Assembly (NCBI GenBank): GCA_027487775.1
Contig: JAIYCY010000025.1
Location: forward strand, 397,692-461,691
DNA from: Planctomycetaceae bacterium
GTDB taxonomy: Bacteria > Planctomycetota > Phycisphaerae > Tepidisphaerales > Tepidisphaeraceae
Direction: 5' to 3'
DNA length: 64,000 nucleotides
Shown: one piece after another, positions 1 to 64,000 of the stretch
Position numbering within the stretch: the first letter of the stretch is position 1
Layout of the letters: every line of letters starts with the position of its first letter
The notes under the pieces: generated by a model
The model's database searches: none
The model's input: the letters and a program-made list of their open reading frames with translations, nothing else
Told to the model about the DNA's origin: nothing
Translations under genes and position numbers: made by a program

Positions 1-1
1 T

Positions 2-1042
2 TCGAAGTCGACGGTATCTCGCGTCTTGAACGATGATCCGCGCGTTTCGAAACAAGCGGTGCAGGCGGTGCGCGCTGCTGCGGCGGAACTCGGTTACACC
101 GGGCCGCTCCGACCGGGCAGGCCGAAGGGAACCCGCAACGGCGTCCGGAAGCGTTCGGTTGCCCTTCTTTTCCCCGATCCCAACCCGGCCGCGCTTCGAA
201 CTGTACTGAGTGCCCGTCTGATTCTCGGTATCGAATCAACCCTGCGCGAAGCTGGCCTTTCGCTGATCGTGACGGGCCTGACCGCTTCCCATCGGCTTCC
301 CGTTTGTCTTGAGCAAGGGCTTGTCGACGGGTTCATCATGCGTGGCGCAGTGCTTGATCGATCGCGATTTTCCCTGATCGAGCAATGCCCCGTGCCAGCA
401 CGGGTCTACCTCTTCGAGCCCCGATCTCCGCTTGGCTCGGGATGGGACGTCGTGTTCGAAGACAACGATGAAATCGCAGCGATGGCTGCACGATGGCTCG
501 CCGATCGAAATGCAAAGAGGGTTCTCTGTGTCAATCGGATCCCCACACACCCGTCGCTGCGCCATCGCTGTCAGGCACTGGTCTCGCAGCTTTCGTCAAA
601 CTCTACCAAGGTTCATGTTCTCAGCACCGACCAACCTCTGATCGAACCTCTCCGTTACGCGCTCGGCCAACTCGACGGCAAGCCCGATGGGGTCTTTATC
701 ACCGGCCCGGACGATTCGGTTGTGGAAACGTATCGCGCTCTGCGACATCTTGGAATCAAAGTCGGCGGCGCATCGAGCGAGTGCCCGCTGATCTCTTGCA
801 ACAACGACCCGGATCGCCTCGCCACACTCGATCCTGATCTGCCGAACCTCGACATCCAGCCCGAAGCACTCGGACGCGCCGCGGCCGACATGCTTCTCTG
901 GAGGCTCAAGCATCCCAAAGACCCGGCCCGTCGACTCACCCTCGCACCGGCACTCGTCCAACCTCGCCTTTCCGATTCCAACTTCGACCCAAGCCCTTCC
1001 CAAACATCAGTCCAAGCCCGCACGCATCTAGTCCAGGCATGA
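2..1042 (+). CDS. LacI/GalR-family transcriptional regulator, 5' truncated by window edge
   Basis: The frame is open to the left edge and its first visible residues, SKSTVSRVLNDDPRVS, are the recognition part of a LacI-type helix-turn-helix, so the true start lies just outside the window. The HTH and hinge are followed by a periplasmic-binding-protein-like domain (about residues 50-310) expected to bind a small effector, usually a sugar. Family members repress or activate carbohydrate genes as dimers. The C-terminal 25 residues are Ser/Gln-rich and non-conserved. A pseudopilin-like gene follows 69 bp downstream on the same strand; such pairings are common in planctomycetes. The effector cannot be deduced. 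An internal TTG at position 26 is not the real start because it would delete half of the HTH. Confidence 0.88.
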   Translation, partial: SKSTVSRVLNDDPRVSKQAVQAVRAAAAELGYTGPLRPGRPKGTRNGVRKRSVALLFPDPNPAALRTVLSARLILGIESTLREAGLSLIVTGLTASHRLPVCLEQGLVDGFIMRGAVLDRSRFSLIEQCPVPARVYLFEPRSPLGSGWDVVFEDNDEIAAMAARWLADRNAKRVLCVNRIPTHPSLRHRCQALVSQLSSNSTKVHVLSTDQPLIEPLRYALGQLDGKPDGVFITGPDDSVVETYRALRHLGIKVGGASSECPLISCNNDPDRLATLDPDLPNLDIQPEALGRAAADMLLWRLKHPKDPARRLTLAPALVQPRLSDSNFDPSPSQTSVQARTHLVQA

Positions 1043-1111
1043 TCGATCGCACAAAGTACCGACCTTCTCGATGCATCGTCCCCAACGCTCCATTCAACCC
1101 GAGGTGCCAAT

Positions 1112-2182
1112 ATGATCCATAATCCATCTCGCGATCCGCGAATCCAGATCGCATCCAGCAAGGCATCGGGCAGATATGCACGGCATCGTGAGGCCTTTAC
1201 GCTTGTGGAGTTGCTTGTTGTCATCGGCATCATTGCGGTGCTGGTGTCGCTTCTCCTGCCAGCGCTCGGTCGGGTTCGATTTCAGGCCAACGAACTCAAG
1301 TGCCTTTCGAACATCAGACAAATCGCACTCGCTGTTCAGGCCTATGCGGCGGACAACCGGGGTTTCCTCCCGCGGTTTCAGGCATCCAATGGCGGGGGCG
1401 TGCAGAACGTACCGAACCAGACCTACACCAACACGCCCGCAGGATCAGTGCCTGTCGGTAAATCGGTAGGTGATCCCGCCAAATGGCCCGGCGACTGGAC
1501 CTTCCTCATCTTCAAGTACACAGGTCGCACAACAAGCGTCTACACGTGTCCACTCCGACAATGGAAGACGCTGCGTAACGACTCGTTCGTTGCAGACAAT
1601 GGCGTTCGCTACGACCGACCGCTCGTCAGTTATCGCGTCAACGGAGCGACCCTCGCCAATGCGGACGCTGGCGTACTCAGCTTCACGCCCACCAACGCCT
1701 CCAACTTCGCCGCCGACGTTTCGCGACCCTTCGGGCCCGTCTATCGAAACATCAACGGGCAACTCGTCGACACCGAAGAAACCCTCAACATCGGCCGTAT
1801 CGCACCCGACACCATCCTCGCCACAGAATGTGTCCGCAGAAACGCCGGCACTGGCGCAACCGCCAGCATCGGCGAACTCTCCGCGACCGTCTTCACCAAC
1901 GGCCCGAGCGTCGGCATCACCTCCATCTCGACCTCAAGCCACAACTTCAAATCCGCTTCCTTCGCCTTCTTCGACGGACATGCCGAAACCATCCGAACCG
2001 CAACGCTGCTCCGACAACGCGTCAGTCGCACAAGCTCCGCACTCGCCTACTCCGTCATCTCGATCGACTTCTTCAGCAACAGCTCACCCAATCAGGGCAA
2101 CCCCGGCGACCTCAAATTGGACTTCTTCAACTCCGCCGGCAACCCACATCGCGGCCCCTGGACCGCCACCAAGGGAGACTGA
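1112..2182 (+). CDS. Pseudopilin-like protein with prepilin N-terminal methylation motif (DUF1559-like)
   Basis: The 356-residue product has the type IV prepilin signature at about residues 29-52: FTLVELLVVIGIIAVLVSLL, with the Glu at +5 that prepilin peptidases and methylases need, followed by the hydrophobic helix. The next segment (LKCLSNIRQIALAVQAYAADN) is the conserved N-terminal block of the large planctomycete DUF1559/type II secretion-like family. Near the C-terminus HNFKSASFAFFDGH resembles the H-x9-DG motif of that family, with one extra spacer residue. A GAGGTG Shine-Dalgarno at 1100-1105 supports the ATG at 1112. The protein is probably exported and membrane-anchored. Planctomycetes carry dozens of such paralogues of unknown role, so no specific function is assigned. 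Confidence 0.85.
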   Translation: MIHNPSRDPRIQIASSKASGRYARHREAFTLVELLVVIGIIAVLVSLLLPALGRVRFQANELKCLSNIRQIALAVQAYAADNRGFLPRFQASNGGGVQNVPNQTYTNTPAGSVPVGKSVGDPAKWPGDWTFLIFKYTGRTTSVYTCPLRQWKTLRNDSFVADNGVRYDRPLVSYRVNGATLANADAGVLSFTPTNASNFAADVSRPFGPVYRNINGQLVDTEETLNIGRIAPDTILATECVRRNAGTGATASIGELSATVFTNGPSVGITSISTSSHNFKSASFAFFDGHAETIRTATLLRQRVSRTSSALAYSVISIDFFSNSSPNQGNPGDLKLDFFNSAGNPHRGPWTATKGD

Positions 2183-2231
2183 AGGACGTTTTGACCGGCG
2201 AATCTCCTCGTGAACGATCCATCCGCAGTCG

Positions 2232-2259
2232 TTGCGATGACGGGCGCAGTTGGTATAAC
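2232..2259 (+). promoter_or_regulatory. Putative sigma-70 promoter of tRNA-Gly
   Basis: TTGCGA at 2232-2237 and TATAAC at 2254-2259 are separated by 16 nt. Transcription would start roughly 12 nt before the mature tRNA at 2279. The assignment rests only on consensus match and position. Confidence 0.45.
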
Positions 2260-2278
2260 CGAAGGCGTGACAAGAGTT

Positions 2279-2350
2279 GCGGCGGTAACTCAATGGCAGA
2301 GTGTCAGCCTTCCAAGCTGAATGTTGCGGGTTCGACTCCCGTCCGCCGCT
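2279..2350 (+). tRNA. tRNA-Gly (anticodon TCC)
   Basis: The 72 nt fold into a complete cloverleaf. The acceptor GCGGCGG pairs with CCGCCGC, the D stem ACTC pairs with GAGT, and the anticodon stem TCAGC pairs with GCTGA around the loop CTTCCAA (anticodon TCC). The T stem GCGGG pairs with CCCGT around TTCGACT, with one G-T pair. The discriminator base is T and the 3' CCA is not encoded, so it must be added by the CCA-adding enzyme. Confidence 0.97.
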
Positions 2351-2561
2351 TTCTTTCCGGTTGATTCTGTTCTCTGAATCAGATCTTCGTCGATCGGGTC
2401 ATCCCTCCATCCTGCGGCTGTCATCTAGTGATGCGACAGACAAACAGCCGACTGCTGCTGCACTGCTGATTCGCTAGTCTGATGCGTGCCGTCTTGAGCA
2501 CGGGTCACCAGAGCGGCGGCTCGCTCGGACGTGGGGCGACAATCTTGACCGAGGAGTGGTC

Positions 2562-3608
2562 ATGCGAATCAATCGTTGGAGAATGTTCTTTGCGTTTTTG
2601 GGCCCTGTGGCGGTCGCGAGTGGTGCATCGATGGGCGTGGTCTCGAGCTACTCGACAACGCACAATTATCTGTTCAATGTGCCCGGGCCTTTTCCGACGG
2701 TATCGGTGTTTCGATATGCCGTGAACACGAGAGCGTTTGAGCCCGCACCGGGCTGGGACGTGCATAATCGATCCGGAACGTGGGCGATTGTCGGGCCGGG
2801 ATCGTTTTCGACAACGGAGCGGGCGGGTACGGATCGTCCGACGGCGGGCTTTGTGGATGCCGGCGCGACGGCGAGCGTGTTTGGGAATGTGACAGCCTGG
2901 GGCGCGGGCCTTTATTCGGCGACGATGAATGCCTCGGGGATCGCGCATGCGAATCTCGTGGGCAATCGTGCGAATGCGTCGAGTTCGATGAGCACGATGA
3001 TCCTGCGTGCCGGATGGAATTGGCGGGCGGGTCGGTTTGTGTGGCGGCCTGTGATCGTCGATCAGGTCTCGGGCAATGCCGCAGCGGTGGGGAACAGGCC
3101 ACGCGTGGTTCGCAATCGCGATCCCATCATGGTGCGGGGTCTTTTGCCTGACGGGAGTGAAGATCCGGCATTTGTCGATTCATTTTTCGATGTCTTCCTC
3201 GAGATGTCAGGCGGTGGATCATGGGATGACGCCGGCCTGCGGGCGATCGACGCAGAGGGTCCGCTTGATCTGAAGCTAAGCCTGGTGCGTGAGAGTCCGT
3301 TCGTCGCGGGCGTGCCGGGTCGATTGGATCTGCAGGTGGTGGACGGCATGGTCACGCAGTCCGTCGCGACCGGGCCGTTCTCAGGCGTCGGTGTACCTCC
3401 GGTTGGGACGATGCTCGGTGGTTCGCTTGATTTACCCGGGCTGAGCAATCTCAACGACAGCATCTTTGCCTTCGACTACGACCTGAGCAATTGGGGCGAA
3501 CGCGAGTTGATGTTTGAATTCAGCGGCGGAGGCGCCAGCGACATCCCCGAACCGGCGGCACTCATGTTGATCGGCGTGACGGGCACGATGTTGCTGCGTC
3601 GCCGCTAG
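2562..3608 (+). CDS. PEP-CTERM sorting domain protein
   Basis: The 348-residue product has an N-terminal signal peptide (MRINRWRMFFAFLGPVAVAS) and ends in a PEP-CTERM tail: IPEPAALMLIG, a hydrophobic stretch and a terminal LLRRR. Such proteins are exported and processed at the membrane by an exosortase, often in bacteria making extracellular polysaccharide. The body is a Gly/Asn-rich beta-type sequence with no catalytic motif that I recognise. The start is set at ATG 2562 because GAGGAG (2551-2556) lies five bases upstream. The in-frame GTG at 2556 overlaps that ribosome-binding site. No exosortase gene is in the window. Confidence 0.88.
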   Translation: MRINRWRMFFAFLGPVAVASGASMGVVSSYSTTHNYLFNVPGPFPTVSVFRYAVNTRAFEPAPGWDVHNRSGTWAIVGPGSFSTTERAGTDRPTAGFVDAGATASVFGNVTAWGAGLYSATMNASGIAHANLVGNRANASSSMSTMILRAGWNWRAGRFVWRPVIVDQVSGNAAAVGNRPRVVRNRDPIMVRGLLPDGSEDPAFVDSFFDVFLEMSGGGSWDDAGLRAIDAEGPLDLKLSLVRESPFVAGVPGRLDLQVVDGMVTQSVATGPFSGVGVPPVGTMLGGSLDLPGLSNLNDSIFAFDYDLSNWGERELMFEFSGGGASDIPEPAALMLIGVTGTMLLRRR

Positions 3609-3863
3609 CGATGTCGTGTCGGACATGCCCATCAGATTGCGGCCTGCATTGAATTCCCCTGCGATGGACGTCTGGTGTATCGATGTCCGGATCATTGGAA
3701 ATCGGCGTGGGCCGTGATCAAAATCCTCAACGATGCATCGACGCGGAGGCTCCCGCTCGGTGCATCGCCTTTTGATGCAATCGAACATGATCGATCAACA
3801 AAGGTCCTGAAGATCCGGCGATTCGATCGATGTTGCGATCGACGGGCGGACATCTCGGCTCGC

Positions 3864-4262
3864 TCATGACGATCGAATGCGGTGGGGGCAATCACGCACG
3901 CAGCTCTGCTCGACCAGGCACGCATCGTGCTCGGCCAACAGCTTCACCGCCAGCGCGATGCGGCTGTTGACGTTCAGTTTGCGATAGAGCCTTTCGATGT
4001 GCGTATGCACTGTATGAACGCTGATCCCCAGATCCATCGCGATGGCGAGTTCCTTTTGATCGCGCAAGAGTCCGAGGCAGATGCTGGACTCGCGATCCGA
4101 AAGTCGCGACCGTTCAGCGATCAACCGCCAGCGCGCGGGGCTCGGAAACTCACCCATCCCCGTTCCCGAGACGTCTCGGTCCGATGTCAGATTGCACGTC
4201 TCCACTTCGACGACATTCGCCTGAGGAACATCGGCGCGAGACATTTCTTGACTCAATCTCAC
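3864..4262 (-). CDS. LuxR-type helix-turn-helix transcriptional regulator
   Basis: The C-terminal two thirds of this 132-residue protein form a LuxR/GerE HTH. The pattern LSDRESSICLGLL...KELAIAMDLGISVHTVHTHIERLYRKLNV covers the four-helix domain, with the recognition helix around TVHTHIERLYRKL. There is no receiver or autoinducer domain; the first 40 residues are non-conserved. It is therefore a stand-alone DNA-binding protein or has lost its sensor domain. The first start is GTG at 4262; ATG at 4244 is an equally possible start. It faces away from the amidohydrolase gene with about 300 bp between them. Target genes are unknown. Confidence 0.85.
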   Translation of the reverse strand: MRLSQEMSRADVPQANVVEVETCNLTSDRDVSGTGMGEFPSPARWRLIAERSRLSDRESSICLGLLRDQKELAIAMDLGISVHTVHTHIERLYRKLNVNSRIALAVKLLAEHDACLVEQSCVRDCPHRIRSS

Positions 4263-4559
4263 GCGATGATCTGCGTCGTCTGGGTCGGAATGTGGAATGG
4301 CCGAGCGGGAAATGTTCGCCTCCGAGGTGAATCGTCGAGCTTATCCCGCGACGGGTCAATGCGATTCGATGTGAAAAGAGGGAAATTTGTGCCGGTTGTA
4401 GAGTCGCATCTTCGCCCTGCTCAAGTTTTCTTGCTCGTGATGTAGGCTTGGCGGTAGACTTTCGGACAAGCGGTGTTGACCGGGATCGTGTCGACGAGGC
4501 TTTGGATCTCGGTGTCGGGCGATTTTGCTGATGTGCGTTGTTTTGTGCGGGAGTCTCTT

Positions 4560-5438
4560 TTGATCGTCGATTGTCATACGCATGTCTGGCAGGATTCCGA
4601 TCAGCTCGGCTCGGTCGATCTCGGAGAGATGTCTGCCGAGGATCGCAAGGTCGCGCTGAGCAAAAGTCTCTCGGGCAATTCCCCGCGGGTCCTTCCCCCC
4701 GCCGATCCGGAGACTCATCGTCTGCACACCGCCGCCGTTGATCGTGCGATCGTCCTGGGCTTTCGTTCGCGTTATCTTGGGGCCACCGTTCCCAACGATT
4801 TCGTCTCCCGCTATGTCTCCGGCAGCCCTGATCGACTCATCGGTTTTGCCGGCATCGATCCGATGGAAGATTCCGCCCTCGACGATCTCGCCGTCGCGCG
4901 GGAAGAGCTCAAGCTCCGCGGAATCTCGATCAGTCCCGGCGGGCAGGACTTCCACCCCGCCAACAGCCGCGCCATGCGCGTCTACGACTACTGCAACACG
5001 CACAAGCTCCCCGTCGTCTTCCATCCCGGCGGGCTCATGAACCAGCAATCCAAGCTCGAATACTCCCGCGCGTTCCTCATCGACGAAGTCGCCCGCGCGT
5101 TCCCCCAACTCCGCATCGTCGTCGCCCAGATGGCACAGCCCTGGGTCGATGAATGCGTCATCCTCATCGGCAAACATCCCCACGTCTTTGCCGACATCTC
5201 AGGCCTGCTCATCCGACCGTGGCCCGCGTACAACGCGCTCGTCAATGCCCACGAGTATGGCGTGATCGACAAGCTCCTCTTCGGCTCCGATTTCCCCTAC
5301 ACCAGCCCCGCCGACTGCATCGAGAGCCTCTTCTCCATCAATCAGATGGTTCAGGGCACCAACCTCCCGGTCATCCCGCGTGAAGCGCTCCGCGGGATCG
5401 TCGAACGTGATTCGCTCCAACTCCTCGGACTCCAATAA
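4560..5438 (+). CDS. Amidohydrolase family protein (Amidohydro_2 type)
   Basis: This is a TIM-barrel metal-dependent hydrolase or decarboxylase of the amidohydrolase-related (ACMS decarboxylase-like) group. The metal-binding DCHTHVW motif is at the extreme N-terminus, VVFHPGG supplies a further histidine mid-protein, and LLFGSDFPYTSP near the C-terminus carries the conserved Asp. The 292-residue length from TTG 4560 fits the family, which starts right before the D-x-H-x-H strand. Earlier in-frame GTG/TTG codons (4473, 4476) would add a 29-residue non-conserved leader. The gene ends two bases before the GNAT gene, so the two are probably co-transcribed. The substrate is unknown. Confidence 0.85.
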   Translation: MIVDCHTHVWQDSDQLGSVDLGEMSAEDRKVALSKSLSGNSPRVLPPADPETHRLHTAAVDRAIVLGFRSRYLGATVPNDFVSRYVSGSPDRLIGFAGIDPMEDSALDDLAVAREELKLRGISISPGGQDFHPANSRAMRVYDYCNTHKLPVVFHPGGLMNQQSKLEYSRAFLIDEVARAFPQLRIVVAQMAQPWVDECVILIGKHPHVFADISGLLIRPWPAYNALVNAHEYGVIDKLLFGSDFPYTSPADCIESLFSINQMVQGTNLPVIPREALRGIVERDSLQLLGLQ

Positions 5439-5440
5439 TC

Positions 5441-5932
5441 ATGCCCTCGTCCCCCACCGACCGCATCATCCGGGCCGCTCGATCTTTGCCAAGCGCCAGC
5501 ACTCAATCTCCTGCCTTCGCTGGCGCTCAAGCGACTGCGGTCGCGACGCGTTTTGAGGTTCATCGCCTTGATGCCGGGCCGGGCGGCACCGCGCGTGCCT
5601 TGCGGATTGATTTGCATGACCATGCCCGCCAGATCGGCACGATGCTTCTCACGCTCGGCATGGCCGACGGCGTGATCCAGATCATCGACATCCAGATCGA
5701 TCCTTCCCTTCGGCGTATCGGCCACGGCTCGACGCTTTTTGTTGAGGGCCTGCGTCAGGCGAGTCTCTTGCTTGCTCCCGCCCTGCCCCGCCGGGTGGTC
5801 GTGCTGCTCGGCCAAAAGTCCCAGCTTCTCGCCCGCGCGTTCATCCTCCGCCACGGTTTTCATCACATCAAAACGCTCCCCAGCCTCGGCGCGAATGAAG
5901 ACGTCATGGTCTACGTCAAGGGCCTGAATTAG
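5441..5932 (+). CDS. GNAT-family N-acetyltransferase-like protein
   Basis: The 163-residue product has the GNAT pattern. A beta strand IIDIQIDPSLRRIGHGSTLF carries an acetyl-CoA pyrophosphate-binding loop of the R-x-x-G-x-G/A type, here RRIGHGS. The late motif LARAFILRHGFHHIKTL matches the usual A-x-x-F-Y-x-x-x-G-F element. The first 35 residues are low complexity. It follows the amidohydrolase with a two-base gap, suggesting a two-gene operon. The acceptor substrate cannot be inferred. Confidence 0.72.
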   Translation: MPSSPTDRIIRAARSLPSASTQSPAFAGAQATAVATRFEVHRLDAGPGGTARALRIDLHDHARQIGTMLLTLGMADGVIQIIDIQIDPSLRRIGHGSTLFVEGLRQASLLLAPALPRRVVVLLGQKSQLLARAFILRHGFHHIKTLPSLGANEDVMVYVKGLN

Positions 5933-5984
5933 CCCGACGCCCGTGCGACAGCAGGAACATCCCACGGGACGTCATCGATCAGCC

Positions 5985-6058
5985 CGTAGGGTGCGTGCAA
6001 CGCACCATCCCCGCCGCACCGGATCGCGCCGTCCAAGGTGCATTTCATGCACCCTACG
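5985..6058. repeat. REP-like paired hairpin element
   Basis: The outer arms CGTAGGGTGC and GCACCCTACG are inverted copies. Each arm also contains its own perfect 7-bp hairpin: 5990-6006 (GGTGCGT, loop GCA, ACGCACC) and 6037-6053 (GGTGCAT, loop TTC, ATGCACC). Two inverted hairpins of this sort resemble REP/BIME elements mobilised by RAYT transposases in other bacteria. No transposase lies nearby. The element sits in the 260-bp gap between the GNAT gene and the convergent DUF5615 gene. Confidence 0.7.
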
Positions 6059-6192
6059 CGGCTTCTCTCCCGCCGTTGTCTTTGTGATGTTTATGGGCGT
6101 GTATGTTCCGAAAGGGAACCAGGCACGGATCGATGGTGCATGCCACTTCATGATTCGCACGGCCCGACGCGGTGGTCTTGGGGCGGTGATCG

Positions 6193-6555
6193 TCAGGGTA
6201 ACGGCCGGATACGGACGCGCGAGCGGTCGATCACCGAAAAGTGGCCGGGCCAACTCATGGTGTGGGTCTCCAGCACGGGCAACACGATGCGGACGACGTC
6301 GGCTTGCGATCTGGTTTCGGTGACGCGAAGCAAGACGATTCCGTTTGACGCGGATTTGCCTTGGCGATAGACCACGTCGCCGAAGTCCTTATCCCAAGTG
6401 AGAAGCACGCGACCTTCGGTCAGCGCTTGACGTAGAACCTGTGGATCGGCGATGCCGCGTCGTTCCTCGAGAACCCAACGGACGTCATGCCCTCGCTCAC
6501 GAAGGCGCGAGACGAGGAGGCTTTGCACATTCTCGTTGGCCAGCAGTTTGAGCAT
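6193..6555 (-). CDS. DUF5615 PIN-like protein, putative toxin
   Basis: The 120-residue protein shows the DUF5615 hallmarks. The N-terminal LLANENV supplies an acidic residue of a PIN-like active site, and LLTWDKDFGDVVYRQGK carries the D-x-D-F motif. The family is a PIN-like nuclease group commonly paired with DUF433 antitoxins. Its ATG follows directly after the TAA stop of the DUF433 gene, with no intervening base, which implies translational coupling. RNase activity is inferred from the family, not shown. Confidence 0.85.
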   Translation of the reverse strand: MLKLLANENVQSLLVSRLRERGHDVRWVLEERRGIADPQVLRQALTEGRVLLTWDKDFGDVVYRQGKSASNGIVLLRVTETRSQADVVRIVLPVLETHTMSWPGHFSVIDRSRVRIRPLP

Positions 6556-6786
6556 TTACGACTCGACCGGGAAGAGTTGGTCGTTGGCGACCGACTCGGT
6601 TGCGTACTGAAGACAAGCCAGCACGTCGTCGTGGGTCAGGCCCGGATACGAATCGAGCACCTCCCGGATCGGCCAACCCTGCGCCAGGAGTCCGACGATG
6701 TGCTCGACGCTCAGACGCGTGCCTTTCAGGCAAGGCTTGCCAGAGAGCACGTCGGGTTTGGATTCGATTCTGGCTTGCCAGTCCAT
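6556..6786 (-). CDS. DUF433 domain protein, putative antitoxin
   Basis: The 76-residue protein matches DUF433: a core GKPCLKGTRLSVEHIVGLLAQG followed by a short HTH-like helical segment (IREVLDSYPGLTHDDVLACLQYA). DUF433 proteins are small winged-helix-like DNA binders usually encoded just upstream of a PIN-like partner, as here. An AGGTGA ribosome-binding site precedes the ATG at 6786. It probably neutralises the DUF5615 product and autoregulates the pair. Confidence 0.88.
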   Translation of the reverse strand: MDWQARIESKPDVLSGKPCLKGTRLSVEHIVGLLAQGWPIREVLDSYPGLTHDDVLACLQYATESVANDQLFPVES

Positions 6787-6962
6787 GTTTCACCTCGCTC
6801 CAATCGTGAACGGAGTTCCTCAGCAAGTCTAGCGGGTGAGCAGTCGCAGCGCAGAATTCCAATCCTCCACGCATGGACGTCCGTGGAGGATTTCACCCAC
6901 AGCAATCCCTGCAAAAGCGTACCCCGCCGCCGGGGGATGGGGCAATGGAATTGGGTGCGAGA

Positions 6963-7745
6963 TTACGCTTGGGGCGGCGGGTTGTGGATGTTGAGGGGCA
7001 TGTCTGGGCGGAGGGATTGGGATGAGCGGACGGGTGTGGTGGCTTGGAGTTGGCGAACGAGGTGGGCGGGCCATTGGGCGAAGAATCGGCCGGCCCAGTC
7101 GATCATGGCGTCGAATTCTCCGGGCTCCCAACGTTTGAGACCGCTCAGAAGCAGCAACTGCCCGCCGGCCATCGCCAGCTCCGGCGGAGGATCGCTCATC
7201 ATGAATTGGATCATGCGTGGGTCGAAGAGGTCGTAGGCGAAGCGTTTTTCGGAGCTTTTGACGTGGAATCGTTTGCTGAATTCGGCGCTTTCGAAGTCGA
7301 TGTCGTCGTAGCCGAATGCGCCGGCGAGTTTGTCGAGGATGTTTTCGCGTCGGCAGCTGAGTGTATGTGGGATGGCGTATGGAGGTTCGAGGATGATGAA
7401 GCTGCGGCGGTAGGTGCGGGTGCGTCGGTTTTTGCCGGATCCTTCGGTTTGTTTGTAGTGGAGGTCGCCGCAGAGGCCTGCGACCTGGTGTTGGTTGATG
7501 TTGAGTTGGAAGTCGGTGGCGTTGTGGCCGTAGCGCGCGAATCCGCGTGAGAAGATTTCGAAGTGTGCGAATCGATTGGGCAGCGCGGGATTTTTTTCGG
7601 GATGGAAGGATTCGTTGCGCGCGGCAGCGCGGTCGGCGAGGGTTTGGGTGCGGATGCGTTCGTGTCGTTCGCCGAGGATGTGGAAGAGGACGCCGAGGGC
7701 GACGATGAGGATGATGAAGCCGAAGAAGAACCAGATGGGGCTCAC
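6963..7745 (-). CDS. Membrane-anchored protein of unknown function, paralogue of the upstream gene
   Basis: The 260-residue protein has one N-terminal transmembrane helix (IWFFFGFIILIVALGVLFHIL) and a soluble domain. A conserved block around residues 150-190 reads DDIDFESAEFSKRFHVK, then KRFAYDLFDPRMIQFMM. The protein encoded nine bases upstream has almost the same block, so the two are tandem paralogues in one operon. I recognise no catalytic motif. The start is GTG at 7745. Confidence 0.75.
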   Translation of the reverse strand: MSPIWFFFGFIILIVALGVLFHILGERHERIRTQTLADRAAARNESFHPEKNPALPNRFAHFEIFSRGFARYGHNATDFQLNINQHQVAGLCGDLHYKQTEGSGKNRRTRTYRRSFIILEPPYAIPHTLSCRRENILDKLAGAFGYDDIDFESAEFSKRFHVKSSEKRFAYDLFDPRMIQFMMSDPPPELAMAGGQLLLLSGLKRWEPGEFDAMIDWAGRFFAQWPAHLVRQLQATTPVRSSQSLRPDMPLNIHNPPPQA

Positions 7746-7754
7746 GATGACTCC

Positions 7755-8684
7755 TTAGTTGGGTCGGTCGTCGGGGGATTTTGGGGGAAGATGCGGTGGA
7801 GCATTTGGGGGAAGATCTTGGGAACGATGCTGCGGGAATGGCGGATTGATGGGTGGGATGGGTGAACGGATGTTGGGGAAGGCGGGTGGCGGGGTTCGTT
7901 TGGAGATGGCGATGAGATGTGAGAGCAGCGCGGCGCGGTCGGGGGTGGGCGGATGTTGTTTGAGGTGATCGACGAGGTGTCTGGGGACTTGTTCGATGAA
8001 GCGGCGTAGCCAGTCGAGTTGGTGGGCGAATTGGGTGATGTTCCATGTTCCTGCGCCGCGTGTGATGACGAGGAGTCCGCGTCCGATCATGAGGTTGGGC
8101 GGATCGGACTGCATGAAGAATTGCATCATGCGTGGATCGAAAAGGTCGTAGGCGAGTTTTTTGTTTTCGCCTTTGACGTAGAACTGGCGGCTGAACTCGG
8201 AGCTTTCGAAGTCGATGTCATCGGCGCCGAAGGTTGCGGCGACGCGATCGAAGAAGGATTCGCGTCGGATGCTGATGAGTGGATGCCATGCGACGGGCAG
8301 GACGACGCCGAGATAGCTGAAATAGTGGCTGGAGCGTTTGGTGTTTCCTTTGCTGTCGGTGGAGGTGGTTTCGTAGTGGTAATCGCCGAGGATGAGACCG
8401 AACTCGAGTCCTCCCATGCGAGCGGCGCCGCGCATGGTGTTGAGTCCGCAGCGTGCGTCGCCGGTGCGGAAGGTTGGGACGGCGTGGAAGAGTTGTGCGA
8501 TGGCGGGATCGCGTTGGGTTTGGAAATCGAAGCCTCGTTGTCGGGCGAAATTGCGAAGGGCTTCGATGCGTTCTTTGTTTTTTTTGGCAGCGCGGAAACC
8601 GAGGACGATCATCAGGATCAGGAACCCGATGAAGACCATGCAGGGGATCGGCAGGATGCCGAAAATGGCGGCGAGAGGGTTCAC
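7755..8684 (-). CDS. Membrane-anchored protein of unknown function, tandem paralogue
   Basis: The 309-residue protein has an N-terminal transmembrane helix (residues about 5-30, rich in Ile, Leu and Val) followed by a basic KKNKERIEALRNFARQRGF segment. Its central block FGADDIDFESSEFSRQFYVK and LAYDLFDPRMMQFFM is shared with the downstream gene. The last 60 residues are Pro-rich and low complexity. The start is GTG at 8684. The function is unknown; the shared core suggests duplication with divergence of the tails. Confidence 0.75.
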   Translation of the reverse strand: MNPLAAIFGILPIPCMVFIGFLILMIVLGFRAAKKNKERIEALRNFARQRGFDFQTQRDPAIAQLFHAVPTFRTGDARCGLNTMRGAARMGGLEFGLILGDYHYETTSTDSKGNTKRSSHYFSYLGVVLPVAWHPLISIRRESFFDRVAATFGADDIDFESSEFSRQFYVKGENKKLAYDLFDPRMMQFFMQSDPPNLMIGRGLLVITRGAGTWNITQFAHQLDWLRRFIEQVPRHLVDHLKQHPPTPDRAALLSHLIAISKRTPPPAFPNIRSPIPPINPPFPQHRSQDLPPNAPPHLPPKSPDDRPN

Positions 8685-8735
8685 GTCGTAAGGTGAACCC
8701 GAAGAGGCTTTGACGTCAATACCAAACCGAGTGAG

Positions 8736-8849
8736 GTCGGGAGCGCGTCAGCGTGTAGGGAGCGTATCAGCGTGTCGGGAGCGTGTCAGTGTGTAGGGAG
8801 CGTGTCGGTGTGTAGGGAGCGCATCAGCGTCTGCGGAGCGCATCAGCGT
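8736..8849. repeat. Tandem array, 19-bp unit, six copies
   Basis: Six back-to-back 19-bp units, roughly GTAGGGAGCGTRTCAGYGT, occupy exactly 114 bp without gaps. Differences between copies are mostly transitions. The last copy overlaps the prfB stop codon (8843-8845). Units are contiguous and lack spacers, so this is a minisatellite and not a CRISPR. Confidence 0.92.
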
Positions 8850-9959
8850 TTGACGGTTTTTCGGCGTCGAAGCTCGGCATCGATGAAGGGGTCGAGGTTT
8901 CCGCGATCGAGCACATCTTCGACCTGGCTGGTTTCGACGTTGGTGCGATGGTCTTTGACGCGTCGATCGTCGAGGACGTAGGAGCGGATTTGTGTTCCGA
9001 AGTCGGCTTGTCCTTTTTCGCCGACGATTTCCTTGAGGGCGGCGTCTTGTTTGGCCTTTTCGATGAGTTCGAGTTTGGATCGGAGCAAGTCCATGGCGAG
9101 TGATTTGTTTTGGACGGCGCTTTTGTGGACGCTGGTGGTGATTTGGATGCCGGTGGGAAGGTGGACGAGCCGGCAGGCGGTGGCGACCTTGTTGACGTTT
9201 TGTCCGCCGGGCCCTGCGCTGCGTGCGAAGATGGTGACTTCGACGTCGGATTCGGGGATGACGAGGTTTGAATCGCCGCCTGGGAATTCGGGTTCGACGC
9301 TGACGCTTGCGAAGCTGGTTTGTCGTTTGGCTTGAGCGTTGAAGGGGCTGATGCGGACGAGTCGGTGGGTGCCGTGTTCGGCGCGCATGTATCCGAAGGC
9401 GTAGTCGGCCTTGAGATAGAAGGTGGCGCTTTTGATGCCGGCTTGTTCGCCGTATTGCCGATCGACTTCGCTGACATCCCAGCCGCGTCGTTCCCAGAAA
9501 TAGAGGTACATGCGAGCGAGCATGTCGGCCCAGTCCTGAGCTTCGGTTCCGCCGGCGCCGGACTGGATGGTGACGAAGCAGTTGTAGGGATCGGCCTTGC
9601 CGTCGAGGAGGCTCTGGAGTTCGACGGCGCTAAAGCGTGTTTCGAGATCGGTGAGCACGACGTCGGCCTCTTCGAGCGTGGCCTGATCGGCGGCCTCGCG
9701 TCCCATGTCATAGAGGACGCGACAATCCGAGAGGTCGCGTGCGAGTGACTCGACGGGATCGAGGAGGCCCTTGAGGCCTTTGGCTTCGGAGATGACGGGC
9801 TTGGCGGCTTCGGGGTTGTCCCAGAAGCCGTCGGCGCTCATGCGATTTTCGAGTTCTTTGAGTCGATGTTGTTTGCGAGGCACGTCAAAGAGAGTCGCGG
9901 ATGTTTTGCACCCGCGCCTCCAACTCGCTGATCGATTTGTCGAGGTTGTCGTGATTCAT
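8843..9959 (-). CDS. prfB: Peptide chain release factor 2, expressed by programmed +1 frameshift
   Basis: RF2 ends translation at UGA and UAA. The first 24 codons (ATG at 9959) end at an in-frame TGA. A +1 shift at CTT-TGA-C (9890-9884) joins them to the long frame ending at 8843, giving about 371 residues, normal for RF2. The main frame carries the GGQ peptidyl-hydrolysis motif in ARSAGPGGQNVNKVAT and the AGGTEAQDWA block. The UGA recognition tripeptide is probably SPF in VRISPFNAQAK. The shift site is the canonical autoregulatory one: high RF2 favours termination at UGA, low RF2 favours shifting. A purine-rich internal Shine-Dalgarno, such as the one that stimulates the E. coli shift, is not evident upstream. 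Confidence 0.96.
9884..9890 (-). promoter_or_regulatory. prfB: prfB programmed +1 frameshift site
   Basis: Read on the minus strand the heptamer is CTTTGAC, identical to the classic RF2 site. The zero frame stops at TGA (9887-9885); slipping one base forward reads GAC-GTG-CCT into the release-factor body. Confidence 0.95.
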
Positions 9960-10141
9960 GGAGGGGGGAGTGTAGCCGAAGGTGGGGCGAATATCGAGCC
10001 GGTCGGTTGGCGGAGAGGATTGAAGCGGGCGGTGACGATGGCTGGGGATTGTCCGGAGGAGCGCGGTGGTTTGACCGTAAGCGTGCTGGTTCGGTAGTCT
10101 TGCGTTGCTGGTTATAAATGAACGATCAGGAGCCAACCGTG

Positions 10142-11311
10142 ATGCGACCCCAACGATTTGACCGCCGACCAAACCGAACGACTCTCGCGCTGCTCGCAGC
10201 GGCGTGCGTGGGCACGCTGATGCTGGGCGGATGTACCGCGACGAAGACGGAAGAGGCCAAGTCGGGTGAGATGTCGGCGGCGGTCTCTGCGGTGACGGGT
10301 TCGTTCAAGCTGGACGCGCGAACGGATCTTGATCCGGCAGGCGGATTCGATCGCTTGTTTGTCACCGAGAGCCATGTGATCGCCTACACGCCGACGAATC
10401 AGGCGTTCCGTCTTTCGCGCGATCTGGGGATTCAGCAGATTCGCCGGGTGACGACGGAGGACGATCGGCTCTATCCGCCGCTGCAGCTTGGTGATCGGAT
10501 TGTTTATCCGACGAACATCACGCTGGAGATTTATAAGCCTGATGGGAACATCGAGAAGCAGGTGCGTGTGCCGCACGCGGTCACGAGTCGTGCGACGGTC
10601 GATCAGCGTGGACTGATCCTGATCGGCACGGCGAGTCCGACGGGCGGACGACTGACGATGATTGATCCGCGTGAGAGCGTGCTGCAGGTTTATCAGGAGA
10701 CGTTGCTGGGCACGATCATCTCCGCGCCGGCGTCCTTTCAGGGGACGGTGTTCGCCGCGACGGACGGCGGGAAGGTTTTCGCGGTCGGTGAGGACAACGT
10801 CAGCGTGTGGGTTTTTGGGGATGAATTCGGATTCAAGGTCGATCGCCCGGTGCGTGCGGATCTTGTGGCGGATGAATACGGCGTTTATGTCGCCAGCGCC
10901 GACACGACGCTTTACGTGCTGGATCGGACGAACGGAAAGATTCGCTGGCGGTACATGGCTCAGCAGCCGCTCGAAGCCGCGCCTTTCGTGACGGCGGACC
11001 GCGTGTATCAGATCGTGCCGGAGGTGGGCCTTGTTGCGCTGGACAAACTGCAGGGCAAGCTCTTCCGCGAGCCGCTTTGGACAAGCGCAGGCGTCAGGCA
11101 AATCCTGTCGGCGGACAATCGTCGCGTTTATGTGCTGACCGAAGACGGGCGTGCCCTCGCGCTCGACAAACAGACCGGCGAGATCCGCTATGAAGCGGAC
11201 ATGAGCGAGTACGACCTCTTTGCCACCAACCGCCGCGACGCGACCGTCTACGCCGCGAGCAAAGCGGGCAAACTCGCCGCCTTCAAGCCGACCGAATCAC
11301 GGCTGAAGTGA
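10142..11311 (+). CDS. PQQ-like beta-propeller lipoprotein (BamB-like fold)
   Basis: The 389-residue product begins with a lipoprotein signal peptide whose lipobox is LMLGGC. The rest is a chain of beta-propeller blades: repeated units such as VFAATDGGKVFAVGEDN, VYVASADTTLYVLDRTNGKIRW and VYVLTEDGRALALDKQTGEI are typical PQQ/BamB repeats. It probably sits on the periplasmic face of a membrane as a scaffold. A role in outer-membrane assembly like BamB cannot be claimed from the fold alone. The start is placed at ATG 10142, preceded by AGGAG nine bases upstream. The in-frame ATG at 10118 lacks such a site. It is divergent from prfB. Confidence 0.8.
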   Translation: MRPQRFDRRPNRTTLALLAAACVGTLMLGGCTATKTEEAKSGEMSAAVSAVTGSFKLDARTDLDPAGGFDRLFVTESHVIAYTPTNQAFRLSRDLGIQQIRRVTTEDDRLYPPLQLGDRIVYPTNITLEIYKPDGNIEKQVRVPHAVTSRATVDQRGLILIGTASPTGGRLTMIDPRESVLQVYQETLLGTIISAPASFQGTVFAATDGGKVFAVGEDNVSVWVFGDEFGFKVDRPVRADLVADEYGVYVASADTTLYVLDRTNGKIRWRYMAQQPLEAAPFVTADRVYQIVPEVGLVALDKLQGKLFREPLWTSAGVRQILSADNRRVYVLTEDGRALALDKQTGEIRYEADMSEYDLFATNRRDATVYAASKAGKLAAFKPTESRLK

Positions 11312-11350
11312 TTTGGGTTGGAAGTTGTCCAGGTCTCGCGTGGTCAATGA

Positions 11351-11394
11351 GAGATCGACGCGAGATCAACGCGTCATCAACGCGAGATTTACGC
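11351..11394. repeat. Tandem array, 11-bp unit, four copies
   Basis: Four contiguous units of about GAGATCAACGC lie 39 bp after the stop of the propeller lipoprotein gene. Copies differ at one to three positions. No coding role is visible. Confidence 0.85.
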
Positions 11395-11489
11395 AGTCCA
11401 TAAACCATCAGCTTGGTTTGATAGTCCATCAACCGGTCGATGCCGATTCAGTGGGAGCGGCGCGCGTATCACGTGGCGTGAACTCGTGC

Positions 11490-12884
11490 CTATGCCCCTG
11501 AGGCGGTGCGTGGGTCCGATTGGCTCGGATCACGGGGGATGTTTCGAGTTCGCGGTTCGTTTGACGGATGCTTGCGAGAGACTGCTTGTCGGATGCGTCG
11601 TAGCCTGAGTCGCAGGCGCAGCCCGAGGAGCGTGGAATCCTGAGGGTTGTGGCGCAGACCCGCTGCCAGCGTTGCACTGGCCGCCGGCCAATCACGGAGT
11701 TCTGCCTGAGCCAGGGCCAGATTGTGCCATGCGCCGGGCCTGGTCGGATCGATGGTGGTTGCTTGTCCGAAGGCTTCGATGGCGTTCATCAGGTGCCCCT
11801 GCTGCGCTTGAGCGAGCCCGAGATTTTGCCAGCCGATCGCGTGCTTGGGATCCATGTCGACCAGACGCCGATAGCAGCCGACCGCCTGCCCCCACGCGGC
11901 CACATCGAGCAAAAGTCCGCCGATTTCCATGAGGCTGGTCGTCGTATGCGGTCCGAGCAAAAGTTCGGCGCGAAGGTGATGTACAGCCGTATCGGTCTGT
12001 TCTGCGCGAACGGCGATACGAGCCAGCGTCAGATGCGCCCGAAGGATCGTCGGGTCGAGTTGGATCGCGCGTCGCAGCGCCATCGCGGCGGCCCCGTCGT
12101 CACCCCGCTCGTGCATGAGCCGCCCCCAATGCAACTGCACGCCCGCATGATCGGGTGCCAGTCGCAGGGCAGCACGCAGTCGCTTTTCCGCCTCCGCCCA
12201 GCGTTTGGAGTTGATCTGAAGATCGATCAGCGCCACGAGCGCGCCGATATCGGAAGAATCGATTGACAACGCTTTGAGGTAGTGCTGCCTCGCGCGTTCT
12301 GTTTCCCCCATCACCACGAGCACATCTCCCAGACGCCGATGAACCTCGCTCCCGGCATCCGTCAGGTCGAGCGCCCGCTCATAACAACCCGCGGCCCGCT
12401 TCATTTGCCCGCGGACCTGCAGCGAGACGCCCATGTTGAAATAGCACCTTGAACAATGCTCGTGCTGCAGGCGTCCCAAGTAAAAGACTTCTTCTGCCTG
12501 CTCATGTTTGCCGAGCTGCACCAGCACATGAATTCGGTTGCAGTACGAGGGCTCGTACGTCGGATCGAGCGATTCGATGCGTTCGAACATCCGCACCGAT
12601 TCATCGCTCCGATTGATCTGATGGAGATCGATCGCCAGCCGATTCATGGTTTCGACTTCGTCCCCGCCGATCGCGATGGACTGTCGATACGCCTCGATGG
12701 CGTCGTCATAACGTTCGAGTTCGTCGAGGATCACGCCGCGATGGAAATGGACCTGAGCGTTGTACGGATCGATCGCGATCGCCTGATCGAGTTCATCCAG
12801 CGCATCGGCGTATCGGCGCTGCCGGAAGAGCTCCAGCGCGGATCGCGTGAGTGCGTCGGCATCGTTCCAAGCCCCTCTGTCCAT
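11490..12884 (-). CDS. Tetratricopeptide repeat protein
   Basis: About ten consecutive 34-residue TPR units span nearly the whole 464 residues. Examples are YADALDELDQAIAIDPYNAQ, YDDAIEAYRQSIAIGGDEVE and LMNAIEAFGQATTIDPTRPG, with the usual small residues and Pro at helix ends. Such solenoids mediate protein-protein contacts. No signal peptide is evident from the chosen start, so it is probably cytoplasmic. ATG 12884 is preferred because GGAG lies six bases upstream; the frame stays open to 13025. The last 40 residues are Arg-rich and disordered. Confidence 0.82.
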   Translation of the reverse strand: MDRGAWNDADALTRSALELFRQRRYADALDELDQAIAIDPYNAQVHFHRGVILDELERYDDAIEAYRQSIAIGGDEVETMNRLAIDLHQINRSDESVRMFERIESLDPTYEPSYCNRIHVLVQLGKHEQAEEVFYLGRLQHEHCSRCYFNMGVSLQVRGQMKRAAGCYERALDLTDAGSEVHRRLGDVLVVMGETERARQHYLKALSIDSSDIGALVALIDLQINSKRWAEAEKRLRAALRLAPDHAGVQLHWGRLMHERGDDGAAAMALRRAIQLDPTILRAHLTLARIAVRAEQTDTAVHHLRAELLLGPHTTTSLMEIGGLLLDVAAWGQAVGCYRRLVDMDPKHAIGWQNLGLAQAQQGHLMNAIEAFGQATTIDPTRPGAWHNLALAQAELRDWPAASATLAAGLRHNPQDSTLLGLRLRLRLRRIRQAVSRKHPSNEPRTRNIPRDPSQSDPRTASGA

Positions 12885-13495
12885 ATTCGGCTCCACCGAA
12901 GTTGTTGCCAGACCCATTCCAGGTCCGAAAGTCACAGCTCTTGTGGTTTTAGGACGGCGATGGGCGAAAGACAAGCCGATCCGCATCCACTTTTCGTATC
13001 GATCAAAAATCGATGCTCGCGACAATCGCTACCTGCCCGATCACCGGCATGATCGATTCTCAAAGCCCGAAGCACCGTCTATCCGATATTGCACGGCTGG
13101 CGACTGCTACCACGGAAGCCGGCGTGACGCGGGAAGCAAGGGCAGTTCAGCGGACCATGCCGACAACCGAGTCGACACCGTCATCAACACGGGTCACCAG
13201 TACAGGTGCAGACAGATGTGCCGACACAGGTGCCGGCATGGGTCATCGCCCGTGAGGATCCGAGCCGGGTTGGATGTCGTGAACGGATTGGAAAAATGGT
13301 CGATTGCGTGGCGTGGTGGGCTTTTGCATCGGGCGTGGTTGGTGTAGTTTCCCGGCACAGGCCAACTCGATGAAAAGAGGCCGTCCTGCGTGCGAGGCTT
13401 GCTGTCCGGACGAGTATCGAAGGATCGAACGTGTGCGGAGCGTCGTGATCGATTGATTTTGCGGTTCACGACCCAAGTGCAGAAGGGATTGTTGC
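12885..13495. other. Intergenic stretch between divergent TPR and HEAT genes
   Basis: These roughly 610 bases separate divergent genes and must contain both promoters. I found no convincing gene, tRNA, terminator or repeat array. Short reading frames here lack ribosome-binding sites and recognisable protein patterns. Confidence 0.5.
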
Positions 13496-15931
13496 TTGTC
13501 GAAGTCCGAGAAAAGCTCTGCCAACATGCGTGCTGCCGTCATAGGCGGGGCGTTGGCGGCGCTATGGGCGGGCGGTGTGACCGGGACGCTCCGGGCGGTT
13601 GATCCATGGATGTCGGGGACGATGGATGTCGCTTTGTTGTCGATGATGCAAGAGTCGCAGCCCGTCACCGAGTCCCCCAGCGTGCCGGTTTCGCCGAGCG
13701 ACCCGAGTGAGGGCAACCGGGCGACCGCAGGCGGTGAGGCGAATGCGATAGACGCTCCGGTCTCGAATCTGCCGCCCATTAACGTCGATGAGCTTGCCCC
13801 GCGTGCGATCGAAGCGCTATCTGCCACGCTGGCGGATCGGACGCTCGACGGCGATCGTCGCGAGTCTGCTGCCCGTCGTCTCGCCGCTGTCGGTTCGGCG
13901 GAGGCTCGACTGCCGCTGCTCCGCACGCTGACCGATCCTGGCGATCCGGTGGGTCGGCTGTCCGTTGCTCGCGCGTTGGCAGATGTGCCAGCCAATCCCG
14001 AGTTTGTCGACGCGCTGTTTGTGCTTCTTGATGAATCGACGCCCCGCGGACTCCTCGAAGCCGCCGCCGACGCGATCGCCGCGAATAAGCAGAATCCCGC
14101 TGTCGTGACGCGGTTGATCGCGCTGACTCCTCCCGAATCCCCCGAGACAGTCCGTCGCGCGGCCATCCGCGCCCTCGGCACGCTCTCGGATCGTCGCGGT
14201 GCTGTTCGTCTTGTCGAGCTACTTTCCGATGCATCTCCGGTCATCCAGCAGGCCTCGATCGACGCGTTGAACGATCTGACCGGACAGAACATCTTTTCTC
14301 CCGCCGAGTGGCAAGCTTGGTGGAGCGTGCGGGCCGCTCAGACCGATGAGCAGTTTCGCCTTGAGGCTTTGGCGATTCGATCAGCAAGGCTCGATCGTCA
14401 GAGCCGCGCGAATCAGAGCGCGGGCGCGGAAATCCGGACGCAGCTTTCGCAACAACTCGCTGCCGCCCCGCGCGAACAGCGCGGTCCGATCCTTGAGACC
14501 GCCCTGCTCAGCCCGCGTCCCAGCCTGCGCGCCGCCGCCGCCTTCCTCATTGCAGAACGCGCCAAGACCGGCGACGTCCCAGCGCCACTTCGCTCGCGTC
14601 TTGCTGATTTTGCCGGCGATTCCGAAGTCGAAGTTCGACTCCAGATCGCCCAGGCACTCACCTTCATCAACGACCGCGCGGCGTTCGATCAACTGACTCA
14701 GCAAATCATGGTGGAGCGCGACGCACGCGTTCGATCATCGCTTACCGACGCACTCGGTCGCATGCGAGATCCGCGTGCGATCCCGCTCCTTTCGCGTCTG
14801 CTTGATGATCCCAGCCCGCCCGTTGTCATGGCAGCCACCGGCGCGATCGCTGAACTCGGCGACACGCTCGCGGGTTCGGACGCGGTCACTGCGCGAAGCC
14901 TTGCCGAACGTCTGCGACTCCTCTTTCTCGAACGTTTCCCCGCCGGTCAAACTTCACCGCTGCGGCTCAGTCTGCTTCGCGCTCTGACCAGCCTCGAACA
15001 GCCTTCGCTTCTCCCGCTCTTTCAACGACTGCTCGCCGCCGACGCCGCAGAACCATCCGCCGTCAGGCAACTCGCACTCATGGGCATCGCCGCCATCGGT
15101 GATCCCTCCACGAGCGATCTCGTCGTCGATCTGCTGAACGACGAATCGACCGAAGTCCGCGTCGAGGCCGTCCGCGCGCTGGCCAAGACCTCCAACAGCT
15201 TCATCTACGGCGAAACGCTTTTCCGGCGGCTCTCGCCACAGGTCGAACCCGACGAGCGCGTCCGCACCGAAGTCTGGCGAACACTCGTGACGCTCCTGCC
15301 GCTTGCACGTCAGGAAGAGCTCATGCTCTGGCCTGATCGATTCGCAAGCGAGCCGGCACGTCGTGTTGATGTGCTTGAAGCACTCGTCGAACTCGATCAA
15401 AAGCCGGGCAACCGCATCGACTATCTGCCCGACCATCTCACAAGCCTAGGCGAGACGCAGCTCTCGCTCGGTCGTTACCAGGATGCGATGCGTTCCTTCC
15501 AGCGTGCCCTGCCGCTGGCCACCAACGCGCCCACGCTGACGATCCGACTCATCGAACTCTCGCTCGACGCCCGACTCCGCGCACGCGACTGGCGGGGCGC
15601 AGTCACTTTCGCCGCTCAGGTCTTGGGCGAGCGGGGCAACGAGTTTCAAACAACCGTCGGCCCGAAGCTCAAACAGGCCGCCGAGCAACTCGCCGCCGAC
15701 AACACACAGCCCGAAGAAGCCCGGCGTTTCATCGAGCAAGCCCTCGCCATGACACCGCCGCTCGCGGCGCAATATCAGGGGCAGCTTCGCGACATCCAGA
15801 AATCACTCGCCGATCGGGACAACCAGCGGAACAACGCCGCCCCCGATTCGCTCCACGCCCCGGAATCCGCCCCTACGCTCGCACCGAATCACGCACGCAC
15901 CACGCCCGAACCCGTCGCATCGGCTCGCTGA
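13496..15931 (+). CDS. Large exported HEAT-repeat protein
   Basis: The 811-residue protein has an N-terminal signal or anchor segment (MRAAVIGGALAALWAGGV), then HEAT/PBS-lyase-type helical repeats from about residue 100 to 620. Recurrent units such as DRRGAVRLVELLSDASPVIQ, DPRAIPLLSRLLDDPSPPVV and DPSTSDLVVDLLNDESTEVR identify them. A TPR-like segment (LSLGRYQDAMRSFQRALPLA) follows near residue 660. It is a scaffold rather than an enzyme, and probably periplasmic. The start is TTG 13496, with AAGGGA seven bases upstream; ATG 13526 is an alternative at the signal peptide. The C-terminal 40 residues are disordered. Confidence 0.82.
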   Translation: MSKSEKSSANMRAAVIGGALAALWAGGVTGTLRAVDPWMSGTMDVALLSMMQESQPVTESPSVPVSPSDPSEGNRATAGGEANAIDAPVSNLPPINVDELAPRAIEALSATLADRTLDGDRRESAARRLAAVGSAEARLPLLRTLTDPGDPVGRLSVARALADVPANPEFVDALFVLLDESTPRGLLEAAADAIAANKQNPAVVTRLIALTPPESPETVRRAAIRALGTLSDRRGAVRLVELLSDASPVIQQASIDALNDLTGQNIFSPAEWQAWWSVRAAQTDEQFRLEALAIRSARLDRQSRANQSAGAEIRTQLSQQLAAAPREQRGPILETALLSPRPSLRAAAAFLIAERAKTGDVPAPLRSRLADFAGDSEVEVRLQIAQALTFINDRAAFDQLTQQIMVERDARVRSSLTDALGRMRDPRAIPLLSRLLDDPSPPVVMAATGAIAELGDTLAGSDAVTARSLAERLRLLFLERFPAGQTSPLRLSLLRALTSLEQPSLLPLFQRLLAADAAEPSAVRQLALMGIAAIGDPSTSDLVVDLLNDESTEVRVEAVRALAKTSNSFIYGETLFRRLSPQVEPDERVRTEVWRTLVTLLPLARQEELMLWPDRFASEPARRVDVLEALVELDQKPGNRIDYLPDHLTSLGETQLSLGRYQDAMRSFQRALPLATNAPTLTIRLIELSLDARLRARDWRGAVTFAAQVLGERGNEFQTTVGPKLKQAAEQLAADNTQPEEARRFIEQALAMTPPLAAQYQGQLRDIQKSLADRDNQRNNAAPDSLHAPESAPTLAPNHARTTPEPVASAR

Positions 15932-16050
15932 ACCCAGATCGCGGATCACGAACAACCCATAACAGACATCTCAACGATGCTCTGCACTTCCAACACAAGC
16001 CAATCTCGAACCACGGCTCCCTAACCAATCTCACACGCCTCCAATACCCC

Positions 16051-17214
16051 TCAAGCCACCGCCGCCACCGGACCGGGTTTGCTCGCGCCGATGCGGCGAC
16101 GCAGGTTGTTGACATACGCTTCCCATCCGCTGCTGCCGCGCAGCGTCGCGAAGACGCCGAACAGCTCGTCCATCCACCGATTGAAATCGCGTAAGAGCGT
16201 GATTCGTTCTTCGAAGAGCACGCGAGGCGAATCGGCGTTCTCGACCTCGGGCAGCTTCAACCCCGAGATCGACAACGTCTCGGCGGCGAGCGTGAAGCTG
16301 TAAAGCTGCCCTGCGACTGCGATCACGAGGCCCGCCTTCCTCGGCACCTTTCCGCTACGCGCCGATTCGATGGCCTCGCTCATCGCCGTCGGTCGTTCCT
16401 GTTTCAGCACTGCCCGACCACTCGATCCGTACACGCAATCCACATCCATCGCACGGGCAAACATCAGGCTCATGGCATGGTCGCCCAGTCGCACCTCCTG
16501 GCCGAGCGATTCGTTCCACATCCACATCAGAAACTCGTTGCCGAGAAAATCTTTTGCTTGATCTCCCTTGGCCGTCCACGGGTAGTCGGCGGGGATGTTG
16601 TCGATCGGTGTGAAGAATCGCGTGGGCACGAGATCCTCGTATTCGCGCAGTTTCCCGCGGGCTTCAAAGCTGCGTTTGGCCAGTGATCCGCTCGTGACCG
16701 GCTCGAGGACCAGACCATGCGTGCGTTCGAACAATTCACAAAGCTGCTCCGCCTGGCTGGCACTGACGGCTGCATACACCCAGCCTGCGGGCACGTCCCA
16801 GAGCACTTCGACCATCTTGCTCCGTCTGAACTTGCCCGACTGCAAATCTTCTTCGATTCGCCGCGCGGCATTTTCCTTGGCTTGTCGTTTGGCCTTGCGT
16901 TGCGTTGCGTCGGTGCCTGCCTCGGCTTCTTCCAGGGCCACGTATGCCTTCTTGATCTCGCTCGGCACTTTGTTGGTATCGATGCGCAGTCCGATTCGAA
17001 AACACTCGGCGAAGACGTTGTGTCCGAACGCGAACGCTTCATCCAGCACGTGCCGCCCGCCGCACCAGCCGTACTCGATCTCCGCACTCGTCAAATCCCC
17101 ATCGCGCAGCGCCAGCCCGCTAAACCGCTCCAGCGTCGGTTCGTCGGGCATGCTCGGCGAATCTCCAGTGACTTTGAAACGCGTAAACGCAATCGTGCCT
17201 CGGTCAAAACCCAT
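16051..17214 (-). CDS. RdgC-like protein (recombination-associated), divergent
   Basis: RdgC proteins are ring-shaped dsDNA-binding proteins that restrain RecA. The 387-residue product resembles them in layout. It has a short N-terminal strand MGFDRGTIAFTRFKV, a charged helix (VPSEIKKAYVALEEAEAGTD, then a Lys/Arg-rich run), and a central unit around VYAAVSASQAEQLCELFERT that parallels the RdgC segment preceding its C-terminal half. It is longer than E. coli RdgC (about 300 residues) and has an extra C-terminal region. ATG 17214 is chosen because the preceding 19 in-frame residues are not conserved. The identification is from remembered pattern similarity and needs a profile search. It is divergent from the HtrA gene. 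Confidence 0.5.
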   Translation of the reverse strand: MGFDRGTIAFTRFKVTGDSPSMPDEPTLERFSGLALRDGDLTSAEIEYGWCGGRHVLDEAFAFGHNVFAECFRIGLRIDTNKVPSEIKKAYVALEEAEAGTDATQRKAKRQAKENAARRIEEDLQSGKFRRSKMVEVLWDVPAGWVYAAVSASQAEQLCELFERTHGLVLEPVTSGSLAKRSFEARGKLREYEDLVPTRFFTPIDNIPADYPWTAKGDQAKDFLGNEFLMWMWNESLGQEVRLGDHAMSLMFARAMDVDCVYGSSGRAVLKQERPTAMSEAIESARSGKVPRKAGLVIAVAGQLYSFTLAAETLSISGLKLPEVENADSPRVLFEERITLLRDFNRWMDELFGVFATLRGSSGWEAYVNNLRRRIGASKPGPVAAVA

Positions 17215-17283
17215 AACCCGCCAATCTGCGCGATTCGTCGGGCGAACACCACCTTCCGATTGCGACGACAACAGGATTCGCGC

Positions 17284-18759
17284 ATGTTATCCACAATGAA
17301 GACCGCACCGCTCCGATCCGTCGTCGCATTATCGGTACTCCTGACTTCCTCGACACTCCTCCACGCCCAAACGCCCTCCGAAGCAACAACGGCAGCTCCC
17401 GCCTCTGTTGAGGCCACGCCCGAAACCAGCATCCTCGGCGGGGGCGAGCTCTTTCCCGATGCTTCGCCCGCGAATGTGTTGTCGGTCACGCAGAAGGTCT
17501 TCCCCGCCGTCGTGCGACTCGACGTGGCGCAGGAATCCTTTCGCGACGGCAAGCGCACGCTCGTCCGCGGCATCGGGTCGGGTGTCATCTTCGACGGACA
17601 GGGTCACATCCTCACCAATTATCACGTCGCTGGACGCGCGGTCGAGATCTTCGTCACCCTCGCCAACAAGGAGCGTGTTCGTGGACGGCTCGTCGGCGAC
17701 GACCACTGGACCGATCTCGCCGTCGTGCAGATGGACATGGACGAAGTTCAGAAGAAGAACTTTCAATTCGTCTACGCCGAGCTCGGCACCTCCCATCAGC
17801 TCGTCCCCGGGCAGGATGTCATCGCCATCGGCACGCCTTTCGGACTTGCCCGCACGCTCACGCTCGGCGTGGTCAGCAACACCGAGCGAACCTTTTACCC
17901 CGACCGCCAGGACATCGAGGGCTACGAGACCGGCGATTTCTCCAATTGGATTCAGATGGACACGCCGATCGCCCCCGGCAACAGTGGCGGGCCGCTGGTT
18001 GATCTCTCCGGTCGCGTCGTTGGCGTGAACACGCGTGGTATTCAGGGCCAGAGCCTCAACTTTGCTGTTCCGATTGATACTGCCCTTCCGGTCGTTCAGC
18101 AGATTCTGGCTTCTGCCGAGCCTGATCGTCTCGGTCGCGTGACGCGTGCCTACATCGGGATCGATTTCCGTCCTTTGCAGGACCTTGAGAGTTTTTATGC
18201 GATCGAATTGAACACCGGCGCGCTCATCAGCACCGTGGATCGCGGTTCGCCTGCGTTTAAGGCGGGCCTTCGTCCGCAGGACATTTTGCTTGCGATCAAC
18301 GACCAGCCGGTGAATGTTCGATTTCCTGAGGAGATCAGCCCGGTCAAGCACCTCATCGCGGCGTTGCCTCTGGATCAGGACGTCAAGCTCACCGTGCGAA
18401 GGGCCGCCGACAAGCTCGACCTGACACTTCGGCCGGTCAAGCTCGAATCTCGTCAGGGCGAAGAGCGTGAGCTTGCCCGATGGGGTCTGAGCGTTCGCGA
18501 CGTGACGCTTCCGCTCTCGATCGAGCGGCGACTTGATGACGATCTCGGCGCGATCGTCACGAGCGTGCAGACCGGTTTCCCCGCCCAGCAGGCCGATCTC
18601 CAGCCCGGCGACGTCATTCGTAAGATCAACAATCAGCCCGTCAACGACCTCGACGCACTGATGGACGTTTACGCCTCGCTCGCCGATGCGGATCAGGTGT
18701 TGGTCGAGTCGCAGCGTGGTCGCGGGGTTCGATCGACGCTGCTGAAGATCAAGAAGTGA
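17284..18759 (+). CDS. HtrA/DegP-type serine protease with two PDZ domains
   Basis: This 491-residue periplasmic quality-control protease has a signal peptide (LRSVVALSVLLTSSTLLHA). The chymotrypsin-like domain carries the triad His in ILTNYHVAG, Asp in WTDLAVVQ and Ser in PGNSGGPLVD. A first PDZ lies around residues 290-385 (AYIGIDFRPL to LTVRR) and a second around 395-485 (DLQPGDVIRKINNQPV). This order matches DegP/DegQ. An AGGA seven bases before ATG 17284 supports the start. The protein probably degrades or refolds misfolded exported proteins. It is transcribed divergently from the RdgC-like gene across about 70 bp. Confidence 0.92.
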   Translation: MLSTMKTAPLRSVVALSVLLTSSTLLHAQTPSEATTAAPASVEATPETSILGGGELFPDASPANVLSVTQKVFPAVVRLDVAQESFRDGKRTLVRGIGSGVIFDGQGHILTNYHVAGRAVEIFVTLANKERVRGRLVGDDHWTDLAVVQMDMDEVQKKNFQFVYAELGTSHQLVPGQDVIAIGTPFGLARTLTLGVVSNTERTFYPDRQDIEGYETGDFSNWIQMDTPIAPGNSGGPLVDLSGRVVGVNTRGIQGQSLNFAVPIDTALPVVQQILASAEPDRLGRVTRAYIGIDFRPLQDLESFYAIELNTGALISTVDRGSPAFKAGLRPQDILLAINDQPVNVRFPEEISPVKHLIAALPLDQDVKLTVRRAADKLDLTLRPVKLESRQGEERELARWGLSVRDVTLPLSIERRLDDDLGAIVTSVQTGFPAQQADLQPGDVIRKINNQPVNDLDALMDVYASLADADQVLVESQRGRGVRSTLLKIKK

Positions 18760-18840
18760 CGCGACTGAAGATCGTGAAATGAACGCGACCCAATCCCGTC
18801 GGACACTCATCCGCCCGACCGGTCATCCGATCGGCCGATT

Positions 18841-19407
18841 TTATTTGGCGGCGATCATTCCGGTTTGTCGGGCGTAGGCGAAGACGCCGCCGGCTTCGAC
18901 GATGGGCAGGACGTCGCCGAGCGGGTTGATTTTGTGTGTGGATTTGCGGGTCAGATTTTCCACGACGCCGGCGTTCAGATCGATCCGCAGTTCGTCGCCG
19001 GTTTGGATGACTTCGACGAGTCGTTCGACCGATTCCAGGGGGAGCAGATATCCGCCGTTGACTGAGTTTCGGAAGAAGATTCTGGCGTAGAATTCGGCGA
19101 TCACGGCGCGAACGCCGGCCTCTGCGAGGGCGAGCGGTGCGTGTTCGCGTGAGCTGCCGCAGCCGAAATTTTTTCCGCCGATCACGATTGCATACTCGCT
19201 GCGAAACGCGTTGTCGGGGACGAAACGGATGTTGCCGTCGGGCAGTCCCATCTGACCGTCCGGCACGCCGCTGTTGGCGTATCGCCCGAAGTATTTTCGC
19301 TCTTCGGGGTCGGAAGGGTTGTAGCTTAGGAACTGGGCGGGAATGATTTGATCGGTGTCGATGTTGTCGCCCATCACATACGCCCGGCCGGTGATCACCA
19401 TTTCCAT
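18841..19407 (-). CDS. leuD: 3-isopropylmalate dehydratase small subunit
   Basis: The small (swivel) subunit pairs with the Fe-S-bearing LeuC to isomerise 2- to 3-isopropylmalate in leucine synthesis. The 188-residue product shows GDNIDTDQIIPAQFL at the N-terminus and GGKNFGCGSSREHAPLAL mid-protein, both family signatures. The same fold occurs in homoaconitase and methanogen-type small subunits, so the substrate is not absolutely certain. An AAGGAG ribosome-binding site eight bases before ATG 19407 fixes the start. No leuC or other leu gene lies within the window, so the subunit genes are separated here. Confidence 0.88.
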   Translation of the reverse strand: MEMVITGRAYVMGDNIDTDQIIPAQFLSYNPSDPEERKYFGRYANSGVPDGQMGLPDGNIRFVPDNAFRSEYAIVIGGKNFGCGSSREHAPLALAEAGVRAVIAEFYARIFFRNSVNGGYLLPLESVERLVEVIQTGDELRIDLNAGVVENLTRKSTHKINPLGDVLPIVEAGGVFAYARQTGMIAAK

Positions 19408-19504
19408 CGCATCAACTCCTTCGAACAGAACTCGCGTGACATCATCCCGAAAAGTCGAATCGGGCGTCTCACCCTACCGCCCCGCCCCCGCCACGCCAAG
19501 CCCC

Positions 19505-19605
19505 AATTCATCGTTCCTCATTCATCTTGCATGTCTCATCGCTCATCCTTCATCATTCATCGCTCACAGTTCCCCCCCTCCCTCATCTGTCATCGCTCAT
19601 CCCGC
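19505..19605. repeat. Low-complexity TCATC-rich region
   Basis: A pyrimidine-rich stretch built from degenerate TCATCGCTCATC / TCATCATTCATC motifs lies between the LexA-like gene's 3' end and leuD. The motifs do not form an exact fixed-period array. It lies within the leader or promoter region of leuD. Confidence 0.55.
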
Positions 19606-19611
19606 CCCTTC

Positions 19612-20553
19612 TCAATCTTCGTCCACCGATTGATACCGATACATGGCGCGATAGAGGCCCGAGATCGATTCTGCCGGCACGGACTGAGGGCGATACCGTT
19701 CGTTGCGAGGCTGTAGTCGGATGACGGGTTGCTCGTTTTCGTCGGCCTCGAAGAAGACGCGTTTGAAGGTTGTTTGTCCGTCTTCGAATCGGACGAAGGC
19801 GTCATCGCCGGAGCGGACGTTGGCTTTGGGGCTGAAGATGACGATGTCTCCTTCGCGATATTTGGGCGTCATCGAATCGCCGTGCACGCGTGCGGCGAAG
19901 GCGTCGGGGTCGGCGAGATCGGGGCAGGAGACATAGCTGTCCGCCACGCCGCGTGGATAGGAGAGATCGGTGAAATCTCTCGGATACCCTGCACTGATTC
20001 GATTGATGACCGGCACGGCATGGGTCGGCAGAGTTTCGACATTGGTTGCGGAGCGTTCGACGAGTTGCTGCAGCACGCCGCTCAGATACGCGCGATCGAG
20101 CGAGATCGCCGGCATGTCCGACATGCGACCTACGCCACGCTCGGTTCCGTCCGCCGGTCGCGTGGACGACTCGACCGTCGACGCCGGGCCGGTCGGTGAG
20201 GTGCTGGCGAAGGAAGCGGCCGGTATTGAAGCGGCTGGTATTGAAGCGATCGGTGCGATCGGTGCGGTCGGAGCTTCGGAGGCCTGTCCTTTCTGATCGA
20301 GCAATCGCGTGAGCATGACACGAATGTCGCGCGGCGTTCTGATCAGATGCGCCTGCGACAACAACTCGCCGGCATGGAAACCGAGCGAGCGTTCGATCCG
20401 TGTCAGCTTTTCATCGCTAGGCGGATTCGGCACGCGACCGGTCTCGATCAAAGACAGGTAAGGCTTGGAAATCCCGGTACGGCCCGCCAATTCGTCGAGG
20501 GTCAACCCCAGCCGACGCCTCTGCCTGCGAATTCGGTCTCCAAGCGGCTCCAT
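19612..20553 (-). CDS. LexA/CI-like transcriptional regulator (XRE HTH plus S24 peptidase)
   Basis: The 313-residue repressor couples an N-terminal XRE HTH (LGLTLDELAGRTGISKPYLSLIETGRVPNP) to a C-terminal S24 self-cleaving domain. The latter has the nucleophile Ser in HGDSMTPKYREGDIV, a Lys general base in GQTTFKRVF and a likely Ala-Gly cleavage site in RISAGYPRDF. In this family RecA or another signal triggers autoproteolysis and derepression. The two domains are joined by an Ala/Pro/Ile-rich linker with a short internal duplication (IPAASIPAAS). ATG 20553 is preceded by AGGA. It is divergent from a PEP-CTERM gene, which may be a target along with its own promoter. Confidence 0.88.
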   Translation of the reverse strand: MEPLGDRIRRQRRRLGLTLDELAGRTGISKPYLSLIETGRVPNPPSDEKLTRIERSLGFHAGELLSQAHLIRTPRDIRVMLTRLLDQKGQASEAPTAPIAPIASIPAASIPAASFASTSPTGPASTVESSTRPADGTERGVGRMSDMPAISLDRAYLSGVLQQLVERSATNVETLPTHAVPVINRISAGYPRDFTDLSYPRGVADSYVSCPDLADPDAFAARVHGDSMTPKYREGDIVIFSPKANVRSGDDAFVRFEDGQTTFKRVFFEADENEQPVIRLQPRNERYRPQSVPAESISGLYRAMYRYQSVDED

Positions 20554-20729
20554 CCCGATATTCCTAGCTTCACGCGCCTTGTTTAGCAAGCAAAAAACCT
20601 TACAAAATGCGAACAAACTTTCGCCAATGGGCCAAATGCTCTTGCACAGGCTCATGTTGACCTCGATTTTACGGGCTTTGACAAAGGATTGCATGGCCAA
20701 TTCTCCGCCTTGGGCGTAGCGTTCCTGCG

Positions 20730-21458
20730 ATGCTGCAGCACACCCGACTCGCCGTTGTTTTGACCGCCTCCTGCCTCGCACTGACGACGGCCTTGCCTTT
20801 ACATGCGAGCACGCAGGTGCTTTACGACGGCTCGCTCGGGACCACGCCCGTCCAACAGGGCTTCGTTTACGCCGCCATTCCGAACATCAACTACACCTCG
20901 ACCTCTTCCGGCGCGACCACGCTCAACACGTCGGCATCCAATGCCATCTACGCCGGCTATTTCGCGAGCCCCGGCACGCTCGATCGGTCTGTCGGGTTCG
21001 GCGTGGAAATCGACCTGAAAATCAACAGCGGATCGACAAGCAACACCAGTCGCTCCGGATTCAATGTCATTGTCCTTGATCAGAACGCTCGCGGGGTTGA
21101 ACTCGGATTCCTCCCAGGCGAAATCTTCGCCCAGGACGACGATCCGCTCTTTGTTCGCGATGAAGTTCTGACCTTCGACACGACTGCCAGCCAGCGGCGA
21201 TATCGACTTGATGTCCTCGGATCGACCTGGTCGCTCAGCATCGACGGCACGCCGAGTCTGAGCGGACTGGTTCGCGACTATAGCGCTTTTACGGGCACGC
21301 TTGATCCGTACGAAACGCCCAACCTCCTTTTCGTCGGTGACAACACCACCAGCGCAGGCGGATCCGCGACCTTTTCCCGGATCGCGATCGTGCCCGAGCC
21401 GACGTCCGCCCTGCTCGCGCTCGGCGTCGCGTTGGTGACGCTCCGTCGTTCGCGATGA
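20730..21458 (+). CDS. PEP-CTERM sorting domain protein
   Basis: The 242-residue exported protein has a signal peptide (LAVVLTASCLALTTALPLHA) and a C-terminal PEP-CTERM tail (VPEPTSALLALGV, hydrophobic, ending RRSR). The middle looks like a concanavalin-like beta-sandwich domain rich in Ser and Thr, with no catalytic signature that I recognise. It is presumably processed by an exosortase. It lies 176 bp from, and divergent to, the LexA-like repressor. Confidence 0.85.
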   Translation: MLQHTRLAVVLTASCLALTTALPLHASTQVLYDGSLGTTPVQQGFVYAAIPNINYTSTSSGATTLNTSASNAIYAGYFASPGTLDRSVGFGVEIDLKINSGSTSNTSRSGFNVIVLDQNARGVELGFLPGEIFAQDDDPLFVRDEVLTFDTTASQRRYRLDVLGSTWSLSIDGTPSLSGLVRDYSAFTGTLDPYETPNLLFVGDNTTSAGGSATFSRIAIVPEPTSALLALGVALVTLRRSR

Positions 21459-21496
21459 CGTCCCAGCGCCGGAACTTCGGCTTCTCCGCGCGACCG

Positions 21497-22004
21497 GGCC
21501 ACGGAGTCACTGAGGTCACAGAGCAAGACACAGAGCAAGACACAGAGTTCTTCGCACTTTCGAAGCAGTTCCCCGTGCAATGTTTTTAAGACGATCGAAC
21601 TCGAACACTGCGTCAACGGATTCGATTCGATTTCGCCGCCCTCGCGCTCGATTTCTTCACGCTCGCGTGCATGTTCCGCGCGCTCGCGCACACTTCTGCG
21701 CCCACTTCGCCAAACATCCGCCGACACCGCAAACCTCGGTTTGACAAATACATCCGATCAGAACACCTCGACACCGGTCCGACATTCGCCCTGCCACTGT
21801 CAGCAAAGACGGTCGCAGTTCTTCTTCACGCGCACGATCTTTCAACGCGCGTGCTCTACTCTTACCTGCGCGCTGCGCGATTGCGTCCGCATCCGCGCAG
21901 CGCAAAATTTCCCAAAACGATTCCCCAAGGTTCGAGTGGTTGTGGGCGTTTGCCTCTGCGCTTGGCTCTGCGTCTGGCTCTGCGACCTCAGCGGTTCTGT
22001 GGCC
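21497..22004. repeat. Two 51-nt inverted repeats flanking 406 bp of non-coding DNA
   Basis: The left arm 21497-21547 starts GGCCACGGAGTCACTGAGG and contains CACAGAGCAAGACACAGAG. The right arm 21954-22004 is its inverted homologue: reverse-complemented and aligned without gaps, 40 of 51 bases match. Most differences are A-to-G transitions. The enclosed DNA has no gene that I can support. The whole 21459-22078 gap between a PEP-CTERM gene and the topA 3' end contains nothing else recognised. Confidence 0.75.
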
Positions 22005-22078
22005 GACTTCCGGAGCGGACGTCTGGGACTAGCTTCTGGTATGAGAGTTACATCGGCGATCGAAGTTGATGGCCCGGT

Positions 22079-24739
22079 TCAGGCGACTTCGAGTTCGCCG
22101 GGGTCGAAGTCGATGTTGGCGCTACCGGTGCTTTCAGCGCCTTCGGCGCCTGCTGCGACATCTGTACCGGCGGGGCCGGTGGCTTTGACTTTCTCGGCGA
22201 CTTTTTTGGCTTCGTCTGCCATGGCTTTCAGTTGCGGGATGAGCGGATCGATGATTTGCTTTTCTTCTTCGGTCAGTTTGCCATAGAACTTGGTCGCGCG
22301 GCATTTCGGGTAGCTGCCACAGCCGAGGAACGGCCCGCGTTTGCTGCCGCGCAGGATCATCGCGCTCTGGCATTTCTCACATTTGACGGCGGTCTCGATT
22401 TTGACTTTCGGCGGTTGTGGGACGCCTTTTTTGTCGAGTCCGATGATCATTTCGCACGCGCGGTTGCCGGCGTCGTCTTTTTCGTTGTAGCCCGAGCAGG
22501 AGAGGTAATCGCCGAACCGTCCGCCGCGTTTGATCATGTCGCGGCCGCACTTTGGGCATTTGAATCCGCTGACCTCGCGTAGCATGGGCTTGCCGAATTC
22601 ATCGACGGGTTTGGTGAGACTGACGTTCGGATCGCCTGAGGCAAGGAAGAATCCGTTTGCGCTGATGCGATAGACCAGCGGCACGCCTGTGGCTTCGTCC
22701 TTGTAAGGGCTGGGTGCCCCGCCGGCGTGTTCGAGTGTTTCGAGCGCCTTTTGGATGCCGTCATGGAACGGGCCGTAAAATTCCTGGAGCATGTGGACCC
22801 AGTCGAAGGCTTCTTCTTCGACCTTGTCGAGTTTGGATTCCATGTCGGCGGTGAAACCGACATCCATGATGGCGGGGAACGCCTGGATGAGTTTGTCGGT
22901 GACGACTTTGCCGAGGAGTGTGGCCCAGAATCGTCGGTCTTTTTGGACGACGTATTTTCGGTCCTGGATGGTGCCGATGATCGAAGCATATGTGCTCGGC
23001 CTGCCGATGCCTTTGGATTCGAGTTCTTTGATGAGGCTGGCTTCGGTGTAGCGTGGTGGCGGGCTGGTGAAGTGTTGGACGGGGTCGATATCGATGGGGT
23101 GAACGGTTTGTTGTTCTTTGAGTTCGGGCAGGAGTTGATCGTCGCTGGTGACGCCTGCGACGCGCATGAATCCGTCGAAGGCGAGTTTTCGACCGGAGGC
23201 GCGGAAGGAAAGCACTCGACCATTCGGGGTTGCGTCGATGACGATGCTGGTCTGATCCCACTGAGCGGGTGTCATTTGGCAGGCGAGGAAGCGGTTGTAG
23301 ATGAGTTCGTAGACGCGTGCTTCGTCGGCGTCGAGGATTTTGCGAGCGTCGGCGGGGCTGAGTGTGAGGCTGGTGGGTCGGATGGCTTCGTGGGCTTCCT
23401 GGGCGCTCTTGTTGCTCGATGAATAGAAGTTGGGTTTTTCGGGCAGATATTTCGGACCGAACGACTTTTCGATGTGATTGCGGGCCATTGCGAGCGCATC
23501 GCCGGAGAGATGCGTGCTGTCGGTACGCATGTAGGTGATGTGCCCTGCTTCGTACAATTTTTGGGCGGCCCGCATGGTTTTTTGTGCGCCGAAACCGAGT
23601 CGGGTGCTGCCGGCCTGCTGGAGCGTGCTGGTGATGAAGGGCGGCGCGGGTCGGCTGGTGGTGCGTTTTTGTTCGATGCTGCGGACGCGGCAAGGTGGAG
23701 GTGTGGCGAGATCACCTTCGAGTTCGACGAGGAATTTGGCTGGGCCTTTGCCTTCGGGGTTGTCGATCGTTTCGTCGCGCGTGAGTTTGAGTCCGAGCGA
23801 GGCGGCCCATTGTCGGGCGTCGGCTTGCGTCATCACGTCGAACTTGTTCCCGTCGATTTCGAAGAGTTCGGCCTCAAAGAGACCGTGCTCCGCGAGCCAG
23901 GCTTGTTGCTGCTTTTTGTTGGGGCCTTTGGGTGCGCCTTCTTCGGCCTGATGTCGGGCGGTGTCGGGGTGGGATTTGAGGAACTTTTTCCAGGCAGCGG
24001 AGAGTTTGGGGTCGAGCTCGGTGCCGAAGATTCCGCCGATCGACCAGTATTCGTCGGGAATGAAGGCTTCGATTTCGCGTTCGCGTTCGACGACGAGTCG
24101 GACGGCGACGCTTTGAACGCGACCGGCGCTGAGACCGCGTGCGACTTTTCGCCAGAGGATGGGGCTGATTTCGAACCCGACGACACGATCGAGTATTCGG
24201 CGGGCTTGCTGGGCGTTGACGCGATGGATGTCGAGTTTGTGTGGGTGCGAGAACGCTTTTTGGATTTCGGATTTGGTGATGGCATTAAAGATGACGCGTT
24301 GCACACGGTCGTCGGACAGGCCGAGCGTTTCTTTGAGATGCCATGCGATGGCTTCTCCTTCGCGGTCCAAGTCGGTTGCGAGGTAGACGGTGGGAGCGTC
24401 TTTGGCGAGTTTTTTGAGTTCGCTGACGACCTTGGTCTTTTCGCTCATGACTTCGTATTCGGGTACGAAGGTTTCGAGGTCGATGCCCATGCCCTTTTTG
24501 GGCAGATCGCGGACGTGGCCCATCGAGGCTTTGACGACATAATCATCGCCGAGGTATTTGTTGATGGTTTTGGCCTTGGCGGGTGATTCGACGATGACGA
24601 GGTTCTTGCCCGTGTAGGATTTGGGACTGCCGGCCTTGCCTTTGGGGGATTTGACGTCGGCTTTGCCATCCGGTTGTTCGTCGGTGGACTTGCCCTTGGC
24701 GGACTTATTGGCGGATGATTTTTCGACACGCTTGGCCAT
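22079..24739 (-). CDS. topA: DNA topoisomerase I (type IA)
   Basis: The enzyme relaxes negative supercoils through a 5'-phosphotyrosyl intermediate. The 886-residue protein starts with a Lys/Ser-rich 40-residue extension, then the TOPRIM domain (NLVIVESPAKAKTINKYLG; acidic residues in ATDLDREGEAIAWHL). The active-site Tyr is in GHITYMRTDSTHLS near residue 400. Two C-terminal Cys4 zinc ribbons follow (CPKCGRDM...C and CEKCQSAM...CGSYPKC), then an acidic Gly/Ala tail. A GGGAG site precedes ATG 24739. A prohibitin-like gene lies upstream in the same direction, separated by a probable terminator. Confidence 0.97.
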   Translation of the reverse strand: MAKRVEKSSANKSAKGKSTDEQPDGKADVKSPKGKAGSPKSYTGKNLVIVESPAKAKTINKYLGDDYVVKASMGHVRDLPKKGMGIDLETFVPEYEVMSEKTKVVSELKKLAKDAPTVYLATDLDREGEAIAWHLKETLGLSDDRVQRVIFNAITKSEIQKAFSHPHKLDIHRVNAQQARRILDRVVGFEISPILWRKVARGLSAGRVQSVAVRLVVEREREIEAFIPDEYWSIGGIFGTELDPKLSAAWKKFLKSHPDTARHQAEEGAPKGPNKKQQQAWLAEHGLFEAELFEIDGNKFDVMTQADARQWAASLGLKLTRDETIDNPEGKGPAKFLVELEGDLATPPPCRVRSIEQKRTTSRPAPPFITSTLQQAGSTRLGFGAQKTMRAAQKLYEAGHITYMRTDSTHLSGDALAMARNHIEKSFGPKYLPEKPNFYSSSNKSAQEAHEAIRPTSLTLSPADARKILDADEARVYELIYNRFLACQMTPAQWDQTSIVIDATPNGRVLSFRASGRKLAFDGFMRVAGVTSDDQLLPELKEQQTVHPIDIDPVQHFTSPPPRYTEASLIKELESKGIGRPSTYASIIGTIQDRKYVVQKDRRFWATLLGKVVTDKLIQAFPAIMDVGFTADMESKLDKVEEEAFDWVHMLQEFYGPFHDGIQKALETLEHAGGAPSPYKDEATGVPLVYRISANGFFLASGDPNVSLTKPVDEFGKPMLREVSGFKCPKCGRDMIKRGGRFGDYLSCSGYNEKDDAGNRACEMIIGLDKKGVPQPPKVKIETAVKCEKCQSAMILRGSKRGPFLGCGSYPKCRATKFYGKLTEEEKQIIDPLIPQLKAMADEAKKVAEKVKATGPAGTDVAAGAEGAESTGSANIDFDPGELEVA

Positions 24740-25017
24740 GGGCAGGCTCCCGGGGGCGATTGGGCGTCAGGCTGATCGCTCAAGCTGACGACTGAATATG
24801 CTCGCATCGACTCGTCACGAGACGTTGCCGACCTTAACGACGGTATCGACGGCGCGGGGCGGGAGGATGAGCCGACTTTCAACACAAGTCAAGGCGAACA
24901 TTCGACGATAGTCCAGAAAAATCACCGCAAATATCTGAAATTAAAGGCGTTACAAAATCAGGCTTCCGAAAACACCTGCCCAAGGTCCGATTTTGCGCGC
25001 TCTACCCATAACAGAAC

Positions 25018-25038
25018 GCCCACCCCAATGGGGTGGGC
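25018..25038 (-). terminator. Probable hairpin terminator after the prohibitin-like gene
   Basis: A perfect 9-bp stem, GCCCACCCC and GGGGTGGGC around a 3-nt loop, lies about 30 bp beyond the stop of the gene ending at 25070. On the minus strand it is followed only by a weak T-rich stretch (GTTCTGTT), so termination may be partial or factor-assisted. The remaining 24740-25069 gap is an AT-richer topA leader with no other feature seen. Confidence 0.6.
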
Positions 25039-25069
25039 ATTCCGACGTTAAACACTGCAGAGTAGAGAC

Positions 25070-25924
25070 TTAGCGGTTCTGTGACGGACTGGTCACGGGC
25101 AGGATCACCTGCGCGCCACCCGCGCCGTCCTGACCCAGCACGACCACGTTCGGGCTGATCCCGTTCCACTTCTTGATGATCTCCATCTGAAGCACCAGCG
25201 GGTTGTTGAGCAGCGCCTCGCCACGCACCCGGGCGGCCTCGGCTTCCGCCTTGGCCTTGATGAGTGTGATCTCAGCCTCGGTGGTTTCGCGTTGTTTCTC
25301 GAAATCCTTTTTCTTGGCTTCCTGCTCGATCACCATTTTGGCTTCGATCGCGCGTTCGACTTCGTCGGAGAGATCGATGTTCATGATGTTCACATCGACA
25401 ATGTCGACGATCCCGCCGTTCTCGGTCATGCGTGCTTTGAGTCGTTCGAGCGTCTTGCTGCGGAGTGTTTCGCGCTGCTGGACCATTTGCTCGACCTGCA
25501 CGAGCGCAGTCTCCTGCTTGAGCGCTTCCTGGAGTCGCGGTTCGATGATCGAGGCATAGGGATCGCCTCGGAAGTTCTGAAACAGCGTGGCGACTTTGTC
25601 GGCGTTGATGCGGTACATCACGGCGAACCGGATCATCACCGACTGCGTATCCGAGCTGAAACACTGGGCTTCGCCGGTTGCGGTTTGTTGCTGGATGGTG
25701 ATGTCGCGGATCTGGGTGATGCCGAGCGGCAGCTTGAATGTGACGCCCTCATTGACGACATCCTGGGCGACGCTGCCGAGGGTCACGCGAACGCCACGAT
25801 GCCCCGGCGGGACGATGTGGAACGAGCTGAACAAAAGAAACAGCACGGCGAGCACGAGCACGCCGACGACGACCAGCACGCTTTGGCCGGCATTGCTCCC
25901 GCCACTATTGGATCCACGATTCAT
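25070..25924 (-). CDS. Prohibitin-like SPFH domain membrane protein
   Basis: The 284-residue protein has one N-terminal transmembrane helix (residues about 16-36), then an SPFH/Band 7 domain (HIVPPGHRGVRVTLG to VDIVDVNIMNIDLSDEV). A charged coiled coil follows (about residues 185-240, Glu/Lys/Ala-rich). Prohibitin-type proteins oligomerise on the membrane and scaffold proteases or lipid domains. The closest match in layout is the prohibitin/HflC group, but there is no HflK partner next to it. AAGGAG seven bases upstream supports ATG 25924. Confidence 0.88.
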   Translation of the reverse strand: MNRGSNSGGSNAGQSVLVVVGVLVLAVLFLLFSSFHIVPPGHRGVRVTLGSVAQDVVNEGVTFKLPLGITQIRDITIQQQTATGEAQCFSSDTQSVMIRFAVMYRINADKVATLFQNFRGDPYASIIEPRLQEALKQETALVQVEQMVQQRETLRSKTLERLKARMTENGGIVDIVDVNIMNIDLSDEVERAIEAKMVIEQEAKKKDFEKQRETTEAEITLIKAKAEAEAARVRGEALLNNPLVLQMEIIKKWNGISPNVVVLGQDGAGGAQVILPVTSPSQNR

Positions 25925-25972
25925 TTGGATTCTCCTTCGAGTTGAGATTGCCTATCCGATCCTGATTCAGGC

Positions 25973-26938
25973 TCACGGGGCTGGATGCGCGGGCGATCTG
26001 CCTTCCAGAACCGCCAACACGTCGCGCACGACCCAGCTCATATTCTCGATCGCAGTATAGGTGCGCGCAGCCATGTGAGGGGCTAGTAGAACATTTCCCA
26101 TTCCCAGTAACGGGAAATCCGGGCCCGGAGGCTCGGGGTCATACACATCCAGCGCCGCCCCCGCGATGTTTCCATGGCGTAGCGCCTCCGCCAGCGCGTG
26201 CGCGTCCAGCACCTCGCCACGTGAGGTATTCACCACGTACGCGCCCCGCTTGAGCTTTGACAATTCGCGCCTGCCGATCAGATGTTCATTGCCGGGCCTC
26301 ATGTCGACATGAAGGCTCAGGACGTCGGCACGATTCAAGAGTTCGTCCATCGACACCGCCTCGGCGGGGAAGTCGAGCTTTTCTCGGACGTCCAGGAGAT
26401 CGCGATACACCACGCGCATCCCAAACCCGAGGCTCGCGATCCTGCCCAATCGCCGGCCCACCCGACCCATGCCGACGATGCCGAGCGTCATTTCATCAAG
26501 TTGTCGGCCCCGCTGCTCGTTTCGCACCTTCTTGAATTCGCTCGTCGACAAGGCCCGGTCACGAAAGAACCCGTACGGACGGATCATCTGCAATAAAAGC
26601 CCGATCACATACTCACCGACCGCCCGCGTGTTGGCATCAGGCGTGTAGACCACCTCAACACCCCGTCCGCGGCACGCTGCGATATCGATATTCTCAAGCC
26701 CCACCCCGCCACGCCCGACAACACGGAGCTTGGGCGCGGCGATCAGCAATTCCCCATTCACACGCGTGTACGTCCGCACCACAAGCGCCTCACACGCCGG
26801 CAACTCTCGCAAAAAAAGCTCAGACCCAGACGCCGACCCTGGCTCCGCTTCGATCACCTCCGCCCGCTCGCGCAGCCACGCCATCGGCGCGGGGTCGAGT
26901 CCCTCTGTCACGATCACCTTCGGCTTGTCCATCCCCAT
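25973..26938 (-). CDS. D-isomer-specific 2-hydroxyacid dehydrogenase
   Basis: The 321-residue NAD-dependent oxidoreductase is related to phosphoglycerate dehydrogenase. The Rossmann motif is GIVGMGRVGRRLG. The catalytic Arg is in VNTSRGEVLD, the Glu in VYDPEPPG and the His in LLAPHMAAR. It lacks the regulatory ACT or ASB domain of SerA, and its short length fits a generic 2-ketoacid or hydroxypyruvate reductase. The substrate is undetermined. It is encoded directly upstream of the prohibitin-like gene (48-bp gap), so the two may be co-transcribed. Confidence 0.88.
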   Translation of the reverse strand: MGMDKPKVIVTEGLDPAPMAWLRERAEVIEAEPGSASGSELFLRELPACEALVVRTYTRVNGELLIAAPKLRVVGRGGVGLENIDIAACRGRGVEVVYTPDANTRAVGEYVIGLLLQMIRPYGFFRDRALSTSEFKKVRNEQRGRQLDEMTLGIVGMGRVGRRLGRIASLGFGMRVVYRDLLDVREKLDFPAEAVSMDELLNRADVLSLHVDMRPGNEHLIGRRELSKLKRGAYVVNTSRGEVLDAHALAEALRHGNIAGAALDVYDPEPPGPDFPLLGMGNVLLAPHMAARTYTAIENMSWVVRDVLAVLEGRSPAHPAP

Positions 26939-27117
26939 TCTCTACCCGCACCCCCCGCCGCACGCCAATATGCTACCGTCCGCAATCTCACGTCATCCTG
27001 AACGATTCCATGTGGATGACCCTAAACCCGACGGGATCGCATGCTGTCGATTGCGTGAAGAACCATCCGCGAGGGTCTGGGACCCCGGTCGGGATCCTTA
27101 CGCACATCTGCTGGGGT

Positions 27118-28035
27118 CTATTCATCTCGACCGGGCCATTGGGTCAGTGTGTTTTTCATTTGGTTGAGTTCGTCGGGGCTGAGTGGGTCGTTGTGATCGG
27201 AGCGGGTGCGTTCGATGACGGTGGTCGGGCCGACGTAGGCTTCGAGGACGCGTTTTTGATAGGCGTAGGGCACGACGCGATCGCGGCCGCTGATGATGAA
27301 GAGTGCCGGTGCTTTGGATCGCCGGGCGTTTGCGAGGCTATCGAGTTCGCCGGGCACCGCCAGCGAGATCGGACCGGCGAGCAGCCAAAGGTTCCACCAA
27401 CCAAACTCACCTCGAATCAACTGCGCAAGCGGCGGGGGATTTTTCAGCACCAGCCCCGCCACGTCCTCACGACGCCCCGCCACGCAAAGTGCCGCGGTCG
27501 TCCCCATGCTGGTCCCGTCCAGATAAATCGGTCGCTCGCCCGCCTCCCGTCGCATCGCGTCATAGACCTCGAGTGAACTCCGCGCAATCGACTTCAATCG
27601 TGCAGGCCCGTCGCTCCGGCCATACCCCGGATAATTGACCGCCCATATCTCCAGATCCTGCCCGTCCCACTCACGCCCCTTCCCCTCGATCACACGCTCG
27701 GCACGCGAGGCATTCCCCGTAAACACAAGAACGAAACCCTCGGCCGGCTCACGCGAATCAGGTCGCGTCCGCAACACCCAAACCTCGATCATCCGCCCGT
27801 CGCCCCATGCGATCGTCCGACGCTCGGCAGACGTGTCAATCGCACCCGTCGTCGGAAACAACGTCAACCGATCAATCATCGGAGAACACGATAGACCACC
27901 CACCAGCACGCCATACATCATGACCAAGCCCGCCACACGCCCAAGCCATCGCCCAAGCCATCGCCTTCCCAGCGTTCCGCGCCGTCCCAGCGGTCCGCGC
28001 CGTCCCACCTCCGATCGCACATCCATCTCACCCAT
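27118..28035 (-). CDS. Alpha/beta hydrolase, putative lipoprotein
   Basis: The 305-residue protein begins with an Arg-rich region and a hydrophobic stretch ending in LVGGLSC, a plausible lipobox. It then has an alpha/beta hydrolase fold: nucleophile elbow DGTSMGTTA, Asp in IISGRDRVVPYA and His in RSDHNDPLS. It belongs to the serine-hydrolase group related to BEM46/FrsA-like hydrolases. The substrate is unknown. ATG 28035 has GGAGGG eight bases upstream. The frame remains open further upstream over the MreC-like gene's end, but those residues are not needed. It is probably co-transcribed with the MreC-like gene. Confidence 0.78.
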   Translation of the reverse strand: MGEMDVRSEVGRRGPLGRRGTLGRRWLGRWLGRVAGLVMMYGVLVGGLSCSPMIDRLTLFPTTGAIDTSAERRTIAWGDGRMIEVWVLRTRPDSREPAEGFVLVFTGNASRAERVIEGKGREWDGQDLEIWAVNYPGYGRSDGPARLKSIARSSLEVYDAMRREAGERPIYLDGTSMGTTAALCVAGRREDVAGLVLKNPPPLAQLIRGEFGWWNLWLLAGPISLAVPGELDSLANARRSKAPALFIISGRDRVVPYAYQKRVLEAYVGPTTVIERTRSDHNDPLSPDELNQMKNTLTQWPGRDE

Positions 28036-28120
28036 CGCACAGCCCTCCCTGCACATTCGGACTATCGAATTGCCTAAAGATCCGCGAAGCGTCTTCGCGT
28101 TGCGGCCATCAATCTGACAT

Positions 28121-29002
28121 CTACTGTCCCACCCCGCCACTCACTCCGGCGTCGACCCACACGCTGCGCAGCGTCATGAGGTCCACCACGGGCTTGATCC
28201 GAACCTCCGCAAAGCCCGGCTGACCGATGCGCTCGGCGACGTAGCTGACCACACCGACGCGCTGGCCGGCGAAAATGCGATCCCAGTTCCCGCGATCGGT
28301 ATCCAGTACGGCCCAGTCGCCCGGCTTGAGTCCGCCGTCCTTGACTTCATTCCAGGTCAGTCCGTCGACGCTCATTTCGTTGCTGGCAGCGTCAAATCCT
28401 TCCACGGTTCGTGGATCGATCGGCAGTCGCATCGTCACGAGGTCCTGCCCGGGTGTTTGCTCGACACGGACGAAACTTGCCGTCAATTTGAATCCCCGGT
28501 CGGTCACGGTTCGAACGATCGCGCCCATGCCGCCCGGCGAGACGGTTTGGACGCGCCCCACGATGCCTGCGTCCGTCAGCACCACGGCATCTTCGAGGAC
28601 ATTCGATCCCACTCGACCGAGCCGCAGTTGCCCGCGACCACTTCCGGCCGGCCCGTTTACTCGGATCACCTGGAGGCGAGATTGCAGCGCTGCGCCGAAC
28701 TGTTCGCCCGCCCCTTCGCGTCGTTCGTATTCGCCCAGTCGCCCCTCGAGCGCCACCACCTGAACTTTCAATCGATCGACTTCCGCCCGCAGCATCTCGA
28801 CATCCGCGCCCGCAAGCGCCGGCGCGACGGGAACGTTGGGCTGCCTCGCCTCTTCGGCAAAAGACCGGATCGGCCACATCGCGGGCGCGACGACAAAGCC
28901 CAAGCTCGCCGCGACGCGGGATTGCAGGGATCGGGGCAGAACGCTTCCTATCAGCGCCAACACCATCAGCATCGCCACGATCTGTTGATTCCGAGCGTTC
29001 AC
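28121..29002 (-). CDS. mreC: MreC-like cell-shape protein
   Basis: The 293-residue protein has an N-terminal membrane helix (residues about 7-24), a coiled coil (MLRAEVDRLKVQVVALEGRL) and two beta-barrel segments with MreC features: VVLTDAGIVGRVQTVSPGGMGAIVRTVTD, then LKPGDWAVLDTDRG and RVGVVSYV. MreC links the cytoskeleton to periplasmic peptidoglycan synthesis. It is not accompanied by mreB, mreD or rodA in this window. The start is GTG 29002. Sequence similarity is moderate, so MreC-like is the safer name. Confidence 0.65.
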   Translation of the reverse strand: MNARNQQIVAMLMVLALIGSVLPRSLQSRVAASLGFVVAPAMWPIRSFAEEARQPNVPVAPALAGADVEMLRAEVDRLKVQVVALEGRLGEYERREGAGEQFGAALQSRLQVIRVNGPAGSGRGQLRLGRVGSNVLEDAVVLTDAGIVGRVQTVSPGGMGAIVRTVTDRGFKLTASFVRVEQTPGQDLVTMRLPIDPRTVEGFDAASNEMSVDGLTWNEVKDGGLKPGDWAVLDTDRGNWDRIFAGQRVGVVSYVAERIGQPGFAEVRIKPVVDLMTLRSVWVDAGVSGGVGQ

Positions 29003-29139
29003 GCCTGCAGTGTCGCCTGTGGTCCGCCGCTTGGCCAGTCCGACGGGCCTTCAATCTTCAATCGATTTGGCGCTTCTTTCCTCGCGTCTGGAATCCGATA
29101 CTATGATTGCAGAGATCAGTACACGGAGATTCATTCGTC

Positions 29140-29700
29140 ATGCTCGACACGCAAGCCCTGCCCGACAACGTCCTGACCACGAACCTGAAGAAGGTCGTCA
29201 ACTGGGCACGCAAAAACAGTCTTTGGCCGATGCCGTTCGCGACCGCGTGCTGCGGGATTGAATTGATGGCCACCGCTTCGTCGCGTTACGACCTTGCCCG
29301 CTTTGGCGCGGAGGCGATGCGATTCAGTCCGCGTCAGGCCGACCTGATGATCGTCGCCGGCCGGGTGGGGATAAAGATGATGCCTGTGCTGCAGCACATT
29401 TATCAGCAGATGTCCGAGCCGAAGTGGGTCATCTCGATGGGCGCTTGTGCCAGCACGGGCGGGGTTTTTGACGCGTACGCCACCGTCCAGGGCATCGATC
29501 AGTTTTTGCCCGTCGATGTCTACGTCCCCGGATGCCCGCCGCGGCCTGAGACGCTGATCGAAGGGATCATGGCCCTGCAGCGGATCATCGAGAGCGAAGG
29601 CCTGCCCCAAACCGCTCGCCGTCGCGCGCTGCAGATCGCCATCGAACCCACCCACCAGCCGCGCCCGCAGCCGATCACGGTCGGCGGACGTCAGGTGTGA
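29140..29700 (+). CDS. nuoB: NADH-quinone oxidoreductase subunit B
   Basis: NuoB carries the N2 [4Fe-4S] cluster that passes electrons to quinone in complex I. All expected ligands are visible: the Cys pair in [12 protein letters not shown], one in [10 protein letters not shown] and one in [10 protein letters not shown]. The 186-residue length is typical. ATG 29140 is chosen over a TTG at 29107; a GGAG lies 11 bases upstream. Unlike the usual 14-gene nuo operon, no other subunit is beside it. The neighbours are MreC-like (divergent) and a GT39-like gene (convergent). Confidence 0.94.
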
Positions 29701-29793
29701 GTGACACCAGCGGATGTTGATTCACCTGCGACTGTTTAATCCTCAGCGGTAGCTTTGTCGCATGTGTATATCGGGTAAGTCGACGTCTTCTCG

Positions 29794-31536
29794 TCAATCC
29801 CTATGCACACTTTGCACGACCGGTCCGACCGCACGGTTCCACCGATTCAGCCGCCAGCTAATCTCCTCACCCCACTGCCACGATCTCAGCTGCGACGAAA
29901 GATTTGAGGGGTAGATGAAAATCTTCGGATCCTCGCGCGTCGCATTGAGGTTTTGCGAGGGTTCGGGTCCGAGAGCGGCTTGACGGGGATAAAGAATCAG
30001 TTCTCTTTCGAACACATCAACAGGCGGCAACGACCACGGCGCTGGTTCGTAATAGATGCCTATGCGATTTGAAAGTGGTTGCGTTGCAGGGCTTTCGTGT
30101 GTGTCACTCAGTCGTATCGGCATGTATTCAGATCGACTTCCGATGAATACCGCCGTAACGACCCAAAAAGCGATCGTCCAGACCGTTGTCCACGCTCCGT
30201 CCCTGAGCATCCACGCCAAGCCCAGACTCGCGGAAGCCGACAAAATCAGGCCGAATCGCGCGTACTCCATGGGCTTTCCGCCCGCGAGCATCACAAAGAC
30301 CACGGTCGCGATGGTCGCGGTGGGCAATACGAGCAACCACCCGCTCACCCGCGCCAAATCCGTCGACCTTGGCATACCTTTTCTGACCCAACCCCAAAGC
30401 CCGATCACAACTGCTGTGAGTAGGACCGTCAGCATGTGATCCATTCCCGATCGGAGGATCAGAACCGCGTGCATCAGCGATCGCCCAATTCCGCTCGTCC
30501 CGTACATCGCCGCCGAGTTGCCGAGATTGCTTGCCACCAGGTCAGGTCTGAAGAGCGTATTGAAGACGAGAAACGGATTGGACACGACGAAAGTCACAGC
30601 GCCCGCCGCGCTCGCGATCATGAATGCTTGCCATGCTGCTCGACGGGATTCTTTCGACGTCCCCCGTCCGAGCCATGCCATCGTTGGCACGATCAGCGCC
30701 GCCCACACCGCGCTCAATACCATCGCCCCTGCCCCGCCTGCGATGATGCCCGTCAGGATCGCCCACCGCAGGCCGCGCCGATGTTCCTGGCGCGCGTCGA
30801 TCCATTTCCACCCACACACGCACGCAACCAGCATCATCGCACAGCCCGCCAGATGCGGCTTGGCCTCCTGTGCGCTGGCCATCACCATCGGCGAGGTCGC
30901 AAAGAGCATCGCGATCCCCACACTCACCCAACCGCGGCCCGTCATCCGCAATGCCATCCACGTCAAACACAACACCGCGACGCATCCCCAAAAGACCGAA
31001 TAAAGCCGCGCGACGACATAAAATCGTCCGAAGGCTTCCGGATGATCGAGGTAGTACGCCCGATCCGATTTCAATTCGATCACGCCTAAAAAATCGCCCA
31101 CCTTCAGCAATGCGCCGACCGGATACATCCACAGCCCGCCGTACTGATACAAACGCGGGTCCAGTCGATCGATGCCGTCCCGCCCCGCCATTTCCGCGAG
31201 TGACTTGAACTGAATGAACTCGTCCGGCTGTCGACTCATCAGCCGATACCGCTGGATGATCTCGGCGCGTTGTCGGTCGGTCGCGTTCACCACGATCGGT
31301 TGGCTTCGATCGAGAATCGGGTTCGCATCGACGTCCGCGCCGCGCGTGCTCGAGTTTTGCGATATCGTCGCGTCGTCGCTTTCGAGCAGCGCGAGAATCT
31401 CCTCGCCGGTCCAGGGCGTGCGATCCCCGAACAATTGACGATCGATGTTTCGCGAAGGAAGTCCCCAATCGATGCCCGGCAGATAGATCGCCAGTGCGAA
31501 CAGGCAGGAGAAGATCAGGTAATGACTCCGCAACAT
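29794..31536 (-). CDS. Multi-spanning membrane protein, GT39/ArnT-like glycosyltransferase
   Basis: The 580-residue protein has roughly ten hydrophobic segments and an N-terminal signal-anchor (LRSHYLIFSCLFALAIYLPG). The layout, with an early periplasmic loop containing acidic residues (IDWGLPSR... near FGDRTPWTGEEI) and many following helices, resembles polyprenyl-phosphate sugar-dependent GT-C enzymes of the PMT/ArnT type. No catalytic assignment is certain. ATG 31536 is preferred; the frame extends to 31668 but would cross the divergent ATP synthase gene start. Only 23 bp separate the two starts. Confidence 0.6.
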   Translation of the reverse strand: MLRSHYLIFSCLFALAIYLPGIDWGLPSRNIDRQLFGDRTPWTGEEILALLESDDATISQNSSTRGADVDANPILDRSQPIVVNATDRQRAEIIQRYRLMSRQPDEFIQFKSLAEMAGRDGIDRLDPRLYQYGGLWMYPVGALLKVGDFLGVIELKSDRAYYLDHPEAFGRFYVVARLYSVFWGCVAVLCLTWMALRMTGRGWVSVGIAMLFATSPMVMASAQEAKPHLAGCAMMLVACVCGWKWIDARQEHRRGLRWAILTGIIAGGAGAMVLSAVWAALIVPTMAWLGRGTSKESRRAAWQAFMIASAAGAVTFVVSNPFLVFNTLFRPDLVASNLGNSAAMYGTSGIGRSLMHAVLILRSGMDHMLTVLLTAVVIGLWGWVRKGMPRSTDLARVSGWLLVLPTATIATVVFVMLAGGKPMEYARFGLILSASASLGLAWMLRDGAWTTVWTIAFWVVTAVFIGSRSEYMPIRLSDTHESPATQPLSNRIGIYYEPAPWSLPPVDVFERELILYPRQAALGPEPSQNLNATREDPKIFIYPSNLSSQLRSWQWGEEISWRLNRWNRAVGPVVQSVHRD

Positions 31537-31559
31537 CTCGGGCTGAGTTTGACCCCGCC

Positions 31560-32054
31560 ATGTCGGTGGGTCAAAATCTTGCGGTGTCAAAACCGATCGA
31601 GCCAGATCCGAGCAGAGCGAAAGCCGATACGACCGCCGATCGCGGCGGAGGCGAATCGTCGCGGGCATCGGATGACTTGCGCGAATCGGTGGAGGAGATT
31701 CATCGATCTTTGGATGAGGTTCGCGAGACGGTGGGCGCGCTCGACAGCCCCGCCGAGGCTCGGGCGAAGTTCGAGCAGTTGCAACACCGATCGAACGCGA
31801 GTGGGCCGGCCATTGGTTCGACGCTTCCGTCGCGTGGACGGCCCGCGGGGATGCCGGTGTTGTTGCAGCTTTTCGGGCTGGGCTTTGAGCTGATTTCTTA
31901 CATCATCGCAGCCACGCTGCTCGGTTGGGGCGTGGGTTATCTGCTCGGCAACACGCGGATAGGTCTGCTCGTCGGCATCGTCATCGGCGCGATCATCGGG
32001 ATGATCCAGATGGTGAGGTCGGCCTATCGTTTGACGGAGCCGAAGGCACGATGA
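31560..32054 (+). CDS. AtpZ/AtpI-family ATP synthase accessory protein
   Basis: The 164-residue protein has a hydrophilic N-terminal half with a helical segment (DLRESVEEIHRSLDEVRETV). Two C-terminal transmembrane helices follow (LGFELISYIIAATLLGWGVGYLL and IGLLVGIVIGAIIGMIQMV) with the Gly-rich pattern of the AtpZ/AtpI family. These proteins assist c-ring assembly or Mg/Ca transport. It overlaps the next gene by an ATGA junction and heads the F-type ATP synthase operon. The N-terminal extension is longer than usual for AtpZ. Confidence 0.78.
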   Translation: MSVGQNLAVSKPIEPDPSRAKADTTADRGGGESSRASDDLRESVEEIHRSLDEVRETVGALDSPAEARAKFEQLQHRSNASGPAIGSTLPSRGRPAGMPVLLQLFGLGFELISYIIAATLLGWGVGYLLGNTRIGLLVGIVIGAIIGMIQMVRSAYRLTEPKAR

Positions 32055-32491
32055 ACACAACGCCACCTAAAGTCGCCCCATCCCCGTCCGAGCCGATTTG
32101 GAAGCTGCCTGCATTTGTATTTGGGATTTTGGTGGTGGTGGGCGTGGTGGGTTCGTTGGTGCTGTTGCTGGTCAATCGCGTGGACATTTGGCGTGGATTC
32201 GGGGCGGCGTGGGTGTCGGTGTTGTTGGCACAGTTGGTGTCGATTCCGGTGATTTTGCTTTCGGCGCGTGGTGATGCGAGGAAGATGGTGGGCGGACTGA
32301 TGGCGGCATCCGGGGTGCGGCTAATTGTCGCAGTGGCTGGCGTGTTGCTGGCGGTGGTGGTGGGAAAGTTCCCGCCGGTGCCCAGCTTATTCTCACTTGT
32401 GGCGGTTTACCTGCCGGTTTTGGCGGCGGAAACATGGATGCTGGCAAGGCCCGGTCCCCGGAAATCCTCTCCGGGCGGGGGCAAAACCTGA
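32051..32491 (+). CDS. ATP synthase subunit I-like membrane protein
   Basis: The 146-residue protein has four hydrophobic segments, starting with AFVFGILVVVGVVGSLVLLL, which fits AtpI-type proteins encoded between AtpZ and subunit a. Its ATG overlaps the preceding stop codon (ATGA), implying coupled translation. The sequence itself is weakly conserved, so the name rests on topology and position in the operon. The end of this gene precedes atpB by 67 bp. Confidence 0.7.
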   Translation: MNTTPPKVAPSPSEPIWKLPAFVFGILVVVGVVGSLVLLLVNRVDIWRGFGAAWVSVLLAQLVSIPVILLSARGDARKMVGGLMAASGVRLIVAVAGVLLAVVVGKFPPVPSLFSLVAVYLPVLAAETWMLARPGPRKSSPGGGKT

Positions 32492-32558
32492 ATCCGCCTG
32501 TTTCCAGCGCGTCCGGACTGGCGAGACTTTTCCCCGTCGATATTATTCCACGTCCCTG

Positions 32559-33497
32559 ATGAGCCTATTCAACTTCCATCCACCGGTTCTGGCAGCGGAC
32601 AGCCCGCTCACGAAAGTCCTCGACCATGTTCAGGTCGGGAGTGGCTTTGCCATTGTGACCAACCACATGATTTTGATGGCGGTCACCGGATTGATCATGC
32701 TGTTGGTCTTTCCGGTCGTGGCTGCCGCGTATCGGAAGAACATGGTCCCGTCGGGGCTCGCCGGCTTTGTGGAAACGATCCTCACGTACCTGCGTGATCA
32801 AGTCTGTCGTCCACTGCTAGGCGATGCCACTGATAAGTTCATGCCTTATCTGTGGACGATGTTTTTCTTCATTTTGATCAACAATCTTCTGGGTCTTCTG
32901 CCGCTTTACGAGCTCACATACTTTTTGACCAAGCCATTCGGGCTTTATCCGGTCTATGGGACCGCAACGGGGAATTTGGGCGTGACGGGCGCGCTGGCGG
33001 TCACCGCGTTCTTTGTGATTCAGGGTTACGCGTTGAAGAAGAACGGCATCGGCGCTTATCTAAGCCATCTCACCGGTGGGACCCCGCCGATCCTCTGGCC
33101 GATCATGGTTCCGATCGAATTGCTTGGATTGTTCATCAAGCCGTTCGCGTTGACGATGCGTTTGTTCGCCAACATGTTTGCAGGCGGGCTGGTGCTGAAG
33201 CTGATCATGGGTTTTGTGCCGCTCGCATTGGTCGGGATGGGTCTGGCTGGAGCGATTGGGGTTGCGATCCCGGTGATTTTTGCATCGGTGGCTTTGACGA
33301 TGCTGAAGCTTTTGGTGGCGTTGCTGCAGGCATTCATTTTCGTCTTCCTGACCACGATCTTCATCGCCCAGATGGCAGAGAGCCATGACCACGATCATGA
33401 CCATGAACACGGTCACGAACATGGTCACGGCGAAGGTCACGGTCAAGGCGAAGCCCACGGGCATGCCAAGGCCGGACATGCCAAGGCGGGCCACTGA
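32559..33497 (+). CDS. atpB: ATP synthase F0 subunit a, with His-rich C-terminal tail
   Basis: Subunit a forms the two proton half-channels beside the c-ring. The 312-residue protein has the expected transmembrane helices and the essential Arg in FALTMRLFANMFAGG. The late helix has LLVALLQAFIFVFLTTIF. After the last helix comes a tail of about 37 residues with 13 His alternating with Asp, Glu, Gly and Lys (33383-33497), not part of the normal family. It could bind metal ions or buffer protons; that is inference. ATG 32559 begins MSLFNFHPPVL. Confidence 0.95.
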   Translation: MSLFNFHPPVLAADSPLTKVLDHVQVGSGFAIVTNHMILMAVTGLIMLLVFPVVAAAYRKNMVPSGLAGFVETILTYLRDQVCRPLLGDATDKFMPYLWTMFFFILINNLLGLLPLYELTYFLTKPFGLYPVYGTATGNLGVTGALAVTAFFVIQGYALKKNGIGAYLSHLTGGTPPILWPIMVPIELLGLFIKPFALTMRLFANMFAGGLVLKLIMGFVPLALVGMGLAGAIGVAIPVIFASVALTMLKLLVALLQAFIFVFLTTIFIAQMAESHDHDHDHEHGHEHGHGEGHGQGEAHGHAKAGHAKAGH

Positions 33498-33650
33498 TCG
33501 CAGGAGATTGGGAAGTAAGTTGAGTGTCGTTTTGCGGAGATGCGAGAGAGACATGAACGAAACATCATCATGTCATGGCGTACCGTTGCGAGTGACGGAT
33601 TGCCTGCAGGTCTCGAGCCTGGGTTGACATGCGACTGGGAAGTGCTCAGT

Positions 33651-33729
33651 CGATCCCCGCCTCGCCGGGAAGGGTGTCTGCCCCTGATTCGCAGGCAAAG
33701 GGCTTCCCGATCCGGCCCGGAATGGATCG
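33651..33729 (+). promoter_or_regulatory. Structured leader between atpB and atpE
   Basis: Nested complementary segments suggest an RNA fold: CGATCC (33651) with GGATCG (33724), GGGAAG (33667) with CTTCCC (33703), and CTGC (33678) with GCAG (33691). It lies in a 254-bp gap, unusually long inside an atp operon, and ends 22 bases before atpE. It may tune c-subunit output or mRNA processing; no fold energy was computed. Confidence 0.45.
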
Positions 33730-33751
33730 GAACGTTTGAAGGAATACGCAC

Positions 33752-34093
33752 ATGAAGAAGATTCTCGCGTTGGCCCTCCTGGCCATGCTCGTGCTGCCCG
33801 CCATCAGCTTTGGTCAGACCGCCGAAGCCGGCGCAGCAGCGGTTGATTCGATCAACACCAGTTTCAGCGGCAAGGGCCTTGCGATGCTTGGCGCTGGCAT
33901 CGGCATTGGTCTGGCGGTTCTGGGTGGTGGCAAGGGCATTGGCATGATCGGCTCGCACGCCGTCGACGCCATCGCCCGTCAGCCTGAAGCCGCTGGCGAC
34001 ATCCGTCAGGGCATGATCCTGACCGCCGCCTTCGTGGAAGGTCTTGGTCTGGTCGGCGCGGTGTTCTGCCTCGCCTTCGCATTCCTGATCTGA
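33752..34093 (+). CDS. atpE: ATP synthase F0 subunit c, with signal peptide
   Basis: The c subunit forms the rotating ring. The 113-residue product is longer than usual (about 80) because of an N-terminal cleavable signal-like segment (MKKILALALLAMLVLPAISFGQ). The hairpin follows: a Gly-rich first helix (AMLGAGIGIGLAVLGGGKGIG), the polar loop with AIARQPEA, and the second helix with the ion-binding Glu in AAFVEGLGLVG. The residues after this Glu do not match the sodium-type ligand set, so protons are the likely coupling ion. AAGGAA eight bases upstream supports ATG 33752. Confidence 0.94.
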   Translation: MKKILALALLAMLVLPAISFGQTAEAGAAAVDSINTSFSGKGLAMLGAGIGIGLAVLGGGKGIGMIGSHAVDAIARQPEAAGDIRQGMILTAAFVEGLGLVGAVFCLAFAFLI

Positions 34094-34117
34094 TGTGGAT
34101 GTATAGAGCATTGTGCC

Positions 34118-34143
34118 CGTCGCGCCGTGAAAGCGGAGCGACG
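34118..34143 (+). promoter_or_regulatory. Intercistronic hairpin between atpE and atpF
   Basis: CGTCGC (34118) pairs with GCGACG (34138). A second stem, CCTCAAG with CTTGGGG, follows at about 34152-34173. Such structures 3' of atpE may protect the c-subunit message or slow ribosomes before atpF. There is no long T-run typical of a strong terminator. Confidence 0.4.
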
Positions 34144-34216
34144 CGGTTTTGCCTCAAGGTCTTTTTCTTGGGGAATGGTCCGTCAAGCTGATCGATACCG
34201 GTTTGGAGATCCCTTC

Positions 34217-34825
34217 ATGAAACTCAATCGCCTCGCCCAAGTCTGCTGCCTCACCGTCGCGGTCACTGCAAGCCTCGCTCTGGCTGCCGATCCAGCTTCG
34301 GATCACTCCAGCGACGCTGCAGCGCCGAGCTTCATCACGCAGACGCTCGTCGCGGGCGTGACTGCGATGATCATCTTTTTGCTCTCGTTGATCATCCTCG
34401 GCAAGTTTGCGTGGAAGCCGATCATCGCGGGCCTGAACGGGCGTGAGCAGCGGATCCGCTCGGACATCGACCGCGCCGAGCAGGCCCGCGTGCAGGCCGA
34501 GGCGCTGCTCAGTAACTACAAGAAGCAGGTGGCCAACGCCGACGCCGAGGTTCGCGAGAAGCTGGCGACGGCACAAAAGGACGCCGAGGCCGTGGCGGCG
34601 CGATTGAAGATGCAGGCACAGACGGAGATCGAAGACATGAAAAAGCGTGCCGCCGCGGACATCGATTCCGCCCGCATCGCAGCGATCGCGCAGCTCCGTC
34701 AGGAGTCCGCCCAGCTCGGTACCACGATCGCTTCGAAGATCCTGAAGCGCAACATCACCGACGTCGATCAGGCCGAGCTCATTCGTTCCAGCCTCGAAGA
34801 GCTCACCAGCACCGCCCGCCGTTGA
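34217..34825 (+). CDS. atpF: ATP synthase F0 subunit b, with signal peptide
   Basis: Subunit b is the peripheral stalk. The 202-residue protein has an N-terminal signal-like stretch (CCLTVAVTASLALAADP), a membrane helix (TAMIIFLLSLIILGKFAW) with the KPI motif of b subunits, and a long charged coiled coil rich in Ala, Glu, Gln and Arg. A GGAG eight bases upstream supports ATG 34217. Presence of a signal peptide in both b and c parallels other planctomycete ATP synthases, but that parallel is from memory. Confidence 0.92.
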   Translation: MKLNRLAQVCCLTVAVTASLALAADPASDHSSDAAAPSFITQTLVAGVTAMIIFLLSLIILGKFAWKPIIAGLNGREQRIRSDIDRAEQARVQAEALLSNYKKQVANADAEVREKLATAQKDAEAVAARLKMQAQTEIEDMKKRAAADIDSARIAAIAQLRQESAQLGTTIASKILKRNITDVDQAELIRSSLEELTSTARR

Positions 34826-34931
34826 GTTGAGTGGAGCAGAAGCATCAAAGCGTTCCCGAGATCACCATGACAGTCCTGCTCAGGCGTATGATCTAACCAA
34901 ACAGACACGCGACCCAAGGAACCCCCAACCG

Positions 34932-35483
34932 ATGTCCGCCACCCTCCCAAGTCCATCCGCCCGAGCCTACGCCGAGGCCCTGCTGGAGCTTGCCGACGAG
35001 CGTCAGCAGCTCCACGGCATCGCCGACGATGTGCGTTCGCTCGGGGAGACCGTTCACAACAGTCCCGAGCTTCGGGCGTTTTTCGCTCATCCGGGCATCA
35101 CCGACGCCGAGCGCGAGCAACTCATCGATCGCACGCTCGCCCCGTCGCTGAACCCGCTTCTCTCCAGTTTCCTCAAGCTGCTCTCCAGCAAGGGCAAGCT
35201 CGGCGAGATTGAACCGATCAGCCGCGCGTTTGCTGCGATGTATGACGAGAAGCTCGGCAAGTCGACGGTGGAAATCACCGTCGCCAAGCCATTGATGACA
35301 GGCGATCTCGAATTGGTCCGCCAGAAGATCAGCACCGCGATTCGTCGCGAGGCGCGGATCAATCAGAAGGTTGATCCCGAGATCATCGGCGGGATTGTCA
35401 TCCGCGTCGGCGATCAACTCATCGACGGTTCGGTTCGCGCCCAGCTCGATGCCGTACAATCCAGGCTCTTAAACGCCCGCTAA
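34932..35483 (+). CDS. atpH: ATP synthase F1 subunit delta
   Basis: Delta caps F1 and ties it to the b stalk. The 183-residue protein has the helical N-terminal domain (ARAYAEALLELADERQQL to FFAHPGI) and the C-terminal signature EIIGGIVIRVGDQLIDGSVRAQL. ATG 34932 precedes the conserved start; the frame upstream to 34827 encodes unrelated residues. It is 106 bp after atpF and 51 bp before atpA. Confidence 0.93.
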   Translation: MSATLPSPSARAYAEALLELADERQQLHGIADDVRSLGETVHNSPELRAFFAHPGITDAEREQLIDRTLAPSLNPLLSSFLKLLSSKGKLGEIEPISRAFAAMYDEKLGKSTVEITVAKPLMTGDLELVRQKISTAIRREARINQKVDPEIIGGIVIRVGDQLIDGSVRAQLDAVQSRLLNAR

Positions 35484-35534
35484 TCCCCCTACCTGACAAC
35501 TAACCCCAACCACTAACCACCAACCAGAGCAACC

Positions 35535-37055
<1,521 letters not shown>

Positions 37056-37101
37056 TCGCAAGAGCGGCATCGGCAATCACAGCCGCATCATCCCCTCGAA
37101 C

Positions 37102-37140
37102 AAGTGCCAGTGGAGATCATCCGCTGGCACTTCTTCATTT
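37102..37140 (+). terminator. Rho-independent-like terminator after atpA
   Basis: AAGTGCCAG (37102-37110) and CTGGCACTT (37124-37132) form a perfect 9-bp stem with a 13-nt loop, followed by the T-rich TTCTTCATTTCTTC. It lies 46 bp after the atpA stop and marks the end of the atp operon. Confidence 0.72.
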
Positions 37141-37193
37141 CTTCACGGCGTTGCCACTTTCCTCTTTTCGCCTGCGCGGGTACACCATCGGGC

Positions 37194-37958
37194 GTGAGTC
37201 TTTCTGAAGTCGAACTATCTGTCGTGATCCCTTGCTACAACGAGCGGGAAAACATCCCAACACTGCTCGTCCGACTCGAAGCGACACTCGTTCCGACCGG
37301 AAAGTCCTTTGAAGTGTTGATCATCGACGACGGCAGCACCGACGGAAGCGGGCCGATGCTGGATGAGGCTCGAGCGTCGCGTTCCTGGCTTCGTGTGATT
37401 CGCATGCGGAAGAACTCGGGTCAGAGCGCCGCATTCGAGTGCGGCTTTTCCGCCGCCCGAGGGAAGATCATCGCCACCATCGACGCCGATCTGCAGAACG
37501 ATCCCGAGGAGATCCCGCGTCTGGTTCCGATGCTGGATGAGCATGGCGTTGACATGATCACAGGTTGGCGACGCGATCGGAAGGACACACCCTTTCGTCG
37601 CTGGCAGTCGCGGCGTGCCAACGCCATTCGCAACTGGGTCACCGGCGAGACCGTGAACGACTCGGCCAGCAGCTTGAAGATCTACCGGGCCCATGCGATC
37701 AAAGGCCTTCGTCTGTTTCGCGGAGCGCATCGGTATTTTCCGACGCTGGTCAAAATGCGCGGTTACAAGGTGCACGAAACCCCCGTCAAGCACAGCCCGC
37801 GTTTCGCCGGCACTGCCAAGTACGGCTTCGGCAACCGGGCGTGGGTCGGCATTTACGACATCATCGGCGTGCGCTGGATGAAGAAGCGTTTCATCCGCTA
37901 TCAAGCCGACGAAGTCTCTCTTGAGCCTGACGCAAGCCATCACATTGAGTCCCGCTGA
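37194..37958 (+). CDS. Family 2 glycosyltransferase (dolichol-phosphate mannosyltransferase-like)
   Basis: The 254-residue GT-A fold enzyme has SVVIPCYNERENI at the N-terminus, the nucleotide-binding IDDGSTDGS and the metal-binding DADLQNDPEEI. It matches the DPM1/GtrB group that moves sugars onto polyprenyl phosphate, but lacks the C-terminal transmembrane pair of GtrB-like proteins. GTG 37194 is preferred because the GT core begins eight residues later. The open frame to 37104 adds residues across the terminator. Confidence 0.85.
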   Translation: MSLSEVELSVVIPCYNERENIPTLLVRLEATLVPTGKSFEVLIIDDGSTDGSGPMLDEARASRSWLRVIRMRKNSGQSAAFECGFSAARGKIIATIDADLQNDPEEIPRLVPMLDEHGVDMITGWRRDRKDTPFRRWQSRRANAIRNWVTGETVNDSASSLKIYRAHAIKGLRLFRGAHRYFPTLVKMRGYKVHETPVKHSPRFAGTAKYGFGNRAWVGIYDIIGVRWMKKRFIRYQADEVSLEPDASHHIESR

Positions 37959-38172
37959 CCATATGAATTGAACGATTCAACGGGTGGAATGTTCGGATGT
38001 GTATGATGCTCAACTTTCGGAGGTGAGCCTTGATTGACCCACCGAACCGCGTGGAGTCTCGCTAGCGTTGTGATCGAATGAGGCGACGTTGCGGTTCGAG
38101 GATCAGCTCGGTTTTGCATCACGCCCCGATTTTCGATTGTCATCTTTTGCTCTGTGAGCCTTAAATCACTGC

Positions 38173-41133
38173 ATGCCCGGACCACTGAGCAACTTGAGCT
38201 TTGAACTGCTTCCGTTCTGGGGCGTGGCTCTTCTCTTCGTTGCCTCCACCTCGCTGATTTTGTGTTTCGGCATGCGTTCTCGCCTCGAGGATGACCCTGT
38301 GCGGCGATGGGTCTCGATCGCGCTGCGTATCGATCTGGTGCTCTTTCTTTCACTATTGATCGGCGGGGCGCGGTACGAACGTGAACTAAGTGCTCTCACG
38401 GTTATTGCTGTTGAAGATGTTAGTCGGTCGATCGAGCAGGCGCAGACATGGGACGAATCTGGTGCCTTGAACACAATGTCGATGAGGCAACGGATCGATG
38501 AGTTTCTGGAGGCACAATCGTTGCGGATGCGGCCCGATGATCGGATGGCGCGCATTCAATTTGACGGTCAGGCTCGAATTTCTGCGTTGCCTGGGAGTGG
38601 ATTCGTTCGGGATCGAGGATCGATCGTGAAGGCTCACCCCGGAACGGATGTTGCTGCCGGTCTGAAGCTTGCGTTGGCGACTGTTCCTGCGGACACGCTT
38701 GGTCGGATCGTTCTATTCTGGGACGGTCAGACCAGCAGCGGCGATTTGCAGGCCGTCCTTCGCAGCGCATCGGCGTCGGGCGTTCCGATTGACGTGGTGC
38801 CGATTCGATACAAGACCTCGCAGGAAGTGTCCGTTGAGCGACTGATCGCGCCGGCGCAGCGAAGCGCGCGCGAGCCGGTCTCGATCGAAGTCATGGTTCG
38901 ATCGCAACATCTTCAACCGATCGAGGCGAAGCTTCATCTGACGCGGAACGGGTCCCGGGTTGATCTGGATCGCAACCTCGAAGGGCTTCAGGAAGGCATG
39001 AACGTCCGGTTGGAGCCCGGACTCAATGCAATCCGAGTGATGCTCGACCCGCTTGAATCCGGGGCGCACGCGTTTCGCGGGTGGGTTGAAGTTGATTCAT
39101 CCGAACACGACCGATGGAACCAGAACAACTCCGCAGAAGCCATCACCATCATCAGCGGCACTCGGCGGATTCTGTTGGTCAGCGGTGAGACGTCCGCCGC
39201 AACGCGACCTCTTGTTGATGTGTTGGCGGGCCAGAATCTGATCCAGAGTTCTGACGTGATTTCGCCTGAATCATTTCCGAGATCGCTGACGGAGCTTTTG
39301 CCGTTTGACGCAATCATTCTGATGAATGTGTCTCGCGGTCCTGACGGGTTGTCCGAGTTGCAGGATCGCCTTCTGACGCGCTACGTGCATGATCTTGGGG
39401 GCGGTCTCATCATGATCGGCGGGCCGAGATCGCTCGGCGCTGGCGGGTGGATCGATTCTGCACTCGCCGATGTGCTTCCGGTCGAACTCTCGCCCAAGAG
39501 CCTGCAGATTCAAATGGCGGGTGCGCTGGTCCTGGTGATTGATCGATCGGGTTCGATGACGCTACCGATGTCAGGCGCCGATCGCGGGAAGCTCCAGATC
39601 GCGGTCGAATCTGCTATCGCCGCTGCCGAGGCTCTTTCGTCGGACGACCAACTTGGTGTGATCACATTCGATTCCCAGGCGCAGGCGATCATCCCGATCG
39701 GGCCACGAGGAGATCTAACGAGCGTTCGACGAGTCATCCGCGCGGTTGAACCCGGTGGTGGAACGAACATCTACACTGCCCTCGAAGAGGCCGTTCGACA
39801 CATTTCACGACTTTCGCCGGGACTCGTATCCACACGACACATCATCCTGCTCACAGACGGACAGAGCGAAGGCAGTTTCGACACTCAACTTGTTCAACGC
39901 ATTCAAGACGAGGGCATCACACTCTCGACCATTGCAATTGGCCCCGACGCCGACAGGCAACTGCTCGCGATGCTGGCCCAGCAGGTTAAGGGGCAGTTTT
40001 ACAACGTTCCGGATGCATCCAGCCTTCCTCGAATTTTCATCAGCGAGGCGATGACGCTGAGGAGACCTCTCGTTCGAGAGATGAGCTTTAATCCACTGCT
40101 CGCTGATACATCCGCACCTGTGCTGATTGGTATTGATGCAGCCCCGAGCCTGCGGGGATTCATCGCGACGGATCCGCGTGAAGGTCCTCGCACGCAGATC
40201 GCCCTGCTCGGTCCGACCGGCGAGCCCATATGGGCGCAATGGCGCACGGGTCTTGGTCAGGCCGGCGTCTTCACCTCTGACGCGACCTCACGATGGGCTG
40301 GTCCATGGATAGAATCTCCTGTCTTCACGAAATTCTGGACCCAAGCCGTTCGTGCCATCGCGAGGCCGTCCGGTAGCACTGACGTGTTCACCGAGATCGT
40401 GCAGGAGTCGCCCGACCGTATCCGGCTGCGGGTCGAACGCTCGCCCGACGACCTCGCCAGCGCATCACCCTTTTCAGCGACTGCCTACCTGCTTTCCACC
40501 GATCCCGATCTTCCACCGATCTCCGTGCCGCTTCGACAATCAGGGGGTCAACTGCTCGAAGGTTCGATCGAACTTCCGCAGCCCGGAACCTACGCTGCCG
40601 TCACGCAAAGCCGGATCGGGGACGCGACATCACTCTCGATCACGAGTTATTCCTACGATCCAAATCTCGAGTTTCGAAGCCTCGAATCCGACGAACAGGC
40701 GGTCCGCGAAGTTGCTCGACAAACCGGCGGTCGCGTCATTGAATTCGATGGGTCTGATGTGCTTTATGACCGCACCCAGATCGATCGCAAGGTCGCCTCG
40801 CGGTCCCTGACCGATCTGCTTTTGGTCCTTTCTGTCGTGACACTGCTTCTCGATGTCGCAGCGCGTCGAGTTTCATGGACGCGATCCCCCAGACCTCAGG
40901 CAGGATTGCCGTCCCGTTCTGTCGCAGCGACTGATTCGATCGCCCAACCGCAAGCGCTCGATTCTATCGACGCCAGCACAGCGATGGAGGCAAACGAGGG
41001 ATCAAGCCGGAAAGACGCTCGAATCGAGAATCCAACCACTGGCGCGATCGGTGCATTGGCTCGCGCTCGCGAATCAGCCGCCCGTAGATTCGAAGTGCTA
41101 CCTCCGGATCGCAAACCGCCCGATCCGGATTAG
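38173..41133 (+). CDS. Large VWA-domain membrane protein with GATase-like domain
   Basis: The 986-residue protein has two N-terminal membrane helices (about residues 12-32 and 48-64) and one near residue 890 (LLLVLSVVTLLLDVA), leaving most of it outside the membrane. A first VWA-like segment spans about residues 75-210 and a glutamine-amidotransferase-like fold 325-445 (ILLVSGET to GGLIMIGGPRSLGAGGW). A canonical VWA domain with MIDAS motif DRSGSM follows near residue 457. The C-terminal region is beta-rich and the tail disordered. This layout occurs in planctomycete BatA/YfaP-like or chloride-channel-like proteins of unknown role. No MoxR partner lies beside it. Confidence 0.82.
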   Translation: MPGPLSNLSFELLPFWGVALLFVASTSLILCFGMRSRLEDDPVRRWVSIALRIDLVLFLSLLIGGARYERELSALTVIAVEDVSRSIEQAQTWDESGALNTMSMRQRIDEFLEAQSLRMRPDDRMARIQFDGQARISALPGSGFVRDRGSIVKAHPGTDVAAGLKLALATVPADTLGRIVLFWDGQTSSGDLQAVLRSASASGVPIDVVPIRYKTSQEVSVERLIAPAQRSAREPVSIEVMVRSQHLQPIEAKLHLTRNGSRVDLDRNLEGLQEGMNVRLEPGLNAIRVMLDPLESGAHAFRGWVEVDSSEHDRWNQNNSAEAITIISGTRRILLVSGETSAATRPLVDVLAGQNLIQSSDVISPESFPRSLTELLPFDAIILMNVSRGPDGLSELQDRLLTRYVHDLGGGLIMIGGPRSLGAGGWIDSALADVLPVELSPKSLQIQMAGALVLVIDRSGSMTLPMSGADRGKLQIAVESAIAAAEALSSDDQLGVITFDSQAQAIIPIGPRGDLTSVRRVIRAVEPGGGTNIYTALEEAVRHISRLSPGLVSTRHIILLTDGQSEGSFDTQLVQRIQDEGITLSTIAIGPDADRQLLAMLAQQVKGQFYNVPDASSLPRIFISEAMTLRRPLVREMSFNPLLADTSAPVLIGIDAAPSLRGFIATDPREGPRTQIALLGPTGEPIWAQWRTGLGQAGVFTSDATSRWAGPWIESPVFTKFWTQAVRAIARPSGSTDVFTEIVQESPDRIRLRVERSPDDLASASPFSATAYLLSTDPDLPPISVPLRQSGGQLLEGSIELPQPGTYAAVTQSRIGDATSLSITSYSYDPNLEFRSLESDEQAVREVARQTGGRVIEFDGSDVLYDRTQIDRKVASRSLTDLLLVLSVVTLLLDVAARRVSWTRSPRPQAGLPSRSVAATDSIAQPQALDSIDASTAMEANEGSSRKDARIENPTTGAIGALARARESAARRFEVLPPDRKPPDPD

Positions 41134-41305
41134 TTGGGCAACGGCGACGAGCCATCGTTTGGCAGGGTTGGGCCGGGCCCGAAAAAGCGTTGTTGCACGC
41201 ACCAGATTCTGTTCGGTCGCGCACGTTGCGCAGGAGTTGAGCGACGATCCGCAGATGGAGCGGCATGATGCCTGCGGTGTTGGATCAGCTTCGTTGAATG
41301 ACAGG

Positions 41306-42343
41306 TCACTTCTTATCGCGATCGGTGTACATGGCGACCAGCGCCGCGCCGATGGACTGCGAGAGTTCGCCGAGCGTGGCGGGGACGATTTTGATCTTTT
41401 TCTTCTGAGCGGGCCAGAAGTTGCTCATGGCGGTGTTGCGGACGAGTCCGAGGTATCGTGCGCGGAAGGCGTCGGTGGTGTTTTCGGGATCCATGAGTCC
41501 TCCGCCGATGACGAAGTATTCCGGGTCGAGCGCCATGGCGAGGACTGCACAATGATGGCCGAGCGCCTTGGCTTGGAAGTCAAAGAGCCAGCAGGCCAGT
41601 TCGTCGTTCTTTTGAGCCAGATCTCGGAGTTGCATCGCGCGGGGTTTGCCAGAAAGCGGTGATTCGGCGAGCGGATGGCCGGGGAAATCCTTGAGCTTCA
41701 TCTGCAGGAGGTGTCCAAGACCGGCGAGGGTGGTGTAGGACTCGATACATCCCCATGTTCTGCCGCACCCGCAGGGAATGGGGGGCACGTCGAGTTCATG
41801 GAGGGGCGCGGGCATGTGTCCGGCTTCCATACCAGCAAAGCTGTCGCCGTCGAGTGGCAGGCCGTTCGGATCGACGTATGCGCATCCGAGTCCCGAGCCC
41901 GGTGCGAGCATGACGACGCCACACTTGGCTTGTCCGCGGACTTTTGCGGCTTCCGCCACGCCGCCGAGGTTGCCATCATTGCCCATGATGACGGTGATGG
42001 GTCGGCCGGTCTTGAGTTGGATCGCATTCTTGTAGGCGCTAAGCGCGTCGAATCCTTCGAAGGATGCGGGCATATTGGCAGTCTTGTCGAACACGCCATA
42101 CGCCTGGTAAGGCCCCGGCGTGGCGAGGCCCGCGGCCTTGACTTGAGCCCAGGTGAGATTGTGCTTGGCGAGATATTCGTCGACAGCTTCGACCCAACCG
42201 CGGACGATCGCATCGCGGCCTTCGTCTGCGCGTGTCTTTCGCTGCAAAAGTTCCATCGAGACTGGCGTGCCATCCTCATACAAAGCAACGATCTTTGAGG
42301 TGGTTGCGCCGCAGTCGGTTCCGAGATAAATGGGCTTGCTCAT
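41306..42343 (-). CDS. ROK-family sugar kinase
   Basis: The 345-residue protein has the ATP-binding LGTDCGATTSKIVAL at the N-terminus, the substrate loop with IMGNDGNLGGVAEA, and the ROK zinc site formed by EAGHMPAP and CGCGRTWGCIESY. ROK members phosphorylate glucose, N-acetylmannosamine or related sugars; some are repressors, but this one has no HTH. It is divergent from a sugar isomerase/epimerase, about 100 bp apart, which supports a role in carbohydrate use. The exact sugar is unknown. Confidence 0.9.
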   Translation of the reverse strand: MSKPIYLGTDCGATTSKIVALYEDGTPVSMELLQRKTRADEGRDAIVRGWVEAVDEYLAKHNLTWAQVKAAGLATPGPYQAYGVFDKTANMPASFEGFDALSAYKNAIQLKTGRPITVIMGNDGNLGGVAEAAKVRGQAKCGVVMLAPGSGLGCAYVDPNGLPLDGDSFAGMEAGHMPAPLHELDVPPIPCGCGRTWGCIESYTTLAGLGHLLQMKLKDFPGHPLAESPLSGKPRAMQLRDLAQKNDELACWLFDFQAKALGHHCAVLAMALDPEYFVIGGGLMDPENTTDAFRARYLGLVRNTAMSNFWPAQKKKIKIVPATLGELSQSIGAALVAMYTDRDKK

Positions 42344-42440
42344 GCGTCCTTTCGATTCTGGCGAGGTACCCTACGCGATCCATCCACATCGTCAACCCGA
42401 CCGCTGGGACGAGAAAAGATCTTGCGTTAAACTTTCAACT

Positions 42441-43220
42441 ATGCAACCGACCACGCAGCTCGCTGTCCAGCTTTATACGCTTCGGGAATTCACCAAAACC
42501 CCTGCCGACATCGCCAAAACGCTGCGCCGCGTCAAACAGCTCGGCTACAACGCCGTCCAATGCTCGGCGCTCGGTCCGATCGAGCCCGGCGAATTGAAGA
42601 AAATGCTGGACGACCACGGGCTGATCTGCTGCGCCACCCACGTCGGACTCGATCGGCTGCGTGATCATCCCGATGCCGTGATCGAAGACCACAAGCTCTG
42701 GAACTGCCAATACACTGCCATTGGTGGCTTCTTTCCCAAGGTGGAGGATTTTAATCGCAACACATGGACGCGATTCATAGCCGAGTTCAACACGATCGCA
42801 TCGCGATTTCGCGGTTCGGGGCTTGCGATCGGATATCACAACCACAGCCATGAGTTTGCCCGCGTGGGCTCTGCCGAGACCAACGCGTGGCAGATGCTGA
42901 TGGAAGGTCTTTCAAGCGACGTGTGGATCGAGGTCGACACCTATTGGGTTCAGCACGGCGGCGGGGATCCGAGTTTTTGGATCGACCGCTGCGCCGGGAA
43001 GATCCCGTGCATCCATCTCAAGGACATCGGCATCAAGCCGGACCGCACGCATTACATGATGGAAGTGGGCCAGGGCAATCTGAATTGGCCGCGTATTCTC
43101 GAATCAAGCAAGCGTGCGGGGGTGAAGTGGTACATCGTCGAGCAGGACACTTGCTATCGCGATCCATTCGATAGTCTGCAGACCAGCCTTGAGTTCCTTC
43201 ATTCGATGGGTTTGCAGTGA
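42441..43220 (+). CDS. Sugar phosphate isomerase/epimerase (xylose isomerase-like TIM barrel)
   Basis: The 259-residue AP-endonuclease-2/IolE-like TIM barrel begins TQLAVQLYTLREFTKTP and has metal-ligand motifs GYHNHSHEF, VWIEVDTYWV, CIHLKDIG and VEQDT at the ends of strands. Such proteins isomerise or epimerise keto sugars and inositols using a divalent metal. ATG 42441 is the start; the open frame extends upstream through the divergent ROK promoter. It is paired with the ROK kinase. Confidence 0.88.
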   Translation: MQPTTQLAVQLYTLREFTKTPADIAKTLRRVKQLGYNAVQCSALGPIEPGELKKMLDDHGLICCATHVGLDRLRDHPDAVIEDHKLWNCQYTAIGGFFPKVEDFNRNTWTRFIAEFNTIASRFRGSGLAIGYHNHSHEFARVGSAETNAWQMLMEGLSSDVWIEVDTYWVQHGGGDPSFWIDRCAGKIPCIHLKDIGIKPDRTHYMMEVGQGNLNWPRILESSKRAGVKWYIVEQDTCYRDPFDSLQTSLEFLHSMGLQ

Positions 43221-43289
43221 GATTTTCCTGCACGTGGATGGATGTTGTGACGGGCGGGATCGTGACGGGCGGGATGTTGTGAGTTGGGC

Positions 43290-44267
43290 TCAACCGATCG
43301 ATTTATACCAGCGTACGGTTTCTGCCAGTCCGGTTTTGAAATCGACGACCGGTTCATAGCCGAGGACGCGTTTGGCCCGGGCAAAATCGCCGAGGCTGTG
43401 TGCGACATCGCCGGGTCGTGGCGGTGCGAAGGAGGGCTGAAGGTCGGGTCGTCCGATGAGCCGAGCGAGTTCTCTGGCGAGTTCGAGAATGCTGGTGCGC
43501 AGGCCGGTGGCGACGTTGAAGACTTCGCCGTTGATGCGTTCGGCATGGACCGCGGCGAGCAGGTTGGCGTGTACGGCGTTGGCGACAAAGGTGAAGTCGC
43601 GAGTGGCTGATCCGTCTCCTGTGATGACCGGCGCTTGTCCCTGCATGAGGAGTGTCACAAACTTTGCGATAACGCCTGAATACGGGCTGTTGGCAGCCTG
43701 TCGTGGTCCGAAGATGTTGAAGTATCGGAGGCTGACCGCGTCGATGTCATAACTGCCTGCGTAGGCGCGCATCAGATGCTCGCCAGCGACTTTGTTGGCG
43801 GCGTAGGGACTTTTGGAGAGTGGCGGCATGGCTTCATGTTTGGGAAGTTCTGGGGCATCGCCGTAGGCGCTGGAGCTGGCGGCGAACATGACGCGTTGGA
43901 CGCCTGCGCGTCGGGCGGCCTCGAGGACGTTGAGTGTTCCATCGACATTGACTTTGTGATAGCCGATGGGGTCGGCGACGCTGCCGGGCACGCTGACGCT
44001 TGCGGCCTGATGGAACAGGAACCTGGCCCCGCCGAACGCATCTGCGATCGCATCGAGATCGGTGATCGACCCGCGAACAAGCCTCGCGCCCGCGGGGACG
44101 TTTGCTTCGCTTCCGCTCGACAGATTATCCAGAACCACGACGTCCGCCCGCAGCGCCAGCAAGGCGTCGGCCAGATGCGACCCGATGAATCCAGCCCCGC
44201 CGCTGACGACGCACTTTGCCCCTGCGAACTTCTCGCCGTGCCACGCTTTCCAATCGATTCCAAGCAT
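43290..44267 (-). CDS. NAD-dependent nucleotide-sugar epimerase/dehydratase
   Basis: The 325-residue extended SDR has the NAD motif VSGGAGFIGSHLADAL, the Ser of the catalytic triad in FAASSSAYGD and the YxxxK pair in YAANKVAGE. RYFNIFGPRQ and DFTFVANAVHANLLA further mark the UDP-glucose 4-epimerase/WbpP group. It probably makes a UDP-hexose for surface glycans. It is followed in the convergent direction by a short duplicated 15-bp GTGACGGGCGGGATS repeat at about 43247-43276, and lies downstream of the ESCRT-III-like genes on the same strand. Confidence 0.9.
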   Translation of the reverse strand: MLGIDWKAWHGEKFAGAKCVVSGGAGFIGSHLADALLALRADVVVLDNLSSGSEANVPAGARLVRGSITDLDAIADAFGGARFLFHQAASVSVPGSVADPIGYHKVNVDGTLNVLEAARRAGVQRVMFAASSSAYGDAPELPKHEAMPPLSKSPYAANKVAGEHLMRAYAGSYDIDAVSLRYFNIFGPRQAANSPYSGVIAKFVTLLMQGQAPVITGDGSATRDFTFVANAVHANLLAAVHAERINGEVFNVATGLRTSILELARELARLIGRPDLQPSFAPPRPGDVAHSLGDFARAKRVLGYEPVVDFKTGLAETVRWYKSIG

Positions 44268-44340
44268 GATTCAAGCCTACACGATCCTGTCCCGCGCACG
44301 AAACCGCCAACGCCTTGAAATGCCTTGGCCTGAGAAAAAC

Positions 44341-44949
44341 TCAGGCTTTTCCGCGAGCGAGTTCGCGTTCGATTTCGCTTTCCAGCGCGTCCAGTTTGCC
44401 GAGTTCTGCCTGCTCGGCGGCGAGCACGTCGGCTTCGATCATGCGATCGATTTCCGCGTCGGCGACCTGGCTGCTTTGCCCTGCGCCTTGCGTGAGGCTC
44501 TGGCCGTTCGCACTGGTTTCCATGGAGTCGAGGAACAGGCCCATGCGTTCCTCGATGCTCTGGCTTTGGGTGACGGCCTTTTCCCATTCGACCTGTGTCT
44601 TGGTCAGATCCAGCTCGCCGAAGGTTTTGCCGATTTCCTCGGCGATGACGCTCATGCTGGTGGCGAATTGTCCGCTCGCACTTGCCTGCTTTTGCAGGAT
44701 GATCGCGCTGTTGATTGCGACGAGTTGCCGTTCGAGCATGCGTTTGATGGATGTCGTTTTCTTGAGCTGTTCGCGGATGAATTTGTATTGCTGATCGTCG
44801 CCGACTTTTTTGGCTTGCTGTGCGTTCTTGATGAACTGCTCGGTGAACTTGCCCTGTTCGGCGATCGATCGTTCGATGGCTTTGACTCCGCGGCGAATGA
44901 GCATTTCGCGCTCGATTCGACGTTCTTCCTTGCTCTTGAATAGTCCCAT
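44341..44949 (-). CDS. ESCRT-III/Snf7-like helical protein (CHMP-like), third gene of cluster
   Basis: The 202-residue protein is almost wholly helical. It begins MGLFKSKEER, like the MGLFGK start of eukaryotic CHMP3. Residues about 10-45 and 52-92 form a basic helical hairpin (KKVGDDQQYKFIREQLKKTT), and 95-145 a shorter helical pair. A Gln/Ser linker leads to an acidic C-terminal helix starting ADAEIDRMIEADV, where CHMP proteins carry their autoinhibitory and MIT-interacting helices. No enzyme motif exists. GGGAG seven bases before ATG 44949 supports the start. The best inference is a membrane-remodelling filament protein. PspA/Vipp1 is the known bacterial branch, but its hallmark N-terminal pattern is not obvious here. 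Confidence 0.6.
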   Translation of the reverse strand: MGLFKSKEERRIEREMLIRRGVKAIERSIAEQGKFTEQFIKNAQQAKKVGDDQQYKFIREQLKKTTSIKRMLERQLVAINSAIILQKQASASGQFATSMSVIAEEIGKTFGELDLTKTQVEWEKAVTQSQSIEERMGLFLDSMETSANGQSLTQGAGQSSQVADAEIDRMIEADVLAAEQAELGKLDALESEIERELARGKA

Positions 44950-44993
44950 GGTGTTTCTCCCGTGATCGGCTCAACTCGGCGTCGTCCAATTGG

Positions 44994-45077
44994 ATTGAGC
45001 GTTGCTCAAGTTCAATTGAGCGTTGCTCAAGTTCAATTGAGCGTTGCGTCAGTTCAATTGAGCATCGCTCAGCCTTG
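44994..45077. repeat. Tandem array, 21-bp unit, four copies
   Basis: Four contiguous units of about ATTGAGCGTTGCTCAAGTTCA fill the gap between the second and third ESCRT-III-like genes. The last, diverged copy overlaps the upstream gene's stop codon (45069-45071). Each unit holds a small palindrome, TTGAGCgtTGCTCAA, so transcripts could form serial hairpins. Confidence 0.9.
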
Positions 45078-45683
45078 CGACTTCGCGCTCATTTTTTCCC
45101 GAACAGCGGCTTCTGCGCTTTCCAGCGCTTCGTTCTCTTTCATTTCCCCGCGATCGAGCTTGTCCCAGTAGGCGAGCAATTCTCCGCCCGCCTCGCCGAC
45201 GCTGGACGAATCGAGCAGTGCCCGGTCTGCGGATTCTCCCATTTCCAGGAGCGCGTCGAGTCGCTCGGTGTACATTTCCTGTGTGACTGCGTCATCTTCG
45301 ATCATCGCGCCGAGCACTGCGAAATCTTTTTCGGTGATGTTCAATCGACCGAGCCCGCCGGCCATGCGGGATTTTTGCTCCTTCACCATGCGCATCCGGC
45401 CGACGGTGAGAAGTTCTTTGGTCCGGACGTTGAGTTCGCGGACGGCCATCAGTTGTTCGCGTGTTTTGAGTTCGAATTCGATGGCGAGTGCTTTTCGCAT
45501 CTCCGGCGATTTCTGACTTGCGCCTTGCTGAAAGATTTTCTGTTTTTGGGTTGAGGCGTTCTCCACCTTCTGCATCAGCTTATCCCGCGCCCGGCCGATC
45601 AAGATCTCCTCCTTGCGAAGCTCAGTGGGACTCAGCTCCGAAAGACTCTTGGTTCGTCCGAATAGTTTTTCGATCAAAGACAT
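45069..45683 (-). CDS. ESCRT-III/Snf7-like helical protein, second gene of cluster
   Basis: The 204-residue protein starts MSLIEKLFGRTKS, close to the MSLFGKLFG start of human CHMP4. It continues with a basic helical hairpin (about residues 20-52 and 60-106) rich in Arg and Lys, a mid helix ITEKDFAVLGAMIEDDAVTQ, and an increasingly acidic C-terminal third. No catalytic residues or signal peptide are seen. The plan parallels the neighbouring 202-residue protein without obvious identity, as expected for different ESCRT-III subunits. No ribosome-binding site is evident at ATG 45683. The gene lies 119 bp upstream of its partner, with a tandem repeat between. Confidence 0.55.
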   Translation of the reverse strand: MSLIEKLFGRTKSLSELSPTELRKEEILIGRARDKLMQKVENASTQKQKIFQQGASQKSPEMRKALAIEFELKTREQLMAVRELNVRTKELLTVGRMRMVKEQKSRMAGGLGRLNITEKDFAVLGAMIEDDAVTQEMYTERLDALLEMGESADRALLDSSSVGEAGGELLAYWDKLDRGEMKENEALESAEAAVREKMSAKSQG

Positions 45684-45785
45684 TGTGGAGGAAGGGTATA
45701 GAGGGATTGAGGGGAAGGAGGGATAAGGGTTGGGTGACTCCTGCTCCGTGCGACACTGACAACTAAGAATGAACGATGGTCTCTA

Positions 45786-47267
45786 TCAATTTGCCTGCGG
45801 AGTGGGCTTCTTTTCGGGTACGGGCGGGAGCGGCGGGGCGGATTCTCGTTGCGGGTTGGCTGCGGTCGGTTGGTTTGATGCGGCAGTCGGTTGGGCGGAC
45901 GTTGTGTCGGCCTGTTTTGGGCTGACGTCTTTCATGAGTTCTTCGTAGAGGGCTTGTTCTTCGTCGGTCATGCCGGTGGTGGAGACCTGTCCGGTGAGTT
46001 CGCTGGCGACTTGTGCTTCGGCCTGCAGTTCGGCGAGGACTTCCTCGGCTTTGGCGGCGTATTCGGCCATGTCTTCGCCGGCGGGCAGTTTGATGCTGTT
46101 GCCCTGTTTGATGAGTTCGAGATTGTGCAGGTAACCGCCGGCCACATCGATTTGCTGGTTGAGCATTTGCAGCATTTGTGCTTTGCGTTCGATGTCCTTG
46201 CGGAGTTGGAGCATCTGGGTGGTGAGTCGGCGTCGAATGATGGTTGAATCATTCTTTTTGAATTGTTCTTTGAGATCGCCTTCATGATTTTCGAGGGCGA
46301 GCAGTTCGTCCTGGACGACGTCGCGTTGCTGTGTGATGGCGGCGCGTCGTTCGGAGAGGAATGCGACCTTTTTGTCGATCGGGTCTCCTCCGGTGAAGAT
46401 GGCTTTGAGCTTGTCGATCACGGGCATGGGTTTGGCTCCGGGCACGGTGGCGATGGCATCACGATACAACACGAGTCGCCCGTCGAATCGTTTGGCGGAG
46501 AGGCCTGGCGTTTCGGAGGCGACGGCTTTCAGTTCCCGCTCTATTTTATCCAAAGGCAGCCCCAAACGCGCGGCCAATCTTTCCGCACCGAGTCCGCCCG
46601 ATGCCAGTTCCATCTTCGACGAGGCGATCGCATCTCGGATCCGTCGTTTTTTTCCGTCATCCGGCTCGGGATCGAGGGCATCGAGGACGCCTTTGGTTTC
46701 AGGCGTGCCGTGGACAGTCCATCCGCCTGACGCGTTCGGTTCGACCAGAATGACAGTCCGCTCGCTCAATCGCTCGGCCAGCGCGAGCGTGTCGCGATCA
46801 AAGCCGCTGGTCGAGAGCAGCACGATCGTCTGCGGCACGCGTCGACCGGCCTTGCCTGCCGGCCCGGGAATCGCTGAAAGCATGGCACGAGCGCGTTTGG
46901 CATCGAGCGGACTTGGTTCTTTGCCGAGGATCAGATCATCGACCGGCGCGTGGGTGATCAACTTCACCTGACCGAGTAGTTTTTCGAAGACCAGCCAGCG
47001 TGTCTGCCGGAGTTCCACATCGACGCTCGGCAAGCCGGGCATGGCTCGCTGCAGGCCGAAATCACTCGAACCCAGCTCCATCATTCGGCGTTTGACCTCG
47101 GCGGACCGGTCGTTCTTGGCGACCACCTTGCGGTATTGCGTGACGGCCCGTCGACCTTCGGTGGTATCGACCACGAACCGACGATCGGTGAGCAAAGTCT
47201 CAAAGTGCCTTAGCAATTCGAGTTCACGCTGTTGATGCCATTGCGGGTCGCTGGACATGGGTGTCAT
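45786..47267 (-). CDS. Winged-helix plus Snf7-like fusion protein (CHMP7-like layout), first gene of cluster
   Basis: The 493-residue protein has four zones. Residues about 20-205 are mixed alpha/beta, including PQTIVLLSTSGFDRDTLALA, which loosely recalls Mrr-type nuclease folds without a clear active site. Residues 207-272 look like a winged helix (ASGGLGAERLAARLGLPLDK then RFDGRLVLYRD). Residues 283-450 are a long helical region with a basic hairpin (IIRRRLTTQMLQLRKDIERK) and an acidic end. The last 45 are Pro/Gln-rich. A winged helix followed by Snf7-type helices is the arrangement of eukaryotic CHMP7, so it could nucleate or recruit the smaller proteins. Start choice among ATGs 47267 and 47258 is open. 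Confidence 0.5.
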   Translation of the reverse strand: MTPMSSDPQWHQQRELELLRHFETLLTDRRFVVDTTEGRRAVTQYRKVVAKNDRSAEVKRRMMELGSSDFGLQRAMPGLPSVDVELRQTRWLVFEKLLGQVKLITHAPVDDLILGKEPSPLDAKRARAMLSAIPGPAGKAGRRVPQTIVLLSTSGFDRDTLALAERLSERTVILVEPNASGGWTVHGTPETKGVLDALDPEPDDGKKRRIRDAIASSKMELASGGLGAERLAARLGLPLDKIERELKAVASETPGLSAKRFDGRLVLYRDAIATVPGAKPMPVIDKLKAIFTGGDPIDKKVAFLSERRAAITQQRDVVQDELLALENHEGDLKEQFKKNDSTIIRRRLTTQMLQLRKDIERKAQMLQMLNQQIDVAGGYLHNLELIKQGNSIKLPAGEDMAEYAAKAEEVLAELQAEAQVASELTGQVSTTGMTDEEQALYEELMKDVSPKQADTTSAQPTAASNQPTAANPQRESAPPLPPVPEKKPTPQAN

Positions 47268-47522
47268 CAATAATGGGTGTCGTCAACAGGATCTGTGGAC
47301 CAAAATCTAGAGCATACAGCAAGGCCTGCGGACGCGTGGGCGAAAGTCGGGGATTCTCAAGGCACAAATCTCCAGCCACTTATCCCACACAACCCGCGTT
47401 GGGTGGGATTCTACCATGTTGGTGATGCGGGTTCGACTGGTCGGGTCGAATCCGTCGAACCGATCGAGCGTTTCGAGGTCGAGCGCTTCACGGTCGAGGC
47501 TTGTGAGGCTAGTGTTGCGTGC

Positions 47523-49835
47523 ATGCTTCCCGACGGACGGAAACTTGTGCTCGACGCGACGGACATTGTCCAGCTCGTTTCGCGCAGCGTCGGTCTGAAG
47601 AAGAGCGGCAGATCGTTCATCGGTCTCTGCCCGTTTCACAACGAGCGGACGCCGAGCTTTCATGTCTATCCCGACACGCAGAGTTTTCATTGCTTTGGGT
47701 GTAAGAAGAGTGGTAACGCGATCGACTTTGTGATCGAGCGAGACAAGTTGGATTTTAAGGGCGCGTTGGAGTCGCTGGCGCGGGAGGCGGGGATCGAATT
47801 GCCGCGATTTTCCGGCGACGGGCAGAAGGCGGGCGAGCGGCAGCGGCTGCTCGATGTGCAGTCGGCGGGGGTGAAGTTTTTTCGTCGGATGCTTTTGGAG
47901 CGTGGGAAGTCGGCGCGTGAGTATCTCGCGAAGCGTGGTTTTAACGATTCGATTCTCGATGAGTTCAAGGTCGGTTTCGCGCCCGACGAATGGGACGCGG
48001 TCGCAGGATCGAACGAGTTCAAGCCGTTCGATTCGCCTTTGCTGGTGCAGGCGGGCCTGCTGAAGGCACGCGAGTCCGGCGACGGCTTTTATGACACGTT
48101 TCGCGGACGCGTGATGTTCCCGATTCGCGATGAGAGCGGAAAAACCATCGCGTTCGGCGGGCGTGTGCTGCCCGGCTCGGACAATCCGGCGAAGTATTTG
48201 AACAGTCCGGAGACGCCGCTGTTTTCCAAGAGTCGGACGGTCTTTGGGCTGGATCTGGCTCGGCAACGGATTGTTGAGACGCGGACGGTGGTGATCGTGG
48301 AAGGGTATACCGACGTTGTGATGGCGCATCAGTTTGATGTGCGGAACGTGGTGAGCATTCTGGGGACGGCGCTTACCGAGCCGCACATGAATCTGCTTAA
48401 GCGTTTTGCGGATCGGATCGTGTTGTTGTTCGATGCCGACGCTGCGGGTGATTCGGCCGCCGAGCGTGCGATGGAAAACTACCTTGCTGCGCCACTGGAG
48501 ATCGGCATTGCGTCGATGCCGGAAGGTTTGGATCCAGACGAAGTGTTGCTCAAGTCGGGGAAGGTGGGTTTTGAAAAGATTGTCGCGTCGGCGACCGATG
48601 CTGTTGATTTTTTTTGGCGTCGCATGTGGGCGAAGTACAACGGCGAATCGTCGGATCTTGCGCGTGAGCGTGCGATCACGGAGTTCATTGAGCGTGTGGT
48701 TGCGATGCGAGCCAATCCGCGAGTCGATCGGCTGCGACTGGATGGATTGCTGGTCAAACTCGCGCATCGGACGCAAATCCCGTTGGACACGATCCTGCGT
48801 CAACGTGCGGAGCTGGCGCGAAAGGCTAGGTTCCAGCGGACGAGTCCGAGGAGCAGCACACGTCCGAGCGTAGGGCCGGGCCATCGACCCGATGCCCGAC
48901 CCGGCGTTTCGTCTGCCGCGCCGACGGGTTACACGTCCGACTCGTCGAGCGAGGAGATCATTGAGTGGAGTGAATCTGGGCAAGTGAGTTCGGATTCCGG
49001 GCGGGTCTCGTCGGGTCCGGGATGGTTATCGAAGGGTCCGGTGGTGGCCCGGGCGCGTGAGCGAGCGGAGAAAATGATTTTAGGCGCGATCCTCATCGAA
49101 CCTTCGCGCTGGATCGACGTACAGGAAAGGGTTACGGTCAGTGACTTCGCCGACGTTCGGTTGAGAAGGTTGGCGGAGCGGTTGTGGGATCTCGCGCGCA
49201 ACGAGGGTCTGCTTCCGTTGGGTGATGTGCTTGCGTGGTTGGATGGTGAACCGAATTCTGGTGAATTGAAATCATTGGCCGCGGAGTCGGCCCATGAAAC
49301 TCAGCAGCGAGTCGATCAGCAAGCCGGCGATCAAAACAAAAATCGATCGGGTCAGAGTATACAGGCGAGTCAGAGTGTACAGGGTAGACCTGAAGTTATT
49401 GTGTCTTCATCCGGATCGGACGCATTGAAGGCGTCGAGGAAATCCGGGAGTCCCAAGCCCGCCGATCCTCAGGAACCCGGACCGCTTGATCGCATCATTG
49501 CAGACTGCCTGAATTACCTCACCGAAGAGCGTCATCGCGAAGAGATGAGGCGACTGCTTGCACGTCGTCCTGTCGATTTGCCTGCCGTCTCATCGCATGA
49601 ACTGGATTCAGGCCAACTGAACCCCGAATCGTCAAGATCAGGATCGCCGACAATTGAGAACGACCCGCGTGGGGAAGGATCCCCATCCGCGTCTCATCCG
49701 GACGCAAGGCCAGCCACGGACGGAAGCCCAGGGCAGAGTAGCCCGCCGGTCAAAGCTCCTGTTGGCGAGGACGACTGGCTTCGCAGCATTCAGGAGCAGG
49801 CCAAGCGGTCGGACATGCGTCGATCGATCGGGTAG
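47523..49835 (+). CDS. dnaG: DNA primase
   Basis: DnaG makes RNA primers for replication. The N-terminal CHC2 zinc finger is intact (CPFHNERTPSFHV and FHCFGCKKSG), followed by the primase core and TOPRIM (TVVIVEGYTDVVMAH; RIVLLFDADAAGD). The helicase-binding C-terminal domain is present but interrupted by long Ser/Pro/Gly-rich linkers (about residues 435-510 and 590-650). It ends with a 100-residue disordered tail, giving 770 residues, more than the usual 600. ATG 47523 fits the family start 15 residues before the zinc-finger region; the open frame to 47277 has no conserved sequence. It is upstream of rpoD, as in the classic macromolecular-synthesis operon, but rpsU is absent. Confidence 0.95.
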   Translation: MLPDGRKLVLDATDIVQLVSRSVGLKKSGRSFIGLCPFHNERTPSFHVYPDTQSFHCFGCKKSGNAIDFVIERDKLDFKGALESLAREAGIELPRFSGDGQKAGERQRLLDVQSAGVKFFRRMLLERGKSAREYLAKRGFNDSILDEFKVGFAPDEWDAVAGSNEFKPFDSPLLVQAGLLKARESGDGFYDTFRGRVMFPIRDESGKTIAFGGRVLPGSDNPAKYLNSPETPLFSKSRTVFGLDLARQRIVETRTVVIVEGYTDVVMAHQFDVRNVVSILGTALTEPHMNLLKRFADRIVLLFDADAAGDSAAERAMENYLAAPLEIGIASMPEGLDPDEVLLKSGKVGFEKIVASATDAVDFFWRRMWAKYNGESSDLARERAITEFIERVVAMRANPRVDRLRLDGLLVKLAHRTQIPLDTILRQRAELARKARFQRTSPRSSTRPSVGPGHRPDARPGVSSAAPTGYTSDSSSEEIIEWSESGQVSSDSGRVSSGPGWLSKGPVVARARERAEKMILGAILIEPSRWIDVQERVTVSDFADVRLRRLAERLWDLARNEGLLPLGDVLAWLDGEPNSGELKSLAAESAHETQQRVDQQAGDQNKNRSGQSIQASQSVQGRPEVIVSSSGSDALKASRKSGSPKPADPQEPGPLDRIIADCLNYLTEERHREEMRRLLARRPVDLPAVSSHELDSGQLNPESSRSGSPTIENDPRGEGSPSASHPDARPATDGSPGQSSPPVKAPVGEDDWLRSIQEQAKRSDMRRSIG

Positions 49836-50211
49836 ACCGACGGGGACGGAGCCAGTTGGGTTGGTGCATGGTGGTCACGACGAATGGTTCGGGGTTGACG
49901 AAAGAGAATCGCACGTCTGATTCGACACGTTTGATTCGACACGTCTGTTTCGACACGTCTGTTTCGACACGTCTGTTTCGACACGTCTGATTAGACTTGG
50001 CGTGGGGTCAATTCAAGAAGAGGGTTCCGATAACGTTGTTCGTGTCAGTGGTGATGGATCGAACTATGTATGATTTTTGCGTCGATTGTGATGGGGGCGT
50101 TGATTGATGTTCGAAAGAAATCGCTTTGGGAGATGCCGGGGCGAAAAGCTGTGCTAATGTTGGTTTCGGGTCGTGCTGTCGGACGGGCTGTTTATTTGGA
50201 TCAGGATCGCC
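49836..50211. other. Intergenic region between dnaG and rpoD
   Basis: This 376-bp gap holds the 14-bp tandem array at 49914-49997 and presumably the rpoD promoter or leader. I see no gene. No -10/-35 pair stands out convincingly. Confidence 0.5.
49914..49997. repeat. Tandem array, 14-bp unit, six copies
   Basis: Six contiguous units of about CGTCTGTTTCGACA follow the dnaG stop by 78 bp. Three central copies are identical; the outer ones differ by one to three bases. Confidence 0.92.
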
Positions 50212-52152
50212 ATGGAAAAAACTGCGTCAGCGTCACAGGAATCGCCCCTCATCGGCTCGGGTTCGCCCGAGGAGGTGGTGAATCGTGTTAATCATCTTCT
50301 CGAACTCGGTACGCGCCGGGGTTATCTGACCTACGAAGAGCTGAACACCAAGCTTCCCGATGAGGTTGTGAGCCCCGAGAAGCTTGACAGCCTGCTGATG
50401 ACGATCGACGAGATGGGCATCCGTCTGATCGATGAAAATGACGTGACGGAATTCGAGCGTCGACGCAAGGAGCGTGCGGACGGTGATATTTTGATCGAGA
50501 TCAAGCCGGTTTCGAAGCTCGCCCGCGTGCTTGCCTCGACAGTGGCTGCCAGCAAGATTCCGCCCAAGCCGGTCAAAGCCGACCCGAAGGCGGAAGCCAA
50601 AGCCGCCGCCGAGGCCAAGGCGGCTGCGGACGGGAAATCCCCTGCCGACGCGAAGGCACCTTCGAAGACTGTTGACGAGGACGGGTTCGACCCCAATGCC
50701 GTCGAAGAAGTTGAAGACGATGATGATCTCTCGGAACTCGAGAAGGAACTCGCCGAGGCGGGCAACAAGCGTATCGACGATCCGGTTCGCATGTATTTGA
50801 CGCAGATGGGTGAGATCCCGCTGCTCACGCGTGAGTTGGAGATTTATCTTGCCAAGAAGATCGAAATCACGCGCAAGATTTATCGTTCGCGTGTGCTCGA
50901 GAGCGACTACACGATCGCGGAAGCGGTCAAGGTTTTGTCGCAGGTCGAGTCCGGGGATTTACCGTTCGATCGCACGATGAAGATCAGCACCGCCGAGGAT
51001 CAGGCGGACAAGAGCACGATCGGCCAGCGTATTCCGTTTAACCTTTCGACGATCCGTACTCTGGTCGATAAGAATCGCGAGGACTGGGACAGATACCGCG
51101 CCGCCAAAACCAAGCGTGAGCAGGCGGACATTCTTCTTCGTCTGCGTCGCCGTCGTCGGCGTTGTTGCAAGCTGCTGGAAGAGCTATCGCTCCGCACGAG
51201 CCGCATCACGCCGCTCTTTAAGCGGCTTGCCTCGATCTCGCACAAGATGACCGAGCTTGAGCACCGGATCGAAGACCTCAAAAAGCTGAAGAATCCTGGC
51301 GAAGATCTGGAAGTTTGTCAGCAGGAACTCGAAGGTCTGGAAGATCTGGTCCTGGAAGACGCACCTTCGCTTCACAAGCGCGTGGTCAACATTCGCAAGA
51401 TCTTCAACAAGTACGAAGACGCCAAGCGAAAGCTGTCGGGCGGAAACCTTCGACTCGTGGTCAGCATTGCCAAGAAGTATCGCAATCGCGGGCTTTCGTT
51501 CCTCGACATCATTCAGGAGGGCAACACGGGTCTGATGCGTGCAGTCGATAAGTATGAGTATCGACGTGGATTCAAGTTCAGCACCTACGCGACCTGGTGG
51601 ATCCGTCAGGCCATCACGCGTGCAATCGCTGACCACGCGCGGACGATCCGCATTCCGGTTCACATGATCGAGACGATGAGCAAGCTGCGCAACATCAGCA
51701 AGATGCTCATGCAAGAGCTCGGCCGCGAGCCGACGATCGAGGAAATCGCCAAGAAGGCCAAGATGCCCATCGGCGAGACGCGTCGCGTGCTGAAGATCAG
51801 CCGTCATCCGATCTCACTCGACCGCCCGGTCGGCGAATCCGAGGACAGCTACTTCGGCGATTTCATCGAAGACGAGCGGGCGGAGAACCCCGTCGAGAGC
51901 GCGACCGCCGAGATGCTCAAGGACAAGATCGAGCAGGTGCTCAAGACCCTCACGTATCGCGAGCGCGAGATCATCAAGCTGCGTTACGGGATCGGCGACG
52001 GCTACACCTACACGCTCGAAGAAGTCGGGCGCATCTTCAAGGTGACGCGTGAGCGTGTGCGTCAGGTCGAAGCCAAGGCGATCCGCAAGCTGCAGCATCC
52101 GGTCCGCGCACGAAAGCTGGAAGGCTTCCTGCCCGGCGGACTGCCCGGCTGA
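50212..52152 (+). CDS. rpoD: RNA polymerase primary sigma factor (sigma-70, RpoD)
   Basis: The 646-residue protein has all primary-sigma regions. These are 1.1 ([20 protein letters not shown]), 1.2 ([20 protein letters not shown]), region 2 ([20 protein letters not shown] to [20 protein letters not shown]), region 3, and region 4 with the -35-binding HTH ([20 protein letters not shown]). An Ala/Lys-rich linker (about residues 110-160) follows region 1.1. The non-conserved segment before region 2 carries an unusual run of six Arg and two Cys near residue 311. ATG 50212 is used; upstream in-frame residues are not conserved. It directs housekeeping transcription and follows dnaG. Confidence 0.97.
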
Positions 52153-52315
52153 TGCAGCCACCCTTCGACCTGATGGGCGACCGCTAAACCGCGTCCGCAT
52201 GATGCACTGATACGCAGCCATACGACGAGACGTAGCGCGATGCGAGATCTTGCGCTTTGACCTACCGTCGTTGATCGGGATTGATTGTCGCGCAGATCGC
52301 CCGCACACTTCTTGG

Positions 52316-54718
52316 ATGCGTGTCACTCCTGGGCAAGAGCCGTTTCGCGATCCCGAGACGTTTTGGTCGGCGCGTGGTCGATTGCCGGGTCGCTGGATCA
52401 CACACCCGGCGGCAAGCGACGCCGCGCCGGTGGTGATGGCATTCCGGCTTCGGCTGGAGGTTTCGGCTCGGCAGACGGTTCGGATCCATGTCTCAGCGGA
52501 CGAGCGTTACGACTTGCGTCTGGACGGTCGCCTTGTCGGACGAGGGTCTGAACGAGGCGACGTCCGCGGTTGGTTCTTTGAGAGCTATGAGTTGGAGCTT
52601 TCGCCTGGAACGCATCATCTGGTTGCGCGTGTCTGGGCGCTGGGCGATCTCGCGCCGGCGGCCCAGATTTCGGTCTGGCCGGCGTTTTTGCTGGTTGCCG
52701 ACGATCCTGGCCTGCGCGATGTCCTTTCGACGGGTCATGCCGCGTGGGAAGTGCGAATGATCGAGGGGATCGATCCTCTGCCCGCGAAGATGATGTTCTA
52801 TGCGGGCGGGCGAATCCGCATCCGAGGAAATGAGTTTCCGTGGGGCTGGGACGAACCCGGCACCACTGGCTTCGTCGCGCCGCGCACGTTGGTGGATGCG
52901 TACAACGACTTTCAGCAGACCGATCAACCGCCCTACCGGTGGCTTTTGAGGCCTGCACAACTTCCCGCGATGAAGCAGGAGCCGTGGAAGCGATTCGTCG
53001 TGCGGCACGTCGAATCGATGAGCGTGCCTGACGATCAGCTTGTCGCGATTGATCCGATGAAGCATCTCGCGGGCGAAGCCGCGGCGTGGACAGCGCTGTT
53101 GAGCGATGGCATCGCCCTTTCGATTCCGCCGGGCTCGACGCGTCGGGTGATCATCGATCTGGAAGACTATGTCTGCGGCTATCCGAATCTCATGACGAGC
53201 GGCGGGTCTGGGGCGAGCATCCGAATGCACTGGGCGGAGAGTTTGTTCGATCCGGTGTTTCAGAACAACGCACTCGAGGGTTGGTGGAGCTTCAGGCACA
53301 AGGGCGACCGCAATGCCGTGGCGGGGAAATACTTTGTCGGCAACGGCGATGAATTCGTCATGGAAGGCGGCCCGCATCGGCGCTTCGACACGCTGTGGTG
53401 GTCGGCCGGACGATATATCGAATTGCTGGTGACAACGCGTGCCGATCCGTTGATCATCGAGTCGCTTGCGATCGAACAGACGCATTATCCCTACGACTGG
53501 ATTGGCGGATTCGAGAGTTCCGATCCGCGGCTGGATCGTGTGGTTCCGATCGCGCGGCGTGTGATGGAGATGTGCTCTCACGAGACGTACATGGATTGCC
53601 CGTATTACGAGCAGCTCATGTACGTCGGAGACACGCGGCTGGAAGCTTTGGTGGGGTATACCTGGACCTGCGACGACCGACTCCCGCGGAAGGCGATCGA
53701 TCAATTCGATCGCTCCCGCAAGCATCCGGGCCTGACACAGAGTCGCTATCCGTGCCGTGTCGAGCAGGTGATTCCGCCCTTCTCGCTTTGGTGGGTGGCG
53801 ATGCTGCACGACTTTATGATGTGGCGAGGCGACCGGGCATTTGTTCGCGCGAAATTGCCGGGCGTTCACAGCGTGCTGGACGTGTTTGAATCCTGCACCA
53901 ATGCAGACGGACTGATCGAAGCCCCGAACGGCTGGAACTTCGTCGACTGGGTGCCCGGTTGGAAGAATGGCATGCCGCCGGGCGCGGACACTGGCGTAAG
54001 CGGGCCGATCAACTTTCAGACCATCTACGTATTGCGTATGGCATCACAGATCGAAGCATGGGCGGGCGCATCCGAACTTGCAGCGATGTACGCACGCCGG
54101 GCCGACGAGATGTCGAAGGCCTGCGAGCGATTCTGGGATGAATCGAGAGGACTTTACGCAGACGACCTCGGTCGTTCGTGTTTCAGCGAACACGCGCAGT
54201 GTCTGGCGTTGCTTGGGGATGCCGTGCCTGTCGGTCGTCGGTGTCGCGTCTTCGAATCTCTGCTCCGGGACCAGGGGCTGGCGCGAACGACGGTCTATTT
54301 TTCGCATTATCTTTTCGAGACGCTTGGGATGTTTGATCGGATCGACGTGATGCTCGAACGGATGAGTCTTTGGTTTGATCTGGAGCGGCTGGGCCTTCGA
54401 ACGACGCTGGAGCAACCCGAACCGAGCCGCAGCGACTGCCACGCATGGGCCGCGCATCCGATGTACCATGACCTTGCGACGATTTGCGGGATCCGACCCA
54501 CGAGGCCCGGATGCGAGGAAGTGGAAGTGACTCCAAGGCTCGGCCCGCTGGAATTTGCGCGTGGGACGTTACCTACGCCGCTGGGCAGGGTTTCGATCGA
54601 TGTCCGTCGGGATGGCAAGCGACTTTCAGGGCTCATCGAGTTGCCTGCGGGCATGCGGGGCCATTGGATCGACGGGCCGCTGCGAAAACCGCTCGCCGCA
54701 GGCGTGACGAGAATATGA
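52316..54718 (+). CDS. Alpha-L-rhamnosidase-like glycoside hydrolase (GH78)
   Basis: The 800-residue protein has an N-terminal beta-sandwich (about residues 35-140), a second beta domain (240-390), then the alpha6/alpha6 barrel typical of GH78. In the barrel, ETYMDCPYYEQLMYVGDTRLE matches the catalytic-loop region of bacterial rhamnosidases, followed by NGWNFVDWVPGW and a C-terminal beta domain. No signal peptide is visible, so it may act in the cytoplasm on imported oligosaccharides. ATG 52316 begins MRVTPGQEPFRD; a TTG at 52250 is less likely. It stands alone downstream of rpoD. Confidence 0.85.
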   Translation: MRVTPGQEPFRDPETFWSARGRLPGRWITHPAASDAAPVVMAFRLRLEVSARQTVRIHVSADERYDLRLDGRLVGRGSERGDVRGWFFESYELELSPGTHHLVARVWALGDLAPAAQISVWPAFLLVADDPGLRDVLSTGHAAWEVRMIEGIDPLPAKMMFYAGGRIRIRGNEFPWGWDEPGTTGFVAPRTLVDAYNDFQQTDQPPYRWLLRPAQLPAMKQEPWKRFVVRHVESMSVPDDQLVAIDPMKHLAGEAAAWTALLSDGIALSIPPGSTRRVIIDLEDYVCGYPNLMTSGGSGASIRMHWAESLFDPVFQNNALEGWWSFRHKGDRNAVAGKYFVGNGDEFVMEGGPHRRFDTLWWSAGRYIELLVTTRADPLIIESLAIEQTHYPYDWIGGFESSDPRLDRVVPIARRVMEMCSHETYMDCPYYEQLMYVGDTRLEALVGYTWTCDDRLPRKAIDQFDRSRKHPGLTQSRYPCRVEQVIPPFSLWWVAMLHDFMMWRGDRAFVRAKLPGVHSVLDVFESCTNADGLIEAPNGWNFVDWVPGWKNGMPPGADTGVSGPINFQTIYVLRMASQIEAWAGASELAAMYARRADEMSKACERFWDESRGLYADDLGRSCFSEHAQCLALLGDAVPVGRRCRVFESLLRDQGLARTTVYFSHYLFETLGMFDRIDVMLERMSLWFDLERLGLRTTLEQPEPSRSDCHAWAAHPMYHDLATICGIRPTRPGCEEVEVTPRLGPLEFARGTLPTPLGRVSIDVRRDGKRLSGLIELPAGMRGHWIDGPLRKPLAAGVTRI

Positions 54719-54874
54719 AATCGGTTACGGAATTAAGAAGTGATCTGGCTCGGTACGAGATCGAAATGACATTTCACGGTCAACGTGAGCGCTGATTTCA
54801 AACGGACGGAAGCGACAGGATGCTCATCGGTTTTTGATTCGATGTTGACAAGGCGTGTGGGTGGCCGAGGTGGT

Positions 54875-55915
54875 TTATTCGGCTCGATCAGAGCCGATGG
54901 TTTGCTTGATGAATGCGTTCCATGAGATCGGGCTGTTTGGGGGCACGACGACGCGCGGGGCGTCCGGGCCGTCGATGTTGCGGAGCTGTGCGAGTGGATC
55001 CTCGACAAGTCGCAGGAACGCAAAGCCGAGGTTTTTTCCCGTCGCCAGCGCTTCGAGGGTTTCTTCTCGCACCGCCGGCGATGCGGAGTGGATCACGCGC
55101 ACTTCTCCCGGCTTGACACTTGAGACGAGTCCGAAATGTCCGATCCAGCGGCTATCGTCCTTTCCGCGGACGAACTGCACGATATCTCCGGGCCGCAACC
55201 GATCGGCGACCGATAGCACCGCCGCCGACGGAATGTAGGCCTGTTTCACTGTTCGCATCGGCACGTCTGTTTCGAGGTTGTAGCGTTTGCGAAAGAAACC
55301 TGCGGAGTCGACACGAATCGAATAGCTGGCCGTCGCTTCACCACCGATCTCGGCGGAGATGTCGCGCACGAGCCATTGATTGTTGAGATTCCAGTCGGCT
55401 TCGGTGTAGTGATTTCGTGTCAGCAGGCTGATGTGCCCATCACGATATCGGATCCTCTGCAGCATCGTGAGCATGGAGGATAGATCCTTGGTCAGTGCCA
55501 TGGCCAGGGTGTGTTCGACGAAGACGACGCAGTCGCTTTTGGGGAAGGTGAAGACCGGTTGATCGTCGATCGTTTCGAAAGGTGCTTCGCCGAGCAGATA
55601 GATTTCGTAGGGCTGCCCGAGATTTTGCCTAGCAAGCGCGACGACGCGGGCGGGCAGATCCGGGTGCGTTGCATGTGCGTTGCGGATGGTTTGATCGATC
55701 TCGGGAAGCGATTGCTGGTAGATGGGTCGATCAAGGAGTGGGCTTGACGTTTGGACGGGCTTGGCGGTCTGACAACCACCCACGAGGGCGGCGAGGATCA
55801 AGCCGACCGCGGCGGCGGCTCGCGTGAGTGGGTTGCGGGGCGTTCGTGCGCGATTCGGGTCTGATGGGCTCGTGTTGGGACGTGCTTTGGGGCTTGGATG
55901 CGGCTGCGTGAACAT
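54875..55915 (-). CDS. DUF1460 lipoprotein (N-acetylmuramoyl-L-alanine amidase-like, NlpC/P60 fold)
   Basis: The 346-residue protein has a signal peptide with lipobox ALVGGC after an unusually long charged leader. The DUF1460 domain then shows the putative nucleophile Cys in FPKSDCVVFVEHTLAMAL, the motif RNHYTEADWNLNN and the His in WIGHFGLVSS. The fold is papain-like, related to NlpC/P60, and structurally known members are amidase-like cell-wall enzymes. It probably trims peptidoglycan at the periplasmic membrane face. The start is at 55915, just beyond the terminator of the giant gene. Confidence 0.85.
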   Translation of the reverse strand: MFTQPHPSPKARPNTSPSDPNRARTPRNPLTRAAAAVGLILAALVGGCQTAKPVQTSSPLLDRPIYQQSLPEIDQTIRNAHATHPDLPARVVALARQNLGQPYEIYLLGEAPFETIDDQPVFTFPKSDCVVFVEHTLAMALTKDLSSMLTMLQRIRYRDGHISLLTRNHYTEADWNLNNQWLVRDISAEIGGEATASYSIRVDSAGFFRKRYNLETDVPMRTVKQAYIPSAAVLSVADRLRPGDIVQFVRGKDDSRWIGHFGLVSSVKPGEVRVIHSASPAVREETLEALATGKNLGFAFLRLVEDPLAQLRNIDGPDAPRVVVPPNSPISWNAFIKQTIGSDRAE

Positions 55916-55930
55916 GGGGTCCTTTCGCAG

Positions 55931-55967
55931 AAAAGCCCGGGCCGGTTTTGCAACCGGCCGCGGGCTG
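55931..55967 (-). terminator. Rho-independent terminator of the giant surface-protein gene
   Basis: AGCCCG plus GGCCGGTT pair with AACCGGCC and CGGGCT, with one bulged G and a 4-nt loop: a 14-bp GC-rich stem. On the minus strand it is followed by TTTTCTGC. It lies 45 bp beyond the stop at 56012 and directly before the DUF1460 ribosome-binding region (GAAAGGA). Confidence 0.82.
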
Positions 55968-56011
55968 GGGTGATTCGTTCGCGCTGGATTGGGTGTTCGT
56001 CAATGACAGGA

Positions 56012-59000
56012 TCAGGCTTGGTCGATGATGATTTGACCGAAGATGGCTCCGCCGATGGTTTGGGCGCGGATGGTGAGGGCGCGGATCGTGGTTTCACCGC
56101 GGACATTGTTTCCGACGATGAGGTTGTCGATCGCGCCGGTGGCTCGAATGTTGGTGCCTGGCAGCACGTTTCGTCCGACGCGAATCGAGCCGATATCGCC
56201 AAAGCTTCGGATCGATTCAGCACCGAGGTCTCGACCGGCAAAGACGGTTCCGATGGTGCGTGAGGAGATGTAAGTGCCGTAGAGGCTCTTACCCGCCGAT
56301 ATCGAGCTGATTTGGGCGCTGCGACCGTTGGTCGAATCGATGTAGGTTCGACCGAGGATGGTTCCGCCGGCTTTGATTTCTTTGATGCGGCCTGTGGAGA
56401 CGACGGAGAGTTTGTTGATGTTGCCCGCGGAGCTGATGCGATCGATGCGACCGGCGGTGAGGTTCAGGCCATCGATCGAGCCGCTGACATCGATGGTGCC
56501 GATTTGTTCACCGACGCTCATGCGCATGGGGAAGTTGGGCGAGCGGTAGTTATCGCCTGAGCCGCGGATGGTCCATGCTCCGAGCTTGCCGATCCGAGAG
56601 GATCCGACGACGGTGACATCTTCGATGATGCCTTCGTTGGTGATGCCGGAGATGTTGGGGGCATCGGCGCTGGTTCCGAGGAATCGGTGTAGATCGCCTG
56701 CGGGACTGACTTCGAAGCCGAGTTGAGCGTCGAAGGTTCGGGTTTCGCTTTGTCGGAGGCTTCGTCCGAAATCGGTGACGGGTCGCAGTTTTCCGGAGGG
56801 GCTGGTCGCGACGATCGAGTCGATTTGGTTTCCGCCGTCGAAGGACGTTCCACGGATGCCGTACCCGCCGGCCTCGTGTTTGCCCATTCGGATCTGGCCT
56901 TCGCCGCGGAAGCTGCTGCCGAGGATGCCGAAGCCGTCACGACCGACGGTGACATCGCCCATACCGGTGGACGAGAATTCACTGCTGAGGATTCCGCCGT
57001 CGCCGAGGATTTCGACGCGTCGGAAGACCGGTAGCGTGGCGACGAAGATGCCAGATTCGGCGTTGACTTCGTCGTCTGGGGTGTTCAGGTCGGACGTGAA
57101 GGTGGTTGATGTTGTATCGAGGCCCACTGGGAAGATGGTTCCCCCGGTGACAACGTTCCACGGTGCTTCGTAGAGATCGCTGTTGATCAGCGAGCCGTTG
57201 CGGAGTTGCAGTCGGTTAAGACTACCACCGGAGCCGATGAGAATATCTCCGTAGATGTTGGCGTCGGTGCCGGTGATTTTGTTGAGGATGCCGCGATTGA
57301 GCTGATCGGGTGTGGGGCTCGCACTGGTGTAAACGCCGGAGAAGCTGACGTTCCCCGTACCGCTGAAGGCGACGCCTTCGCCGATGTCGATGTTGGTGAC
57401 ATAGGTTCCGAAGACAAGAGGTGCGTTGACGCCATCGAGCACACCGCGAGCGTTTGAGCCGTCGGCGTTGGTGCGAACGCTTTCGACGCGATCGATCACC
57501 GTGTTGCCGATGCCTGCGTTGGATTCGACGTTAAATGCATCGCCGATGAAGACCATGTTTTTCTGGCGATTGAAGGGATAGCTGTCTGCATCGGCGCCGG
57601 TGAAGACGACACCTTCGAGGCGTTCGGCGACTGCGTTGGCGTAGGGGAATGCCACGCGGCTGAGCACGGTCGCTTCACCGTCGACGGCGGTCACGATTTG
57701 AAGGAGCGAGGTGACGAGTGCGTCTTCGGCGAGGTCGTAACCTTCGACGACTGCGCCGGAGTTGGAGGCCGTGGAGCCGAGACGGTTGACCTTCAGATCG
57801 AAGACCGACTCGATGTTCATGTTGACGATGTCGCCGGTGGGATTGTTGATTCGGTAGAAGCGTCCCATGTTGGTTGGGGAGGCCCCAGTGGTCCAGCCAT
57901 CGCGTGCTGAGACTTCAAAGACGCTGATGGGTCGCCCTGAGAAGACGAGAGAGAGGTCGCGACCGCTGCCGAGCGAGATGCCGCCTGCGTTGCTATCGCC
58001 GAAGGGGCTGCTGGTTGCGTCGAAGCCCGATCGGGATTGGAAGTTGAGCGGCACGCCGGAGCCGGAGGTGGTGATGCGGCCGATTTCTGCGGTGGCGCGG
58101 CTGCTGCCGGTGGCTTCGATTCTCATGCCGCGGCTGCTTGTGGCTTCGAGGACGATACGGCCACCCGATCGGACGGGGTAGGCCAGCACGCCGATGCGTC
58201 CGGTGATTGTTTCCTGCGGGTTGGGCAGCTGGCCAATTCCGCCGAAGGGGTTCGGGATGGCCCCGTCGTCACCGAACGGATTCGGGGGTTGGGATGAGCC
58301 TCCGCCAGCCGAGCCGGTTCCGTTGACGAGTTGAGGGGTTGCCAGTGGGGTGAAGAGGATGCGAGTGCCGGAGTCGTCGGTGACTTCGAGCGAGCGACCG
58401 GCGGACTCGAGGGCGGGTAGCACGCCGCCGCCGAAGAATGGATCGCGGTAGACGGATCCACCTGCGCGGAAGTAGCGAACGTTACTGCCGGGTCCGGTGA
58501 CGATTGAGGGTCCGCCTGTTGCGGGGTTACCGACGGCGGCGCCGATGACGCCCTGCACTTGGACAGGCGTGGCGGAGGTACGGGACAGTCTGCCGACCCC
58601 GAATGCGTCGATGAGGTCGATGTATCCGTCATCGCCTTCTCGGTCGGCGTTGATGGTGTAGTAGCCGGGGCTGAAGTAGGAAGTGGTACCGACGCCCACG
58701 CCTCGGATGACGCCGATTCCGCGATTGGCGGTCAGGACGGCATTGATGGAGCCGCTGTAGTTTTCGACGACTTGATAATCGCGTGCAGCGAGTGAGAGGT
58801 CCGGGCCTTCGCTATCGAGGTGGAGGAGATTGATGGCGAGGATGCGGCTGTCTTCTTCGCTGATCGGGTTGTTGGCGGTGGCGCGGACGCTGAGGAGGCC
58901 GACGGTTCCAGCTGTGACAGCCAGACCGGGCCGGGTCGAGATGTTATTGACGACGCCGCCGATCTGAGCGCCTTGGATCACGCGCAGGTTGCCTCGCGGC

Positions 59001-61726
59001 ACGGTGATGTCATCGCCGGTGGTGGTGATGAGTCCGTCGGCGAGGATCGCGCCGAGATCGCCTGATCGGACAAGGAGTGCGTCGCCGGTGAGTTCGATTC
59101 GGTTGACGCTCGTGGCTTCTTGCGTTTGTGTTCCGCCGCTGACGAGTCCGCCGAGGCTGACGTCCCCGCCGCGTCGAACGGAGAGCAGGTAGCTTGTCGG
59201 TCCGAAGCCGAGAGTCTGGGCGACAACTCGATAGAGTCCGGGGCGCTCGGCGGTGAATCGGTAGGCGCTATTGAAGAAAGCGCTGTTATTGAAGGCGGGC
59301 GAGTCGTAGCTGATGAGTCGACCTTCGGGATCGTAGATGCCGTAAGCGACTGGGACGACGCCGGTTGTTTGGAGCTGAAACTCGACGGTCTGACCGGCGA
59401 GGAGCGGGACGGCGTAGTGGTCGAGGTTATCGCCGATGAACGCATTGAGCGAACCTGCAACACGCACCGATCCTCCGCGATCGATTTCGCCGTCGTACAT
59501 GGGAGCGAGGATCTGCGGGATCGACTGGGCCGTATCGTCCGGATCGCCGTCGACGAGGTAATTGTCGTCGTTGCGGAAGAATGAATCTGTGCCGTTATAG
59601 AGACGACCTTCATAGAATCCGGCGCCCGCGTCTACATCCTCTGGGTCGAAGACGGTTTCGATTTCGCCCAGCACGCCGTCGATGCGGTTGTCGGTTTGTC
59701 CGAGCACGTCGATCTGTCCGCGGAAGAGCGAGCCGACTTTCATTTGGTGGACGCGTCCGAGGACGGTCACATCGAGCCCCGAGCTTTGTCCGATGGGGAG
59801 ATTGGGTGAGGCGCCCATCCAGCCCTTGACGAGGAGATTTTGAAGATCGCCTTGGACGGAGAAATTGTCGACGGTGACGGCGTTTCCGGCAAAGACGTTG
59901 CCGGCATAGAACGTCCCGAGTGAGCCGTTGACCGAGACGGCGCCGGTGACGGTGCCTGCGACGAAGAGTTTATCGAGCGGGCCGTCGGTGTAGATACCGG
60001 GGCGCACGATGGCTGGCAGCGTGGCATCGAGCGGATCGCCCGCGAGGGTATCGCGGCTGATGCCGTTGACGAATTGTCCGCTGCGTACGAGGCCGACGAA
60101 AGCCGTGCCGGTGTCGGTTTCCGGGACGAAGTTGGATTGACCGAAGTTGAACGCGGGGGCTTCGCCGGTGAACGGTGCGGGGAGTCGGTCAAAAAAGGCA
60201 GCTTCTTCGTCGAGTCCTTCGGTCATCGGCGTGATGATGAGGCTTTGGCTGGCGTCGGTGCCGTTGGCATAGACAGCAAACAGTGCGGTCGTGCTGAATC
60301 GCTGGCGCAGGTCGATATAGGCCAGTTCGTCGGCGTTGGTGTCCATTCCGATGAGCATCCCGCGGGGATTGCCGGTGCGGAAAAGCGTATCCCGTTGCGC
60401 CGGGTTGTAGCTGATGGTTCGCAGGCTCTCGCCGAGGATGCGGTTATCGCTGTCGTCCGGATCGGAGAGCGGGCCGTAGTCGGCTGCGGCGAGGTCGGAC
60501 ACGCTGATGCGTAGCAGGCGTGTTTGTGGGCCTTGTCCTTGCACGGCATAGAGCGCATCGCCGCTGTCTGCATTGGGAACGAAATCAAACGAGACCAGCG
60601 AGGTGATGGGCTGGCCGCCCAATCGGATGTCGCGGCGGCCGAAGAAGTCGCTTGTGCCGGTTGAGATATCGGAGAAGAACATCCCGGTTGCGCTGATGTA
60701 GGCGAGGTCGTCGCCGGGAAGTCCGTTGTCGGTTGTCATCGTGCCCAGCCAGAAGATCTCCCCGGTGGGGAGGATGGCCATCTCCTGGAATTCGCTTGTG
60801 CGTTGCTGGGAATTCGGGCTGCCCGAAAAATCTCCGATGGCGGTCACCGAGTTGTCGCGCAGGTCGATGCGCATGAGCATCGGCACTTCGGTGTCTTGGA
60901 TTAGATCATCGGCGCTGGTGGCGTCTTCGTTGAGTCGGGGCTGATCGATGGTGATGACGAAGTAGAGGAAGTTGTTATTTCCCGGCTGAAAGTCTGCGTC
61001 TTCCACCGCAATGATGTCGGCGGGCTCGAGCGGATCGCCGTTGGCGCGTGGGAGCAGTTCGGCGAGGACTGCGTTTTCCAATCGAGCCACGACAGTTGCA
61101 TTGCCGTTGGTGCGATTGAAGGTCATGAGCTGCAGGTAGTTGATGGTCGTATCGCCGATTTGTTGTGAACCGCGATTCAGGCCGTAGGTGATTCCACGAT
61201 CATTCGTTGCCAGCGCGGTGACGGTGATGTTCTGACTCGGCGCGGCGAAGTTCCCGCCCGGTCCGATGGTGTCGGTGACGTCCGTACGTGAGTCAGGCCC
61301 GCCGCCCACGACGCTGATCGGCTCGATGCCGTCAAGGCCTTTGTATCCGCCGAGGATGTCGCGTTGAACTGCTCCGGTGCCTGCGTCGAAGATCGTTGCG
61401 GGGATGTCGTTGATCCGGGGATTCCCTGAGGTGTCGAGCGATGCGCCCACGAGGTCGACGATCTGCGCGCCCGTGTTGATGACACGAACGGGCACGTCGC
61501 CGATCTGGAAGAATTCTGCCGCCTCGCCGGGGAAAAGCCGCGTGAGCAAGCGGCGTTCTTCGAGCCTCTCCATGCCGTTCTGCATCCAGGCCGATCGAGC
61601 AGCGGATTTCGCCGCGTGACCGACGGCTGATCGCGAAGACGAGCGAACCTTGGATCGCAATGGAGTGTGATTCGACCGGCCCGGAATGAGATTCGATCGA
61701 TCGGCGGTGCTCTTGGGGTCGTACAT
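56012..61726 (-). CDS. Giant beta-rich planctomycete surface protein
   Basis: The 1,904-residue protein has a basic N-terminus followed by MERLEERRLLTR, a motif seen near the start of many very large planctomycete exported proteins (LEPR-XLL-like). The next 500 residues look like a beta-propeller-type region (repeats on dates, values and 'FGRRDIRLGGQ'). The centre has a prepeptidase-type beta-sandwich (IGDNLDHYAVPLLAGQTVEF to SYLLSVRRGGD). The last 600 residues form a Gly/Ser/Asn-rich repetitive region (e.g. GRIDRISSAGNINKLSV, IGSIRVGRNVLPGTNIRATG) that probably folds as a right-handed beta helix. There is no PEP-CTERM tail. It is likely a cell-surface adhesin or structural protein. ATG 61726 has GGAG about ten bases upstream. 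Confidence 0.78.
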   Translation of the reverse strand: MYDPKSTADRSNLIPGRSNHTPLRSKVRSSSRSAVGHAAKSAARSAWMQNGMERLEERRLLTRLFPGEAAEFFQIGDVPVRVINTGAQIVDLVGASLDTSGNPRINDIPATIFDAGTGAVQRDILGGYKGLDGIEPISVVGGGPDSRTDVTDTIGPGGNFAAPSQNITVTALATNDRGITYGLNRGSQQIGDTTINYLQLMTFNRTNGNATVVARLENAVLAELLPRANGDPLEPADIIAVEDADFQPGNNNFLYFVITIDQPRLNEDATSADDLIQDTEVPMLMRIDLRDNSVTAIGDFSGSPNSQQRTSEFQEMAILPTGEIFWLGTMTTDNGLPGDDLAYISATGMFFSDISTGTSDFFGRRDIRLGGQPITSLVSFDFVPNADSGDALYAVQGQGPQTRLLRISVSDLAAADYGPLSDPDDSDNRILGESLRTISYNPAQRDTLFRTGNPRGMLIGMDTNADELAYIDLRQRFSTTALFAVYANGTDASQSLIITPMTEGLDEEAAFFDRLPAPFTGEAPAFNFGQSNFVPETDTGTAFVGLVRSGQFVNGISRDTLAGDPLDATLPAIVRPGIYTDGPLDKLFVAGTVTGAVSVNGSLGTFYAGNVFAGNAVTVDNFSVQGDLQNLLVKGWMGASPNLPIGQSSGLDVTVLGRVHQMKVGSLFRGQIDVLGQTDNRIDGVLGEIETVFDPEDVDAGAGFYEGRLYNGTDSFFRNDDNYLVDGDPDDTAQSIPQILAPMYDGEIDRGGSVRVAGSLNAFIGDNLDHYAVPLLAGQTVEFQLQTTGVVPVAYGIYDPEGRLISYDSPAFNNSAFFNSAYRFTAERPGLYRVVAQTLGFGPTSYLLSVRRGGDVSLGGLVSGGTQTQEATSVNRIELTGDALLVRSGDLGAILADGLITTTGDDITVPRGNLRVIQGAQIGGVVNNISTRPGLAVTAGTVGLLSVRATANNPISEEDSRILAINLLHLDSEGPDLSLAARDYQVVENYSGSINAVLTANRGIGVIRGVGVGTTSYFSPGYYTINADREGDDGYIDLIDAFGVGRLSRTSATPVQVQGVIGAAVGNPATGGPSIVTGPGSNVRYFRAGGSVYRDPFFGGGVLPALESAGRSLEVTDDSGTRILFTPLATPQLVNGTGSAGGGSSQPPNPFGDDGAIPNPFGGIGQLPNPQETITGRIGVLAYPVRSGGRIVLEATSSRGMRIEATGSSRATAEIGRITTSGSGVPLNFQSRSGFDATSSPFGDSNAGGISLGSGRDLSLVFSGRPISVFEVSARDGWTTGASPTNMGRFYRINNPTGDIVNMNIESVFDLKVNRLGSTASNSGAVVEGYDLAEDALVTSLLQIVTAVDGEATVLSRVAFPYANAVAERLEGVVFTGADADSYPFNRQKNMVFIGDAFNVESNAGIGNTVIDRVESVRTNADGSNARGVLDGVNAPLVFGTYVTNIDIGEGVAFSGTGNVSFSGVYTSASPTPDQLNRGILNKITGTDANIYGDILIGSGGSLNRLQLRNGSLINSDLYEAPWNVVTGGTIFPVGLDTTSTTFTSDLNTPDDEVNAESGIFVATLPVFRRVEILGDGGILSSEFSSTGMGDVTVGRDGFGILGSSFRGEGQIRMGKHEAGGYGIRGTSFDGGNQIDSIVATSPSGKLRPVTDFGRSLRQSETRTFDAQLGFEVSPAGDLHRFLGTSADAPNISGITNEGIIEDVTVVGSSRIGKLGAWTIRGSGDNYRSPNFPMRMSVGEQIGTIDVSGSIDGLNLTAGRIDRISSAGNINKLSVVSTGRIKEIKAGGTILGRTYIDSTNGRSAQISSISAGKSLYGTYISSRTIGTVFAGRDLGAESIRSFGDIGSIRVGRNVLPGTNIRATGAIDNLIVGNNVRGETTIRALTIRAQTIGGAIFGQIIIDQA

Positions 61727-62084
61727 GATGAAGCGTCTCCGTTTTTCAACCACGCGCATTTGCCGCGCCAGACACAACAGCCCGCTCAACATTCCGTCGA
61801 GCGGCGTTCGGACAATCCTCGCGATTCCAAGGCGTTATCCTCCTTAGAACCTCGCGATTTTGCAGTATCAGACGTTGGCTTCAACCTGTCAATCGCACAC
61901 TCGCAGACCGACAGCCCCCACCCACGCCCGAACCGCGCTTTCCAATCCAAAGACGCCGACAACCTCACATCCGTATCACGGCCCCCATTTTCTCACCCGA
62001 TGGTCTCAATTCGCAGCGTGAATCCACTGACTCAATCCACTGCCTTAGTGGGCTGCCTCGCGGCACCGGTTCGATCCCTGTGGA
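61727..62084. other. Intergenic region upstream of the giant surface-protein gene
   Basis: This roughly 358-bp gap separates two minus-strand genes and probably holds the promoter of the surface-protein gene. No repeat, RNA or small gene is evident. Confidence 0.5.
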
Positions 62085-63779
62085 CTACTTGCCCACGATC
62101 TCGATCCCCAGCGTCGTTTCGGAGACACGGCCCGCCAATTGATCTTCCACTGCCGCCTTCAGCAGATAGCGACCAGGGGCCAGCGCCGGCGGGAGGATGA
62201 TCCGCTTGTTGATGAAAAAGTCCCTGCGACGCCTGCGCGATTTGTCTTCCACAGGTTTGGCTGAGTCCTGCCAGACTTCCAGCCCGCTCTCGGTGAAGAG
62301 CCTCAGCTCCAGACTCAGCTTCGTCTCCCATCGACCATCTGCATCAAGTTGCGAAGCGAATCCGTCGACCTCGCAATAGAAGACCATCGGGCGAAGTTGA
62401 CCGGCGACGAAAACGCGTTCCAGCGGCTCATAGACGCCGAACGCCATCACGCCCGAACACAGCGCCGCGGCGGAGATCGACAAATCGCCCCGCGCGGAAA
62501 TTCGCTCCGCCATCTCGACAAAGGGCCTCGCTTTTTCGGCGGACATCGGATTGCCGGACTTCTCCACCAATCCCCGGTAGCTCGACAATCCTTCCAAGAC
62601 CGCCGCCAGCAATTCCCGATCTTCCGGCGAAAGGGCATTCAATTCACTGACCACCGGCACAGGCTGACCTTGAATCAATCTCAACAACTGCAAATCGAGT
62701 TGCGATCGCACGTCGCGTGGATCGGACGCCAACCGACGCGTATAGCGGTCCTCCAGCATTAAGAAAGGCTCGACCGCCGGCGTCACGACCGGCGCCGAGA
62801 CGACCGTTGTTGACACCGGCACCGCCCCCGACGGACCTGCATTTGACGACCCGGCAATCGCCCCACGCATGGGCTCGCCGACGCGTGCTGCTTCACCGAC
62901 GCGTGCTGCTTCACCGGCGCGCCCTTCACCGCCCGCTCGCTCCAATCGCACGCTCGCCGGCTCAGCGACTACGGCCCCTACCATCGACGCGCCCGAGCCC
63001 AACTGATTCGCGCCAGCCTCGCTCGTTACCGTCTGACCCGCGCCGGATTGAACCGCACCGGATTGAACCGCACCGGGTTGGATCGCGTCATTTCGATTTG
63101 CGTCAGTGTTGCTCCAACCCTCAAGACTCGATCCCTCGAGAGTTGCTCTCTGTTGATCAGCCTCTGACGCTCCCGATGCACCGGATGCACCGGATGCAGC
63201 CGCGCCTGCTTGTTTTGCATGGGATGCATTCGCCATCGACGGGGAAGAAGCGTTGATGGATTCCTCTGCTCGCTGCGTCCCGCTTGCGCGACCTTCCGCC
63301 GCCGCGATGAGCGTTTCACGCGCTGAGAGTTCGGCTTCGCGTTGGGTCAATTGCTCGGTACGGGTCTTGATCTGGGCCTCACGCTCCGCGAGCCACTTCT
63401 CCATCATCGCGGCGAACGCCTGCGTCTGCTCGGCCAATCGCTGGGGATCACCGGGCAACTCCGCCGCCGCGACTTCACCTCTCGTTGTGCTTCCTGATGC
63501 TCCGTTCGCTGGTGAATCTCCCCCGAATCGAATTTCATCGACGCTCCGGGCCGCTTGCATTGATCCATCGACGGGACGTGTGCTGTTTGGCTGTTGACTG
63601 TCTGCTGCGCGTCCCGGACGGGGATCCAACTCCACACCCCGCTCCATCCGCGCAGCCGGCGGTGCATTCACCACACCCGCGCCACATCCGCCGAGCACGC
63701 CTGCAAAACCCACGAGGCAACCGACCACGCACGTTCTCAACATCGCAAGTCGCTTCACACGCACATCACCGCGATCCAT
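62085..63779 (-). CDS. Lipoprotein of unknown function with low-complexity middle
   Basis: The 564-residue product has a lipoprotein signal (TCVVGCLVGFAGVLGGC) and a coiled-coil segment (about residues 120-170, EKWLAEREAQIKTRTEQLTQ). A Gly/Ala/Ser-rich region with short repeats follows (SGASGASGAS; GAVQSGAVQSG; EAARVGEAARVGE). The conserved C-terminal domain, about 200 residues, includes FVAGQLRPMVFYCEVDGFAS and ILPPALAPGRYLLKAAVEDQ and looks beta-sandwich-like. I recognise no family. Alternative starts are ATG 63743 (minimal signal peptide) and upstream codons to 63914. It lies upstream of the giant surface gene on the same strand. Confidence 0.65.
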   Translation of the reverse strand: MDRGDVRVKRLAMLRTCVVGCLVGFAGVLGGCGAGVVNAPPAARMERGVELDPRPGRAADSQQPNSTRPVDGSMQAARSVDEIRFGGDSPANGASGSTTRGEVAAAELPGDPQRLAEQTQAFAAMMEKWLAEREAQIKTRTEQLTQREAELSARETLIAAAEGRASGTQRAEESINASSPSMANASHAKQAGAAASGASGASGASEADQQRATLEGSSLEGWSNTDANRNDAIQPGAVQSGAVQSGAGQTVTSEAGANQLGSGASMVGAVVAEPASVRLERAGGEGRAGEAARVGEAARVGEPMRGAIAGSSNAGPSGAVPVSTTVVSAPVVTPAVEPFLMLEDRYTRRLASDPRDVRSQLDLQLLRLIQGQPVPVVSELNALSPEDRELLAAVLEGLSSYRGLVEKSGNPMSAEKARPFVEMAERISARGDLSISAAALCSGVMAFGVYEPLERVFVAGQLRPMVFYCEVDGFASQLDADGRWETKLSLELRLFTESGLEVWQDSAKPVEDKSRRRRRDFFINKRIILPPALAPGRYLLKAAVEDQLAGRVSETTLGIEIVGK

Positions 63780-64000
63780 GCGAATGGCAGGACGCGCACG
63801 ATCACAGTGTGCAATCATCCGAGTCGAAGTGGATGTAGAGCCCGGCCCACCCCGGATCACCCCGGCAGTCCAACCACGATGAGCTTGATTCAGAGACTTC
63901 ATGCTGTCGGTCATCCTTGACCTTTCTTCGATATGAATTCCTTCCGGAAATTACACGATTCCAGCCCGACCCGCCAGCGATCCCTTGCCCTTCGCCGGTC

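Follow-up and report, generated by a model that had tools for sequence, protein, structure and literature searches.

The histidine-rich tail of subunit a

Within the window, a stretch of 64,000 nucleotides from a Planctomycetaceae bacterium (contig JAIYCY010000025.1), genes for subunits a, c, and b of an F1Fo ATP synthase lie on the forward strand, and subunit a (AtpB) ends in a His-rich tail.

32559 to 33497, + strand: atpB, F1Fo ATP synthase subunit a, 312 residues (match to PF00119)
33066 to 33068, + strand: codon of His170 in the H4–H5 loop (SHLTGG), aligned to the P. aeruginosa metal ligand aGlu182
33384 to 33494 (stop codon to 33497), + strand: His-rich C-terminal tail of AtpB, residues 276–312, 13 His of 37
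33752 to 34093, + strand: atpE, subunit c, read as H+-type from its sequence
34217 to 34825, + strand: atpF, subunit b, without a His-rich N-terminus (no more than 1 His per 20 residues)

The PF00119 profile covers residues 37–269 of AtpB (E = 2.4e-53; 181.6 bits against a curated cut-off of 33.9), and helix 5 has its conserved Arg in the RLF.N motif, R201, which is invariant in a five-sequence alignment. A search of its own genome gave this gene as the sole match. At the helix-2 carboxylate, the adjacent atpE carries VEG and not ES or ET, which we take to mark an H+-type subunit c.

The tail begins after the last helix and is composed of 13 His, 9 Gly, 5 Ala, 4 Glu, 3 Asp, 2 Lys, and 1 Gln; its position and His count are as the initial annotation had described them. 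Against a His background of 2.1% in the window (49 non-overlapping ORFs), the binomial probability of at least 13 His per 40 residues is 1.1e-12, and the second-densest 40-residue stretch among the same 49 ORFs holds 8 His. His-rich frames also occur among the neighboring ORFs (53 of 613), but these are mostly long ORFs resembling antisense frames of the operon and were excluded as background. The His codons of the tail are mixed (7 CAC and 6 CAT; 198 CAC and 219 CAT in the whole window) and the DNA repeats within it are short and imperfect, which together rule out a recent repeat expansion. A frame error or spurious ORF is ruled out by homologues with tails at the same place, and the tail is no unique oddity, since the AtpBs of relatives have such tails too. 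An AlphaFold model of the window AtpB and four relatives was poor (pLDDT 52.7).

Distribution and age of the tails

Homologues were drawn from 81 genomes (69 with a match), an overlapping search of 244 own-phylum genomes (at least 237 with a match), 30 chosen genomes (30/30), 118 genomes of the phylum of a Bacteroidetes record (118/118), and four named records. Part of these matches, 263 AtpBs, was analyzed: 169 from the window's phylum, including the window itself, and 94 from the Bacteroidota sample. The sequences were picked from among the matches and the chosen genomes and are not a random draw; four duplicates (L064, L175–L177) and six loci from pattern searches (L208–L213) were left out before analysis. 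A tail is called long if it extends at least 14 residues past the last helix, and a segment is called dense if it has 5 His in 20 residues; the threshold for a scan of subunit b was 4 His in 20.

At least one tail His is present in 165/169 own-phylum and 94/94 Bacteroidota-sample AtpBs. At least four are present in 44 of the 169 and 53 of the 94, and in 44 and 50 of these, respectively, the tail is long; tails as dense as that in the window occur in 39/94 Bacteroidota-sample AtpBs. The initial annotation had supposed that subunit a normally lacks such tails, a belief that these counts overturn and that a published case from an ice worm, cited in PMC12796488 and discussed below, also contradicts. 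The long tails range from 14 to 62 residues, and their length is not conserved. Most own-phylum tails are short, with HPEH, APEH, or a similar motif as their last residues; the E. coli and PS3 subunits end in SEEH and SHDH. These ordinary C-termini resemble that of the window AtpB in combining His with acidic residues, but they hold about two His within 6–10 residues, compared with 13 in 37.

In a quick tree of the 169 own-phylum AtpB cores, from which loop and tail columns were omitted, a dense His/Asp/Glu-rich tail is found in 27/27 members of the window's clade (SH-aLRT 96). The tail is thus old in this lineage, and the alternative raised at the outset, that close relatives are tailless and repeat expansion alone produced the tail, does not hold.

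Three alternative cytoplasmic sites

Members of the window's GTDB family that lack a long tail have a His-rich insert in the H4–H5 loop instead (for example, GTYGHHGHHEEHS...), with a loop of ∼80–140 residues as against ∼28. In a separate clade, inserts rich in His lie where the H2 region ends. Among the 169 own-phylum AtpBs, dense segments are located in the C-tail in 41, the H4–H5 loop in 18, and the H2 region in 10 (8 by script, plus L161 and L165 by eye, which the alignment had put in H1/N-terminus). Hence 69/169 have a dense segment at one of the three sites, and none of the 169 has two of these sites occupied together; random placement, with phylogeny ignored, expects 7.3 doubles and yielded zero in 0 of 20,000 draws. 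The 100/169 without any dense segment are counted against the proton-buffer reading set out below. Parsing of states on the tree gives 8 changes for the tail, 5 for H4–H5, and 3 for H2 (starred branches force 4, 3, and 2), indicating that dense His segments have been altered repeatedly within the phylum.

By the known topology of subunit a, all three sites are predicted to face the cytoplasm. No dense segment was found in the periplasmic H3–H4 or H5–H6 loops of the 169 own-phylum AtpBs. Inserts of at least 8 residues contain 26.0% His in H1–H2/H2 and 12.7% in H4–H5, on the cytoplasmic side, versus 4.1% in H3–H4 and 2.3% in H5–H6, on the periplasmic side; at least four His are found in 1/12 H3–H4 inserts. 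Residues of the C-tail and H4–H5 loop are placed at the cytoplasmic half-channel in PMC12796488. Each of the three sites is predicted to be at the inner mouth of the proton channel, which suggests that the segments have a common role there, in the handling of protons or of metal ions. Several exceptions count against this pattern: the AtpB N-terminus, periplasmic by topology, is His-rich in L198, L033, L165, and L173, and it passes the dense threshold in L065 and L168 (and in L037, although there upstream of the likely start). Likewise counted against it are the His-rich N-termini of subunit b, predicted to be periplasmic, in 5/7 scored genomes of the H2-site group (AtpF was found at 121/123 loci, of which 87 were scored).

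The spacing of His differs between the sites. Own-phylum tails are enriched in the HxH pattern, Bacteroidota tails have it at chance level, and the loop segments, in which spacings of 3 and 4 are enriched, have it below chance. Throughout the His-rich segments, Cys is absent and acidic residues are common; composition is conserved and spacing hardly at all. Judged from sequence, a single fixed metal site would explain a composition kept with such loose spacing less well than would a disordered buffer or antenna for protons.

Neutral drift of low-complexity sequence, by which an insertion-tolerant terminus and loops vary in length from a short ancestral His-containing end, would account for the imperfect internal repeats, the spread of long tails from 14 to 62 residues, the absence of the tail from many relatives, and the short His motifs that already end the E. 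coli and PS3 subunits. We nonetheless consider it improbable, given retention of the tail throughout a deep clade (27/27), the use of both His codons, the conservation of composition without sequence, and the avoidance of periplasmic loops by His-rich inserts.

Proton- and sodium-type enzymes

A neighboring subunit c allowed 141 AtpBs to be typed by the ES/ET motif, with ES or ET at the helix-2 carboxylate presumed to denote a Na+-type enzyme; this assigns 122 to the H+-type and 19 to the Na+-type. At least one tail His is present in 122/122 AtpBs beside an H+-type c but in only 7/19 beside a Na+-type c (Fisher 6e-13, phylogeny ignored), and at least four are present in 52/122 versus 1/19 (Fisher 0.0016, phylogeny ignored). 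Several genomes of the Bacteroidota sample combine, within one cell, a His-tailed H+-type AtpB and an almost His-free Na+-type AtpB. The associations with c type and with His170 (see below) span few independent lineages, and the Na+-type sequences come mostly from one divergent clade. Exceptions among these sequences are L160, with four tail His, and L045, L047, and L061, which end in His. The contrast between the two types supports, but does not prove, a proton role for the tail.

Several genomes of the window's phylum and of the Bacteroidota sample have a second, divergent AtpB, which lies beside an ES-type c in L150, L151, L155, L160, L274, L276–L287, L292, and L293 (for L285, no c was found). 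It probably belongs to the alternate N-ATPase, on the assumption that the ES motif is Na+-like.

Across the window's genome, H-[DEG]-H-[DEG]-H-[DEG]-H matches a single place besides the AtpB tail, the C-terminus of a GroEL (L208, G000:C10 near 40560) that adjoins GroES and has the His-rich end GDHDHDHDHGGMDDMM. The two segments are alike in composition and share an HDHDHDH run, although protein and context are unrelated. This second occurrence, together with a composition resembling that of known His-rich metal-binding tails, is what might be expected if the AtpB tail were a cytoplasmic Ni/Zn sponge that an abundant membrane protein happens to carry and that plays no part in the motor. Such a store would not account for the restriction of the segments to sites predicted at the channel mouth, nor for the difference between H+-type and Na+-type enzymes, which in several genomes is seen inside one cell; we judge it very unlikely.

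Position 170 and the metal site of P. aeruginosa

Four metal ligands, aGlu182, aHis186, aAsp287, and aHis289, are named for P. aeruginosa subunit a in PMC12796488, which also reports that mutating them lowers ATP synthesis. In a phmmer alignment, His170 of the window falls on aGlu182 and aHis186 has no partner; thus, one of these two loop ligand positions is occupied by a metal-capable but different residue and the other is unmatched. The ESHDH sequence at the root of the tail offers candidates for aAsp287 and aHis289, although the alignment leaves the register unfixed.

Position 170, which was spotted by eye ahead of counting, is His in 80/80 dense-tail AtpBs (41/41 own-phylum and 39/39 Bacteroidota-sample). 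By comparison, it is His in 23/92 own-phylum sequences lacking both a dense tail and a loop insert and in 44/55 of the remaining Bacteroidota sequences. Among all core columns, this one shows the strongest association (Fisher 8e-17, 129 sequences without a loop insert); the loop-insert class was excluded because hmmalign places this column unreliably there. On the tree, the association between His170 and the tail comprises only 4 supported independent pairs and is not significant after correction. His at this position suggests a contact between the H4–H5 loop and the tail root, where the two could hold a metal.

These observations bear on a reading in which tail His and Asp residues and His170 bind a Zn-like transition metal; as in P. 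aeruginosa, the metal would order the cytoplasmic half-channel and make it narrower, with the distal tail only raising local metal affinity. The alignment of His170 to aGlu182, its presence in all 80 dense-tail proteins, the HxH enrichment in own-phylum tails, and the drop in ATP synthesis on mutation of the P. aeruginosa ligands (PMC12796488) all speak for it. The unpartnered aHis186, the lack of conservation in tail length and His spacing, and the shifting of His-rich segments among three sites do not, and a metal role alone predicts no contrast between H+- and Na+-type enzymes. We therefore regard this reading as somewhat unlikely. The P. aeruginosa structure shares with the window AtpB a C-tail that meets the H4–H5 loop at the cytoplasmic half-channel and ligands that are acids and His, but its tail is short and ordered with four named ligands, whereas that of the window has 37 His-rich residues (PMC12796488).

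A possible proton buffer at the half-channel

Of the roles imagined for the tail when it was first noted, metal binding and proton buffering both remain live as putative functions. The reading that we prefer, tentatively and as something just short of probable, is of an acidic His segment, disordered but functional, that acts as a proton buffer or relay at the mouth of the cytoplasmic half-channel, possibly holding Zn. By homology, the tail would extend from the last helix of subunit a on the cytoplasmic side, next to the half-channel through which protons would exit the c-ring during ATP synthesis. Its His residues, with a pKa near cytoplasmic pH and set amid Asp and Glu, could accept protons at the channel mouth and pass them on, and with such a local buffer or antenna the motor would not be held back by the release or uptake of protons. 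The ESHDH root probably folds back to His170, much as the P. aeruginosa tail packs onto the H4–H5 loop, and a Zn-like ion may be held between them. We infer the disorder of the tail, the proton relay, any bound metal, and any effect on rate. With less confidence, we propose that H+-driven bacterial enzymes have repeatedly evolved a movable His buffer, placed at one of three cytoplasmic sites of subunit a in each enzyme and largely missing from Na+-type enzymes, as a general tuning of proton exit.

A precedent exists in ATP6 of the ice worm Mesenchytraeus solifugus, whose His-rich C-terminal extension is reported to have increased ATP synthesis in E. coli (Dunkley, Shain, Klein, FEBS Lett 2025, as cited in PMC12796488). 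As described there, that extension resembles the tail of the window (13 His in 37) in being His-rich and in following the last helix at the C-terminus of subunit a. It is, however, mitochondrial and from one animal, whereas the kind found here is bacterial, widespread, and has alternative loop sites, and the two are likened by description. The tail may work as the ice-worm extension may; it does not match the strict ligand set of the P. aeruginosa cap. In the literature searched, which lacks most subscription papers, neither bacterial tails like these nor a pattern of three sites turned up. The pattern is new here, and the tail itself has precedents in the ice-worm extension and the P. aeruginosa metal cap.

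How protons pass between bulk water and the half-channels, and whether this passage limits the motor, is still debated. Enzymes whose His segment lies in the C-tail or in one of two loops, together with those that have none, form a natural series that allows swap and deletion tests, including tests for a widespread bacterial counterpart of the ice-worm gain of function.

Neighboring genes

Subunits c and b of the window each start with an apparent signal peptide (33752–33820, MKKILALALLAMLVLPAISFG, and 34217–34290, MKLNRLAQVCCLTVAVTASLALA, respectively), as do those of many relatives. In L152, L154, L159, L169, and L171–L174, which belong to the H2-site clade and its neighbors, an apparent signal peptide is followed by a His-rich N-terminus of subunit b. 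The next long ORF after atpA on the same strand (37055–37958) resembles, by eye, a family 2 glycosyltransferase; atpG, atpD, and atpC are thus not directly downstream.

Follow-up and report, generated by a model that had tools for sequence, protein, structure and literature searches.

The locus studied here raises the question of whether three successive genes of a Phycisphaerae bacterium encode a membrane-remodelling system of the ESCRT-III type, as was proposed in a first-pass annotation, and with which ATPase such a system could work. PspA generally occurs as one subunit, with no Vps4 (PMC7615534), and Snf7 homologs as well as Vps4-like AAA genes have been described in a few bacteria (PMC11237479). 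Based on the results of this study, the most likely answer is a polymer system of the ESCRT-III type, built of several subunits and driven by ATP, in a lineage without FtsZ.

The three genes and their conservation

In the window, i.e., the whole stretch of 64,000 nucleotides that was analysed, three minus-strand open reading frames were found in succession (44341-47258), where the first-pass annotation had placed its three neighbouring genes:

44341..44949, minus strand: p1, 202 aa, beginning MGLFKSK; ESCRT-III/Snf7-superfamily protein (Snf7 HMM matches of orthologs, AlphaFold2, Foldseek, CHMP3 match of the first profile)
45069..45683, minus strand: p2, 204 aa, beginning MSLIEKLFG; helical protein; by hhalign a paralog of the C-terminal module in p3; candidate second ESCRT-III-like subunit
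45786..47258, minus strand: p3, about 490 aa from the ATG; N-terminal alpha/beta domain, winged helix, and ESCRT-III-like helical module (AlphaFold2, pLDDT 86; fold searches)

A TTG at 47270 is likewise open as an alternative start of p3. Orthologs of p1 were present in 25 of 61 related genomes (50-66% identity), and in the comparison of gene neighbourhoods p2 and p3 lay directly upstream of them with the order p3-p2-p1 retained. This gene order is common to many Planctomycetota. Because the orthologs and their order are kept across related genomes, p1, p2, and p3 are real genes. Searches of Pfam, NCBIfam, and PDB with the single proteins of the window gave no usable match. Two loci were not counted as transfers outside the phylum: one assigned to Alphaproteobacteria (L106) is apparently the same contig as G045, which belongs to the window's class and has an identical length of 558,229 bases, and one assigned to Gemmatimonadaceae (L137) is on a contig of 3.2 kb.

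p1 as a member of the ESCRT-III superfamily

p1 belongs to the ESCRT-III superfamily. Its Snf7 membership rests on orthologs of 35-66% identity, with the window's own p1 giving no Snf7 match itself in the HMM search. When profile hits to an unrelated coiled-coil family were looked for among 24,736 Pfam families, the family matching the largest number of p1 members was Snf7 (PF03357; 28 of 64, best E 0.0011). Over 392 Planctomycetota genomes, 26 matched the Snf7 HMM at E<=1e-3, and 25 of these were p1 loci; four p1 orthologs (31.1, 29.8, 28.9, and 28.4 bits) exceeded the curated cut-off of 27.3 bits, and among 14 control genomes the HMM matched in Sulfolobus acidocaldarius only. In hhalign, p1 was linked to yeast Snf7, Shrub, and CHMP3 with E 4e-4 (reversed decoy 0.09), a weaker link than the published one between Snf7 and PspA in the same test (35% vs. 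88%). The profile of p1 alone had CHMP3 as its top PDB match (E 0.034, colinear); this match was lost with a larger p1 profile and is not relied on as standalone proof. No hhalign link was found between p1 and p2 or between p1 and p3, and a paralogy of p1 and p2 was dropped for that reason.

The AlphaFold2 model of p1 comprised the following elements:

44803..44931, minus strand: helix alpha1, first hairpin arm (residues 7-49, AlphaFold2)
44614..44796, minus strand: continuous helix alpha2/alpha3 (residues 52-112, AlphaFold2)
44509..44607, minus strand: helix alpha4 (residues 115-147, AlphaFold2)
44347..44460, minus strand: acidic C-terminal helix, site of a possible MIM (residues 164-201, AlphaFold2 and charge)

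The model had the helix order of ESCRT-III, i.e., an alpha1-alpha2 hairpin and then alpha3-alpha5, with low confidence in the C-terminal half, and in this respect the fold expected by the first-pass annotation was recovered. In a Foldseek search of 350,542 PDB chains, the ten best matches all belonged to the ESCRT-III superfamily (CHMP1B, CHMP2A/CHMP3, IST1-CHMP1B, Loki CHMP4-7, PspA, and Vipp1; best E 4e-3). The model gave a VIA Z of 10.7 to Asgard ESCRT-IIIB and of 9.9 to Snf7 (2.0 A over 102 residues). The basic hairpin and acidic C-terminus that had been described for both proteins of about 200 residues were borne out, with net charges of +8 in residues 1-105 and -11 in the remainder of p1, and of +9 in the basic part and -11 in the acidic remainder of p2. 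A relaxed MIM1-like spacing occurred in 53 of 64 p1 members against 2.7 expected from shuffles, the window's own C-terminus fitting poorly; the strict MIM1 (L..RL..L[KR]) was absent from the 64 members. In fold, sequence, and charge layout p1 is thus like archaeal and eukaryotic ESCRT-III (CHMP/Snf7/CdvB, PF03357), from which the present cluster differs in being bacterial and in the absence of a canonical MIM1.

The fold is also common to PspA and ESCRT-III, and p1-p3 might therefore be read as divergent PspA/Vipp1 (IM30) proteins acting in envelope-stress repair as in other bacteria, with the ATPase being incidental. This is very unlikely. PspA and Vipp1 were among the Foldseek matches of p1, a weak profile link tied p1 to planctomycete PspA (E 0.0017), and some bacteria have PspA genes near AAA ATPases (PMC11237479). 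However, p1 was closer to CHMP proteins than to PspA in both structure and profile, and its orthologs are matched by the Snf7 HMM, whereas PF04012 never matched p1 in the 30 carrier genomes and the window's own genome. The same family did find separate PspA genes, on other contigs and over the cut-off in eight of the 30 p1-bearing genomes, and in some genomes the p1 cluster is kept beside an intact PspA system. The earlier remark that PspA/Vipp1 is not obviously matched holds in this sense. Several subunits and an adjoining Vps4_C ATPase in one cluster also differ from the published PspA pattern. What p1-p3 have in common with PspA/Vipp1/IM30 is the superfamily fold, occurrence in bacteria, and membrane remodelling, the last being predicted for p1-p3.

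Architecture of p3 and its relationship to p2

As had been proposed from the sequence, the third gene encodes a winged helix together with an ESCRT-III-like helical region; the AlphaFold2 model and fold searches gave three parts:

46674..47258, minus strand: N-terminal alpha/beta domain (residues 1-195, AlphaFold2)
46461..46661, minus strand: winged helix (residues ~200-266, AlphaFold2 and fold searches)
45924..46439, minus strand: ESCRT-III-like module (residues 274-445, hhalign, AlphaFold2, and fold searches)

Within the module, residues 294-335 and 339-388 formed a helical hairpin in the model, and additional helices lay at 396-419 and 432-445. CHMP7 consists of a tandem winged helix and ESCRT-III, and CdvB of ESCRT-III and a broken winged helix. 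p3 resembles them in that a winged helix and an ESCRT-III-like module occur in one protein, and differs in having an extra alpha/beta N-terminal domain of ~195 aa, one predicted winged helix, and a module that is only distantly related. In divergent planctomycetes the parts of p3 are separate genes, and extra subunits of ~200 aa are present.

Profile comparison shows that p2 and the C-terminal module of p3 are paralogs (hhalign probability 84-95.5%, E between 7e-6 and 1.5e-8, against 0.38 for a reversed decoy). The tie of p2 and p3 to Snf7 is indirect. The p2 profile was linked directly neither to Snf7 nor to PspA, and hhalign of p2 against eukaryotic ESCRT-III stayed at decoy level. In their short hydrophobic N-terminus, length, and charge layout, p2 and the p3 module resemble p1.

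It could accordingly be proposed that p1 alone is an ESCRT-III relative, with p2 and the p3 module as coiled-coil partners of other descent, i.e., a one-subunit system with helical adaptors, which is considered unlikely here. For p2, this proposal agrees with the lack of Snf7 among the matches listed for 57 members and with the hhalign results, in which p2 was unlinked to Snf7 or p1. For p3, the evidence points in both directions. In fold searches with the whole p3 protein of the window as query, unrelated coiled coils were equal or better matches of the hairpin, CT398 and HP0958 being the best, and a VIA Z of 10.9 to Snf7 and 10.7 to CHMP2A-CHMP3 was obtained. Moreover, hhalign aligned the module colinearly with eukaryotic ESCRT-III over 116 columns (E 0.0075, against 0.35 for a reversed decoy), and Snf7 appeared in four of 52 p3 member scans (best 0.011). 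The features common to p1, p2, and the p3 module also speak against unrelated partners. The ESCRT-III likeness claimed earlier for the whole cluster therefore stood for p1, by Snf7 and fold, and for the architecture of p3; p2 shares in it only as a paralog of the p3 module.

The associated ATPase and the possible cellular role

In carriers outside the family to which the window belongs, a gene for a Vps4-like AAA ATPase usually comes after p1, often in a kinase-p3-p2-p1-ATPase operon. Of 54 named loci with sufficient flank, 38 had the ATPase immediately downstream of p1, the median gap between p1 and the ATPase reading frame being 312 bp. In the window's own genome the ortholog is on another contig, and for this reason it was absent from the first-pass annotation. 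Among 61 genomes, both genes were present in 21, p1 only in four, the ATPase only in two, and neither in 34 (Fisher p = 2e-10). A clustered Ser/Thr kinase was upstream in 53 of 58 loci; in the window the kinase does not adjoin p3. Inspection by eye had suggested that the ~600-aa protein of the operon is SPFH-like, which Pfam did not support.

The ATPase has one AAA domain, and Vps4_C was matched in 36 of its 38 members (best 3e-7). The Vps4_C cut-off was passed in 12 of 30 p1 genomes, mostly beside p1, with the window's own ortholog below the threshold, and among 14 control genomes Vps4_C was found in archaea only. These matches and the closeness of the gene to p1 argue against a Cdc48-derived or TPR-AAA unfoldase, by which the filament would be regulated through a non-Vps4 route and the likeness to ESCRT would reside in the filament only. 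Such an origin is less likely than not; in its favour, the top PDB sequence matches were two-domain Cdc48/p97, and an AAA tree that included a single Vps4 reference and no archaeal CdvC placed the ATPase near bacterial TPR-AAA proteins, yeast Vps4 standing on a long branch at an open polytomy. The N-domain bears on both readings. Pfam scored it as TPR in 17 of 36 members and as MIT in one. It consists of three helices, has the size of MIT with a conserved G-D-Y/A-A pattern, and its profile weakly matched an MIT-containing chitin synthase (E 0.086). Overall, it is as TPR-like as it is MIT-like.

The likeness of the cluster to archaeal and eukaryotic ESCRT-III with Vps4/CdvC therefore extends to several subunits, one with a winged helix, and an adjacent Vps4_C AAA ATPase. 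It differs from these systems in an ATPase N-domain that is not clearly MIT, in an ATPase clade left at a polytomy, and in a Ser/Thr kinase and ~600-aa protein that are unfamiliar at ESCRT loci. The sporadic bacterial genes described previously likewise include Snf7-like and Vps4-like ones, but the Snf7 + AAA operons noted there contain TM segments and ABC transporters, and the Vps4-like transfers are without Snf7, with a TPR/6TM protein instead; the main text of that study makes no mention of planctomycetes (PMC11237479).

Taken together, p1-p3 are probably the structural part of an ESCRT-III-type system for membrane remodelling in bacteria, which works with a Vps4-like ATPase. In such a system, p1 would be the ESCRT-III/Snf7-superfamily subunit, p2 another ESCRT-III-like subunit and a paralog of the p3 module, and p3, with its CHMP7/CdvB-like layout of winged helix and ESCRT-III-like region, possibly a nucleator or membrane adaptor. 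The three could co-polymerise at the inner membrane, on its cytoplasmic side, by way of the basic hairpin and the short hydrophobic N-terminus of each, and the acidic C-terminal helices may serve in autoinhibition or partner recruitment. The ATPase, with its MIT/TPR-like helical N-domain, single AAA domain, and Vps4_C-type C-terminus, would dock to the subunits and extract or remodel them with ATP, and the Ser/Thr kinase of the same cluster may regulate the system. Its task in the cell may be division, repair, or the making of vesicles.

Planctomycetes are without FtsZ, and it is not known what drives the binary fission of Phycisphaerae (PMC6952346). Of the 61 genomes searched here, 60 had no member of the FtsZ family. 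A class-wide replacement of FtsZ by the present system is unsupported as stated, because genomes without p1 were also without FtsZ. It is rather improbable that membrane scission in this FtsZ-less fission is the work of a full bacterial ESCRT-III/Vps4 machine, in which several subunits co-polymerise, a winged-helix protein nucleates, and an ATPase extracts; if true, ESCRT-driven division would be a feature of all three domains. Bacterial ESCRT-III relatives together with a Vps4-like ATPase are a combination that reviews had called missing from bacteria, and a conserved multi-subunit operon of this kind across Planctomycetota would alter their picture. It would also bear on the origin of ATP-driven ESCRT-III machines, which could be older than archaea, transferred, or arisen twice, and the cluster supplies named candidate genes for the question of fission in Phycisphaerae.

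The gene cluster and its conservation

Three consecutive reading frames on the minus strand, as described in the first-pass annotation, were confirmed at the following positions in the window:

44341-44949, minus strand, p1, open reading frame of 202 aa
45069-45683, minus strand, p2, open reading frame of 204 aa
45786-47258, minus strand, p3, open reading frame of about 490 aa counted from the ATG at 47258

The basic hairpin and acidic C-terminus claimed for the two proteins of about 200 aa were found as stated. All three are conserved genes. When the gene neighborhood was compared across 61 related genomes, 25 carried p1, preceded by p2 and p3 in unchanged order; identity for p1 and p2 in these carriers was 42-66%. 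A phylum-wide sample of 392 Planctomycetota genomes had p1 in 56, and a pattern scan of one genome per species (84,980 species) returned 80 loci, nearly all from Planctomycetota. Among named loci with enough sequence, p2 lay upstream of p1 in 64/74, p3 in 60/65 and a Ser/Thr kinase gene in 53/58. The gap between p1 and p2 is filled by a 21-bp tandem repeat (window 44994-45071; 3.7 copies, 89% matches, consensus ATTGAGCGTTGCTCAAGTTCA).

Relationship of p1 to ESCRT-III

The resemblance of p1 to ESCRT-III/Snf7 proposed earlier was borne out by Snf7 matches of its orthologs, by the predicted fold and by hhalign. The window's own p1 had no database match, and therefore orthologs were used for the family test. 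With each member compared against 24,736 families, Snf7 was the Pfam family matched by most p1 members (28/64, best E 0.0011). The control was p2, which is alike in length, charge and helicity; an identical scan of its 57 members had no Snf7 among the matches listed, which disfavors a composition artefact. In the reverse search, the Snf7 HMM found 26 of 392 Planctomycetota genomes at E<=1e-3, and in 25 of these the match was the p1 locus, its coordinates being compared with an independent p1 search; four p1 loci exceeded the curated cut-off, and Sulfolobus acidocaldarius was the sole positive among 14 control genomes. CHMP3 was the best PDB match of the first p1 profile (E 0.034) and no longer the top one with a larger profile.

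That p1 could be a PspA/IM30 protein was rejected, since PF04012 did not match p1 in any search, in keeping with the annotation, which had noted no obvious match to PspA/Vipp1. PF04012 found separate PspA genes at other places in genomes carrying p1 (over cut-off in 8/30). By hhalign, p1 scored E 4e-4 against eukaryotic ESCRT-III (reversed-sequence decoy 0.09) and E 1.7e-3 against planctomycete PspA (decoy 0.62), which puts it closer to the former. The published Snf7-PspA link was stronger in the identical set-up (E 2.9e-6), and p1 is therefore a distant yet above-noise member of ESCRT-III.

The AlphaFold2 model of p1 (64 sequences, pLDDT 76, low confidence beyond residue 110) has helices at 7-49, 52-112, 115-147 and 164-201, a predicted order that is the ESCRT-III order. 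Among 350,542 PDB chains, the Foldseek top ten comprised CHMP1B, CHMP2A/CHMP3, IST1-CHMP1B, Loki CHMP4-7, PspA and Vipp1 (E 4e-3 to 0.2). VIA-align gave Z 10.7 against Asgard ESCRT-IIIB, 10.6 against CHMP2A-CHMP3 and 9.9 against Snf7 (2.0 A over 102 residues); unrelated helical hairpins reached Z 9, so that Z counts for less here than the sequence evidence and the full length of the match. In the C-terminal helix, MIM1-like spacing was seen in 53/64 members against 2.7 expected from shuffles, the window's own copy fitting poorly; canonical MIM1 was absent from this helix in the 64 members.

Partner proteins and a second case

The annotation had read the third gene as a winged helix with a helical region, and the AlphaFold2 model of p3 (pLDDT 86) agrees: an alpha/beta N-domain is followed by a winged helix (200-266, confirmed by Foldseek and VIA) and an ESCRT-III-like module of a hairpin (294-388) and two helices. 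The hairpin scored Z 10-11 against Snf7, CHMP2A-CHMP3, Vipp1 and Asgard ESCRT-IIIB, with unrelated coiled coils up to 13. Profile comparison suggests that the module is related to eukaryotic ESCRT-III (hhalign E 0.0075, 116 colinear columns, decoy 0.35). By hhalign, p2 is a paralog of the module (84%, E 7e-6; with more sequences 95.5%, E 1.5e-8; decoy 0.38). More distant planctomycetes encode the winged-helix and helical parts of p3 in separate genes, and their cluster gains one or two extra helical proteins of ~200-230 aa, one family of which matches the p3 module (hhalign, 94.8%); thus there are several candidate subunits per cluster.

In the four other families of Phycisphaerae first examined, a single-AAA ATPase gene (about 372 aa) follows p1. 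Among named loci with enough sequence it lay downstream on the same strand in 38/54 (70%), with a median gap of 312 bp measured to its reading frame; p1 loci elsewhere in the phylum often include a second AAA ATPase, more divergent and placed upstream of p1. In genomes of the window's own family, p1 and the ATPase are not linked:

G000:C11:16384-17541, ATPase ortholog in the window's own genome, 56% identity

Across 61 genomes, both genes were present in 21, p1 only in 4 (two being drafts, 58 and 60% complete), the ATPase only in 2 and neither in 34 (Fisher p 2e-10, uncorrected for relatedness of the genomes). Vps4_C matched 36/38 ATPase members (best E 3e-7); in the genome search it was over cut-off in 12/30 carriers, mostly adjoining p1, and archaea alone were positive among 14 controls. 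From its sequence, the N-domain was judged to be a bundle of three helices, similar in size to MIT; TPR scores were more frequent than MIT scores. An AAA tree, its yeast Vps4 sequence checked against PDB 5uie, gave no placement of the ATPase relative to yeast Vps4.

Most operons have a conserved protein of ~600 aa after the ATPase (e.g., L031:1879-3690, L203:9513-11414), with no Pfam family and a weak beta-propeller hint at its C-terminal end; several members of the window's family have homologs at a greater distance, and none was found in the window's own genome. At one locus (L032:3779-4870) the stretch between p1 and the ATPase contains a short copy of the ATPase N-terminus (similar to residues 1-43), which adjoins two small ORFs that by eye resemble a nucleotidyltransferase/HEPN pair. 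Some Phycisphaerae (L170, L171, L172) have two-domain Cdc48-like ATPases in which CDC48_N and CDC48_2 are found.

G060, a genome of the same class without p1, encodes an ATPase of another, more divergent kind, its Vps4_C score over cut-off (L178:2649-3785). The 218-aa protein directly upstream matched Snf7 (E 4e-4), and hhalign linked it to eukaryotic ESCRT-III (60%, E 8e-5). This gene pair is an independent second case, and thus the ESCRT-III-like/Vps4-like pairing is seen twice in this class. Beside it lies a reverse-transcriptase-like ORF, identified by eye.

Novelty and possible role

Sporadic bacterial Snf7-like and Vps4-like genes were reported previously (PMC11237479); this cluster is not reported there and planctomycetes are not named in the main text. 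No report of ESCRT in Planctomycetes, Phycisphaerae or anammox, or of bacterial Vps4, was found in literature without preprints and most subscription journals.

ESCRT-III subunits attach to acidic membrane by their basic hairpins and assemble in a set order into polymers, from which an ATPase extracts them. By analogy, the basic hairpins of the subunits here would bind acidic membrane, the subunits would polymerise sequentially with the winged-helix subunit p3 first, and the ATPase would dock and pull subunits out, causing a shape change. FtsZ is missing from planctomycetes, and the binary fission of Phycisphaerae has no known driver (PMC6952346). Relatives without p1 likewise lack FtsZ, and a division role throughout the class is therefore unlikely. 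The cluster may act in division in some lineages, and membrane repair and vesicle formation may equally be its roles.

Follow-up and report, generated by a model that had tools for sequence, protein, structure and literature searches.

ESCRT-III-like proteins of a planctomycete gene cassette and a Vps4-like ATPase of the same genome

Whether bacteria can possess ESCRT-III subunits together with a Vps4-type ATPase is the question raised by two small genes, here called A and B, in a 64,000-nucleotide stretch of a Planctomycetaceae genome (the window). According to a 2024 survey, ESCRT-III with a Vps4-like ATPase is confined to archaea and eukaryotes, and a 2023 review describes bacteria as being without a clear Vps4 homologue (PMC7615534). 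The best explanation of the present data, to which we assign a probability of about 0.8, is that the window and an unlinked gene encode a bacterial ESCRT-III/Vps4 membrane-remodelling machine, made up of a co-polymer of A, B and a third protein, C, and of an ATPase.

The cassette and its three proteins

A first-pass annotation had described A and B as two adjacent ESCRT-III-like subunits of different type. Both open reading frames are real and conserved, and they are indeed adjacent. However, the set comprises three subunits rather than two, as gene C, which lies directly upstream of B on the same strand and encodes a winged-helix fusion, had been missed (Table 1). The intergenic gaps are 102 nt between C and B, 119 nt between B and A, and 73 nt between A and an epimerase-like gene. 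A promoter scan found none, and the terminator-like matches were all on the other strand. Between B and A, at 44980-45070, a 21-bp unit, GCTCAATTGAACTTGAGCAAC, occurs about three times in tandem, and every copy has an inverted repeat within it; these units are possibly regulatory elements.

Table 1. Genes of the cassette and features of their products (positions in the window)
Feature	Position	Strand	Remarks
Gene A, ESCRT-III/Snf7-superfamily subunit by profile and predicted fold, CHMP2-like best match	44341..44949	-	202 aa
Gene B, probable second subunit; profile kin of the ESCRT-III-like part of C	45069..45683	-	204 aa
Gene C, apparent fusion (alpha/beta domain, winged helix, ESCRT-III-like domain)	45786..47270	-	494 aa
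A, N-terminal MGLFKS motif, membrane-insertion-like (putative insertion)	44932..44949	-	nearly invariant across phyla
A, C-terminal acidic helix, residues 164-201	44347..44460	-	MIM1-like in the family, degenerate here
C, N-terminal alpha/beta domain, residues 1-200	46671..47270	-	predicted model
C, winged helix, residues 204-270	46461..46661	-	predicted model, Foldseek, Pfam scan of members
C, ESCRT-III-like domain, residues 282-449	45924..46427	-	Met282 nearly invariant; in other planctomycetes a separate gene begins at this point

The shared features that had been noted for A and B were borne out. In both proteins the first 100 residues are basic and the remainder acidic (A +10/-13, B +8/-10), and the same polarity is seen in the family means (A +10.5/-13.9, B +8.9/-9.6). 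Both begin with a hydrophobic or amphipathic stretch, MGLFKSKEERR in A and MSLIEKLF in B, and residues M1, L3, F4, K5 and S6 of A are invariant in 44 sequences ranging from planctomycetes to Clostridia. The two sequences are, as stated, clearly different, with no detectable similarity (hhalign E 0.21).

Protein A is a member of the ESCRT-III/Snf7 superfamily as judged from sequence profiles and a predicted structure, which agree. Snf7 (PF03357) is the commonest Pfam family among A homologues, being matched by 14 of 44 members (best E 2.3e-6), and the homologue at locus L036, which the A of the window matches with an E-value of 4e-33, scores above the Pfam cut-off (27.8 versus 27.3 bits). The A of the window itself has no direct Pfam Snf7 match, and a search of its genome with the Snf7 family returned none at E 0.001, suggesting that this protein has diverged too far for the family model to recognise on its own; an NCBIfam search gave nothing useful. 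When the A profile was compared with all PDB sequences, the top match was CHMP2A (E 0.036), with residues 14-148 of A colinear with 11-141 of CHMP2A over 135 positions.

The AlphaFold model of A (pLDDT 80.8) has helices at residues 7-49, 52-110, 116-148 and 164-201, the last being the terminal helix expected from the first reading of the sequence. In a Foldseek comparison of this model with 350,542 chains, the eleven best matches were all ESCRT-III (best E 0.07, none below 0.001), and the top of the list included CHMP2A, CHMP1B/IST1, CHMP3, CdvB, CdvB2 and Loki CHMP4-7. In VIA-align the leading match was an Asgard ESCRT-IIIB (Z 9.8 and rmsd 3.0 over 113 residues); Z values of 9-10 fall in the range that long helical hairpins reach as background. 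As BAR and bMERB domains score similarly, the fold alone would not settle the family of A, and these scores would also suit a different reading, in which the three proteins are scaffolds of coiled-coil or BAR-like type, unrelated to ESCRT-III, and the AAA protein is an unfoldase of the Cdc48 type that acts on them. Against that reading, sequence evidence that does not depend on the fold assigns A specifically to Snf7/CHMP, and the uniform top of the Foldseek list points the same way.

The C-terminal helix of A deserves separate mention. Its earlier description as having no exact MIM1 consensus applies to the whole family (0 of 44 members), yet a MIM1-like motif is present in most members. The form L-x-x-[R/E]-L-x-x-L-[K/R] occurs in 25 of 44 (0.06 in shuffled sequences) and 34 of 44 have it in a looser form (shuffled mean 0.7), both counts coming from related sequences and hence not being independent. 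The family motif resembles MIM1, with mostly Glu where MIM1 has Arg. It is degenerate in the A of the window and in its nearest relatives (L001-L005), and no ATPase gene is seen beside A at those loci. Asgard ESCRT-III subunits likewise carry imperfect MIMs (PMC7240154).

The best reading of protein C is that a winged-helix protein and an ESCRT-III-like subunit are fused in one chain. Its predicted model consists of the alpha/beta domain and the winged helix listed in Table 1, a short helix (284-293), a long hairpin (298-392) and two further helices, and Foldseek found winged helices among its matches. The hairpin was matched by VIA-align to Snf7, CHMP3, Vipp1 and ESCRT-IIIB, mixed with unrelated coiled coils. 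It superimposes on the Snf7 core with Z 10.6 and rmsd 1.0 over 87 residues, a score that unrelated coiled coils equal or exceed, and CT398/HP0958 coiled coils, which would fit a scaffold unrelated to ESCRT-III, head the list. Snf7 is again the commonest Pfam family among C members, weakly (5 of 31, best E 0.21). The first-pass annotation had likened the pair of proteins to CHMP2/CHMP3 versus CHMP4 subunits; with CHMP2A as the best PDB relative of A and one weak match of C to CHMP4B (E 0.41), this parallel is suggestive only.

The gene structure of C in other planctomycetes argues for the fusion, because there its parts are separate neighbouring genes. Met282 of C is conserved in 30 of 31 sequences. 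At seven loci (L033, L034, L066, L067, L071, L072 and L073) the best matches to C end at residues 257-289, and in most of them a gene for a separate small helical protein (X33a type) comes next; at L065 the upstream open reading frame stops at 4623 and the gene for the small helical protein starts at 4627. The profile of this small protein aligns with C from Met282 onwards (E 1.2e-4).

Protein B is related to the same part of C: the two profiles match with an hhalign probability of 95% (E 2.8e-8), and Met1 of B falls on Met282 of C. Beyond this, B could be matched to no known family: Snf7 is not among the Pfam families listed for 33 B members, and the B profile has no ESCRT-III match in the PDB, a finding that would also fit unrelated scaffolds. 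The membership of B in ESCRT-III, which we consider probable, therefore rests on C. Thus, of the claim that both small proteins are ESCRT-III-like, the half concerning A stands by sequence and fold, and the half concerning B stands solely through the match to the C-terminal part of C. Since A shows no clear hhalign similarity to B or C, A on the one hand and B and C on the other would be well separated branches, if both are ESCRT-III.

Two further observations concern C. First, its residues 1-200 (46671-47270) form a conserved alpha/beta domain with an ST-G-F-T-x-E motif, and one C member has a weak match to the inactive restriction-endonuclease-like family PF22722 (E 0.038). Second, a MIM2-like motif considered in the proline-rich tail of C (PPLPPVPEK in the window) was set aside as too weak, being found in 3 of 31 members versus 0.1-0.3 in shuffled sequences.

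A Vps4-like ATPase outside the window

The window had been described as containing no AAA ATPase, and for Vps4-like proteins this is correct, as a genome-wide search placed none of its matches inside it. The accompanying suggestion that a remodeller must lie elsewhere also proved right: a MIT-like/Vps4-like AAA ATPase of 391 aa is encoded on another contig of the same genome (G000:C11:16384-17541, locus L044). This protein matches a Clostridial ATPase with an E-value of 7e-79. In Clostridia an AAA gene stands beside the A homologue (L038 and L041-L043), as it does at L034 and L036, and the L038 ATPase matches Pfam AAA and AAA_lid_3, Vps4_C above its cut-off, and MIT with E 2.8e-5 (24.6 bits versus a cut-off of 30). 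Across the Planctomycetota such ATPases often share an operon with A. Among the 32 close loci, about twenty have the ATPase gene downstream of A, and it is not there in L001-L005, the loci nearest to the window.

By sequence, the ATPase family has a Vps4-type architecture, with a single AAA module, a MIT-like N-terminus, a Vps4_C-like end and Vps4 signatures. When the N-termini were scanned alone, Pfam MIT was found in 2 of 25 (best E 1.3e-6), and the N-terminus from the window's genome had no direct Pfam MIT match. The family profile of the N-terminus matched a chitin synthase chain, 2mpk (E 0.0015), and the MIT domain of VPS4B over its length (E 0.1), these matches being mixed with TPR and designed proteins. 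Vps4_C was matched by 22 of 25 members at E 1 or better (best 1.1e-6) and above the cut-off in 7 of 13 genomes; the ATPase of the window's genome has 14.0 bits at the expected place, below the cut-off of 21.3. The latter protein aligns with yeast Vps4 (reference sequence identical to PDB chain 5uie_A) over residues 15-353, MIT region included, at 35% identity. The pore-loop motif SKWxGE is present in 22 of 27 ATPases and ATNxPWxxD in 26 of 27; the genome's own ATPase has LSKWVGE and ATNVPWQLD, to be compared with VSKWMGE and ATNIPWQLD in yeast Vps4 and LTMWFGE and ATNRPDIID in the D2 domain of p97.

The AAA core of this ATPase scores about equally against p97 D2 and Vps4 (195 and 196 bits, respectively), which would favour a Cdc48-like unfoldase acting on scaffolds. 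In contrast, the family combines one AAA module with the MIT-like N-terminus and the Vps4_C-like end. Taken with the results for A, this makes the scaffold reading unlikely, and an ESCRT-III/Vps4 machine is preferred.

A second AAA type, with a helical N-terminus, is found near A in three loci of the family f28 and in the G005 locus, and its members align to nearly full-length Vps4. Both types occur in L034, L035 and L071-L073, where they flank A, and each has a single AAA module. The ATPases also match the IetA models of PADLOC. Together with a patchy distribution (see below), these matches might suggest a defence or conflict system with ESCRT-like membrane remodelling. However, the part that is matched is mainly the generic AAA region, PADLOC recognises none of A, B and C, and the cassette is kept in most genomes of the order; we give such a defensive role very little credence.

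In the proposed ESCRT-III/Vps4 machine, the C-B-A cassette would encode an ESCRT-III-like co-polymer. Protein C, with its alpha/beta domain, winged helix and ESCRT-III-like hairpin, would likely act as the nucleator or as a membrane or cargo adaptor, with a part like that of ESCRT-II or CHMP7, and B would likely be the second or bulk subunit. Protein A, CHMP2-like and with a MIM1-like C-terminal helix, would likely be a late subunit that recruits the ATPase, which is predicted to bind A via its N-terminal MIT-like domain. By pulling subunits from the polymer with ATP, the ATPase would cause the filament to constrict, bend or reseal the cytoplasmic membrane.

Comparison with known systems

The proposed machine shares several features with the archaeal and eukaryotic systems of ESCRT-III and Vps4/CdvC: subunits of the ESCRT-III superfamily, a winged-helix partner, adjacency of the genes, and an ATPase with a MIT-like N-terminus, a single AAA module and a Vps4_C-like end. 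SPFH-type proteins, encoded downstream in several of the planctomycete loci, are also partners in the archaeal Meth_adaptin ESCRT loci (PMC10936438). It differs from these systems in that the hosts are bacterial (Planctomycetota and some Clostridia), the subunits are very divergent, the MIM1-like motif mostly has Glu for Arg, and a winged helix and an ESCRT-III-like domain are fused in C. The ATPase is shorter than yeast Vps4 (437 aa), and its gene is unlinked in the window's genome. CHMP7 also has winged helices fused to an ESCRT-III domain. The two proteins are alike in that a winged helix precedes the ESCRT-III-like domain in one chain, whereas C has one winged helix, placed behind an alpha/beta domain, and other planctomycetes encode its two parts in separate genes that lie side by side.

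The cassette could also be a variant PspA/Vipp1 (phage-shock) system, that is, a member of the ESCRT-III branch already known in bacteria. The superfamily fold is common to both, and SPFH proteins accompany some systems of that kind, including PspA of Bacillus subtilis (PMC8581546). However, the PspA_IM30 domain (PF04012) had no match anywhere in the window's genome and 10 of 13 genomes with A have no match to it at E 0.001, whereas 9 of 14 control genomes do. Moreover, A members match Snf7 most often, and A is accompanied by further distinct subunits and by a MIT-like AAA protein. We therefore reject PspA membership, and a variant phage-shock system appears highly improbable. As no PspA-family protein was found, the C-B-A proteins and the ATPase may be the only ESCRT-III-type system of this genome.

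Vps4-like AAA proteins have been described in bacterial genomes by Ravi et al. in 2024 (PMC11237479). In those bacteria an unrelated TPR/6TM gene displaces Snf7, whereas the present system does have ESCRT-III-like subunits, and these are linked. The same authors report that some bacterial PspA and Snf7-clade proteins are encoded near AAA ATPases, and their text contains no mention of "planctomyc-". A literature search, with subscription papers and most preprints outside its scope, found no paper describing the planctomycete or the clostridial system. A linked set of several ESCRT-III-like subunits with a Vps4-like ATPase in bacteria devoid of FtsZ would mean that the history inferred for this machinery has to be revised, and would offer a simple setting for testing how ESCRT-III and Vps4 cut membranes.

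Distribution and possible cellular role

A search of genome contigs with A found 43 loci, mostly in MAGs labelled Phycisphaerae or Planctomycetota, together with six labelled Clostridia or Eubacteriales. By tblastn, B and C stand beside A in the order C-B-A at the 32 closest planctomycete loci, to the extent that the contigs cover them. It was proposed at first pass that a lack of co-occurrence of A and B across related genomes would speak against a common system. The two do co-occur: among 26 genomes of the window's order, A is present in 20, and B in the same 20 and one more (Fisher p 9e-5). When the phylum was sampled evenly, 43 of 244 genomes had A; none of these except the window's own is marked as the same class, which indicates a patchy distribution.

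In the phylum sample, A accompanies the ATPase in 27 of the 28 genomes that encode it, a further 16 genomes have only A, and 200 have neither (p 1e-23). Of these 16, twelve are members of a single family (f28), and the second AAA type stands near A in loci from four. Within the order the association is weaker: 16 genomes have both, four have A only, two have the ATPase only and four have neither (p 0.05); two of the four with A only are 58-60% complete. One genome of the window's family (G266, locus L074; 86% complete) keeps a Vps4-like ATPase and has no A or B match.

The C-B-A genes are also present in a genome of the window's family that consists of a single 7.2 Mb contig (G248, locus L068). 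This argues against contamination as their source, and it may mean that a cultivated representative exists. In the class Clostridia the system was found in 2 of 291 genomes and is thus rare.

What, then, might the machine do? No FtsZ match was found in any of the 26 genomes of the order, and in the Clostridia L038 and L039 the cassette lies just downstream of a gene that, by eye, we take to be ftsZ-like. Both facts could suggest a Cdv-like division machine that replaces FtsZ. However, five genomes that have neither A nor B (G245, G246, G251, G266 and G268) are also without FtsZ, and in the phylum sample 201 of the 244 genomes lack A and only 8 have any FtsZ-like match. As genomes without A mostly lack FtsZ too, the cassette cannot be a general substitute for it, and its distribution in the order and in the phylum sample gives that idea no support. 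A division machine in place of FtsZ is therefore rather unlikely, and for the proposed ESCRT-III/Vps4 machine we infer membrane repair or invagination as a likelier role than obligatory division. A broader picture can be offered tentatively, and we think it somewhat less probable than its contrary: an ESCRT-III/Vps4 system that is complete and recycled by ATP, including a winged-helix adaptor and an SPFH partner, might be old in part of the Planctomycetota and in some Clostridia, where it would drive membrane invagination, fission or division in FtsZ-free bacteria. ESCRT-III with Vps4 would then not be a monopoly of archaea and eukaryotes.

A few loci show unusual settings. A MAG labelled as Alphaproteobacteria (L015) carries a typical planctomycete C-B-A-AAA cassette, and is probably misbinned or mislabelled. 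In some Clostridia the pair of A and the ATPase adjoins SPFH proteins, and two of them have a cassette in the order SPFH, B-like, A and AAA (L038:1817-5588 and L039:2-3401). In L038 the ftsZ-like gene directly upstream is itself preceded by what is presumably an ftsA-like gene. Finally, the region downstream of A in L036 (5589-9565) encodes, as we read it by eye, a SHOCT-like start and a cysteine-rich Zn-ribbon-like stretch, followed by what we take to be an SPFH-like protein.
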